Shown here: in pieces, positions 1 through 33,573 of the stretch
How the letters are laid out: each line of letters begins with the position of its first letter
How positions within the stretch are numbered: the stretch's first letter is position 1
Source: a virus
IMG/VR virus record: IMGVR_UViG_3300037847_002069
Span: 1 to 33,573 of that record
Direction: 5' to 3' (one strand)
DNA length: 33,573 bases
Notes under the pieces: model-generated
The model's database searches: none
What the model was told of the DNA's origin: nothing
The model's input: the letters and a program-made list of their open reading frames with translations, nothing else
Program-made: the position numbers and the translations under genes

Positions 1-169
1 TGGTTACGTGGGGGTACGTGCATCGACTCGAACCCAAGTATATGAGGGGGCAGAAGTCTAGATATCTTACGAACCGGTACATGTTGGTGTACGAACCAGA
101 CCAAGACATACCACCGTATGAGGAGCTTAAAAAGGTTTACAATACTGAAGTCGTGGCGAGTAGTAAAAT
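1..169. repeat. Terminal overlap, left copy (circular or redundant genome end)
   Basis: Identical to 33405-33573 except at one position (A at 98, C at 33502), which is a synonymous change in a proline codon of the initiator-like gene. The match runs exactly to the end of the window, as expected when an assembler walks past the start of a circular map. The one mismatch suggests population variation or a sequencing error rather than a copied contig end. A true terminal repeat is possible but cannot be separated from assembly overlap here. Confidence 0.9.
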
Positions 170-449
170 GGACGAGCAGACCAAAGAGGAGCGAGAGAAC
201 GTTGAGGGGACGGCATCAACCCTCGATCCGAAGGTAGTGCGTGAGTATCATGCCATGATTTTAAATGCTTGCTCCCAAATATATGGCAATATTCCCAACT
301 ATTCGCCACGAGAAATTGAAATGTACCTACAAGACATTGAAGATCCACCTAAACATGAGGGGTGGATCGAAGTATTTACCCAACTTAAAACGACACACAA
401 CAATTTACCAACCATAAAGGAGGTGTTTAATGTTATTAAAAATAGATGA
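1..449 (+). CDS. Replication-initiator-like winged-helix protein (3' part of origin-spanning gene)
   Basis: This is the C-terminal two-thirds of the gene that begins at 33194; the frame is open from base 3. The complete protein is 219 residues. Its first ~100 residues look like the winged-helix domain of plasmid and phage replication initiators: a THETIEAECPHVQKSTIKKA segment resembling a recognition helix, followed by a WGYVHRLEP wing-like strand. The C-terminal half is polar, with the run YHAMILNACSQIYGNIPNY. It leads the early replication operon and overlaps the next gene by 20 nt. By position it may bind an origin and recruit host polymerase or load the helicase; that is inference. A MarR or DnaD-like regulator is the alternative. 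Confidence 0.7.
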   Translation, partial: VTWGYVHRLEPKYMRGQKSRYLTNRYMLVYEPDQDIPPYEELKKVYNTEVVASSKMDEQTKEERENVEGTASTLDPKVVREYHAMILNACSQIYGNIPNYSPREIEMYLQDIEDPPKHEGWIEVFTQLKTTHNNLPTIKEVFNVIKNR

Positions 450-996
450 TGAAACAGTTTATTCAGTTCATGATACAACCTACGGCATGGATATTATCAA
501 GGCCACGCAACTTGTGAACTACGCACATCAAGATGTCTGTGAGTACGGATATGAACGCATCTTGTATAACATGCCGGTCAAGATTATCACCGGCATCCAG
601 AAGCTAGAGAAAAAATTACAGTACCTATTGGAGGACGCACTCATCTTGAAGGAGGGGGAGTCGAGTGTGTCCACCTATCTAAAGTATGCCCAAGCGCTAG
701 TGCGTGGGTACAACAAGATGAAAGAGATTGCTCGCATTGAGGGGTTGTCGAAACTCAACATTGATTATTACAATATTTGTATCCTCAAAGAAGACGGCAG
801 TCAGCAAATCATTTACTTTACCCGTGATGAAGATACCAAAAAGGCATTGTATAGGAAGCTATCTAGTGATATAGTCGTCTATACGGCGCAAGAGGTGGGT
901 GAAATACTAGCACACGATGATTTCACACATGCCATGAAACGAGAGTTTGATGCTCGTTTAACCAAGGTAACGAAGGGTGAAACAAAAACTAACTGA
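430..996 (+). CDS. Early protein of unknown function, 188 aa
   Basis: I do not recognise a family. Translation starts at ATG 430 behind a strong AAAGGAGG Shine-Dalgarno at 416-423, inside the end of the preceding gene. The protein is mostly predicted helical, with a central charged segment (residues ~50-110) that could form a coiled coil and a C-terminal region rich in Asp, Lys and Arg. There is no signal peptide or membrane segment. It sits between the initiator-like protein and small regulators in a tightly overlapping early operon, so a replication accessory or loader role is plausible but unproven. Confidence 0.75.
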   Translation: MLLKIDDETVYSVHDTTYGMDIIKATQLVNYAHQDVCEYGYERILYNMPVKIITGIQKLEKKLQYLLEDALILKEGESSVSTYLKYAQALVRGYNKMKEIARIEGLSKLNIDYYNICILKEDGSQQIIYFTRDEDTKKALYRKLSSDIVVYTAQEVGEILAHDDFTHAMKREFDARLTKVTKGETKTN

Positions 997-1267
997 AGAT
1001 TTAAAGTTACAGATTTCTTTGTTTGATGTAGAGGACGAGGAGGATCAAGAGCAATTTAAAGTGTATTGGATGCTCCTCAACTACGATGTCAAAAAGAAAA
1101 TACAAAATGCTTATTATCGAGCATTGGTAAATCAGGCCGTGGAACGCAAGTACAATATGATAAACCACGAACACAACGGGGTAGCCTATATCGAACTCGA
1201 TCCACGGGAAATACTTGATAACATAAATGTTATCGTCAATTACATAGACCTAAAGGAGGGTGAATGA
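977..1267 (+). CDS. Small acidic early protein, GTG start, 96 aa
   Basis: No family recognised. The start is GTG at 977 with a GAAGG stretch just upstream, overlapping the previous gene by 20 nt; the next in-frame ATG would remove a third of the protein. The N-terminus is acidic (FDVEDEEDQEQF), followed by a mixed helical region. The last codons overlap the start of the next gene in an ATGA-type junction (1264-1267), so translation is probably coupled. Likely cytoplasmic. Confidence 0.65.
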   Translation: MKQKLTEDLKLQISLFDVEDEEDQEQFKVYWMLLNYDVKKKIQNAYYRALVNQAVERKYNMINHEHNGVAYIELDPREILDNINVIVNYIDLKEGE

Positions 1268-1458
1268 AGTTAAAGACCGAGCCAGATCTTGACTCGTATT
1301 ATGCAAGGGGCATCAAGCAAATCAATATTGCCGTAACTCCGGAGCTACATACAGCTTTCAAGACTGCGTGTTTGCAAAATGAGGTGGGGATGAAAGATGT
1401 CCTGACCGATTGCATGATTCGTTTTGTAGACCAATATAAAAAAGAGGAGGAAGTATGA
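1264..1458 (+). CDS. Ribbon-helix-helix DNA-binding protein, 64 aa
   Basis: Residues ~18-60 fit the ribbon-helix-helix pattern (Arc/CopG/ParG type): a short beta strand KQINIAVTPELHTAFK, then helix A (LHTAFKTACLQNEVG), a turn at VGMKD, and helix B (KDVLTDCMIRFVDQYKK). The N-terminal ~15 residues are a polar tail, as in ParG. The size is normal for the family, whose members act as dimers binding tandem short DNA repeats. The start has a strong AAAGGAGG and overlaps the previous stop by 4 nt. It is a good candidate to bind the TGTCAT repeat array near 32.4 kb, since RHH repressors such as omega bind arrays of short repeats; that pairing is inference. Confidence 0.7.
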   Translation: MKLKTEPDLDSYYARGIKQINIAVTPELHTAFKTACLQNEVGMKDVLTDCMIRFVDQYKKEEEV

Positions 1459-1736
1459 CCGAAGAAGCTAAACAACCAGAACCAATCAGCATGAAAAGTG
1501 CCATGATACGATTGCGCCAGTTTTACGAGGCGGAAAGTCAACGCAACGCTGAAGACTTTAATCACATGATGCACTTTGGTAGTGACGAAGTGACAAAAAA
1601 AATGGCAGATTTTATTGAACGCAGAGTCCACTTAAAATTATTTATTGTGGAATGTGATGCTATTTTACAAGCGTGGCTACGTGCTGAAGAAAATGATAAA
1701 CAACTTGAAATCCAAGAGGAGGATAAAAATGAGTGA
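1455..1736 (+). CDS. Small early protein of unknown function, 93 aa
   Basis: No recognisable domain. It is helical and highly charged, starting at ATG 1455 within an ATGA overlap with the RHH gene and preceded by GAGGAGGAAG. The C-terminus is very acidic (ENDKQLEIQEEDKNE). The next gene starts 8 nt before this gene's stop, so the chain of coupled early genes continues. Likely cytoplasmic. Confidence 0.7.
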   Translation: MTEEAKQPEPISMKSAMIRLRQFYEAESQRNAEDFNHMMHFGSDEVTKKMADFIERRVHLKLFIVECDAILQAWLRAEENDKQLEIQEEDKNE

Positions 1737-2454
1737 TGATTTTTTTGTCGATTTAGAAAAAGAGTTTGACATGATTAATGAAGATGAACCGTCAGGGGGC
1801 AGTAAGTTTGGCACGCTCATCAACTGGTCGTGTCATGACCGTAAGTTTTATAAACGTGAGGGTGGGGTAAAGACAGACCTTGATCCACAACCTAAAAAAC
1901 TACTGCTCGACTTCTATAATTTAAGAGTCGGCCCAGTCAATCTAGCCAAGGCACAGTTTGATTACGTGCATTTCAATGACACGATCCCATCCATACCCAA
2001 GACTGCTGGGTGGACGTTCTCATTTGATATCAATATCTGGAATCCCAACATTGGCTTTTGTCATTTGTCCAGTAATTCAGCAGGGTGCGTTAGACGTATC
2101 AACAAGGCACTCAAAGAATATCAAATGAAGTTCAAGGGCAAGTATGATGCTTCACAAATCGCAGTGTGTGAGATTGATATTGAGGAAGAAAGCTATACTC
2201 ATACCAATTACTATCCAAGTTTTAAGATTGTGGACTACATGGATCGTGCCAAGACTGAACTGCCTGAACTTGATATCTTTGTACTCCCAAGAGCGCAAGT
2301 AAAATCCATGAGTGAGCCGGTACAAATCAAAGGCAAACCACCACAAGCTCCAGTTAAATCTAGTGAGCCAGAGTTTGATGATGATTTAAGTTTTTTAGAC
2401 GGAGAACATCAACGTAAAACCAAGCAAGAGGAACCAGCCAATGACGAATGGTAA
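1729..2454 (+). CDS. Putative single-stranded DNA-binding protein, 241 aa
   Basis: The frame is open from 1645, but ATG 1729 is chosen because AAGAGGAGG (1714-1722) sits at the right distance and the start-stop overlap matches neighbouring genes. The body is rich in beta-type and aromatic residues (WTFSFDINIWNPNIGFCHL). The protein ends in a disordered segment followed by an acidic, aromatic tail motif EPEFDDDLSFLDG, the kind of tail through which phage and bacterial SSBs (T7 gp2.5, E. coli SSB) contact replication partners. It lies directly before the primase/helicase and close to a recombination nuclease. I infer an SSB role from tail and context; I do not recognise a named family for the body. 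Confidence 0.5.
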   Translation: MSDDFFVDLEKEFDMINEDEPSGGSKFGTLINWSCHDRKFYKREGGVKTDLDPQPKKLLLDFYNLRVGPVNLAKAQFDYVHFNDTIPSIPKTAGWTFSFDINIWNPNIGFCHLSSNSAGCVRRINKALKEYQMKFKGKYDASQIAVCEIDIEEESYTHTNYYPSFKIVDYMDRAKTELPELDIFVLPRAQVKSMSEPVQIKGKPPQAPVKSSEPEFDDDLSFLDGEHQRKTKQEEPANDEW

Positions 2455-2725
2455 GCTCTATGGTGAGATCTTATTCAACATGGCCAAGTCTATCTATGGT
2501 GAACCCACCTCCACGGGAACCGGAAACTATCGTTTCAAAGGTTCCAAAGGGGTGAGTGTGGATACCAACGGAGGTCGTTGGTTTGATTTCACGGAAGATC
2601 GTGGGGGTGGTTGTAAGGATTTCATTGAGGTACACTTTCCTGATGAGCCAATCGCTCAAGTGTTCAAACGTTTTGGTGGTTCGGATTTTCTGAACGGGCA
2701 GAGGGTGGGCGCTCTGCACAGGTAG
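2441..2725 (+). CDS. Primase N-terminal segment (5' part of frameshifted primase-helicase)
   Basis: This reading frame encodes 94 residues resembling the DNA-binding/initiation region of phage and plasmid primases: FKGSKGVSVDTNGGRWFDFT, then DRGGGCKDFIEV, matching the usual pattern of a short strand, W/Y-F-D and GGG followed by an I/V-rich helix. It stops at TAG 2723-2725. The -1 frame, open from 2644, continues with primase-like coding (AEWDYISSEGEVVYTKTKFE) into the TOPRIM domain. So this is most likely the first exon-like piece of one ~600-residue protein, interrupted by a one-base deletion or read by a programmed -1 shift. The start overlaps the preceding SSB-like gene by 14 nt. Confidence 0.7.
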   Translation: MTNGKLYGEILFNMAKSIYGEPTSTGTGNYRFKGSKGVSVDTNGGRWFDFTEDRGGGCKDFIEVHFPDEPIAQVFKRFGGSDFLNGQRVGALHR

Positions 2726-2799
2726 TTGCAGAGTGGGATTACATCTCCTCTGAAGGAGAGGTAGTCTATACCAAGACCAAGTTTGAACCCAAGTCATTC

Positions 2800-4260
2800 A
2801 TGTGGAAGAACCCACATGGGAAAGGACTCAATGGTGCTGAACGTATTCCTTACAATCTACCTGCGATCTTAGAAGATAAGCACCGAGGAGTGTTCATCTG
2901 CGAGGGGGAAAAAGATTGTGATACTTTAATCATGCACGGCTTTCTCGCTACCACCTACGGAGGAGCCAGTGATGTACCCGATAATGTCCAAACATATTTA
3001 CGAGGACGTAGGGTATTTATCTGTGGTGACTTTGATAAGGCCGGAGGTAAGTTTGTCAAGAGCATGTATGAGAAACTGAATGGGGTAGCTCAAAGTGTAG
3101 CGCACTGTTGGTTACAAAACCCTGCCCAATCAGAGAGCATTAATGATATGACGGATTGGTTTGCACAAGGAGGGAGCGCAGATAAATTAAAAGCGCAAGT
3201 CAAGAGTGCAAAAGGGTACGAGGCATTTCCAGAGAAACCACAAAACTTGATCATGACTTACCATGACATTTTAAATATGCCTCCACCCGTATGGTTAGTG
3301 AAGAACTATTTATTGCAAAACTCTACAGCTATGATATGGGGGCGCAGTGGTTCGTTTAAATCATTCATGGCACTAGACATTGGACTATCGATTAGTACCG
3401 GTAAAGACTTTCACGGTTGTGAAACAACCCAAAAGGATGTGTTATACATTGCCGGAGAGGGTGGCTATGGCTACAAGAATAGGATTGCAGCGTATCAAAA
3501 GCATTACAATCTTGAGATTAAAAACTTTTACTTGATGCCGATTGCAGTAGATTTAATTCACAAAGAACTGGTTGACATATTGATTAATGATGTGCAGTTA
3601 TTGAAACTTGATTTAGGCTTACTCATCATTGACACGATGGCCAGAAATTTTTCTGGGGAAGAAAACAGTGCTAAAGATACCAGTATGTTCATCCAAAATT
3701 TAGATGATCTGCGTGATGTGTTAGGTTGTACCATACTCATTGTCCACCACAGTGGTAAGAATGAGGCTAGTGGAGCCAGAGGTAGTAGTAACATCTATGC
3801 CAGTATGGACACCAGTATTCAAGTTGCAAGGGTAGAGAGTGTTTGTGTCTTGACTTGTGATAAACAAAAAGACAGCGCTCCATTCGAACAGATTGAATTT
3901 GAAATGCAAACCGTCAACTCAATGGACGGAGAAAGTTTAGTTGCCGTGCCAACAGAAACCAGTGTAGACTTTACTCATGACGAACAAGTCTATGAAAGAT
4001 TAAAAACATTATTACTCAAGGAGGGTGAAACAAAAAATCATAAAGATATACCGAAACATCAACGTGTGATTGCACGAGCAAGACTACGTGAGGAATGTTT
4101 AGATTTGTTTGACGGTAAGTCAAACACCAAGAGCAAAGCGTTTGGCCGTTGTTTGGAACGATTGATTCACAGTAATCGTATCTTGTTTTCAGGTACAGCT
4201 ATGGGGAAACAAATGCTTTGGATTAAAGATGAGAATCAAGAAATAGATATAGACTTATAG
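2800..4260 (+). CDS. TOPRIM primase / RepA-like helicase (3' part of frameshifted gene)
   Basis: From ATG 2800 the frame gives 486 residues, but coding similarity continues upstream to about 2700 in the same frame with no start codon, so 2800 is probably not a real start. Residues ~30-85 are a TOPRIM domain: E35-G-E-K-D and the metal motif GDFD (D77, D79). Residues ~170-345 are a RecA-like ATPase of the RepA/AAA_25 type: Walker A GRSGSFKS (181-188), Walker B LLIID (D278), and sensor-like HHSGK (316-320). Together they would prime and unwind at the phage fork. The last ~90 residues may be a small helical DNA-binding domain. No DNA polymerase is encoded nearby, implying use of the host's. Confidence 0.88.
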   Translation: MWKNPHGKGLNGAERIPYNLPAILEDKHRGVFICEGEKDCDTLIMHGFLATTYGGASDVPDNVQTYLRGRRVFICGDFDKAGGKFVKSMYEKLNGVAQSVAHCWLQNPAQSESINDMTDWFAQGGSADKLKAQVKSAKGYEAFPEKPQNLIMTYHDILNMPPPVWLVKNYLLQNSTAMIWGRSGSFKSFMALDIGLSISTGKDFHGCETTQKDVLYIAGEGGYGYKNRIAAYQKHYNLEIKNFYLMPIAVDLIHKELVDILINDVQLLKLDLGLLIIDTMARNFSGEENSAKDTSMFIQNLDDLRDVLGCTILIVHHSGKNEASGARGSSNIYASMDTSIQVARVESVCVLTCDKQKDSAPFEQIEFEMQTVNSMDGESLVAVPTETSVDFTHDEQVYERLKTLLLKEGETKNHKDIPKHQRVIARARLREECLDLFDGKSNTKSKAFGRCLERLIHSNRILFSGTAMGKQMLWIKDENQEIDIDL

Positions 4261-4270
4261 GAGAATAACA

Positions 4271-5272
4271 ATGAAAAATTTTGGAAAACTATCACCCAAC
4301 ACGGAGCTATCCGCTTCACTGGTACATAATTTATTTTACCGACCACACGAAGTATTGAATAAACTACGTGCGGCAAGGAACGGGGAGATAGAAGAAGTCA
4401 AACACGATATTAAATTAGAAGAACGTATGAATATGGGTAACCAACTTGAGGAGATTATTACCCAATTAGTACAAGAAAGATTACAGCTTAATGTAAAGTA
4501 TCCAGTCGATGAAGTAATGTCGATTGAGATTGGTACTTCCAATGATAACAAACCTTTGGATATCTTTGCCTCACTGGATGCAATTAGTTATGTCAAGAAA
4601 CCTCATGAAGTTAAGAGCAAAGACCGACAAGTGTACACCCCTTACAAACAACCCATTAATTTATTAGGTCCAGTTCCGATTGAGATAAAGAGTATGCAAG
4701 GTCGTCCTTATGAAACTCACGAACAGTTTGTCAAAGAACATGGCCGTGGCTATTTACAATGTCTGACTCAAATGATTATTGCTGATGCCAAGTATGGGAT
4801 TGTAGGTATCTTATTTAATGGTAATGACTTACGTGTGTATGTAGTTACTGAAGACCCAACCTTGCGCCAAGAAATATTAGGTAAGGCCTTGGTTCTCTAT
4901 GATCATTTAGAGAACGACACATGTTATCCTCCTGTTGATATTGATACCGCAGCAGCGCTGTACCCCAAGGTAGAAAAAGAAACAGTAGATGTGAGTGCAG
5001 ATTATCTAACTACCATTAATGATTTAGAAACCTTATTACAAAAAAGAAATGACATAGAAAATGCAATCGCTGATCACCAGATGAAACTAATTGAAGCAGT
5101 CGGTGAAGCAGAGATTGGTATATTGGAAACTCAAACCGGAGGTCGTATTGAACTACACCGTCCGATCAGGCACTATAAAGCTCAACCTCCAAAGTATAGT
5201 GAGGCAAAAGAAGCAAGAACTGTGCGTGCTAAGACAGTCAGTATCAAGAGAATATCTGAAGACTGGTCATGA
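4271..5272 (+). CDS. YqaJ-like PD-(D/E)XK recombination exonuclease, 333 aa
   Basis: The nuclease core is visible: G56-x3-E60 in helix 1 (NMGNQLEE), metal-binding Asp around 97-103 (LDIFASLDA), the E138-I-K140 motif (PIEIKSM), and the YLQCLTQMIIADA helix with the Gln pair (Q163, Q167) typical of YqaJ/lambda-exonuclease-like enzymes. Residues ~245-290 form a coiled coil, followed by a basic tail. Such enzymes resect double-stranded DNA ends in phage recombination, often with an SSB or annealase, here possibly the 241-aa SSB-like gene. It starts behind TAGGAGAATAAC ten bases after the helicase stop and overlaps the next gene by 4 nt. Family assignment is confident; the substrate is inferred. 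Confidence 0.82.
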   Translation: MKNFGKLSPNTELSASLVHNLFYRPHEVLNKLRAARNGEIEEVKHDIKLEERMNMGNQLEEIITQLVQERLQLNVKYPVDEVMSIEIGTSNDNKPLDIFASLDAISYVKKPHEVKSKDRQVYTPYKQPINLLGPVPIEIKSMQGRPYETHEQFVKEHGRGYLQCLTQMIIADAKYGIVGILFNGNDLRVYVVTEDPTLRQEILGKALVLYDHLENDTCYPPVDIDTAAALYPKVEKETVDVSADYLTTINDLETLLQKRNDIENAIADHQMKLIEAVGEAEIGILETQTGGRIELHRPIRHYKAQPPKYSEAKEARTVRAKTVSIKRISEDWS

Positions 5273-5925
5273 GTCCAAGAAGAAACATCCTTGCTGAGTT
5301 CACAGATGAGTTATTACTCAACTGGAATCCTGATTATCAGGAAAAAAAATATATTGCCCTTCGAGATACAGTTGTACCTCAGCTTATGGTTGCATTTAGT
5401 CGCAAAGGACACCACTCTTTCGTGTATGATTATCAAATTAAAAAAAGTAAAAACACTCTTTCCAATCATCGCACTAAAGTTTTTGGTAAATATCCTACCA
5501 TGTCGATTGAAGAAGCTAGGGAAAAGGTCATTTACTTTAACACACTAGCTACAACTAAAACCTTAGATGAGATACTTGAAGTTAAGATGATAGATACAGT
5601 CGTGTATTTTATTGAAAGTGCTGAAGGGTATATTAAGATTGGTAAAAGTTCTAACTGGTGGGCAAGAGCCAAAGAGCTTACAGCATCCAGTCAGGGGCAT
5701 CGGTTCATTGGGTTTCGTATTGAAGATGATGTATTCAATGAAACATCCTTGCATATCTTGTTTCGTAAGTTTCGTAAACCTAACTCAGAATACTTTGATG
5801 ATACTCTCAACTACATCAAAGCCCTGATAGTAAAAGCTGTTGTGTACCATGAGCCAAAGGCTAAGATAAAACAAACATTAGAATGGTATGAAGAACAAAT
5901 TTATGAAAAGGATAAACAACCCTAA
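5269..5925 (+). CDS. Arm-type integrase DNA-binding domain fused to GIY-YIG (T5orf172/MUG113-like) nuclease, 218 aa
   Basis: Residues ~27-90 match the N-terminal domain of tyrosine integrases (DUF4102 type): LRDTVVPQLMVAFSRKG, then a short strand, then VFGKYPTMSIEEAREKV, corresponding to the G-x-YP-x-(L/I)SL-x-EAR signature. No core-binding or tyrosine recombinase catalytic domain follows. Instead residues ~111-176 read VVYFIESAEGYIKIGKS with R133, E158 and a terminal EYFD, matching the T5orf172/MUG113 branch of GIY-YIG nucleases (YFI for GIY, IKIG for YIG, catalytic Arg and Glu). The result should be a site-specific DNA nuclease or nickase. It is the last rightward gene and overlaps the leftward operon end by 4 nt. 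Function in resolution, homing or host DNA attack is open. Confidence 0.75.
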   Translation: MSPRRNILAEFTDELLLNWNPDYQEKKYIALRDTVVPQLMVAFSRKGHHSFVYDYQIKKSKNTLSNHRTKVFGKYPTMSIEEAREKVIYFNTLATTKTLDEILEVKMIDTVVYFIESAEGYIKIGKSSNWWARAKELTASSQGHRFIGFRIEDDVFNETSLHILFRKFRKPNSEYFDDTLNYIKALIVKAVVYHEPKAKIKQTLEWYEEQIYEKDKQP

Positions 5926-6191
5926 GACTTCTTATGACGATTAGCAAAGTTACGAGCAGCTTCTACACTACCAAAACCCCATGCTTTTAGAGCCAGTGCC
6001 TTTCGAGTAGGTCTTCCCTTCTCGTCCTTCATAGGCCCCTTCATCCCGGCAAAGCGGGCAGCAAAACTTACCCGTCTTGGGTTAGTTCCTGACTTGACCG
6101 GTGCTTTCAAGTTTGCACCTTCAGTTCGTTTAAAGAAGGCTCTACCTTTCGCAGTTAAACCTCCCTTTGGATTCTTGTGTTCTTTACGCAT
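5922..6191 (-). CDS. Basic DUF6321-like phage protein, 89 aa
   Basis: A strongly basic small protein with the pattern GLTAKGRAFF, then a linker, then RRVSFAARFAGMKGPMKD and PTRKALALKAWGFG. This layout is common in marine phages, where it is annotated as DUF6321 and has no assigned role; it may contact nucleic acid. It is the last gene of the leftward late unit, and its stop overlaps the stop of the convergent early unit. I see no terminator hairpin between the two, so transcripts may run into each other. Confidence 0.75.
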   Translation of the reverse strand: MRKEHKNPKGGLTAKGRAFFKRTEGANLKAPVKSGTNPRRVSFAARFAGMKGPMKDEKGRPTRKALALKAWGFGSVEAARNFANRHKKS

Positions 6192-6300
6192 AACTAAAAG
6201 TAAGTATGATTACCAATGCTGCAATGACAATATAGACTGCAATGTCATAAGTCATCCACCATTCTTCTATCTTGTTGAATAAATCATTTAGAATTTTCAT
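6184..6300 (-). CDS. 38-aa single-pass membrane protein
   Basis: A short gene with start ATG at 6300 and a GGGGAGTAGTAA Shine-Dalgarno. The N-terminal ~18 residues are amphipathic (MKILNDLFNKIEEWW), and residues ~19-37 form one hydrophobic helix (IAVYIVIAALVIILTFSYA). It overlaps both neighbours (17 nt upstream, 8 nt downstream), as lysis mini-genes often do. It could be a holin modulator or antiholin, but nothing beyond size and topology shows this. Confidence 0.6.
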   Translation of the reverse strand: MKILNDLFNKIEEWWMTYDIAVYIVIAALVIILTFSYA

Positions 6301-6520
6301 TTACTACTCCCCATATATTTTTAAGAATCTGTTTGTTTTCATCCACTTGTTCTGCAATGTACTTGACTTCAACTTGTATAACTTGTAGCTGATCTTTATT
6401 AACTAATTCAGCTTGTGCTGCTTCCAGTGCATTTAAACGTTCCATACTCTCACCCCAAGCCACAGCTACTCCAACCAATGGGATGGCAATAAAACATATT
6501 GTCTTGACATCTATGTTCAT
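6284..6520 (-). CDS. 78-aa membrane-anchored coiled-coil protein
   Basis: One N-terminal hydrophobic segment (residues ~7-23, ICFIAIPLVGVAVAWG) is followed by a heptad-type coiled coil (RLNALEAAQAELVN to the end). The topology resembles a small inner-membrane spanin or antiholin-like protein. It starts at ATG 6520 in an ATGA overlap with the 145-aa membrane gene and overlaps the next gene, so the two are probably co-translated. The lysis role is inferred from neighbours. Confidence 0.6.
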   Translation of the reverse strand: MNIDVKTICFIAIPLVGVAVAWGESMERLNALEAAQAELVNKDQLQVIQVEVKYIAEQVDENKQILKNIWGVVNENSK

Positions 6521-6954
6521 CGTCTAACTAAACTGCCTCCGAAGTACAAGCCAATGATACTAGATACTACATGAGTATCTAAAGGTGTAATGACCAAGCC
6601 TTCTAGTGGTTTCCATAAGGTCATGTCCGTGCTGCTACTGAATATCCAGAATCCAGAAGATACTGCCTCGGTGTATCCGACATATACATTTAGACTAGGA
6701 TCTATGAAAGGTGCAAGTTTTGGTAAAACAATGATAGCCATCACACACATGAGTGCTATCCAACGTCTAGTATTTTTAGTAAATGGATCAGATACGTTTC
6801 TTGCTTTATCAAACTGTGCTGATTGGAATCCTGCTCTAGCCATCAAAGCCTTTTGTTCTTGTGCTTTGTCTTGAGCTTTCTGAGCCATGATCGATAGCAC
6901 ACCACCTATGATTGTGGATGCTCCCATTGATAATAGCTCCATTGGTATACCCAT
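6517..6954 (-). CDS. Putative holin (3TM-type), 145 aa
   Basis: Three hydrophobic segments can be seen: residues ~8-24 (MGASTIIGGVLSIMAQ), ~64-84 (RWIALMCVMAIIVLPKLAPF) and ~128-143 (VVSSIIGLYFGGSLVR). Between the first and second is a basic amphipathic stretch. This is the layout of the three-transmembrane holins found in marine podoviruses, which form inner-membrane holes that release the endolysin. The start follows the previous stop directly, with GGGAGGAT as Shine-Dalgarno. Assignment is by topology and context. Confidence 0.6.
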   Translation of the reverse strand: MGIPMELLSMGASTIIGGVLSIMAQKAQDKAQEQKALMARAGFQSAQFDKARNVSDPFTKNTRRWIALMCVMAIIVLPKLAPFIDPSLNVYVGYTEAVSSGFWIFSSSTDMTLWKPLEGLVITPLDTHVVSSIIGLYFGGSLVRR

Positions 6955-7287
6955 CTATCCTCCCATCAATGGATTGCTCTTGATATAATCCCAAACTTTT
7001 TTAAACTCACGCTCCCACCATGTACCAAGGCCTTCTTCTATGGCATACATATCTTCTCGCAACGTACCAATCTGTTCTTTAAGATTTTTATTCTCAGCTT
7101 CCAGAGTCGCAATTCGTTGTTTCAAACCAGAGGTATCAACGGTTTTGATTTTTGCGACTTGCTTTACGGTATGGCTGATACGGGATTCTAAACTGCTCAT
7201 CCACCATATTCCTCCACCGATCGCCGGAGCGATTGTCAATATCAGCGATAGTAATACTGCCGGTGATAAGGTCAATGTCTTGTTCAT
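6955..7287 (-). CDS. Putative i-spanin-like membrane coiled-coil protein, 110 aa
   Basis: Residues ~8-30 form an N-terminal membrane anchor (AVLLSLILTIAPAIGGGIWW). Residues ~50-85 are a clear coiled coil (LKQRIATLEAENKNLKEQIG), followed by a Trp-rich end (GTWWEREFKKVWDYI). This matches inner-membrane spanins such as Rz, which bridge the periplasm at the last step of lysis. A strong CAGGAGATGATAT ribosome site precedes ATG 7287. The first 152 nt lie out of frame inside the 3' end of the secreted 445-aa gene, an overlap like Rz/Rz1. No separate lipoprotein partner is obvious. Confidence 0.6.
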   Translation of the reverse strand: MNKTLTLSPAVLLSLILTIAPAIGGGIWWMSSLESRISHTVKQVAKIKTVDTSGLKQRIATLEAENKNLKEQIGTLREDMYAIEEGLGTWWEREFKKVWDYIKSNPLMGG

Positions 7288-8473
7288 ATATCATCTCCTG
7301 TACTAAAGACACGGTTTCTTGAATTGTAATAGTTTCTTTGATTACAGTCAATGTAACCAAACTCACCATATCTATTTGCCCAATCCTTGTATTCTTCGGA
7401 GCAGGGCTATCAGCTTTAGATACGGGTTTTCTATCCACCTTTTTACTTGCCACCTTTGGCTTTGGACTAGGCTTTGGTTCTGATGATTCTTTTTCTTCGC
7501 TTGGTTCTTCACTGGTTTCTTGAGCGATTTCTTCTTCGACTTTTTCGCTAGTGCTTTCATTCGATTCTGTTGTTTCTGCCTCAACTTCTCCTCCTCCTTC
7601 GGTGATATTTTCTTCAATTTGTACCTCCTCAACAATAGGTTCATTAATCTCAATAACGGGTTCTTCAATTACCATATCATCTATTTCAGGTAAGTCCACA
7701 CTGACCAACTGAGTATCCACAGGTAAATCGATTGGCATATCTAAAATGACATCAGTAATTAATTCTGTTTCTAAATCTAAGCCTTCGATCACAGTATTTT
7801 CTATGACCTCTGGCTCAACAATAACTGGCTCAACAACCAATGGTTCTACAACCATAGGCTCAATAATAACTACAGGTGTTTCTGATATGGTTAAATTAAA
7901 ATTAATGTTGTCAACGATTGGTCCATACCAACCACTCCAGTTACCGGTATCAATACCTGTAATACTAAAATCAATATTGGTATTGTCTGTAGTCCAATCA
8001 GATAAAGTTTGGGTTGATAAACTATAATCTTGAGTACCATCATTGTAATCTAGTGATTGCTCTAACACATAAGTTTCAGTCGTTTCTCCATAACTTAACT
8101 GTATGGTTGCTTGTACTTTGTCATAGTCTGTACCTTGACTACACCAAGTGTTGCTATTGGCTTCATTGTTACACCCTAGTGCTGTAAACGATACATTAAT
8201 ATTATCAATATCATAACCGGGATCAAGATTACTAATGGTTTGTGATATGGTTTTACCTAAGTCTGATGACCAACGCACTGACTTACATAGACCAGAAGCA
8301 TCAGTACCACCTGCATAACAGTTACCGTCATGCTTTGTTTTAGTTGCATCTTCAACTGTCCAGTTGTTTAAACTGTCTGAGAAGTTGCTATTACTTAATA
8401 GGTTGTCCGTAGTTTCTGCCATCGCTGAATACATCAGCATCAGACCAACTACGGTTGATAGTACCATCTTCAT
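7136..8473 (-). CDS. Secreted lectin-like protein with Pro-Glu / Pro-Lys linker, 445 aa
   Basis: A Sec signal peptide is plain (MKMVLSTVVGLMLMYSAMA, cut after A19). Residues ~22-200 look like a secreted jelly-roll or carbohydrate-binding module (NLLSNSNFSDSLNNWT near the start, GNWSGWYGPIVDN near the end) with four cysteines that could pair. Residues ~205-300 are valine/proline/glutamate repeats (VVEPLVVEPVIVEPEV). Then follow an acidic stretch and a Lys-Pro segment (PKPSPKPKVASKK), giving a TonB-like extended linker. The C-terminus is basic. The protein would act in the periplasm or outside; envelope binding is inference. It overlaps the upstream gene by 83 nt and the spanin-like gene by 152 nt. 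Confidence 0.7.
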   Translation of the reverse strand: MKMVLSTVVGLMLMYSAMAETTDNLLSNSNFSDSLNNWTVEDATKTKHDGNCYAGGTDASGLCKSVRWSSDLGKTISQTISNLDPGYDIDNINVSFTALGCNNEANSNTWCSQGTDYDKVQATIQLSYGETTETYVLEQSLDYNDGTQDYSLSTQTLSDWTTDNTNIDFSITGIDTGNWSGWYGPIVDNINFNLTISETPVVIIEPMVVEPLVVEPVIVEPEVIENTVIEGLDLETELITDVILDMPIDLPVDTQLVSVDLPEIDDMVIEEPVIEINEPIVEEVQIEENITEGGGEVEAETTESNESTSEKVEEEIAQETSEEPSEEKESSEPKPSPKPKVASKKVDRKPVSKADSPAPKNTRIGQIDMVSLVTLTVIKETITIQETVSLVQEMIYEQDIDLITGSITIADIDNRSGDRWRNMVDEQFRIPYQPYRKASRKNQNR

Positions 8474-8885
8474 TGATTCTTCCTATACGTTTATATTCTG
8501 TGATTGCATCTTTACCAATCAGTCCTCTGATAGGGCAAGGACTACCTGAATTAAACATTGCTAAAAATACTCTTGGGTCTTCACAGAGAATGCTAGTGGC
8601 TGCCACAGAAAGCGAAAGAGCTTTGAGTTGTCTACTGAGTTTAATGCGTTCACATGTCTTATCAACGACATGTGTACCAAAACTACCTGAAAAGATACCT
8701 GTACCAATCGCACCTGAACGAGTCACCACACACACATCTGAACCTGACCCTATGGATAATGAAGGTGAGATTGCAGATGGTGGTGGTTGGTCTTCATACT
8801 TGATTGTGGTTTCTGCTGCATACACAATCGGAGTAAGCATGGTGCCTACTAATAATAAGATAAATAAATATATCCACTCTCTCAT
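8391..8885 (-). CDS. Secreted Cys-containing phage protein of unknown function, 164 aa
   Basis: The frame is open to 8975, but start 8885 is chosen because it places a clean Sec signal peptide at the N-terminus (MREWIYLFILLLVG to IVYA, cleavage before AETT) and is start-stop coupled to an upstream 16-codon peptide. The mature part has a proline-rich stretch (EDQPPPSAISPS) and a conserved-looking core (DVCVVTRSGAIGTGIFSGSF, CERIKLSRQLKAL, LCEDPRVFLAMFNSGSPCP) with paired cysteines. I recall similar hypothetical proteins near the fibre and lysis genes of marine phages, with no known role. Periplasmic or exported. Confidence 0.7.
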   Translation of the reverse strand: MREWIYLFILLLVGTMLTPIVYAAETTIKYEDQPPPSAISPSLSIGSGSDVCVVTRSGAIGTGIFSGSFGTHVVDKTCERIKLSRQLKALSLSVAATSILCEDPRVFLAMFNSGSPCPIRGLIGKDAITEYKRIGRINEDGTINRSWSDADVFSDGRNYGQPIK

Positions 8886-8932
8886 AATTTTTTGGTATAG
8901 ATAATACCTCTGTATACAAAAGTAATTTTCAT
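8882..8932 (-). CDS. 16-aa leader peptide coupled to secreted protein
   Basis: The ORF MKITFVYRGIIYTKKL begins at ATG 8932, preceded by AGGAGG with 5 nt spacing (plus-strand 8938-8943), the best ribosome site in this stretch. Its TGA overlaps the ATG of the 164-aa secreted protein (ATGA, 8882-8885), which has no Shine-Dalgarno of its own. The peptide therefore most likely serves as a translational coupler, although the peptide itself may be inert. Confidence 0.5.
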   Translation of the reverse strand: MKITFVYRGIIYTKKL

Positions 8933-8983
8933 GCGTACCTCCTACGAAAAAGTTTTGGTTGACCTTTTCACGCATGGTCTATG

Positions 8984-9157
8984 CTAATCTGCTTCAGCTA
9001 TGGTATTGCCTGCTGCTACCCATTCTAATATTGCTTGGTAGTGTCTGTTCGCCGTATCTATTGGAACTGACCAAGTTTTTCCATCAATAACAACTTCAAT
9101 AGATGTGTTTGTATCTGTTGCTACGTCTTTATAATATTTTGCTGATGTAATTTCCAT
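8984..9157 (-). CDS. 57-aa fibre-associated small protein (NTIAEAD type)
   Basis: A short gene starting at ATG 9157 in a TAATG overlap with the preceding fibre gene. The sequence pattern IDGKTWSVPIDTANRHYQAI followed by LEWVAAGNTIAEAD is frequent directly downstream of tail fibre genes in marine phages. It may be a fibre-associated or assembly protein; this rests on position and resemblance only. No signal or membrane segment. Confidence 0.65.
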   Translation of the reverse strand: MEITSAKYYKDVATDTNTSIEVVIDGKTWSVPIDTANRHYQAILEWVAAGNTIAEAD

Positions 9158-10251
9158 TATAACTCCGATTCAAATGCTATTTGAGCCGATGCACTTCCTG
9201 TTGCTATAACTCCACCATGACCTTGTGTGCCTGACACATTTGTTGTGAAGTCTAATCCTGCACAAGTTGTACTTGCTCTTACTAATGCAAAGTCATCACA
9301 AGCATCAGCAGTATTGTTTGCAAGTATATTATAAAAATTACTTCCTACTTCTTTATCTATTGATGGTGATGACCTCATGGTTACAGGGAAAGGTATATTC
9401 GTAGCAAATAAATTAGCATTGTAATATCCACCTGCTCCAAAGTTTTTACTGTTCTCATTGACTAACATAAAGTAATACCTCTGACATCTAGCTAAACTAT
9501 CACTAAACGATTCATGTTGAAACTCAGGTATGGTGTCTGAATTATACTCGCCTATTTCCATTTGTATGCCAGTAATTAATATATTGTTAGCTGTGCTATC
9601 GCTACAATTTACTTGACCAACAGCTTGATTAGCTGCTGTGTAATTTTCCCATGCAGTCGCAGCACTGCCACTAGAATAATTTGAACCTGCGGCAAACCAA
9701 AATTGTAAATTCATGCCATGAGTATTATCTGTACCCATTACATCTCCCCCTGTATCAGCAGGAAAATTAACAACAATTTTTTGCCAAGTATTAGCTGAAC
9801 TAATAGTATAAGTCTGCATACAATAACGATTGGTTGAACTGTTTGCATCATAAAGTCCTACAACATGAGTTCCTGTTTTAGGTGATTTCACCCATGCAGC
9901 AACAGTAACAATTTCAGCATTTGATGTACCTTTTTTAATGACTTGCATATCTTGTTTTTCAAAACGAATATTTAAAAATATAAAATCCCCAGCATCTAAA
10001 CTTGCATTTGCAGATGTACAATCCATTTTTAATGATTTACCAAAACCATAACCTGATGGAACATCTGTATCTTGTGTAATAGTCCAAGTACCAGCACCAC
10101 TCATTCTGACATACATTCTGTCTAATGTATAAGCAGAGCCAGTATGCCCAGCAAATGATGTACCTCTTTGAGCTACCTGCATATCACCATTAATAATTAA
10201 CGGTTTAGGGCTTTGTCTTCTATTGGTTGATAACTCTCTACTTATGCTCAT
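9157..10251 (-). CDS. Tail fibre tip / receptor-binding-like protein, 364 aa
   Basis: The N-terminal motif PLIINGDMQVAQRGTSFAGH followed by YTLDRMYVRMSG is typical of phage appendage proteins with a beta-sandwich, carbohydrate-binding-like fold. The middle contains GTHVVGLYDANSS and ITGIQMEIGEY, and the last ~120 residues are a variable beta-rich region with Cys-containing loops. It lies directly downstream of the long T7-type fibre gene, 14 nt away, so it is probably a second receptor-binding or fibre tip component on the virion. The target receptor cannot be predicted from the sequence. Confidence 0.75.
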   Translation of the reverse strand: MSISRELSTNRRQSPKPLIINGDMQVAQRGTSFAGHTGSAYTLDRMYVRMSGAGTWTITQDTDVPSGYGFGKSLKMDCTSANASLDAGDFIFLNIRFEKQDMQVIKKGTSNAEIVTVAAWVKSPKTGTHVVGLYDANSSTNRYCMQTYTISSANTWQKIVVNFPADTGGDVMGTDNTHGMNLQFWFAAGSNYSSGSAATAWENYTAANQAVGQVNCSDSTANNILITGIQMEIGEYNSDTIPEFQHESFSDSLARCQRYYFMLVNENSKNFGAGGYYNANLFATNIPFPVTMRSSPSIDKEVGSNFYNILANNTADACDDFALVRASTTCAGLDFTTNVSGTQGHGGVIATGSASAQIAFESEL

Positions 10252-10265
10252 ATTATTCTCCTAAC

Positions 10266-13016
10266 CTACTGTTCTGGTTCTAAAATTAATTTACCATCTG
10301 AATCTGTCAAAGCAGTATCTCTCATAAATTGATCTTGTCTTTCACCTACTACCATCCATGAGATAGTGTCTGTGCAAGTATTATCTTGTGCAGTAATCGT
10401 TAAGACATTACCTGATACCGAGCCTTTGACTGCTACCCAACCAGTTTCATTACTTGTAAAACATTGTACATCTGTATTTAATGCAACGAATGTACCATCT
10501 GTCATACCAACTGTTGTATCTATATTAACACTAGCAGTTCCACCAACTAAATCAACTTTACCTCGATAAATTAAATCAGCTTGTGGTCCTTCAATAAAAG
10601 AATGAACTAAATAATGTGAGCTATTTTTACTTTCTAATGGGTGTGGAATTTTAAATGAACCAGCACTTTTAGAAAGTGTTCCAGCAATATTGACATCACC
10701 AACACCTTTTGGTACTAATTTTATACCAATATTAGTATCACTTCCTACACCTTCTATTAATACAGGATTGTTTGTGGTAGATCCAACAACCCTTACATGG
10801 TTTACTGCACTCGCTGTGCAAAAAATATCCATTTGCGTTGCACTAGCACCTTCAAACTTAATAGTAGTAGCATTTCCACCAGCATTACTTAATTTAAGAT
10901 TACTACTAGCATCACCTTCTAGTGTTTCGTTGCCTGTGCTTCCAAAATGAAAAGTACCAGTTGATTGCATTTTAAATCTTTCGGTGCCAGAAACTTTAAA
11001 ATCTATTCGGTCATCAGTATCGGCTTGTATACTGGTATCACCATCGGCATCTAATATTAATTCTGTACCATTCATATCAATGTTAGAGCCTGTTTGTACT
11101 TCAAAGGTATTTGCCTTAAATGAAAAATCATCTGATCCACCAATCTTAATATCTATCTGGTCGTCAGTATCTGCGGTAAGAGAAGTATCACCGTCTGCAT
11201 CTAGTATAAGTTCAGCACCATTTAAGTCTGTGGCAGTTATATTAGAAGCACTGAAGGCAATAATTACAACTTCATCACTAGCTGCTGCACCAGAATCCAG
11301 TACAACAGATGTGCCATTAGTTGCAGTATAGTCAGATTCCAATAACATCTGCCCATTAAGGAAAACCATAATTTTACCTGATGTATAGGCAAGAGTATCC
11401 CCATCTGCATCAGCACCGCTAAAAGTTGTTTGTGCTGCCGTTGCAATATATTTAAAAGTGTCAATGATAGCACTACTACCACCACCTAATATCTCACCAC
11501 CGTCTACTTTTTTCAGTTGTCCATCTGTGGCATCAAGAAACATTAAATGATCGCCACTGGCTAAAGTAGTATCTACTAATCCACTTATGACACTAGGATC
11601 AAGATGTTCTTCTGAAATAGCATCGTCTGCGATTTTAGTTGCATCGATTGCATCAGCAGCAATTTTTGCAGTCGTAACTTGTAAGTCTGCAATGTGTGCT
11701 GTATCAATACTGCCATCGGTATAATGTTCTGAATCAACTGCATCGTCTGCCAGTTTTGCACCTGTAATTGCATCTGCTGCAATTTTAGCAGTGGTTACTT
11801 GCAGATCACCAATATGAGCTGTATCAATAGAGCCATCTACATAGTGTTCAGAATCTATTGAATCGTCTGCAATCTTAGCATTAGTCACTGCATCAGCATT
11901 TATCTTAGCTGTGGTAATTGCATTATTGGCTATAGTCAAGGCTCCACTATCAGCAAGCGTTGCATCACCCGATACCACATTGTCAATCCATTTAGATGTG
12001 CCTGTATCGTATAAAAGTAAAGCTCCATCGGCTGCTGATGTGACATTAACATTTCCAATATCATTTAAAACATCAGGTGAGCTAGAGTCTACATAGGCTT
12101 TGACTGACTGTTGTGTAGGAATCAAAGTTGCAGAATTACTGGACATATCGTCTTCATCTACAAATGCTGTAACGGTAATTGCACCATCGGTCAAAGACCC
12201 AAAACTAATTGTGCCTGAGGTAGTGATGGCTGAGGAACCATTATTAATAGACCCAAAGCCTGAAGTAATACTACCTGAATTCAACGCACCGACTGTCGTA
12301 ATGTTTGAAGTTGTGTCTAGTGCAGATTCAATGTAGGTTTCAAAATCTGTTAAGGCAACCTGTTTCATTACCCCACCATCATTAACTACAATACGGTCAG
12401 CATCAGCTAATGTGGTTGATGTGGCTGCTGTATCGCCGTCCATAATATTAAGTTCGGCTGTGGTTGCAGTACAACCATCAAGTATATTGAGTTCAGCAGA
12501 ACTTGCAGTAATTCCTGAAAGCTCAAAGGTAGTAACCTCTGGGTTTCCTGTGCTTGAATTAAACTGCAATAACTTACCTAAACGGTCAGCTTTTGCAGGT
12601 ATGGTCATATCAGTGGTTCCTGATATACCTTCGGTTACTGGAGCTTTTAGATTACGACTGTTTTCCTCTGATAACTGCTGTGCAAATATCACCAGAGAAT
12701 CTAAATCTGTGTTCAAGGCAGATGCTGTCAGTGATCCTGATGTTACAAAGTCTGTGGTACGAGCTAATGCCCTTGCCCCGACTAGGGTTATGGTATCACT
12801 ACTTGATGCTGCACTAGATAAGGTAACACTACCTTGTCCAGTTGATGCTGATAATGTAACGGTATAATCACTGGTTTCAGTGAGTTTAGTCGTGTTTTGA
12901 TAAACCGCTATATCACTGGTTGCAAGACACGCAAACGTAAATGCGTAAGGTCCTGTACCTGCACTTCCTGTGTATACAGCACGTCTGGTTACTGCTGCTA
13001 TGCTATAGTCTGCCAT
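10266..13016 (-). CDS. Tail fibre protein with T7 gp17-like N-terminus, 916 aa
   Basis: The frame is open to 13034, but ATG 13016 is preferred: GAGGAGGAG lies 5-13 nt upstream and the protein then begins MADYSIAAVTRRAVYTGSAG. Residues ~1-140 match the T7 gp17-type virion attachment domain (YAFTFACLATSDIAVYQNTT, SSSDTITLVGARALARTTDF, then an SEENSRNLKAP linker). The shaft is made of repeats: two 40-aa units (SEHYxDGSIDTAHI, DLQVTTAKIAADAI) and two 50-aa units (ELILDADGDTS). The C-terminal ~250 residues are beta-rich and probably distal. As a trimer it would bind the host surface. It has its own candidate promoter at 13050-13078. Confidence 0.88.
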   Translation of the reverse strand: MADYSIAAVTRRAVYTGSAGTGPYAFTFACLATSDIAVYQNTTKLTETSDYTVTLSASTGQGSVTLSSAASSSDTITLVGARALARTTDFVTSGSLTASALNTDLDSLVIFAQQLSEENSRNLKAPVTEGISGTTDMTIPAKADRLGKLLQFNSSTGNPEVTTFELSGITASSAELNILDGCTATTAELNIMDGDTAATSTTLADADRIVVNDGGVMKQVALTDFETYIESALDTTSNITTVGALNSGSITSGFGSINNGSSAITTSGTISFGSLTDGAITVTAFVDEDDMSSNSATLIPTQQSVKAYVDSSSPDVLNDIGNVNVTSAADGALLLYDTGTSKWIDNVVSGDATLADSGALTIANNAITTAKINADAVTNAKIADDSIDSEHYVDGSIDTAHIGDLQVTTAKIAADAITGAKLADDAVDSEHYTDGSIDTAHIADLQVTTAKIAADAIDATKIADDAISEEHLDPSVISGLVDTTLASGDHLMFLDATDGQLKKVDGGEILGGGSSAIIDTFKYIATAAQTTFSGADADGDTLAYTSGKIMVFLNGQMLLESDYTATNGTSVVLDSGAAASDEVVIIAFSASNITATDLNGAELILDADGDTSLTADTDDQIDIKIGGSDDFSFKANTFEVQTGSNIDMNGTELILDADGDTSIQADTDDRIDFKVSGTERFKMQSTGTFHFGSTGNETLEGDASSNLKLSNAGGNATTIKFEGASATQMDIFCTASAVNHVRVVGSTTNNPVLIEGVGSDTNIGIKLVPKGVGDVNIAGTLSKSAGSFKIPHPLESKNSSHYLVHSFIEGPQADLIYRGKVDLVGGTASVNIDTTVGMTDGTFVALNTDVQCFTSNETGWVAVKGSVSGNVLTITAQDNTCTDTISWMVVGERQDQFMRDTALTDSDGKLILEPEQ
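10920..11219 (-). repeat. Two 150-bp tandem units in the fibre shaft
   Basis: Units start at 11219 and 11069, both opening with a Gly codon of G(A/T)ELILDADGDTS and continuing with TDD(Q/R)IDxKxxG. The spacing is exactly 150 bp (50 codons). The second unit diverges towards its end. The pattern indicates in-frame tandem duplication within the fibre shaft. Confidence 0.75.
11621..11860 (-). repeat. Two 120-bp tandem units in the fibre shaft
   Basis: The 40-codon unit (ADDxxDSEHYxDGSIDTAHIx, then DLQVTTAKIAADAI) occurs twice, with the phrase gcatcgtctgc recurring on the plus strand at 120-bp spacing (about 11620, 11740, partly 11860). A truncated third unit (IADDAISEEHLDP) follows. Such units can expand or contract by recombination and change fibre length. 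Confidence 0.8.
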
Positions 13017-13049
13017 TCCTTGGCTCCTCCTCAATCCTTGAGTTAATTA

Positions 13050-13078
13050 ATTATAATCCTTACTCGTGCATTTTCCAA
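13050..13078 (-). promoter_or_regulatory. Candidate sigma70-like promoter for the tail fibre gene
   Basis: Minus strand: TTGGAA (13078-13073), 17-nt spacer, TATAAT (13055-13050). The expected transcript start near 13043 lies just ahead of the AGGAGG site and ATG 13016. It overlaps the 3' end of the 1231-aa core protein gene. A 5-bp inverted repeat CTCAA/TTGAG follows at 13031-13043. Confidence 0.5.
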
Positions 13079-16000
13079 TCTAAAAGTTGTATCTTTGGCG
13101 CACGTTTAAATTTAAAGGAATCACGGTCTATAAAGAACGATCTGCCTTCTTTTTTCAATCTTTTCTCTATTCTACGCTTTCTCTCATCATACTTAGGGTC
13201 TAGTGATTTACGCATATTATCAAATATCAGCCTATCCGTGGCTGCTCTGGTGTACCATAAATTATTATATGGGGTATACCTATCTAGGAAAGTGATTGCA
13301 TTAGGCACTAATCTATCGGTGCTATCTTTATTTCGATATAAAGCATCTTGAAATTGTTTTAAACCTAACAATCCTATAGTATCATTAGCCAATCCAAACA
13401 CTGGGCCTAATGCTGCACCAATCGGTGTCTGTCCATAACGAGTGGTATCGTGTAAGAACAAATCTCCAAAGATACCAAGACCCCCACCATACATTATCCC
13501 CATTGATAATGTTTTTGGATTCATCGTTGTAGTGTCTTCACCTTGTGCTAGATTTCTTGCGTTCATAATTAAGTAACCTGCAATGCTTGTCATGATCAGT
13601 CCTTGTAAGGGATAGATATAGCGCATGTGTCCGGGATGTTTAGCCATAGTGTTAATAGCACGAGCGCCTTGAGTATACAAAATAGTCATAGGAAAGTTTT
13701 TAAATAAAAATACATTTCTTAAAACCTCTCCACCAACTGTCCCCGGCTGATAACCTTGCATCATATCAGCACGACTACGAGCCATATATGATGGTACGGC
13801 TGTTTCAGTTTCACTAAACATGTAGGTATAAAATTTTTGTCTAATGTTTGGGTCTTCAATATCAGCAACCCTTAGATAAGTCACCTTAGTATCATTGACT
13901 GACTTATATAAAGGAACTTTAGCTAACGCCTCATGGTCAGCTTTAGTAATACCATAACGTTGATACATAAATTTGATGTTGTCATCTAAACTATCAAATG
14001 ATTTATTAGCAATATTTTTAAGGTGAAATTGAAACTCATACTTGAACGCTGTACGCCCTGCAATCGTACCCGGTTGTAATAAACTAATCTTCATCAAGTT
14101 TTGTGCCATCCATGAAAATGGACCATTGCCTAAGACTTCACCGTGAATACGAGTGTTTGCTCTGATTTCTTCTGCAATCTCCATACCTACGACACGAGCT
14201 TCACGAGCAATATCTTTGTTACCGGCCATAAACTTAACATAATTATTTATGGTGTTTTTAGCAGGCATACCATTAATCGAGCGAGTAATATAGCCATAGG
14301 ATAAATCAGCAAGAGAGGCTAGGTACGCACTACCTAATTGTGCGGTAACTAATAAGGCTCTCATCTCACGTCCAAAGGTAGACCAGTTATGATTTTGTGG
14401 TACGTTGTCTGTGCCACGAATATGATCAAATAAACGGTCAAATGCACCACTTTCCCTTCTACGTCCTAATACTCGTGCATCAAAATCTTGAGCAAATTTA
14501 AGAATACCTTTAGAATTTTTGATGACATCTGGTCCAAAAACTTTCATTAAGGCAATATCATTACTCATGTGATTAAAATATTTAGATAACGAATGGACTG
14601 GATTTTCACCATATTCTTTAGCATAAGCTAAATAATTGTCTGCACTTGAGAATATTAAATAACGCATTTGATCATCACGAGTTTTTATGCTTGCTGTATC
14701 TGACAAACTTTTAAAAGGTTCTCTTGCACTACCTAAACTAATGTCTTCATGTATTTCTTTTAAAATTCTACGCATTTCTAACTGACCTGCTTCATTTAAA
14801 CTGTTGTCAGCATTTAAGAATTTTTTGTCCATCCCAAAATTTTGTGCTGTTCGTTCAGTGTCCAGTTTAGGTAAAATAAAATCTACCCAATCTTCATCAA
14901 ACACTTTGCCAACTTTTATTTGATTGTGTGCTTGTGGAAAATAATTATTGAGTTTTGCAATATTGCTACCGTAATGATTTTTTAAGGTACGAGCATCTTC
15001 TAAAGCAAGAGCAAAACGTTTAGCAATCAAGCCTGCCATCTCATCTCCGGTTGCCTCACCATACATTTCACGCACAATATTATCCATATCGTGTTCGTCC
15101 ATTTTATTCCATTTAACTTTATGTAACTTAGGATCATCTAATCGGTTCATAAAGTCTTGAAAGATTGCACGTTGAGTTGATGATACATTTCCCGGCATAA
15201 CATTTCTGGAAAAAGATATTTCTAAAAAGTCAGTTGCTAATTTTTGCATAGACATGTAACGACCAATATTAGTTTTCTCGTTTTTAACTTTTTGCTCAAG
15301 CAGTTGCGATATCAAACGTACACGAGCATTATCGTTAAGTAATTGTTGTCTTCTTGCTTCTGCATCTTTTGGTAAATTAGCTTTGTATTTTTTAGAATCA
15401 TCTACTCCAAGCTCACGAAATCTATCTTTGACAAACTTAGCATCTAGTTTAGACAGTTTAACTTTGCCTTGTTTTAAGACTTCATTGAAATCATTTTGAG
15501 CTTTGGTTGCATTTTTAAAAATATCGTCTTCTGCAATGTCATCAACCTTTAATGCCCACTCACCCACTTCATCATCCCAATTCAAATGTTTTTGACTGAC
15601 TACTGAGTTATGGACTTCTACATGATAATTATGGTGATCCATAATACCATTTAAATTTCTCCTTTGCTTTTTAGTAAATTTTACGTTGTATGCTGTTGTA
15701 ATGTCATCAATCGCTTTGTCAACATTTTCTATGCCTTGGATTGGTTGATAATCTTTTCTAACATAATTTTTACTAAATTGCATATTATCTGAGGCTTGCG
15801 CTATTTTTTTAACATGTTCAATTACTTGCTTAGGGGTCAACTGTTCAACTGGCCCTTGCATAATAGTTGATGTTTTATGATACGCATCATCAATTAAATC
15901 TAATGTCTTAGCATCACCGTTAAATATTCTTTTGAGTAAGACCCTACCAAGTTCTCCAGTCGCTCCAATGCCACCGCCAAGTATTGCACCGGCTGCCCAT

Positions 16001-16755
16001 GAATATAACAAACGAGTGTCTAATTCTTCTTGAGTAAGGTTTAACGTATCTGGATTAATGCCTACTTCAATTAAATCTTGCCTAACTTCTTCGTTTTGTA
16101 AAGTCAAATCTAATTTCTTGATAAGTTCTCGGCTTTTACTTTGTTGTGTAGATTCAATTATAAAATTACCAATCATGCCTTCTCCGGCCCATGCTGCAAT
16201 CCTTGCCCCTGCTGTAGGAAGCAAACCAAAACCTGATGTAACAACAGGAATAGAAAGAAGATACATTAACATTGGTGTATCTTTAAATTGTGCAGTAATA
16301 CTTCCTGCCATGTCTGCACCCCAAGATGCGTAATCAGATTGATCATAAAATTTCTTAGCAACAATACGATTAATGGTGCGACCATCTTTTATCTTTTGTA
16401 GTTCTTTTTCACTACCGGGTAATAAACCTAAGTCAGCATCCTTTGGATTTTCCATTCGAGCTTGTTGCATCAGATTATATAAAGCACTTTTATTTCTTTC
16501 GTACTGATTGGGTGGACTGATATCAATACCAAATAAAGTTGTTTCTAAGGATGTATGAGGTGCCTCTACGTCATAACCCAAACCATTAAGTTTTTCAACC
16601 ATATCTTCAAAGATACGATGTTCAAGGTCTACATCATAATCGTAGGTAAACAGTTCTTCATATCGTTTAGATATGTCAAATGCTTCTTTTGTTGAATAAG
16701 GAATCTCTGCTTTACCGGCTACATTAAAAACATCATTTTCTTTATTAAATATCAT
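13060..16755 (-). CDS. Large internal virion protein (T7 gp16-like), 1231 aa
   Basis: Size (T7 gp16 is ~1318 aa) and position, after a gp15-like protein and before the fibre, identify the large ejected core protein. Hydrophobic stretches at ~145-190 (MLMYLLSIPVVTSGFGLLPT), ~250-265 (AAGAILGGGIGAT) and ~1080-1100 (PLQGLIMTSIAGYLIMNA) fit a protein that enters the host envelope. I see no lytic transglycosylase motif at the N-terminus, unlike T7 gp16; the separate lysozyme gene at 26219 may do that job. The start overlaps the previous gene's stop (ATGA). Expected to form a DNA-ejection conduit with the gp14- and gp15-like proteins. Confidence 0.8.
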   Translation of the reverse strand: MIFNKENDVFNVAGKAEIPYSTKEAFDISKRYEELFTYDYDVDLEHRIFEDMVEKLNGLGYDVEAPHTSLETTLFGIDISPPNQYERNKSALYNLMQQARMENPKDADLGLLPGSEKELQKIKDGRTINRIVAKKFYDQSDYASWGADMAGSITAQFKDTPMLMYLLSIPVVTSGFGLLPTAGARIAAWAGEGMIGNFIIESTQQSKSRELIKKLDLTLQNEEVRQDLIEVGINPDTLNLTQEELDTRLLYSWAAGAILGGGIGATGELGRVLLKRIFNGDAKTLDLIDDAYHKTSTIMQGPVEQLTPKQVIEHVKKIAQASDNMQFSKNYVRKDYQPIQGIENVDKAIDDITTAYNVKFTKKQRRNLNGIMDHHNYHVEVHNSVVSQKHLNWDDEVGEWALKVDDIAEDDIFKNATKAQNDFNEVLKQGKVKLSKLDAKFVKDRFRELGVDDSKKYKANLPKDAEARRQQLLNDNARVRLISQLLEQKVKNEKTNIGRYMSMQKLATDFLEISFSRNVMPGNVSSTQRAIFQDFMNRLDDPKLHKVKWNKMDEHDMDNIVREMYGEATGDEMAGLIAKRFALALEDARTLKNHYGSNIAKLNNYFPQAHNQIKVGKVFDEDWVDFILPKLDTERTAQNFGMDKKFLNADNSLNEAGQLEMRRILKEIHEDISLGSAREPFKSLSDTASIKTRDDQMRYLIFSSADNYLAYAKEYGENPVHSLSKYFNHMSNDIALMKVFGPDVIKNSKGILKFAQDFDARVLGRRRESGAFDRLFDHIRGTDNVPQNHNWSTFGREMRALLVTAQLGSAYLASLADLSYGYITRSINGMPAKNTINNYVKFMAGNKDIAREARVVGMEIAEEIRANTRIHGEVLGNGPFSWMAQNLMKISLLQPGTIAGRTAFKYEFQFHLKNIANKSFDSLDDNIKFMYQRYGITKADHEALAKVPLYKSVNDTKVTYLRVADIEDPNIRQKFYTYMFSETETAVPSYMARSRADMMQGYQPGTVGGEVLRNVFLFKNFPMTILYTQGARAINTMAKHPGHMRYIYPLQGLIMTSIAGYLIMNARNLAQGEDTTTMNPKTLSMGIMYGGGLGIFGDLFLHDTTRYGQTPIGAALGPVFGLANDTIGLLGLKQFQDALYRNKDSTDRLVPNAITFLDRYTPYNNLWYTRAATDRLIFDNMRKSLDPKYDERKRRIEKRLKKEGRSFFIDRDSFKFKRAPKIQLLDWKMHE

Positions 16756-19151
16756 TGTACTCGTCTTAATCTAATTATGCGTTCACGATCACTTACTTGC
16801 GTTTTATCACCTAAAACTTTAGTCACTGGACCACGTACTGTAGCAGCCCCAGTTGCTTTTACACCACGAATAGTAAATGCTTCTTCAGTTTCTGTAGATG
16901 TTCCCGCAGGTATATTTAACTGAGCAAACTCATTTGCACCTTGTTCAATGTTATATAAGATTGGCATATTATCATCAAAACGTAATATGTTACCTTGTCC
17001 ATCTACAGCCACCGCATACCCTGATACATTCACCGGTAATTTATCAGCAAAAAAATCACTAGCTTGGGCATTTCTAAATGTAAAGTTTTGCCTTAGTTTG
17101 TTTGCAGTTAATGCTACACGATCTTTACCTGCTCCTTTACCTGCGATGTATTGATCTGTTGCCATTAAGGCATAACCTTGAGGTTGTGTACCATCGTTTA
17201 CAAAAGTAAAGTCTGAAGTCATACGATATTGATATAAACCTAAAGTCGAATTAGTCACATAATTTTTCCAATCTTCAATGTCTTGTCCATTAATTCTTGC
17301 ATTTGGTGGTACATTAACTTGATCTAAATAATAGTTGCCAATAAATCCATTGGTGCGCTCACCTTGACTATCATCGTTACCTGCAAATAAATTAACGATT
17401 TTTAATATTTCTTCCTCTGTAACACCTGATATTGGCGTTGCACCAAGCTCACCTTTAAAATATAAGTCTACAGCATCTTTTATGGCTGTTTTAAAAGTAG
17501 GCCTATCTGCACCATAAAATACACCGGGAGGTAATGCTTGTTCTAACGCTGCATCAAAGGCATCACTTCTGGCATTTGTTTCATCCGTTGATAATTTGTT
17601 TGTTGCATCAAAATCAATACCTGCCCCAATTTGGGTAACATAATCATTTTCTGTTGATACCTTATTGACTTCTCTAGCAATTACAAAACTACGCACCAGT
17701 TTTCTTTTATCAGTTGGTAATTTTGTCATCAAATCACGATATAAAATATCTTCTACTTGAGGCCCACCGGTATTAATAAATTTAGTTACATAATTAAATA
17801 ATTCTTCTGGTTTTTTTTCATTTAAAGCACTAACAAAATCATCAGCATCTTTTTGTGAAATTACAGAATAACCTGTTTGTAAACGCATAGTTAAAGTATT
17901 TAGGTTAATCTCACCCCCAAACACCATTTGTTCTGGCATATCATTTTCTCTAGCAAAAAAACCTGCTTCATCAAGATTAAATTGATTTTTACGTTCTAAA
18001 TAATAAGCACGCATAGCATCTTTATATTTAAAAACATCTTGTAAATTGACTGACTCTGTAGCAACATCAGTAATAATTGTAACCATGTCATTTAACATAT
18101 CCTCTGACAATGGTGTGTTTCTAATAACTAAGTTATCTAACATATTATAAACGCCTATTACGTTAGCACTATACGTTTTTGTTTCATCTTTTTGTCGATC
18201 ATTAAAATTTTTTGTACCTCTAGTTTCTGCAAGGTTTGATGCTGAAAACAAATCTTTACCTTTATAAATATTAATCGTATTTTGAGCATCCCTTACTACA
18301 GCTAATACATCAGTGTTAGGATTAGTAGGTAAAGTATTAGCAAATTCATTTAAACCATCTTCAAATTTTTTTAACTGCAAAGGAGTTGGGCGATTGCTTA
18401 CAAACATTTTTGCTTGAGCTTGAAAACGTTTAGCTGTATTTAAGTTTATTGTAAGCGTAATTTTGTTTTGTAATCCTTGTTGACTAGCAATAAATTCTTT
18501 GTTGCTCTCCATAACATCATTAAATTTTTGTATATCAACTTCAGTATTAAATCTTCCATAGTTTGCCGCAGCATTTAAAATATCTTTTTGGATTGCTGCG
18601 TTATGTGCTTTTTGAGTTGTAGTAATACGATTACTTGCATATTGTGTTACACGAGAACGTATGCCACCGGCTACACTTTCTTGTATTTCAAGCTCTAATG
18701 TTGGTGAATTAAGACCATTATCTCTTAAATTTTTAAGTTTGGTCTGAATTAAGTTTTTTAACTGTGCTTGATATGTCGTACTGTCTAAGTTTTCAGCAAT
18801 AGCATCTGCTTCGATCTGCTCTGCTTCTAAACTTATTTCGTCTAGTGTTTTGTTTTTAAGATTAACAAATGCATACTTACGACTAAGCTCATCTTCTAAA
18901 GTTAAAAAACCTTCTTCAGTATTAGCAATAATTTCTTGTGCATCAGTTTCTTGCGCACGTTTTGCTGCTCTACGTTCTGCTTGTTGTTGAGCTTGACCAA
19001 TGGCAAACTTTTTCATTACCTCAATACTGCCACTAATACTCTGGGTTAAGTTAGTTTGCGCACGAGATATCGCTGACTTATCTGTTACTACAGGTCCAAA
19101 TGATTGCCCTATGTCTTGTAAGTAACGTTTTCTAGTATATCGTTCTGCCAT
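16752..19151 (-). CDS. Internal virion protein (T7 gp15-like), 799 aa
   Basis: A long, mostly helical protein of the size expected for gp15 (747 aa in T7), lying between gp14-like and gp16-like genes as in T7. The N-terminal ~60 residues (KRYLQDIGQSFGPVV) are followed by Ala/Gln/Glu-rich helices (AIGQAQQQAERRAAKRAQET). No membrane segment. It is expected to form the middle of the core stack and the periplasmic tunnel during ejection. Its ATG follows the previous stop directly and its stop overlaps the next start by 4 nt. Confidence 0.75.
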   Translation of the reverse strand: MAERYTRKRYLQDIGQSFGPVVTDKSAISRAQTNLTQSISGSIEVMKKFAIGQAQQQAERRAAKRAQETDAQEIIANTEEGFLTLEDELSRKYAFVNLKNKTLDEISLEAEQIEADAIAENLDSTTYQAQLKNLIQTKLKNLRDNGLNSPTLELEIQESVAGGIRSRVTQYASNRITTTQKAHNAAIQKDILNAAANYGRFNTEVDIQKFNDVMESNKEFIASQQGLQNKITLTINLNTAKRFQAQAKMFVSNRPTPLQLKKFEDGLNEFANTLPTNPNTDVLAVVRDAQNTINIYKGKDLFSASNLAETRGTKNFNDRQKDETKTYSANVIGVYNMLDNLVIRNTPLSEDMLNDMVTIITDVATESVNLQDVFKYKDAMRAYYLERKNQFNLDEAGFFARENDMPEQMVFGGEINLNTLTMRLQTGYSVISQKDADDFVSALNEKKPEELFNYVTKFINTGGPQVEDILYRDLMTKLPTDKRKLVRSFVIAREVNKVSTENDYVTQIGAGIDFDATNKLSTDETNARSDAFDAALEQALPPGVFYGADRPTFKTAIKDAVDLYFKGELGATPISGVTEEEILKIVNLFAGNDDSQGERTNGFIGNYYLDQVNVPPNARINGQDIEDWKNYVTNSTLGLYQYRMTSDFTFVNDGTQPQGYALMATDQYIAGKGAGKDRVALTANKLRQNFTFRNAQASDFFADKLPVNVSGYAVAVDGQGNILRFDDNMPILYNIEQGANEFAQLNIPAGTSTETEEAFTIRGVKATGAATVRGPVTKVLGDKTQVSDRERIIRLRRVQ

Positions 19152-19652
19152 TTATCCACCTAAATATTTAAATTGGTAATAACCCGTAGCAGCAGTTCCT
19201 ATAGCTCCAAAGATTGCTGCTTGACGATTAGCTTTGGCTGCTGCACGATCCATGTCAGCCTGAGCATAAGTGCCTGCCATAAGGTTAGAAACACCGGCTT
19301 GTGTTTTCTTTATTCGTAGTTGTTCTTCTGTACGAATAATACTTAAATCTTCAGATAAATCTGCAAGAATATTATTGGTCATGACACCTTTGTAAGCCGT
19401 TAAAGGACTGGCCATAATCGTTGCTATATCACGATTAGCAGCTTTTAAACGTTCACGTTTTTCTTGTGCCAGTCTTAGTCGATCAGCTTCTAAACTAATC
19501 TCTGCTTCAGCTTTCTCAAACTCAGCTCTTTTGCGTTGCTCACGAATATTACGTTCTGCAAGATCTGCTTGAAAACGAGCATTTTGTATTTGACCTATTG
19601 CTTGTACTGCTGTTGCAGCAGCCACTGCTTTTGCTGCATATTGTACTGCCAT
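19152..19652 (-). CDS. Internal virion protein (T7 gp14-like), 166 aa
   Basis: Ala-rich N-terminus (AAKAVAAATAVQAIGQIQNA), a long charged helix (REQRKRAEFEKAEAEISLEA), and a hydrophobic Gly-Ala C-terminal helix (AAIFGAIGTAATGYYQF). This pattern and the location between tail tubular B and gp15-like genes match the gp14 core protein, which inserts in the outer membrane on ejection in T7. Adjacent to both neighbours with no gap. Confidence 0.75.
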   Translation of the reverse strand: MAVQYAAKAVAAATAVQAIGQIQNARFQADLAERNIREQRKRAEFEKAEAEISLEADRLRLAQEKRERLKAANRDIATIMASPLTAYKGVMTNNILADLSEDLSIIRTEEQLRIKKTQAGVSNLMAGTYAQADMDRAAAKANRQAAIFGAIGTAATGYYQFKYLGG

Positions 19653-21629
19653 TTATCCTCCTGTACTTACTTTATAATCCATACCCAATAAGTGTAATTT
19701 TAAGGGTGCAGATTGTCCAATCGTTATTTGTCCTGTTAGGCTATAGCCTAGTATACCATGTAATGTCTTTGTACCGGTAAACTCAGGGACAGCTACATCT
19801 AAGTTAGATGTACCAAAAGTACGTATCGGTATGTTATTGCCATTAATGGTTAAATTTTGTGTTTCATTCAAAAACGCATTGACTTCTAACACACGTTTTT
19901 TAAATCCTTTTAGACTTGCATATCCTTGTATGCCCGGTTCAATCGGTAGTGTTTTAATCGTCACTGTGTAGTCAAGGCCTGCTTGATAAGAAGTAGACGT
20001 TGCACTAGCAAAGGTGATTGCACTAGATCCTGCTGTGACATCCGCTTGCATTACTCCATCACCAATCACTTTGACTGTTTTCTGGTTAAGATGTCCTGAG
20101 CTATGGCTTGATGCTGCCCCACCAGATACCCCACTGTCCAAGGTAAATGCTTCATCAAAGAGTTCAATATAGTATTTATTGACGCTGTTAATAGTACGTT
20201 TGACAGCAACATACTGATCACTAACCACCGTTGCTACATTTAAAAAATCACCATCTGTTGTAAATTTTGTTGCTGCTACAATGTTTTGATCTTTAAGTAA
20301 AGTGTAAACCGCACAACTGGCATCATTATTGACTACCACTAAACGATCACCTTCGTCAGTAGACGTTGCCCTTCGTATAGACATGTCAACAGGCGTGTTC
20401 AGTAAATGACTTGACAAGAGTGATATTTGTGAAGTTAAGTAACCATCACCACCACGATCATAAATAAATTCATTCAAGGCCTTACCTTGACGTTGCACAT
20501 AAATCGTACTACCGGTAATGTTTTGCACTCGTATATTTTCTTTACTGCCATGACTCGACTGAATCTTAGCGATAAAGTTTGTTGGTGTCAGTGGATCACT
20601 AAAGTCTTGAGGTGCAAAAAATTCACCACCTGTAGTAAAGATTTGTAAGTAGTTTGCACTTAACACATCGGTAATCGTGTTGAGTTGATTGGTGTCTAGG
20701 GTAGCAGTAAAACCATCATCATCCAAACCTTCGCCGGGGTTAAAATCAAAAAAAGCATTTACCCTTGATGCAAAAATAGTTGATGGTCTTGACTTGCTAC
20801 CTCCGAAATATAACCGTCCTTGGTGAAAAGTAGCCGTCCTTGGATATCCTCTACTACCGCTAAACGTATCTTCATACCCTGTTTCATGTTCCCAATCTGA
20901 GTTAGCCAGTGCATCTGTGTTAAAAAATGGTATTTCAACTAATGCTTGTGCAACCGATGCAGAATCGACTGCCACAATTCTTGCTCGTCCAAATTGATTA
21001 GAACCAATGACATTCACATAACTGCCAACATCATCGGATGCCCAATAACTATGCTGTGTGGTTAAAGTAATTTTACCTTCTGTACCACTAGGGGTAAGTG
21101 TACCTGCACTAGATGTATTCTCTATCGTTAGCGTAAATGCGTGCTGTGGATTAAAAACAAAAGTCACATCAGTAATCGTCCATGCAGTATCAGAAGTACG
21201 AGTAATTTTTTTAGGCACCATATCTTCTTGTACGACAATTAAGGTATCAGCACTTTGTACCCAACACATTTCAGATAATTGTGCAGAAGTGATGGTGGTC
21301 GTTAAGTAATCATTACCACTGCCTGCAATGTTGGTTTGTAGTACACCATTTTTTATGACGTACATACGTAGATTAGTAAATGCTAATAAATAAGCATCAG
21401 AAGTATTAAATTCAAACGATACTAAACGTATGCCATTTTCAGGACTGCCACCCAGTTCGGTAATATATTTTAAACCGGGTCTACGTTTGACACCACCTTG
21501 AGGTAAGACCACAACATTGAGTGCTGTTGTTAGTCCTGCATCATAGGCTTTGATATCATCACGAGCAATGAGTTTGGGGTCTAGTTCACCAGAAGTAAAA
21601 CTATTTTGGATATCAATAACCCTTGACAT
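19653..21629 (-). CDS. Tail tubular protein B (T7 gp12-like), 658 aa
   Basis: The N-terminus IQNSFTSGELDPKLIARDDI followed by VVVLPQGGVKRRPGLKYITE is the signature of the T7 gp12 nozzle family. The remaining beta-rich sequence includes TFHQGRLYFGGSKSRPSTIF and QSSHGSKENIRVQN. It is somewhat shorter than T7 gp12 (794 aa). It forms the hexameric nozzle that closes the tail tube and plugs DNA. The start overlaps the tubular A stop by one base (TAATG). Confidence 0.9.
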   Translation of the reverse strand: MSRVIDIQNSFTSGELDPKLIARDDIKAYDAGLTTALNVVVLPQGGVKRRPGLKYITELGGSPENGIRLVSFEFNTSDAYLLAFTNLRMYVIKNGVLQTNIAGSGNDYLTTTITSAQLSEMCWVQSADTLIVVQEDMVPKKITRTSDTAWTITDVTFVFNPQHAFTLTIENTSSAGTLTPSGTEGKITLTTQHSYWASDDVGSYVNVIGSNQFGRARIVAVDSASVAQALVEIPFFNTDALANSDWEHETGYEDTFSGSRGYPRTATFHQGRLYFGGSKSRPSTIFASRVNAFFDFNPGEGLDDDGFTATLDTNQLNTITDVLSANYLQIFTTGGEFFAPQDFSDPLTPTNFIAKIQSSHGSKENIRVQNITGSTIYVQRQGKALNEFIYDRGGDGYLTSQISLLSSHLLNTPVDMSIRRATSTDEGDRLVVVNNDASCAVYTLLKDQNIVAATKFTTDGDFLNVATVVSDQYVAVKRTINSVNKYYIELFDEAFTLDSGVSGGAASSHSSGHLNQKTVKVIGDGVMQADVTAGSSAITFASATSTSYQAGLDYTVTIKTLPIEPGIQGYASLKGFKKRVLEVNAFLNETQNLTINGNNIPIRTFGTSNLDVAVPEFTGTKTLHGILGYSLTGQITIGQSAPLKLHLLGMDYKVSTGG

Positions 21630-22255
21630 TATCGTACCTCAATTAAATCAAATGAGTTGTTACCTAATGTTTGCGCTCGTTGTCCTTGTGCATCAGCTTG
21701 TGTGCATTGTCTAAATAGACCACCTCTACCATTTTCAGCAGGGCTGCCGTAAGTTAATGATCTAAAATAATCTGCCTTTTGAATTTGATCCGTCAATGGT
21801 TCAGCAAAGTCTGCTGCTAGTGCATGACGAAGCATGTAAACAAAAAACTCTGGAAATCTTGATTCATCAACATCGGCTACATAATCTATATAAACAGTAT
21901 CATAGTCAGTCAATAATCGTTGCTGATCAATGTAGTACAACTCAAATTCTGTTTGTGGTAAAGCACCTGCGGTTGATGTTTGAAATACAGCTTTTGGTGT
22001 ACCAATCATATCAGCCGGAAGTGCATAAGCATACTCCCATTCAGTTACAGGTGTGTCACTAATCCTTGCAAGTTGCACTTTTACTTTAGCAAAAGACCAA
22101 GGATAGATAGATAAAATATACTTTTTTAAGTCATCGTAGAGTCGGTCACAAATCTTTGCTGAGTCTGTACCTTCAGTAAATGAGGTCATCTCAGCCGCAC
22201 CTAACATTAAAAGGGCATCATTACATATTGTTAATTTTGTATCTCCGACTGCCAT
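21629..22255 (-). CDS. Tail tubular protein A (T7 gp11-like), 208 aa
   Basis: The sequence ICNDALLMLGAAEMTSFTEG, CDRLYDDLKKYILSIYPWSF and WEYAYALPADMIGTPK is the typical gp11/tail tubular A pattern, and the length is close to T7's 196 aa. It forms the ring between portal and nozzle. An AAGGAG site lies just after the T-tract of the terminator at 22267-22294, so its expression probably depends on read-through from the capsid transcript. Confidence 0.9.
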   Translation of the reverse strand: MAVGDTKLTICNDALLMLGAAEMTSFTEGTDSAKICDRLYDDLKKYILSIYPWSFAKVKVQLARISDTPVTEWEYAYALPADMIGTPKAVFQTSTAGALPQTEFELYYIDQQRLLTDYDTVYIDYVADVDESRFPEFFVYMLRHALAADFAEPLTDQIQKADYFRSLTYGSPAENGRGGLFRQCTQADAQGQRAQTLGNNSFDLIEVR

Positions 22256-22266
22256 ACCATCTCCTT

Positions 22267-22294
22267 AAAAAAGTATGCCCTGCCGAAACAGGGC
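22267..22294 (-). terminator. Rho-independent terminator / attenuator between capsid and tail genes
   Basis: Minus strand: perfect 6-bp stem GCCCTG/CAGGGC (22294-22289 with 22282-22277) around a TTTCGG loop, followed by ATAC and six T (22272-22267). It sits in the only long gap of this region, directly before the tail tubular A start. Incomplete termination would set a high capsid to tail ratio. Confidence 0.75.
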
Positions 22295-22302
22295 AACTTT
22301 GT

Positions 22303-22587
22303 TTAGTCAGAATCAGAAACTGCTCCGATTGTTGTACCATCACTGATGTCAACGACACCAGATGCATTTGATACCACAATGTGCATTGTTACTGTTCTTG
22401 TTCCGCCGGTTGAACCGTGGACCATAATCATATCACCTACTTTCAAAGTATCTGAAAGAGTGTTGAAGTAGCCACTAGCATCAACGGCAGTGTGTGCATC
22501 GGTAGTTGTGTAGACATATAATGCAGGTAAATCTCCTGCTCTACCTTGTCCTGCTAACGCACCGAATCCATCAGTTGAATAAGCCAT
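22303..22587 (-). CDS. Small virion protein, possible head decoration or fibre, 94 aa
   Basis: A Gly/Ala/Thr/Asp-rich, beta-type sequence (FGALAGQGRAGDLPALYVY, YFNTLSDTLKVGDMIMVHGS, VVDISDGTTIGAVSDSD). Proteins with this layout lie directly after the capsid gene in many marine phages and are thought to decorate or stabilise the head. It starts 10 nt after the capsid stop behind AGGAGG and ends just before a terminator, so it shares the capsid's high expression. Role inferred from position. Confidence 0.65.
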   Translation of the reverse strand: MAYSTDGFGALAGQGRAGDLPALYVYTTTDAHTAVDASGYFNTLSDTLKVGDMIMVHGSTGGTRTVTMHIVVSNASGVVDISDGTTIGAVSDSD

Positions 22588-22597
22588 TAGTTACCTC

Positions 22598-23440
22598 CTA
22601 TGATTCACGACATGTGATTTCAACAATACCGTTGGTATCAATACCAACAGCCCCAGCAGAAAACATTGAGTTTACTAAGAACGATGCTTTTTCAGCAATG
22701 TAGTTAATCTCTGTTTTCTTATCCATGTTCATAGCAAGCCCTGTTGAGCTTTGATGCCATGCTAAACATGTTCTGTCAGACGAACCATCAATAGCAAGCC
22801 CACCTTCATCTCTATCACCGATAGCAATGAATTTGAACCCTAAGAATGAATCAACAGTACCTTGAGCTAATGCTTTAGTGGTGTTGACATCAATAGTTTT
22901 CACATCGCTGTCGTCTAGGAAAGCTGCCATGTTGTTTGAATGACATAAGAAAAAACGACCTTCAGCAGGTACGTTCTTTTGATCCATTAACTTTTTAGCT
23001 TCTAATACTTTATCAACGTTTAAGTTAGTGTTAGAGCCACCAATCGAGTTGGCTACAGTTAATGATGTGCCTGCTCCATCAATCGCATCGATTACGAGTT
23101 GGTCCATTCTACGACCAATCGCCATTGATAAAGCTTTTACAAGTTCTGCTCTTTCGTCAAAGAGTACCTTGCCGCTTGTAAATATATCTGAATATTCAGC
23201 AGCATTGTAATCCGACATAGTAGCGGTTACTTGTGAGTGTGCTAAGTTTAACGGTGTTACATCAGATTGTGGAATATGTAAGTTCGCTACACCTGAACCT
23301 AACTTGTTAAACTTATATGTGTTACCTTGTACGCCTGCTCTCTCCCTTACAGTACCTGCTAATACACGATCAGACTGGTATGCTTGTTTGACCTCGGCAT
23401 CAAATATGGTAACAAAACTTGAGCTAATACTTGTACTCAT
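22598..23440 (-). CDS. Major capsid protein, 280 aa
   Basis: Located between scaffold and tail tube genes, with its own candidate promoter and leader. Sequence features fit an HK97-fold capsid of the shorter kind: an N-arm (ISSSFVTIFDAEVKQAYQSD), an E-loop-like region (VQGNTYKFNKLGSGVANLHI), a spine helix (DERAELVKALSMAIGRRMDQ) and a P-domain with FFLCHSNNMAAFLDDS and GFKFIAIGDRDEGG. It is shorter than T7 gp10A (345 aa). The start has a GGAG site (TATGGAGATATTATG). Family assignment is from pattern and order, with no close named relative recognised. Confidence 0.85.
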   Translation of the reverse strand: MSTSISSSFVTIFDAEVKQAYQSDRVLAGTVRERAGVQGNTYKFNKLGSGVANLHIPQSDVTPLNLAHSQVTATMSDYNAAEYSDIFTSGKVLFDERAELVKALSMAIGRRMDQLVIDAIDGAGTSLTVANSIGGSNTNLNVDKVLEAKKLMDQKNVPAEGRFFLCHSNNMAAFLDDSDVKTIDVNTTKALAQGTVDSFLGFKFIAIGDRDEGGLAIDGSSDRTCLAWHQSSTGLAMNMDKKTEINYIAEKASFLVNSMFSAGAVGIDTNGIVEITCRES

Positions 23441-23565
23441 AATATCTCCATATAAAGTTAAGTTATTAACGCCACGAAGTTGTCCATGTGGGCTTCAGAC
23501 TTGTAGGTTGTGCCTACCACACCTCATTCGAGAGCAAGGGCAGAGTTACACTGTTATCCTTAGTG
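23441..23565 (-). other. Structured 5' leader of the capsid transcript
   Basis: The gap between scaffold and capsid holds no gene. On the minus strand it contains a 6-bp stem TACACT/AGTGTA with a 9-nt loop right at the predicted transcript start (23547-23567) and a second stem GTAGG/CCTAC (23503-23517). These could stabilise the abundant capsid mRNA or shape its translation. Confidence 0.45.
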
Positions 23566-23570
23566 TATAT

Positions 23571-23598
23571 TCTATAATTAAAATACAAGTAATTACAA
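23571..23598 (-). promoter_or_regulatory. Candidate sigma70-like promoter for the capsid gene
   Basis: Minus strand: TTGTAA (23598-23593), 16-nt spacer, TATAGA (23576-23571), starting right after the scaffold stop codon. It would give a transcript of capsid plus the 94-aa gene ending at the terminator at 22267-22294. Two mismatches in -35 and one in -10 keep confidence moderate. Confidence 0.45.
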
Positions 23599-23599
23599 G

Positions 23600-24433
23600 C
23601 TAAATTATATAGTCTGTGTTAGGGTCATCAGGGAATCTAACTTTAAACCATTTTTGTACTTTGTTTCGATATGCAGGATCTTCTTTATATTCTTTAGTTC
23701 CAACCATAGCATACAATTCATCTTTAGTTGGGACACCTTCCATTGATGGTTCAGCTACAGGTATTTGTGCTTCTCCATAAAAACGTCTAAGTTTTTGTAA
23801 TGCTCTCACACCTGCTGCAGTACCGGCTGCGGTCTTAAATGCCTCTAATTCTTCTTCGTTAAAGACACCTTTGTTGAGTAAACCGTTTGCCCAGTTAGCT
23901 GTTGATTTAATGATTTGGTCTGCATCTGGCCCAAGTTTATCTTTTTCAGCTTGTACATCAACTTTAAATTGTTCTAGCGATGATGTTTCCATCTCAATAT
24001 AATCTTTAGCTAAGGCTTCAAAAGCACTTTGGCTCACGCCATGCTCTTTTGCCCAACTGCTAAAACGTGCCATAAGAGGGTCATCTTGTGGTATACCAGA
24101 TTGCTCTGCAAATGAGATATCATATTCTTCAGGTACTTTATGTTTGCCTTGTGAAAAGTTTTTCTCCATTTCACGATATGACTTGACTAAGCCTTCTACA
24201 TCAGGTCCATCTTCATCATTCCAAAACTTCTCAGGAAAATACTCAGGTCTAACAAACTCAGTATCTTCGTCTTCACTTGCAATGGCGGTATTGACTTCTT
24301 CTGGATCTTTAGCAAAAACATCCTCAATGACTTCTGGGTGTTCTTCTTTGGCTTCAGCTTCGGCAGCTTGTACCTCTTTAATTCCTTCGTCTAATAAACC
24401 TTCATTCTCTACTGCTTGATTTTCTTCACTCAT
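23600..24433 (-). CDS. Capsid assembly scaffolding protein, 277 aa
   Basis: A very acidic, helical protein with a disordered N-terminus (EVQAAEAEAKEEHPEVIEDV), the core PEYFPEKFWNDEDGPDVEGL and a basic C-terminal end (KVQKWFKVRFPDDP), lying between portal and capsid genes as in T7 (gp9, 307 aa). The phrase PEKFWxxEDGPDVEGLxKSY is common in scaffold proteins of podoviruses. It directs capsid shell assembly and leaves before DNA packaging. Overlaps the preceding gene by 4 nt. Confidence 0.85.
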   Translation of the reverse strand: MSEENQAVENEGLLDEGIKEVQAAEAEAKEEHPEVIEDVFAKDPEEVNTAIASEDEDTEFVRPEYFPEKFWNDEDGPDVEGLVKSYREMEKNFSQGKHKVPEEYDISFAEQSGIPQDDPLMARFSSWAKEHGVSQSAFEALAKDYIEMETSSLEQFKVDVQAEKDKLGPDADQIIKSTANWANGLLNKGVFNEEELEAFKTAAGTAAGVRALQKLRRFYGEAQIPVAEPSMEGVPTKDELYAMVGTKEYKEDPAYRNKVQKWFKVRFPDDPNTDYII

Positions 24434-24690
24434 CCTCTTGCCCTCGCTATACGTTTTTCGATTTCTCTAATTAATGAATTTTGTCCTTCACGACAAAACC
24501 CATAGCTTGCTTCTTCACCGGGAATAAATGCCGGTTGTTCTATTGTAATCGCTCGTAAATGTTTTAACACCTTCTGTCCATCATCAGTATTAAATACTCT
24601 AGCGTACAAACGATTCAATTCAGTTACGTTAATATATTCTTTATGTTCGACTGCTTGTTCATCAAGCAAAGTTAATTCATCCCAACTCAT
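24430..24690 (-). CDS. Bbp19-like phage protein, 86 aa
   Basis: The core (RLYARVFNTDDGQKVLKHLR and CREGQNSLIREIEKRIARA) fits the Bbp19 family: a short helix, an F-x(5)-GQ-x-VL motif, then EGQ-x-S-L and a terminal amphipathic helix. Members lie between portal and scaffold genes and have no firm function. It is coupled on both sides by ATGA overlaps, so it is translated along with the portal and scaffold. Confidence 0.7.
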   Translation of the reverse strand: MSWDELTLLDEQAVEHKEYINVTELNRLYARVFNTDDGQKVLKHLRAITIEQPAFIPGEEASYGFCREGQNSLIREIEKRIARARG

Positions 24691-26219
24691 ACACCCTCCG
24701 TTTGTTCAGCAAGCTGTGTAGCAGCCTCCTGAGTTTGTTGTAGTATTTCAGCACGCTCTTGTGCGCTGTTAATTAAGTTTACAGGTATACCAAGTTTATC
24801 TGCAATATAATCTGCAATCTCTCCAATCTTCAATACACTAGCACCCTCTGGACCTAGCTGTCCAATAAGTTGTGCATACTGAATTAAGTTACTAATATCA
24901 CTGCTGTTTTGTGACATGGCAATCGGACTCACTGGTTTAATACGTATTTCAAGCCCATTGACTTTAAGTGGTAATTCAATCAAGCCTTGTCGATTCATAA
25001 TCTGCAAGGTGCGTTGCACAATCGGTTGCATTGTTTCTGTAATCAAACGCCCAAACGCACTACCTAAGTTCTGTGCCAGTTCTTGAATACGTTGTTGTAT
25101 CTCAGTTGCACTACGAGCTGACATATCATCTCTTGGAATAGACTCATCCAGTAATATCTTTTTAATCGACATCTGTAATTGATCAATCACAATCTGTGAT
25201 AACTGTGGATCACCACTACGAGGCAACGGTCTTAGACTTTCTCCTTGTGGTCCACCATTACGAGCTACCGGTATAATCGCACCGGGCTTGAGTGCCACCG
25301 TGTTTGGATTAAGTACCCCATCGTCAGCAGCCGTATATACACCTGCAATCGATAGTGATGCGTTTTTCAATAATAATTCTTTAGTTTTATTTAAGGTTTT
25401 GATATCAGGTATCGCAACGGTCAATGGTCCACGACCATAAACTTCACCGGCTGCTTTCATGTATCTAGATATTACCCAAGGTGAATATTCAAGTACACGA
25501 TCTACTACTTTAAATTTTTCCTGTTCATGAATAATACAGTAGTAATAACGCCCTGTATCTAAATCTTTGATCGTAGCTTCTAAGAAATCAATCTCCTCAA
25601 TCGGATGATCTTTAACTTTACGTTCTAATGTTTGACTGAGTTTTGCATCTGGAAACTGTACTTGGATTTGTTCTGCTTTCAATCGTAATCTACGATAGAC
25701 ATTCTCAACTTTACCGTGTGCGCCTTCTTCAAAACAAACTAAATACATTGGAATTGAAGTAAAGCGAATAGGCGTTAGCTCATCACCTTCTTGGATTAAC
25801 ATCACGCCTGTGCCTACAGCAAGGTCAAGTAAGAACTCACCCATTGCTAAATCAAAATTAGAAGTACGAATCACTGTAAACATCTTATCTAAATAATCAT
25901 CTAAGATACCTTGCACCGCTTGACGATCTTCTTCAGGAATTTCGTTGCCCGGTTCTAATCGACACCAGTTAGTATGCGGTGGAAACAAACCTGATTGTAT
26001 TCGATTAGCAAATCGTTGCGTTGAACTGATTGCTGTACTGTCAAACACATCTGCCATTTTGTTTTGACCAACCGTCTTACCTTCAAAGTAGCCTTCATAT
26101 AAGTTACGGTTCGGCAAAGCAAAACGATAACAGTCTTCATAGACTGATTCCCATTGTTCTTTGCGTGCTTTTGCTGCGCTAAAACGTTTTATAATTTGTT
26201 GTACTGATATTTTTGCCAT
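24687..26219 (-). CDS. Portal / head-tail connector protein (T7 gp8-like), 510 aa
   Basis: Typical T7-family connector: FSAAKARKEQWESVYEDCYR near the N-terminus, ADVFDSTAISSTQRFANRIQ followed by GLFPPHTNWCRL, then LAVGTGVMLIQEGDEL, YGRGPLTVAIPDIKTLNKTK and ARSATEIQQRIQELAQNLG. Its length is close to T7 gp8 (536 aa). Twelve copies form the portal ring through which terminase loads DNA. The start shares one base with the lysozyme stop (TAATG). Confidence 0.92.
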   Translation of the reverse strand: MAKISVQQIIKRFSAAKARKEQWESVYEDCYRFALPNRNLYEGYFEGKTVGQNKMADVFDSTAISSTQRFANRIQSGLFPPHTNWCRLEPGNEIPEEDRQAVQGILDDYLDKMFTVIRTSNFDLAMGEFLLDLAVGTGVMLIQEGDELTPIRFTSIPMYLVCFEEGAHGKVENVYRRLRLKAEQIQVQFPDAKLSQTLERKVKDHPIEEIDFLEATIKDLDTGRYYYCIIHEQEKFKVVDRVLEYSPWVISRYMKAAGEVYGRGPLTVAIPDIKTLNKTKELLLKNASLSIAGVYTAADDGVLNPNTVALKPGAIIPVARNGGPQGESLRPLPRSGDPQLSQIVIDQLQMSIKKILLDESIPRDDMSARSATEIQQRIQELAQNLGSAFGRLITETMQPIVQRTLQIMNRQGLIELPLKVNGLEIRIKPVSPIAMSQNSSDISNLIQYAQLIGQLGPEGASVLKIGEIADYIADKLGIPVNLINSAQERAEILQQTQEAATQLAEQTEGV

Positions 26220-27052
26220 TAAAATTTCTTCCTAAAACTTGCTTTGATTGTGTCTTTTTCGCCTTGTCTAAACATCTCTGCACTAAAACCACCATTACGA
26301 TATTTTAGTCCATATCTAACATCAGGTTCTTCAAATCTTTGATCTTCAGAAATCATAGCCTCTGCCTGTGCTTCTACAATACCAAACTTTGTTGTTGCTC
26401 CAATACTTGATGTAACACGATTCCAAGGCCCACCAAGTTCTTCTAAGTTAAGATCACCATAAATATCTTTTAAAAACTTATCACGTTGGTCAAGATTAGA
26501 ATTTGACATAACATCCATAAAAGCATCTTGACTCCCTTGGTCTGCAAAACTCATTTGTGCAAATCTACTTTGCGATGAGCTATCTTTAAAATTTATTAGT
26601 TCACCAATTTTTTGACTGGTAATTTCCATTCTATTTTTGATACCATCTAAAGTAGTTGTTCTGTATTCTTTATTGTTTAAAAATTCTTGAGCAGCTTCTT
26701 CATACTTCCCTTCATTAATTAACTTAATAGTGTTTGGACTGCCTGATAAACCACCACGATACCAAGATGCAAACAAATCAACTCTTATGTCTTCTGGAAA
26801 AGAATCAAAATCTTTAATAGCTTTTCGTATCGCTGTTAACCTTTCGGTAACATCTTTGTCAAGCAATGCTTCTGCTTGTGCTTCAGTTATAGTTTGTCCT
26901 TCTTTTACATCAGGACCATAATGACCATACCCAATCGTGTAATATTTTTCATAATCTACATCTCCGGGTTTTGCGTTAGGGGCAGGTTTATAAGCTAAAA
27001 GTTCTTTACCTTCTTTTTCCCTAATAAATTTTTTATATTCTTCGTTAGCCAC
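26219..27052 (-). CDS. GH24 phage lysozyme with C-terminal extension, 277 aa
   Basis: The GTG at 27052 is taken as start because it overlaps the previous gene by only 8 nt and leaves the whole catalytic domain. An ATG at 27178 would add a hydrophobic, signal-anchor-like stretch (MRIILVAVVVLALMLG) but would overlap the DUF5824-like gene by 134 nt. The GH24 muramidase motifs are present: catalytic Glu in FIREKEGKELLAY (E14) and the TIGYGHYG strand (T39). The extra ~120 C-terminal residues end in aromatic strands (VRYGLKYRNGGFSAEMF, then ASFRKKF). Its place beside the portal, away from the holin-like genes, suggests a virion-borne lysin, though it may also act in lysis. Confidence 0.75.
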   Translation of the reverse strand: MANEEYKKFIREKEGKELLAYKPAPNAKPGDVDYEKYYTIGYGHYGPDVKEGQTITEAQAEALLDKDVTERLTAIRKAIKDFDSFPEDIRVDLFASWYRGGLSGSPNTIKLINEGKYEEAAQEFLNNKEYRTTTLDGIKNRMEITSQKIGELINFKDSSSQSRFAQMSFADQGSQDAFMDVMSNSNLDQRDKFLKDIYGDLNLEELGGPWNRVTSSIGATTKFGIVEAQAEAMISEDQRFEEPDVRYGLKYRNGGFSAEMFRQGEKDTIKASFRKKF

Positions 27053-27257
27053 TTTTCTTTCCCAGTAAATCTTTATCAGCTTTTCTTGCACCACCTTTAC
27101 CGGTAACAAAAGATCGTACTCGGCCCATCGCCCAAGCATGAGCGCTAACACCACGACTGCCACTAGAATAATACGCACCTAAACCTCGCTTGTAGACTTT
27201 ATCCAACGTGCTTTTACTAAACTTGCTGGTATAACTGCTTGGATATTTACTTGCCAC
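27045..27257 (-). CDS. DUF5824-like small protein, 70 aa
   Basis: The pattern VYKRGLGAYYSSGSRGVSAH followed by WAMGRVRSFVTGKGGARKADKD is that of DUF5824-type proteins, found next to packaging and portal genes in many marine phages with no known role. The protein is basic and soluble. It overlaps neighbours by 11 nt upstream and 8 nt downstream. The conserved motif makes this frame, not the hydrophobic reading of the same DNA in the lysozyme frame, the convincing one. Confidence 0.75.
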   Translation of the reverse strand: MASKYPSSYTSKFSKSTLDKVYKRGLGAYYSSGSRGVSAHAWAMGRVRSFVTGKGGARKADKDLLGKKSG

Positions 27258-27432
27258 TTGCTCGCTCCTTGCTAATCTTGTCCATCATACTAGGCGTTAA
27301 CAAACCCATACGATACAATCGTCTGGTGCGTAAGATTTCACTCTCACGTTTCTTTTTGTTTTTAGCACTAGCTAAATACTTTAAGGGTACCCCTTTTTTA
27401 CTTTTGGGTACAGACTTAAATTTGCGTTCCAT
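27247..27432 (-). CDS. Small basic protein of unknown function, 61 aa
   Basis: Highly Lys/Arg-rich (KFKSVPKSKKGVPLKYLASA, KNKKKRESEILRTRRLYRMG, then LTPSMMDKISKERASGK). The final part forms a short helical hairpin. Similar basic mini-proteins accompany DUF5824-like genes in marine podoviruses. It may bind DNA or act in head morphogenesis, but this is only inferred from charge and position. The start overlaps the stop of the 14-codon gene by one base. Confidence 0.65.
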   Translation of the reverse strand: MERKFKSVPKSKKGVPLKYLASAKNKKKRESEILRTRRLYRMGLLTPSMMDKISKERASGK

Positions 27433-27476
27433 TACTTCTTTTTACCGCCGCCGCCGTATCCTTTTTTCTTTTTCAT
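27432..27476 (-). CDS. 14-aa Lys/Gly peptide gene
   Basis: A mini-gene reading MKKKKGYGGGGKKK, starting in an ATGA overlap with the 51-aa gene and ending in a TAATG overlap with the 61-aa gene. Lys-Gly peptides of this kind recur in marine phage head regions. Because both junctions are coupled, translation is likely, but the peptide could simply carry ribosomes from one gene to the next. Confidence 0.45.
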   Translation of the reverse strand: MKKKKGYGGGGKKK

Positions 27477-27628
27477 GACTTTACCTTCTTTTTTTTGAAA
27501 TTATCTTTTGGACCACCCATCACAAATTTACCACCAGTATCTTTGGCGTAACCTTTGGCTTGAGCAATCCCCTTTCCTGTGTAGGGAAACATTTTTGTTT
27601 TCCCATCTTTACCTATGACTTTTGGCAT
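27473..27628 (-). CDS. Small basic protein, 51 aa
   Basis: The sequence MPKVIGKDGKTKMFPYTGKG, then AQAKGYAKDTGGKFVMG and a Lys-rich end is like short basic proteins found next to phage portal genes. No function is known to me. AGGAGG precedes ATG 27628, and the stop overlaps the next mini-gene by 4 nt. Soluble, probably virion-associated or DNA-binding. Confidence 0.6.
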   Translation of the reverse strand: MPKVIGKDGKTKMFPYTGKGIAQAKGYAKDTGGKFVMGGPKDNFKKKKVKS

Positions 27629-27636
27629 TGATCCTC

Positions 27637-28026
27637 CTATCTTCTAAATCGTTCACCGGTCAGTTGCATTAAGGTTGCACGTCTTTGTGCAGCCGCCCTT
27701 CTTGCCATCAATCGTTGACGTTGCTGTACTTTTCTTTGTGTCATGGCTAAACTTTCTTTAGCCACACGTTCACGTTCAATGGCTTGCTTTTCTTCTAAAG
27801 CAAAACGTTCTTTAGCTAAATCATCTTTGGTTGGGGCAAGGGTTTCACCTGTGTATTCTTCACCTGTAATTTCCTTGAACTCTTTGGCAGCAGCATAACT
27901 TGGAATCATGGGTTGACCAGATGGACCACCTCTCCTTAATTGCACAAATCCTTTTCTTGATCCCGGTGGAGTTACCGTTTGAAAGTAAGTTTGAAAAGGG
28001 CTGCGTTTTATACTGCCTGATATCAT
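27637..28026 (-). CDS. Structural-region protein of unknown function, 129 aa
   Basis: The N-terminal half is Pro/Gly-rich and probably extended (RSPFQTYFQTVTPPGSRKGF). The C-terminal half is a basic coiled coil (ALEEKQAIERERVAKESLAM, QQRQRLMARRAAAQRRATLM). Starts immediately after the preceding stop. It sits among small head genes, so a minor head component is possible. Confidence 0.65.
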   Translation of the reverse strand: MISGSIKRSPFQTYFQTVTPPGSRKGFVQLRRGGPSGQPMIPSYAAAKEFKEITGEEYTGETLAPTKDDLAKERFALEEKQAIERERVAKESLAMTQRKVQQRQRLMARRAAAQRRATLMQLTGERFRR

Positions 28027-28287
28027 CTAACCTCCAAGGGTTGTTTTCTTCCCACCTGTTTCAGGTGCTTCTCGTTCAGCCAGTAACATACGTTGTCCAC
28101 CATATCTGGCACGGCGTTTACGTTGTTGAAGCTGTTGCATCTCTTGCAACTTTCTTTGTTCTTCCGTTGCACGCTGTTCCGCCAGTAACGCTCGTTCTTC
28201 ACGTTGCGCTTGTAAGGCTTCTTTCTCAGCAGCTATTTGTTCTGGGCTTGGACCCGGAATCTTTGGTTTTGATAATATCCCACCCAT
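28027..28287 (-). CDS. Charged coiled-coil small protein, 86 aa
   Basis: Begins MGGILSKPKIPGPSPEQIAA, followed by a long heptad-type helix (EKEALQAQREERALLAEQRA through QQLQQRKRRARYGG) and a Gly/Thr end. Short MGG-x-KPKxP proteins are common among minor head genes of marine phages. No function assigned. AGGAGAT precedes the ATG, and the stop abuts the next gene. Confidence 0.65.
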   Translation of the reverse strand: MGGILSKPKIPGPSPEQIAAEKEALQAQREERALLAEQRATEEQRKLQEMQQLQQRKRRARYGGQRMLLAEREAPETGGKKTTLGG

Positions 28288-28295
28288 AACATCTC

Positions 28296-28889
28296 CTAAT
28301 AAATTTTGCCGTATAACATGTAGTCTGTTTTATCATGACCAAATTGTTTCATACAGCCTTCTAGTTTGAATTGTAATACAGAAGCCCAGTTATTCGCAAC
28401 CTTATTCTCAGCACGTACTGTAACCTGCATTCGGTGAGCTGCCAGAAACTTTGCTCCTTGATCAATCACAAATTTCGCAGTGCGAGTGGCAGCGACCGGA
28501 TGTTTGTCAAATAATTTACTGCCCATACACCATGCCTCAAACACACCGGGTACCAGTTGCGCAAAGCCAAAACAGGCTGCATGTTGATGTTCATAGAACA
28601 CTGTGACTGCCGGACCCAGTTGTTGGTAGCCTTCTATGTACGCAATGGTTTCGTCAAATGATCCAAAATAAGAATTATCCAAAGCACGATAATCCAAATG
28701 ATAAGCATGATCAGTGTGGTAAGAGCGATAAATAATTCTTTCATTACGGTTTAAACTGTTATAATATGCAATTAACCCCTCTTGGTTGTTTATAGTTAAG
28801 GGTTCGGAATGTTTATGTTGGCTTTCTTGCCTACCCCCTTTGTTAACCGAACCCTTTTTTTTTAGCATATCTTCTAAACTAGAATACAT
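28296..28889 (-). CDS. T7 gp13/DUF2833-like GNAT-fold protein, 197 aa
   Basis: The C-terminal ~120 residues have a GNAT-like layout (VTVFYEHQHAACFGFAQLVP, FEAWCMGSKLFDKHPVAATR, TVRAENKVANNWASVLQFKL, EGCMKQFGHDKTDYMLYGKI), matching the T7 gp13/DUF2833 family of virion-assembly proteins. The frame runs to 28916, but ATG 28889 is preferred: it overlaps the methyltransferase stop by one base and gives MYSSLEDML. A run of nine A (minus strand) encodes KKK near the start and could cause slippage. The first four codons are the same as those of the methyltransferase upstream because of a 15-bp repeat. Confidence 0.75.
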   Translation of the reverse strand: MYSSLEDMLKKKGSVNKGGRQESQHKHSEPLTINNQEGLIAYYNSLNRNERIIYRSYHTDHAYHLDYRALDNSYFGSFDETIAYIEGYQQLGPAVTVFYEHQHAACFGFAQLVPGVFEAWCMGSKLFDKHPVAATRTAKFVIDQGAKFLAAHRMQVTVRAENKVANNWASVLQFKLEGCMKQFGHDKTDYMLYGKIY

Positions 28890-28890
28890 T
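28876..28890. repeat. 15-bp direct repeat, copy 1 (downstream of methyltransferase)
   Basis: AAACTAGAATACATT, identical to 29436-29450 and exactly 560 bp from it. On the minus strand it supplies the start codon and first codons (MYSS) of the gp13-like gene. Confidence 0.9.
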
Positions 28891-29449
28891 AAACTTCGTT
28901 CCCCCATACGTCCCAACCTTCGGTTTTTTCTCTGGCAAAGAGTTCTATTCTTGGTAAATCTCCAAATAATAAATCAATTCGTTTTCTAACCTCGTGTGGT
29001 TTTTTGCTGTGTTTAGTACGCTGTGCAATTACCAGTGATTCTATGTTGTTAAATTTTTTATATTTAGACATTGTACCTTTTACACCTAACAAACAAATCT
29101 CACTACTTTTCATGGTCCACGGAGCTACATTTTTACAGTAGTTGCCTTTTGATGTGGTTTTAATCCAATTAAACGCTATGGTTTTATACTTGAAACCCCA
29201 TGATTTAAATATTTGTAATGCTTCATCTAAGTGCGAATCTGTTACCCACATAAAACATACAGCATCTTTTTGTGTAATTTTTTTTATTGGTAGTTCTTTA
29301 AGTTCTTGTAACTTCATAGTATTGTAATGATTACTTAAAGGCTTTATTTCGCTACCAGTCGTGTTATTAACTGCTGACTTGCTACCATAATTCCAAGGCG
29401 GATCAGCATAAATAATGTTGTATTTTTTATTAGGAAAACTAGAATACAT
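28889..29449 (-). CDS. MT-A70 family N6-adenine DNA methyltransferase, 186 aa
   Basis: The catalytic DPPW motif (residues 16-19, IIYADPPWNYGS), the following SNHYNTM, and FMWVTDSHLDEALQIFKSWG, AFNWIKTT and a C-terminal EVRKRIDLLFGDLPRIELFA are those of MT-A70-type adenine methyltransferases. It would transfer a methyl group from S-adenosylmethionine to adenine N6 in phage DNA, possibly to evade restriction; no partner nuclease is present. The gene lies between terminase and a gp13-like gene and is bounded by a 15-bp direct repeat, implying later insertion. Its start overlaps the terminase stop by 11 nt. Confidence 0.9.
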   Translation of the reverse strand: MYSSFPNKKYNIIYADPPWNYGSKSAVNNTTGSEIKPLSNHYNTMKLQELKELPIKKITQKDAVCFMWVTDSHLDEALQIFKSWGFKYKTIAFNWIKTTSKGNYCKNVAPWTMKSSEICLLGVKGTMSKYKKFNNIESLVIAQRTKHSKKPHEVRKRIDLLFGDLPRIELFAREKTEGWDVWGNEV

Positions 29450-29450
29450 T
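29436..29450. repeat. 15-bp direct repeat, copy 2 (terminase/methyltransferase junction)
   Basis: AAACTAGAATACATT. On the minus strand it holds the end and stop of terminase (NVF*) and the start of the methyltransferase (MYSS). Confidence 0.9.
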
Positions 29451-30995
29451 GAAATCTACCTTAGCCGTAACTTGTTGTTGATTACCAAAACGTGCGTTAG
29501 AGCGAGTGAGTATCCGATGTTCTCCTCCGCCGAGCATCAAATACCCAAACGCATCCCCTACGTGTGAAAAATTATTTTTAAACGGCACGTCTTTAAATCG
29601 TTCTTGCCCACTGCCTATCGCCTCACGCTTGAAGTAATAACCACCGGCCAAACATTTACGCAGTTGCGCACACGATTTATTGACAATCAGTCCTGCTTTA
29701 CCATTAATGAGTCGGTTCATGGGCATGGCTCCTGCTTCTCTACGCACCTTGAAGTCGTTGGTCGGAGTTGGTTTAGCATTGAGTCCTTGTGTTCTTAAAT
29801 GATCAAAGGCAGTGACCTCAAAGATTTCATCTCGTTTGCTACCCGCAGGGTCGCCCCAGATTCTAATCTCTTTGGCTTTGGGAAACAGCTTATTGATTTC
29901 AATTTTGAGCTGAGTAACAAAACGCTCCAAGCCCATATCAAAGGTGACTAACTCATGCAGCACATGCCATCTGCCATTATCGAGGCGTTGGCCAAACACT
30001 GCGGCAGGCGTAAGACCAAAGTCAAGGCCAATCTGCAAAGGATATTCTTCTAAGTATTCAATATCCTCACTCATCAAAGTATCGGTATATTCTTGCCATA
30101 CCGGTCTGCCTTCTTGCACAAAGGTATATTTACCTTGCGCATAACATGAGATCCAATCCAGATTCTTTCCAATGAGCATTTGCTCATAGTAGCCATCGGT
30201 TAGATTTAAAATATTTTCAGCTTTGTCATTGACTGCCCAGTATTTACCGGCAGCATAAATCGCATCTTTAAACTGTGCATCTACCTCTTTGACTCCACCG
30301 GGCTGACGAAAAAATTTCCATTGGTACTTGCCACTTTGTTTTTCTTTTTCTGCCATGCGATGATACCAATGGTCATCGTCCATTGGGTTGGTGTCCATAA
30401 TGATAAAACGATGTGGACAGCCCCCATGTGCTTTAGTTGGATATCGACCGACCCTGTGGGTTAGACCATCGACCACGGCTTTTGGCAACTCTCTCGCTTC
30501 GTTTACCCATGCACCGGTCAGTTCGAGTGACAATAGTTTACGGACATCCTTAGGCGTGTCAAGGGCTAAAAAGATAATTTCAACATCAAGCCCTGCCAGT
30601 TCTCCTTTCGGTGGCAGTTGAATGTGATGAGTCAACGGTGGACTCCAACGCATCGGACCCCAAGTCGCTTCATCAAATATCTCGAGCCACGTTTTGATCG
30701 TCGTGGTTCTGAGTTCCGGATAAGAGTTACGGACAATGGCAAATCGTGAATGTCGTGTGTTATCAATCGGGGACACCGGTTGCTTCAAAGCACGTAACAT
30801 AATCTCGGTGGCACAAGCATAAGACTTACCTGAACCCACTGGCCCCATCAGTCCACGCACAAACGAGTCATCGTTAAGAAAACGCCACACCGTTGGACTG
30901 TGCTTGAAGTCAATATTTAAATCTTTAATTTCAGACTGTGATTTGTCCTGTGTTTTGCGTTTACTTCTATCGGTTGCCCCTGTTGCTCTTGCCAT
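29439..30995 (-). CDS. terL: Terminase large subunit, 518 aa
   Basis: The packaging motor. ATPase: Walker A GPVGSGKS (residues 51-58) and a VNEARELP segment in the Walker B position after LTGAW. RNase-H-like nuclease: GLDFGLTPA, IWGDPAGS and GDAFGYLM acidic clusters. This is the T7/podovirus type (T7 gp19 is 586 aa). The frame runs to 31055, but ATG 30995 is preferred, since MARATGATDRSK begins one base after the stop of the upstream 43-aa gene. It cuts and pumps DNA with the small subunit and portal. Confidence 0.93.
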   Translation of the reverse strand: MARATGATDRSKRKTQDKSQSEIKDLNIDFKHSPTVWRFLNDDSFVRGLMGPVGSGKSYACATEIMLRALKQPVSPIDNTRHSRFAIVRNSYPELRTTTIKTWLEIFDEATWGPMRWSPPLTHHIQLPPKGELAGLDVEIIFLALDTPKDVRKLLSLELTGAWVNEARELPKAVVDGLTHRVGRYPTKAHGGCPHRFIIMDTNPMDDDHWYHRMAEKEKQSGKYQWKFFRQPGGVKEVDAQFKDAIYAAGKYWAVNDKAENILNLTDGYYEQMLIGKNLDWISCYAQGKYTFVQEGRPVWQEYTDTLMSEDIEYLEEYPLQIGLDFGLTPAAVFGQRLDNGRWHVLHELVTFDMGLERFVTQLKIEINKLFPKAKEIRIWGDPAGSKRDEIFEVTAFDHLRTQGLNAKPTPTNDFKVRREAGAMPMNRLINGKAGLIVNKSCAQLRKCLAGGYYFKREAIGSGQERFKDVPFKNNFSHVGDAFGYLMLGGGEHRILTRSNARFGNQQQVTAKVDFNVF

Positions 30996-30996
30996 A

Positions 30997-31128
30997 TTAG
31001 TCAAATGGTTGCCATGCTTCGATCTCCTCATCAGTAAACACCGGATCGGTAACATGTGGTTTTCTAAGTTCTTTCCCTACTATGACAAAAGCTACCATAA
31101 GCAGAGCAATGATTACAACTTCTTTCAT
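30997..31128 (-). CDS. 43-aa single-pass membrane protein
   Basis: A mini-gene with an N-terminal hydrophobic helix (VVIIALLMVAFVIVG, residues ~4-18) and an acidic tail (VTDPVFTDEEIEAWQPFD). It starts right after the stop of the 87-aa gene (TAGTATG) and ends one base before the terminase ATG, so it fits the operon exactly. Function unknown; unusual inside a packaging module. Confidence 0.6.
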   Translation of the reverse strand: MKEVVIIALLMVAFVIVGKELRKPHVTDPVFTDEEIEAWQPFD

Positions 31129-31129
31129 A

Positions 31130-31393
31130 CTAGAATTCTAATTCCCAATAGTCCGTAACGCAAGATTTAAGTATAATGGCAAGTCCTCCATACCCTTGGT
31201 CATCGGTCAAGGTATCGGCAATTTTGTAGACTAACTCTGTTTCCTCAACTAAATACCCAATGGTGCGACACTTGACCGCACTGGTGTCTTTGATGCTTTC
31301 CTTGTCGAACCAACTGGCGTCCCCGGTGTGGTCCCACCAGTCAATGATGACAGTAGGGTAGTTACTCTTTTTTTTCTTTAGCTTGGATTTCAT
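31130..31393 (-). CDS. Small protein of unknown function in packaging module, 87 aa
   Basis: The frame runs to 31426, but ATG 31393 is preferred because it limits overlap with the terminase small subunit to 32 nt and gives MKSKLKKKKSNYPTVIIDWW. The sequence (VIIDWWDHTGDASW, IGYLVEETELVYKIADTLTD, GGLAIILKSCVTDYW) has the strand pattern of a small SH3-like barrel seen in other phage proteins. No firm family. AGGACCTG lies at a workable distance upstream. Confidence 0.6.
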   Translation of the reverse strand: MKSKLKKKKSNYPTVIIDWWDHTGDASWFDKESIKDTSAVKCRTIGYLVEETELVYKIADTLTDDQGYGGLAIILKSCVTDYWELEF

Positions 31394-31760
31394 AAGTAGT
31401 TTCAGGTCCTTGTATATTGATTCCAAGCACGGACGGTTTGTTTAGTGAGCTGTCAACATTAAGCATACCGTAGTGTTTGGCAAGCAATCTAAGCGCTGCA
31501 ATCTTATCGTGCATTTCGACTTCAACCTGATTGCCATACTGGGTCGGTAGTATCTTGACCTTCTTGATCGCACGCTTAGTGCGTTCTGGCAAGTTGGCAC
31601 TGTCCTTGACCTGTACTCGGCCGTTGCTGTCCCACTCCAATATGTCCGTGAGTTCACTAGCTCCGATAGCGGCGAGTTCTTGTTCGACTGCTTCTCGTTT
31701 GGCCTGTTGGTCAGATTTCAATAAAGCCTTAGCTTCCCTTAATGACAGTGCTTTTGACAT
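31362..31760 (-). CDS. terS: Terminase small subunit, 132 aa
   Basis: The N-terminal part is helical (LREAKALLKSDQQAKREAVE). The region EVEMHDKIAALRLLAKHYGM is the typical helical end of Terminase_2/Nu1-type small subunits. It recognises the phage DNA and recruits the large subunit. The start at 31760 is the only sensible one (the next Met is residue 100). It has no Shine-Dalgarno and lies only 7 nt after a consensus -10 box, so it is probably translated from a leaderless mRNA. It is the first gene of the leftward late unit. Confidence 0.85.
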   Translation of the reverse strand: MSKALSLREAKALLKSDQQAKREAVEQELAAIGASELTDILEWDSNGRVQVKDSANLPERTKRAIKKVKILPTQYGNQVEVEMHDKIAALRLLAKHYGMLNVDSSLNKPSVLGINIQGPETTYEIQAKEKKE

Positions 31761-31766
31761 AGCTTC

Positions 31767-31794
31767 ATTATAGGACTTTTACAAAAAATGACAA
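31767..31794 (-). promoter_or_regulatory. Late promoter (sigma70-like) for the leftward unit
   Basis: Minus strand: TTGTCA (31794-31789), 16-nt spacer, perfect TATAAT (31772-31767). Expected transcript start at about 31760, coinciding with the A of the terminase small subunit ATG. The -35 is itself one copy of the TGTCAT motif, so a repressor of that motif would block it. Confidence 0.7.
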
Positions 31795-32052
31795 AAATTT
31801 TTTATGACACCCCCTGTCACAATGGGGACCACCACCCCCCCGTATAGCCATGTTGCGCATACAGTGGCCATTGTTACATGTGAAACGGCCTACAATGGCG
31901 TCAGGACAACAAGTTAACATAATGTATCTTATGCGTAATAGGTAGGTTTACCACCAGATGCGCCTATTGTGTGTGTGTGGGGTTATATTTGATCTAATAA
32001 TTGGTTTCATACTTCCATTTATAAGGGTACATAATAAGTTATAAATTAATAG
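31795..32052. other. Divergent control region, no gene
   Basis: About 260 bp between the late and first early promoters with no convincing ORF. It contains ATGACA (31804-31809) forming TGACA-CCCCC-TGTCA (31805-31819), an inverted repeat GCCATTGT/ACAATGGC (31867-31874 and 31892-31899, 17-nt spacer), repeated ATGCG-type words (31939, 31959) and a GT tract near 31970. These are candidate operators. Confidence 0.5.
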
Positions 32053-32080
32053 TTGACATATTAAAATACATAGGTATTAT
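32053..32080 (+). promoter_or_regulatory. Early promoter 1 (sigma70-like)
   Basis: TTGACA (32053-32058), 16-nt spacer, TATTAT (32075-32080). The leader TACATAAACAA begins 34 nt after the -35 and leads to AAAGGAG and ATG 32112. The same arrangement is repeated at 32601. Confidence 0.75.
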
Positions 32081-32111
32081 TTTAATTACATAAACAAACA
32101 AAGGAGTTAAG

Positions 32112-32273
32112 ATGAAGACATTTAAATATAAAGTAATATATAGTTCAATCTGGGCTGCCCCAGAAATATATCTTGTCAACACATTAGAAGACGTAAATCT
32201 TTTGAAATATCATGGTAGAGAAGAACAATATTTAGTAGAAGTAGAAGAAGGCAATTTCAGTATTAATGATTAA
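32112..32273 (+). CDS. 53-aa early protein of unknown function
   Basis: A free-standing mini-gene with its own promoter (32053), AAAGGAG site and strong terminator (32314), so it is a separate transcript and likely strongly expressed early. The sequence MKTFKYKVIYSSIWAAPEIY then LVNTLEDVNLLKYHGREEQY and an acidic end (VEVEEGNFSIND) shows a mixed strand-helix pattern with no signal or membrane segment. Early, isolated, acidic mini-proteins are often host-takeover factors; that is only a suggestion. Confidence 0.75.
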   Translation: MKTFKYKVIYSSIWAAPEIYLVNTLEDVNLLKYHGREEQYLVEVEEGNFSIND

Positions 32274-32313
32274 ATAAATTTTGACTCCAACGGCCACCTC
32301 GAGGCCACCACTT

Positions 32314-32341
32314 GAGCCGGATCCGTCCGGCTCTTTTTTTT
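32314..32341 (+). terminator. Rho-independent terminator after the 53-aa gene
   Basis: Perfect 7-bp stem GAGCCGG/CCGGCTC (32314-32320 and 32327-32333) with an ATCCGT loop followed by eight T. It isolates the first early gene from the operon beyond. Just upstream is a short direct repeat GGCCACC (32292, 32303). Confidence 0.93.
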
Positions 32342-32363
32342 AGTTTTCATTAGGTACTAATCA

Positions 32364-32579
32364 AATGACAAGGATGACAAGTGACATACACCCTATATAT
32401 AGGGTGTGTACTGTCATGTCATTTCAATCCTCTTTGTGTCATTGTGTCATTGCTGTGTCATTTCAAAAGTTGAGTAAAAACAATAACTTCTAGAACACAA
32501 TGACAGGAGATGACACCACCTTTGTAAGGTGTCATTGTAAAGATTGCGAGCAATGACATAGGTTTGAACAGGTGTCATT
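32364..32579. repeat. Array of 12 ATGACA/TGTCAT motifs (operator cluster or origin)
   Basis: Exact ATGACA starts at 32365, 32374, 32500, 32510 and 32553; exact TGTCAT starts at 32412, 32417, 32437, 32445, 32456, 32530 and 32573; GTGACA is at 32381. Most extend to GTGTCATT or AATGACA. Orientation is mixed, with pairs such as ATGACACC/GGTGTCAT (32510-32535) forming inverted repeats. About 0.1 would be expected by chance in this length. It holds no gene and separates a terminator from early promoter 2. Confidence 0.85.
32388..32407. repeat. 20-bp perfect palindrome
   Basis: ACACCCTATATATAGGGTGT is a perfect inverted repeat centred at 32397.5, with three ATGACA-type sites to its left and TGTCAT copies to its right. 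A dimeric binding site or cruciform is possible. Confidence 0.9.
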
Positions 32580-32600
32580 TCAAATAACATAAAAAAGGGG

Positions 32601-32628
32601 TTGACATACCTAGTTATATATGAATAAT
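32601..32628 (+). promoter_or_regulatory. Early promoter 2 (sigma70-like), main early operon
   Basis: TTGACA (32601-32606), 16-nt spacer, AATAAT (32623-32628). The leader TACATAAACAA starts 34 nt after the -35, exactly as at promoter 1, and leads to CAAAGGAGG and ATG 32664. It directly follows the TGTCAT array. Confidence 0.75.
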
Positions 32629-32663
32629 AGGGGGTACATAAACAACCAACAAAGGAGGTAACT

Positions 32664-32735
32664 ATGGTATTAGGTGTATTATTAGCCGCACATTATTTTG
32701 TGCTAGTTCCTGAAATCATTAAAGCAATCGCATAA
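32664..32735 (+). CDS. 23-aa hydrophobic peptide
   Basis: First gene behind early promoter 2, with a near-perfect AAAGGAGGT site. The product MVLGVLLAAHYFVLVPEIIK plus AIA is almost wholly hydrophobic and would lie in the membrane. It overlaps the next gene by one base (TAATG). It could be a toxin-like or regulatory micropeptide, or serve mainly to couple translation. Confidence 0.55.
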   Translation: MVLGVLLAAHYFVLVPEIIKAIA

Positions 32736-32842
32736 TGAACAGGGTATTCAACAAACTTATCTTATCCATAAAAATAGGGTTGCTTCTAGTGGTTCCACTA
32801 GGGGCGCTCTTTTTAGGGGTAGTCATTTTAATTAACTATTAA
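32735..32842 (+). CDS. 35-aa single-pass membrane protein
   Basis: Short basic N-terminus (MNRVFNKLILSIK) followed by one membrane helix (IGLLLVVPLGALFLGVVILI). It has no separate Shine-Dalgarno and is coupled to the 23-aa gene by TAATG. Early phage membrane micropeptides can alter host envelope or exclude other phages, but no evidence for a particular role is visible. Confidence 0.55.
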   Translation: MNRVFNKLILSIKIGLLLVVPLGALFLGVVILINY

Positions 32843-32855
32843 CAAGGGGGAAACG

Positions 32856-33071
32856 ATGAAATTAAATGATAAACATGAGGCAGCCGACCTAATTTATTGG
32901 CATATTTTAGATACATTGCCAGATGATGTCAGGAAATTATGTGTTAAACCTAACTATGAAAAAGGGGGGACAGTAAACACAGAAACAGGCACAGATTTAC
33001 TCTTTGGTATTGAAGATATATTAGCTGAATATTGTGAGGAATTACAATTACAAGGGGGGAACGATGAGTAA
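32856..33071 (+). CDS. 71-aa acidic early protein
   Basis: Begins MKLNDKHEAADLIYWHILDT behind an AAGGGGG site. The rest (LPDDVRKLCVKPNYEKGGTV, TDLLFGIEDILAEYCEELQL) suggests a small helical, soluble, acidic protein. No family recognised. Its stop lies 8 nt inside the next gene in the junction ACGATGAGTAA, so translation is coupled. Confidence 0.7.
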   Translation: MKLNDKHEAADLIYWHILDTLPDDVRKLCVKPNYEKGGTVNTETGTDLLFGIEDILAEYCEELQLQGGNDE

Positions 33072-33201
33072 AGAAAATATATTAGTAAGAGTCTATAAAG
33101 ATGTTTATGTAGAAGATGATGACGACTACATAGAAAATGCTATTGAATTAGCGACAGACTTTGCAGGTGATTTTGATGTAGAGATAATAGACGATGAGTA
33201 A
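33064..33201 (+). CDS. 45-aa acidic early protein
   Basis: MSKENILVRVYKDVYVEDDD, then DYIENAIELATDFAGDFDVE and a DDE end. It has a strand-helix-strand feel and very high negative charge, which could mimic DNA or bind a basic partner. It starts behind AAGGGGGG in the junction ACGATGAGTAA, and an identical junction starts the following gene exactly 130 nt later. Confidence 0.65.
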   Translation: MSKENILVRVYKDVYVEDDDDYIENAIELATDFAGDFDVEIIDDE

Positions 33202-33573
33202 ATTCAAGGAATACAAGACCAAGTATTCAATCTTGCCGGCTCGCATCATTGGGGATAAACGGTTCAAGATAGCGCACTACAATGTGATGTGTTGTTTTGG
33301 GGTGCATGCCGGTAAGTCCGGCCTGATCTACTGCACCCACGAAACGATAGAGGCCGAGTGTCCCCACGTCCAGAAGTCCACGATTAAAAAGGCAATCAAT
33401 GACTTGGTTACGTGGGGGTACGTGCATCGACTCGAACCCAAGTATATGAGGGGGCAGAAGTCTAGATATCTTACGAACCGGTACATGTTGGTGTACGAAC
33501 CCGACCAAGACATACCACCGTATGAGGAGCTTAAAAAGGTTTACAATACTGAAGTCGTGGCGAGTAGTAAAAT
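33194..33573 (+). CDS. Replication-initiator-like winged-helix protein (5' part of origin-spanning gene)
   Basis: Start ATG 33194, within the ACGATGAGTAA overlap with the 45-aa gene; the frame continues across the contig end to 449 for a total of 219 residues. The N-terminal ~100 residues contain the winged-helix: strand and helix (ILPARIIGDKRFKIAHYNVM), helix-turn-helix (GLIYCTHETIEAECPHVQKS, TIKKAINDLVTWGYVHRLE) and a basic wing (MRGQKSRYLTNRYMLVYE). This resembles initiator proteins of phages and plasmids that use host polymerase. It may recognise the repeat array at 32.4 kb, about 0.6-0.8 kb upstream; this is inference. Confidence 0.72.
   Translation, partial: MSKFKEYKTKYSILPARIIGDKRFKIAHYNVMCCFGVHAGKSGLIYCTHETIEAECPHVQKSTIKKAINDLVTWGYVHRLEPKYMRGQKSRYLTNRYMLVYEPDQDIPPYEELKKVYNTEVVASSK
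33405..33573. repeat. Terminal overlap, right copy
   Basis: Second copy of bases 1-169. Joining position 33404 to position 1 restores one uninterrupted reading frame (33194 through 449), so the molecule is best treated as circular or circularly permuted with about 33,404 unique bases. Confidence 0.9.

Follow-up and report, generated by a model that had tools for sequence, protein, structure and literature searches.

The window, by which we mean the whole analysed stretch of 33,573 nucleotides, contains a gene whose product is well supported as a fusion of an integrase arm domain (PF13356, formerly DUF4102) with a GIY-YIG domain of the T5orf172/MUG113 type, without the recombinase part (Table 1). 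The boundaries of this open reading frame proved to be exactly those first noted. Its ATG overlaps the stop codon of the upstream RecE-like gene (ATGA, positions 5269-5272), thus both genes may be translated together.

Table 1. Features at the fusion locus and at related loci. Positions refer to the window unless a contig is named.
Feature	Position	Strand	Remarks
RecE-like recombination exonuclease gene	4271..5272	+	phrog_434, E 2.7e-21
Arm/GIY-YIG fusion gene	5269..5925	+	218 aa; homologues on 27 other viral contigs
Arm-type DNA-binding domain	5296..5559	+	residues 10-97; PF13356 match at residues 30-87
GIY-YIG nuclease domain, T5orf172/MUG113 type (predicted)	5590..5874	+	residues 108-202
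Arg133 codon, predicted catalytic	5665..5667	+	invariant in 21 members; role inferred from the GIY-YIG family
Glu158 codon, predicted metal-binding catalytic Glu	5740..5742	+	invariant in 21 members; role inferred from the GIY-YIG family
DUF6321 gene, end of the convergent late module	5922..6191	-	4-base overlap with the 3' end of the fusion gene
PDDEXK_15-like small gene	L010 949-1287; L007 967-1377; L086 6602-6943		weak match

The two ends of the record (1-169 and 33405-33573) overlap by 169 bp at 99.4%, and the record is listed without end repeats; on the strength of this overlap the genome is most likely complete, with a size of about 33.4 kb. The terminase shares 63% identity with its counterpart in the Methylophilales (OM43) phage MEP301, a relative with T7-like structural genes. 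A search for the PF00589 tyrosine recombinase domain in 24 records, the window and 23 related ones, gave no match, while the control genomes were positive, and the phage is apparently lytic. Two other features of the window were recorded. An MT-A70 family methyltransferase gene (28889-29449) lies beside the large terminase gene, and the primase gene is divided between two frames, with 94 aa ending at 2725 and the remainder in the -1 frame, starting near 2684-2689. The run GATTTTCT is kept at this frame switch in the window and in the contigs L084, L083 and L007, and in L010 the primase is one open frame; the split at GATTTTCT is a candidate programmed -1 frameshift.

Homology of the N-terminal half to integrase arm domains is well supported, since profile search, reverse search and predicted fold agree. 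In the Pfam profile search this half matched PF13356 (Arm-DNA-bind_3) with an E value of 6.1e-6 and 26.7 bits, 0.3 bits under the cut-off of 27, and the 218-aa protein gave no match to PF00589. All ten homologues scanned matched PF13356 as well as both the T5orf172 and the MUG113 profiles, the best E values being 8.7e-8 for the arm and 1.6e-7 for the nuclease families; the homologue from L088 clears the PF13356 cut-off (27.4 vs 27). In the reverse test, a profile built solely from the N-terminal halves of the family was run on 398 Pseudomonadota genomes and matched the N-termini of open frames in 32 of them (E <= 1e-4; best 6.3e-9). These frames are mostly of typical integrase length, and each of the six matches checked carries both PF13356 and PF00589. 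The AF2 model of the fusion protein (mean pLDDT 80) was closest to solved integrase arm domains from HPI, HAI7 and a P4-like integrase, with Z scores of 10.0 (3jtz, model residues 10-97), 9.8 and 9.5, and the next row scored 4.2. As a supporting check and nothing more, since its profile used integrases retrieved by resemblance, we compared 10,500 shuffled sequences, which reached at best 8.9 bits against 37-53 for the real ones. Some residues invariant in the fusion family, H49 and H67 among them, are absent from the sampled integrases, which hints at a specificity of the reader's own.

The C-terminal half, searched separately, matched PF10544 (T5orf172; E 5.4e-5, 24.1 bits, cut-off 20) and MUG113 (PF13455; 22.7 bits, cut-off 22.3). 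Modelled alone, it reached a pLDDT of 87, and the top rows of its fold comparison were GIY-YIG proteins (Slx1, UPF0213, At-HIGLE, I-TevI and UvrC), but with Z scores of 3-4, near those of unrelated rows. A Foldseek search of the PDB with this model gave no match at E <= 0.001, the first GIY-YIG protein appearing at rank 16, and a sequence search of the PDB with the nuclease half as query returned nothing relevant. Viral T5orf172/MUG113 models in BFVD, on the other hand, were matched well by Foldseek. The profiles and the BFVD family models, rather than the weak fold matches, thus point to a GIY-YIG domain of the T5orf172/MUG113 type. PADLOC and NCBIfam searches added weak scattered matches, nothing more. 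Y113, K123-I124-G125, R133 and E158 are invariant in 21 of 21 members, and H162 is kept in 20 of the 21. The original prediction of an arm/GIY-YIG fusion lacking a recombinase is therefore borne out by profiles for both halves, and for the arm half also by reverse searches and predicted fold; the catalytic residues that it named, R133 and E158, showed no loss across the homologues compared. Structure prediction upheld the arm half clearly; for the nuclease half it ranked GIY-YIG proteins first, with scores near those of unrelated rows.

The same fusion was sought in other phages, and profile-guided searches placed it on 27 further IMG/VR contigs, one copy being cut by a contig end. This number covers the contigs found so far and should be read as at least 27 other marine phage contigs. 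Nine of them are MEP301-like relatives of the window, and the rest form an HTVC023P-like lineage, described as podoviruses (PMC9599517), in which the terminase shares 76% identity with the one of pelagiphage HTVC023P. Judged by sequence, the fusion forms a conserved family shared by two lineages of marine podoviruses, the relatives of OM43 phage MEP301 and those of pelagiphage HTVC023P. The likely hosts, SAR11 and OM43 bacteria, are inferred solely from these cultured relatives. Cultured phages gave no full-length fusion in tblastn and profile searches, nor did bacterial genomes in a pattern-guided scan. Three candidates were rejected: L001 is a chance match to one peptide pattern, the bacterial relatives of phrog_3423 match mostly in frames of integrase length, and those phrog_8130 relatives whose loci match the fusion profile do so with its nuclease half alone.

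The fusion gene is under purifying selection in the copies compared. All 21 are intact and free of stops, no decayed copy was seen, and dN/dS ranges from 0.00 to 0.57, mostly about 0.1, in both halves. The pairwise identities of the two halves correlate at 0.87, so that the halves diverge together, and this pattern is consistent with a single old fusion. The tree splits the fusions by phage lineage with one change (support 81/88) and does not demonstrate frequent transfer between the two lineages. At the nucleotide level, the nuclease halves of some pairs look more recently exchanged than the reader halves, an observation that we regard as no more than suggestive.

In MEP301-like phages the fusion is flanked by the RecE-like gene on one side and the late module on the other. 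Since the late proteins are mostly 75-96% identical to those of the window and RecE only 45-51%, this slot is a mosaic boundary, a location also described for phage nuclease genes (PMC10448857). Within the window lineage the gene is patchy, being missing from L007, L084, L085 and MEP301, and its orientation varies: it is co-directional with RecE in the window and opposite in the other MEP301-like carriers. Comparison of L007 with the carriers gave no alignable pair of empty and occupied sites, the flanks being too diverged. In the HTVC023P-like phages the fusion stands between a small gene and terS, adjacent to the latter or about 1 kb upstream, and it is present in all 12 contigs of this subgroup that cover the place. 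HTVC023P itself yielded no fusion by profile search and no recognisable nuclease at that place. A small gene weakly matching PDDEXK_15 (Table 1) was also seen, which adjoins the fusion or occupies the slot region where the fusion is absent.

The search for a binding site of the fusion gave none, and of the two repeat arrays considered neither tracks the gene. A conserved TAGGAA array with an inverted pair lies just upstream of terS (L109 4618-4720), also in HTVC023P, and the same place holds it in L106, L111, L114, L118, L119 and L121. All 11 contigs with the exact array carry the fusion, but in HTVC023P the array is present and no fusion was detected, and the MEP301-like carriers lack the array. 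The TAGGAA array is therefore probably a packaging feature, and it is possible that it represents the packaging site (cos or pac) of these pelagiphages. In the window itself, dense TGTCATTG/CAATGACA repeats occur on both strands at 32364-32580, upstream of a possible terS gene. Here the motif does not track the fusion because it is genome-specific: the CAATGACA cluster is limited to the window genome, the array at the comparable place has the core CAAGGACA in L005, and in L007, which has no fusion, the core is CAAAGACA. The core thus changes between close relatives as if it followed the drifting specificity of some binding protein.

Genes do appear to pass between the two lineages. The C5 DNA methyltransferases of L094 (5240-6214) and L114 (2652-3932), which come from the two phage lineages, are 90-93% identical over about 165 N-terminal residues, and their C-terminal parts have diverged. 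The near-identical part argues that exchange between the lineages is real, and the comparison suggests a recent event with an apparent swapping of the recognition part.

What could such a protein do? Integrase arm domains have a sheet and helix fold which reads short arm-type sites, and homing endonucleases spread by cut-triggered recombination that copies their own gene. Going by its two domain families, the fusion protein is probably a site-specific DNA cutter. Our leading reading, to which we assign a probability of roughly 0.5, is a free-standing, homing-type, site-specific T5orf172 endonuclease with the arm domain as its reader. In such a scheme, the N-terminal domain would bind a particular DNA site, presumably a conserved phage site, the C-terminal domain would cut near it, and the cut in a co-infecting phage devoid of the gene would trigger recombination, copying the gene and its flanking DNA across. 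DNA binding, cleavage, site preference and homing are all properties that we infer from the families. We place homing first because T5orf172 nucleases are largely homing endonucleases with interchangeable DNA-binding domains, often encoded beside terminase genes (PMC10448857). Among the three roles first proposed (homing, concatemer resolution, and attack on the attachment sites of integrases in competing elements), homing fits best because of the nuclease family, the location of the slots at mosaic boundaries, the patchy presence in the window lineage, the inverted copy and the sharing between two lineages. The fit is partial, for no empty and occupied pair is available, and presence in 12 of 12 HTVC023P-like contigs together with the lack of any decayed copy is unlike a sporadic selfish gene. 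The lack of an identified binding site and the weak fold support for the nuclease (Z 3-4) also count against it.

Intact and selected in all compared copies and fixed in one lineage, the fusion behaves as a useful gene would, and this is in line with an interference nuclease whose captured reader directs cutting of a competing satellite, prophage or integrative element at integrase arm sites. The Odn protein of phage ICP1 works on exactly this principle, its T5orf172 nuclease carrying a RepA domain (PMC8263062), and similar pairs have been proposed in coliphages (PMC10448857). The precedent makes this role a serious alternative, although we consider it unlikely for the fusion. Domains of the Odn type closely match a protein of the target itself, and for the fusion no bacterial integrase of such similarity was found: the donor search gave weak matches only in 397 Pelagibacterales genomes and a distant best match (E 6e-9) in 398 Pseudomonadota genomes, a sample that does not take in OM43 hosts as a group. 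Moreover, the reader is strongly conserved across the two lineages (mean pairwise identity 57%) and not diversified as in an arms race. A second, independent Odn-style immunity, in which the arm/GIY-YIG protein would cut the attachment regions of integrating rivals, for instance satellites or prophages, in SAR11 or OM43 hosts, is more doubtful still. The attack on rival attachment sites put forward in the original prediction gained no positive support, as no close integrase arm was found and the family invariants are absent from the sampled integrases.

A part in the DNA cycle of the phage itself, through concatemer resolution, packaging start or RecE-linked recombination at a site in its own genome, is in our view as unlikely as interference. 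It would account for the position next to RecE in the window, where the two genes are possibly co-translated, and for the place near terS and a repeat array in the HTVC023P-like phages, where the fusion is universal. However, the TAGGAA array stands upstream of terS also in HTVC023P, where searches gave no fusion; the fusion is missing from MEP301 and from close relatives of the window, and the array from MEP301-like carriers.

T5orf172 domains also occur in regulator-like proteins of phages and eukaryotic viruses, together with KilA-N or BRO domains, and BRO proteins are among the BFVD matches of the fusion. A DNA-binding regulator that keeps the GIY-YIG fold for structure or binding, with no nuclease activity, is nonetheless very unlikely given that none of the 21 members departs from the motif residues Tyr, Lys-Ile-Gly, Arg and Glu. 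Least probable is a restriction-like partner of the C5 DNA methyltransferase. The gene for this enzyme directly adjoins the fusion in L094, takes its slot in L085 and is located upstream in the majority of HTVC023P-like carriers, but has no match in most MEP301-like carriers, the window included, and occurs without the fusion in L085.

With the fusion, the set of DNA-binding modules known from T5orf172 nucleases gains an integrase arm-type reader, and the lineages in which it occurs are related to cultured phages of SAR11 and OM43 bacteria. Should the protein cut at defined sites, the arm domain would prove to be a DNA reader that can be transplanted into proteins other than recombinases, and homing or interference among ocean phages could be tested on this candidate. 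P4-like tyrosine integrases (PF13356 + PF00589; 3jtz, 3ju0, 3rmp) share with it a homologous N-terminal domain of the same fold (Z 9.5-10); in the fusion, the arm is followed by a nuclease domain in place of the core-binding and recombinase domains. IPA-HNH proteins, HNH homing endonucleases with AP2, likewise join a homing nuclease to a single compact reader, and the AP2 domain, like the integrase arm, reads DNA with a three-stranded sheet; however, their nuclease is HNH, the AP2 reader is on the C-terminal side, and the families differ from those of the fusion. The T5orf172 homing endonucleases of ICP1-like and T5-like phages have the same nuclease family, a modular reader and slots near terminase or replication genes, but their readers are CapR, DUF723 or DUF4397 zinc-finger domains and not an arm-type domain. 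The 2023 survey of T5orf172 readers mentions neither DUF4102 nor an arm domain, and the literature searched, which covered few subscription papers, held no pairing of T5orf172/MUG113 with DUF4102 or an arm domain. We therefore describe the fusion as a putative T5orf172 nuclease with a new reader, a pairing apparently unreported. The closest concept is ICP1 Odn, a T5orf172 nuclease with a satellite's RepA domain, along with its coliphage homologues Inny, Muut and Mt1B1_P17. All are small phage proteins, encoded by genes under 700 bp, that combine T5orf172 with a DNA-binding domain, and in the Odn group as in the fusion the reader is related to the DNA-binding domain of another mobile-element protein. 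The difference lies in the reader itself: that of Odn is a RepA_N domain closely matching the satellite initiator, whereas that of the fusion is an integrase arm for which no close donor was found.

Follow-up and report, generated by a model that had tools for sequence, protein, structure and literature searches.

A two-orientation iteron array as the probable replication origin of a phage with a RepA-type primase-helicase

The 33,573-base virus record IMGVR_UViG_3300037847_002069, which in its full length is the window analysed here, holds a dense array of short repeats that is probably the replication origin of this phage, at which the phage's own RepA-type primase-helicase would bind ATGACA iterons through a C-terminal winged helix and load itself. 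We favor an origin because relatives keep the array together with its palindrome, because the link between such arrays and this type of helicase is family-wide, and because the cumulative GC skew has its minimum at the array.

The array lies in a non-coding stretch between the gene for the terminase small subunit (31362-31760, minus strand), which was used as the synteny anchor in comparisons with relatives, and the plus-strand early genes. It spans positions 32365 to 32578, and within these 214 bp the exact hexamer TGTCAT/ATGACA occurs 12 times in both orientations, accompanied by one GTGACA at 32381. ATGACA is the top-clustered 6-mer of the whole record with 12 copies in about 215 bp, the runners-up being AATGAC with 9 copies, which come from the same sites, and AAAAAA with 7. 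Over the whole record the hexamer is found 40 times against 28.9 in dinucleotide shuffles, and these shuffles give a chance expectation of about 0.19 copies in 215 bp. A sequence-only reading of the window had listed twelve exact hexamers plus GTGACA in about 215 bp, and our count bears this out, with an expectation of about 0.2 rather than the about 0.1 that it gave. Its statement that most sites carry a longer consensus did not hold: the full GTGTCATT is present at only 5 of the 12 sites, and TGTCATT at 9 of the 12.

The same reading had the array surrounding a 20-bp palindrome. The palindrome, ACACCCTATATATAGGGTGT at 32388-32407, is indeed perfect and is flanked on both sides by inverted iterons, but it is off-centre in the array: three sites on its left face it, and two sites directly adjoin it on the right in the opposite orientation. 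A 38-bp stretch of 74% A+T (32462-32499), a candidate unwinding element, divides the array into left and right sub-sets. The iterons occupy 32365-32386, 32412-32461 and 32500-32578, and a second, imperfect dyad, ATGACACCACCTTTGTAAGGTGTCAT at 32510-32535, is formed by two inverted iterons; the array, the spacer and both dyads have no assigned strand. On the plus strand, a terminator-like hairpin followed by a T run (32314-32333) would stop a short transcript from upstream ahead of the array, and just to the right of the array is a sigma-70-like early promoter (TTGACA-16-AATAAT, 32601-32628). An Rfam search of 31700-33200 recovered no RNA family, and blastn of the array region against named phages and plasmids gave no match. 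The cumulative GC skew, a check proposed in the sequence-only reading, reaches its minimum at about 31-32 kb, at the array; this fits an origin, yet the same place is also the point at which gene direction changes.

The two ends of the record (1-169 and 33405-33573) repeat each other over 169 bp with a single mismatch at position 98, suggesting a circular or terminally redundant genome in which the gene for an O-like winged-helix replication initiator spans the junction, with its first part at 33194-33571 and its remainder at 18-449 (both plus strand). Further plus-strand genes are a partner ORF of about 190 aa (430-996), which adjoins the initiator in array-bearing relatives, a ParG-like ribbon-helix-helix (RHH) protein (1264-1458; Pfam PF09274, 24.8 bits against a cut-off of 21.4) and the primase-helicase (2800-4260), our proposed iteron-binding initiator helicase. 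The array thus stands about 3.6 kb before the helicase gene and beside the O-like initiator. The N-terminal domain of the primase-helicase is found in a separate overlapping frame (2441-2725 against 2800-4260). In the nearest relatives the open frame is similarly short (530-541 aa), in others there is a single one of about 610 aa, and this may be a conserved gene split or a frameshift. On the minus strand, a promoter before the terminase genes (31766-31800) has a core, aaaaaattttTGTCATttttgg..TATAATG, that is conserved in the two closest relatives, L005 and L006; in L007 and L008 the frame is kept and the hexamer is not. Next to the terminase gene, also on the minus strand, the ORF at 28889-29449 has a DPPW motif and by eye resembles an MT-A70-like adenine methyltransferase.

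The primase-helicase combines a TOPRIM-like part with an AAA_25/RepA-like RecA fold (AAA_25 profile match of 9e-32) and an extra C-terminal domain. Its structural model (pLDDT 86.8) has RSF1010 RepA as the best match (1olo; Z 24.5, rmsd 2.0 over 221 residues), along with T7 gp4, consistent with a RecA-fold hexameric-helicase domain of the RSF1010 RepA type, for which the hexameric state is predicted. The C-terminal domain (3964-4257, plus strand), when modelled alone, shows the order H-E-H-H-E-E and aligns in VIA-align with Z-scores of 7-9 to many winged helices, including those of CAP, ORC, MarR and a RepA_N initiator. A Foldseek search with this domain yielded no match at E<=0.001 and a comparison of its profile with PDB sequences no credible match; we predict a winged helix on account of the secondary-structure order and the VIA-align scores. 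The recognition helix, NTKSKAFGRCLERLIHS, is encoded at about 4120-4170, and its segment NTKSKAFGR is paired with the word ATGACA despite the gap of 3.6 kb to the array.

Comparisons with relatives drew on 80 viral loci collected via the terminase small subunit. Many of these have a similar dense cluster about 1.5-2 kb past the terminase small subunit, built from another word: GGGACA, CGGACA, AGGACA, ATCACA/TGTGAT, ATCTCA or ATCGTA. The gene order in these other-word relatives is helicase, array, the ORF of about 190 aa, O-like initiator and terminase, and the array adjoins the helicase gene at its 3' end. L005 and L006 share the gene order of the studied phage and keep both the array and the palindrome, the latter as the symmetric variants TCAACCCTATATATAGGGTTGA and TCAACCCCTTATAAGGGGTTGA, respectively; 9 array sites are kept in L005, and L006 has 4 sites of TGACA type and 6 of AGGACA type. 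Conservation of the hexamers with gene order in the same intergenic region of related phages, which the sequence-only reading had put forward as a check, is thus observed. No array was detected by this method in A+T-rich relatives with the same gene order (for example, L013 and L018). Across viral contigs the exact 20-bp palindrome was encountered again only in one locus, L004, whose array is that of the studied phage, unchanged, and an identical 20-mer is present in the origin-like region of a Halothiobacillus MAG contig (L300) found via helicase homologues.

A wider view was obtained by collecting homologues of the AAA_25 primase-helicase in viral contigs and in the genomes of bacteria and archaea, which after dereplication gave 96 viral and 78 genome loci. 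At an array threshold of p<1e-4, a two-orientation hexamer array was observed at the 3' end of the helicase gene in 60% of the viral and 45% of the genome loci, against 0.3% and 0.6%, respectively, for random stretches of the same loci and 0.2% and 0.4% for places after other ORFs of at least 150 aa; 30-40% of the helicase loci have no array detectable by this method. The words differ by lineage and include CGGACA, ATCACA, GTGACA, GGTTCA and others. In all, 45 top 6-mers pass p<1e-4, and the number of distinct words is lower than this, since shifted forms of one word are among them. Several named phages have such arrays at the helicase 3' end, namely Rhizobium phages 16-3 (GTGACA, 13 copies) and RHph_N65 (ATCTCC, 12), Alteromonas phage PB15 (GGTTCA, 13), Idiomarinaceae phage 1N2-2 of Idiomarina (GGTACA, 11), and the Roseobacter phages CRP-823 (CTACAA, 11) and CRP-406 (CTGGAA, 8); none was found in the named phages Caulobacter RW and ct76p945. 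The repeats of the named phages are unlisted in the annotation tables of the records examined. In phage 16-3 (locus L335) the 13 GTGACA copies and a palindrome directly follow p101 at 3640-3945 and are absent from the features of the record. Palindromes of the CCCTATAGGG type recur across lineages, CTATAG being present in 20 of the 89 dereplicated origins, where shuffles give 0.8. Three loci (L193, L194 and L195) show, about 170-290 bp past the helicase stop, 7 same-orientation copies of GC.ATGCTAGGG and AGACCC 10 times, repeats that are unlike the mixed-orientation arrays of other loci.

The diversity of words allowed us to ask which protein tracks them, using 54 dereplicated loci with a full-length helicase and an initiator. 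The distance between motifs correlates with the distance between helicase recognition helices at r=0.755, and more weakly with those of the ATPase core (0.49), the rest of the C-terminal domain (0.47-0.49) and the initiator (0.50-0.62). Given the initiator helix, the helicase helix retains a partial correlation of 0.66, a value reached in 0 of 400 permutations, which do not remove phylogeny; given the helicase helix, the partial correlation of the initiator is -0.12. Among pairs with 50-60% identity in the ATPase core, helix similarity is 0.66 for the same word and 0.31 for different words, and the corresponding values for the rest of the C-terminal domain are 0.40 and 0.34. At higher core identity the rest of this domain also differs more in different-word pairs, which indicates that exchange of the whole domain occurs as well. 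GACA-core words accompany 32 of 40 helices of the KAFxR type and 0 of 24 of the RRDAR type, these classes having been drawn after seeing the data. In other lineages the C-terminal part of the helicase gene is the one nearest the array, and part of the covariation is therefore attributable to linkage and shared ancestry.

These observations bear directly on the chief alternative, namely that the array is an origin whose iterons are bound, in the style of lambda O, by the neighboring O-like winged-helix initiator, with the helicase recruited secondarily. Lambda O is well known to bind iterons; in the studied phage about 0.6 kb separates the initiator (phrog_270/391) from the array, and in many relatives its distance to the helicase stop is 0.5-0.9 kb. 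We nevertheless consider this improbable, given that covariation with the initiator recognition helix is lost once the helicase is taken into account. A telling case is the pair L073 and L074, whose initiators are identical at 220 of 222 positions and whose words are CGGACA and AGGACA, respectively; their helicases diverge where the recognition helix begins, KPGSQQ against KANSQQ, and L045/L046 and L068 fit the same rule of helix start and word. Furthermore, arrays are present at helicase 3' ends in genome loci with no detected initiator, the initiator being out of view at most array-bearing genome loci. Conversely, the complete Methylophilales phage MEP301, the nearest named phage by terminase (63% identity), encodes an O-like initiator (E 1e-33) and has neither such a helicase nor an array; in Hodr, likewise, neither was found at the site. 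A tblastn search with the O-like initiator against named phages gave no match.

The sequence-only reading had proposed a multi-operator switch or an origin, with the RHH or a winged-helix initiator protein as binder; the origin has gained support from the relatives, the helicase association and the GC-skew minimum, and neither binder is favored. A switch or partition site bound in the manner of omega and ParG by the ParG-like RHH protein appears still less likely than binding by the O-like initiator. The RHH match to Pfam ParG exceeds the curated cut-off, four members of the studied phage's lineage retain the protein (L007, L326 and L331 among the loci), and the array is upstream of the early promoter, which the RHH protein could regulate in this lineage. 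However, this rival binder is lineage-specific: homologues were seen only in that lineage, and many other lineages have arrays with none found in their loci, in which the genomes are partly in view; as a family-wide binder it was rejected. Moreover, the word of the studied phage is ATGACA and not the omega heptad WATCACW, and a conserved palindrome linked to a replicative helicase would be unexpected for an operator array. It is scarcely credible that the array is a packaging (pac) site for the small subunit of the terminase, encoded 0.6 kb away in the studied phage, given that the repeat words follow the helicase, that prophages and islands with other gene orders still have arrays at their helicase genes, and that in named phages the array is at the helicase 3' end in an annotated stretch with no terminase gene.

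For the favored reading, an origin recognised by the primase-helicase itself, we infer the following course of events from the sequences. The helicase would bind the iteron sets directly through its C-terminal winged helix, and the oppositely oriented sets that flank palindrome and A+T-rich spacer would place two helicase rings for bidirectional unwinding. Upon binding, the helicase would load itself, as the Rep proteins of SaPI/PICI elements do, the strands would open at the A+T-rich spacer or the palindrome, and the TOPRIM part would prime; the O-like initiator may assist at the origin in an auxiliary role. The start signal seems to be particular to each phage, since the same layout with a different word is seen in many phages and prophages.

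More generally, we lean towards the view that the RepA-class (AAA_25) primase-helicases of tailed phages, prophages and islands make up a large class, so far undescribed, of initiators that recognise their own origins, each reading its own hexamer via the first residues of the recognition helix, with the word diversifying and the CCCTATAGGG palindrome being kept. Helix and word would then form a readable code for finding and pairing the origins of uncultured phages, of which GKRRDAR/ATCACA, SARRDAR/ATCGCA, RSRRRDAR/CGCACG and KAFxR/GACA are putative examples. A literature search, in which coverage of subscription papers was thin, found no account of such arrays at AAA_25 helicases. If the proposal is correct, the origins of many phages and prophages that have a RepA-type helicase could be read from the DNA at the helicase gene and the origin word paired with a stretch of about 7 residues. 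It would also provide a natural set of many specificities for studies of winged-helix recognition, carry an origin design that has been described as exclusive to phage-inducible islands over to entire phages whose helicase fold is unrelated, and raise the question of why origin words diversify fast, the avoidance of satellites or of origin-targeting defence being candidate answers.

Among known systems, lambda O resembles the present case in being a winged-helix initiator beside an iteron origin in a phage, but the four iterons of lambda are long and inside the O gene, those of the studied phage are short hexamers outside coding sequence, and the motif does not follow the O-like initiator (as judged from the partial correlation, L073/L074 and MEP301). 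The operator arrays of omega and ParG likewise consist of short two-orientation repeats upstream of a promoter, but their repeat words are different, and the RHH protein is confined to the lineage of the studied phage among the loci seen, with genomes partly in view. In RSF1010 a separate protein, RepC, binds the 20-bp iterons of oriV, and RepA is not known to have a C-terminal winged helix; the helicase fold is common to both systems. In the alpha protein of satellite phage P4, primase and helicase are likewise fused, and a winged helix at the C-terminus binds short iterons of either orientation (type I iterons of ori1 and crr), an arrangement like that proposed here; the protein differs in its helicase fold and in its need for two separate sites.

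Close parallels are the Rep-ori modules of SaPI/PICI elements, in which an A+T-rich stretch is flanked by two sets of short iterons, as a rule immediately 3' of rep, and the helicase loads itself (PMC7581432, PMC6092414), and the replication proteins SaPI Rep and SCCmec Cch2, in which iterons located past the helicase gene, on its downstream side, are bound by the C-terminal domain (PMC7581432). Like SaPIbov1, EcCICFT073 and Cch2, the studied phage has two sets of short iterons with an A+T-rich stretch between them. Unlike them, its array precedes the helicase gene, although in most relatives it is directly 3' of it; the helicase has an RSF1010 RepA/T7 gp4-like RecA fold in place of DUF927 or D5/Primase_C; and the elements include whole phages in which the CCCTATAGGG-type palindrome recurs. 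Finally, while in PICI and SaPI helicases a C-terminal domain binds the iterons, the domain in the present family is a predicted winged helix whose recognition helix covaries with the repeat word.
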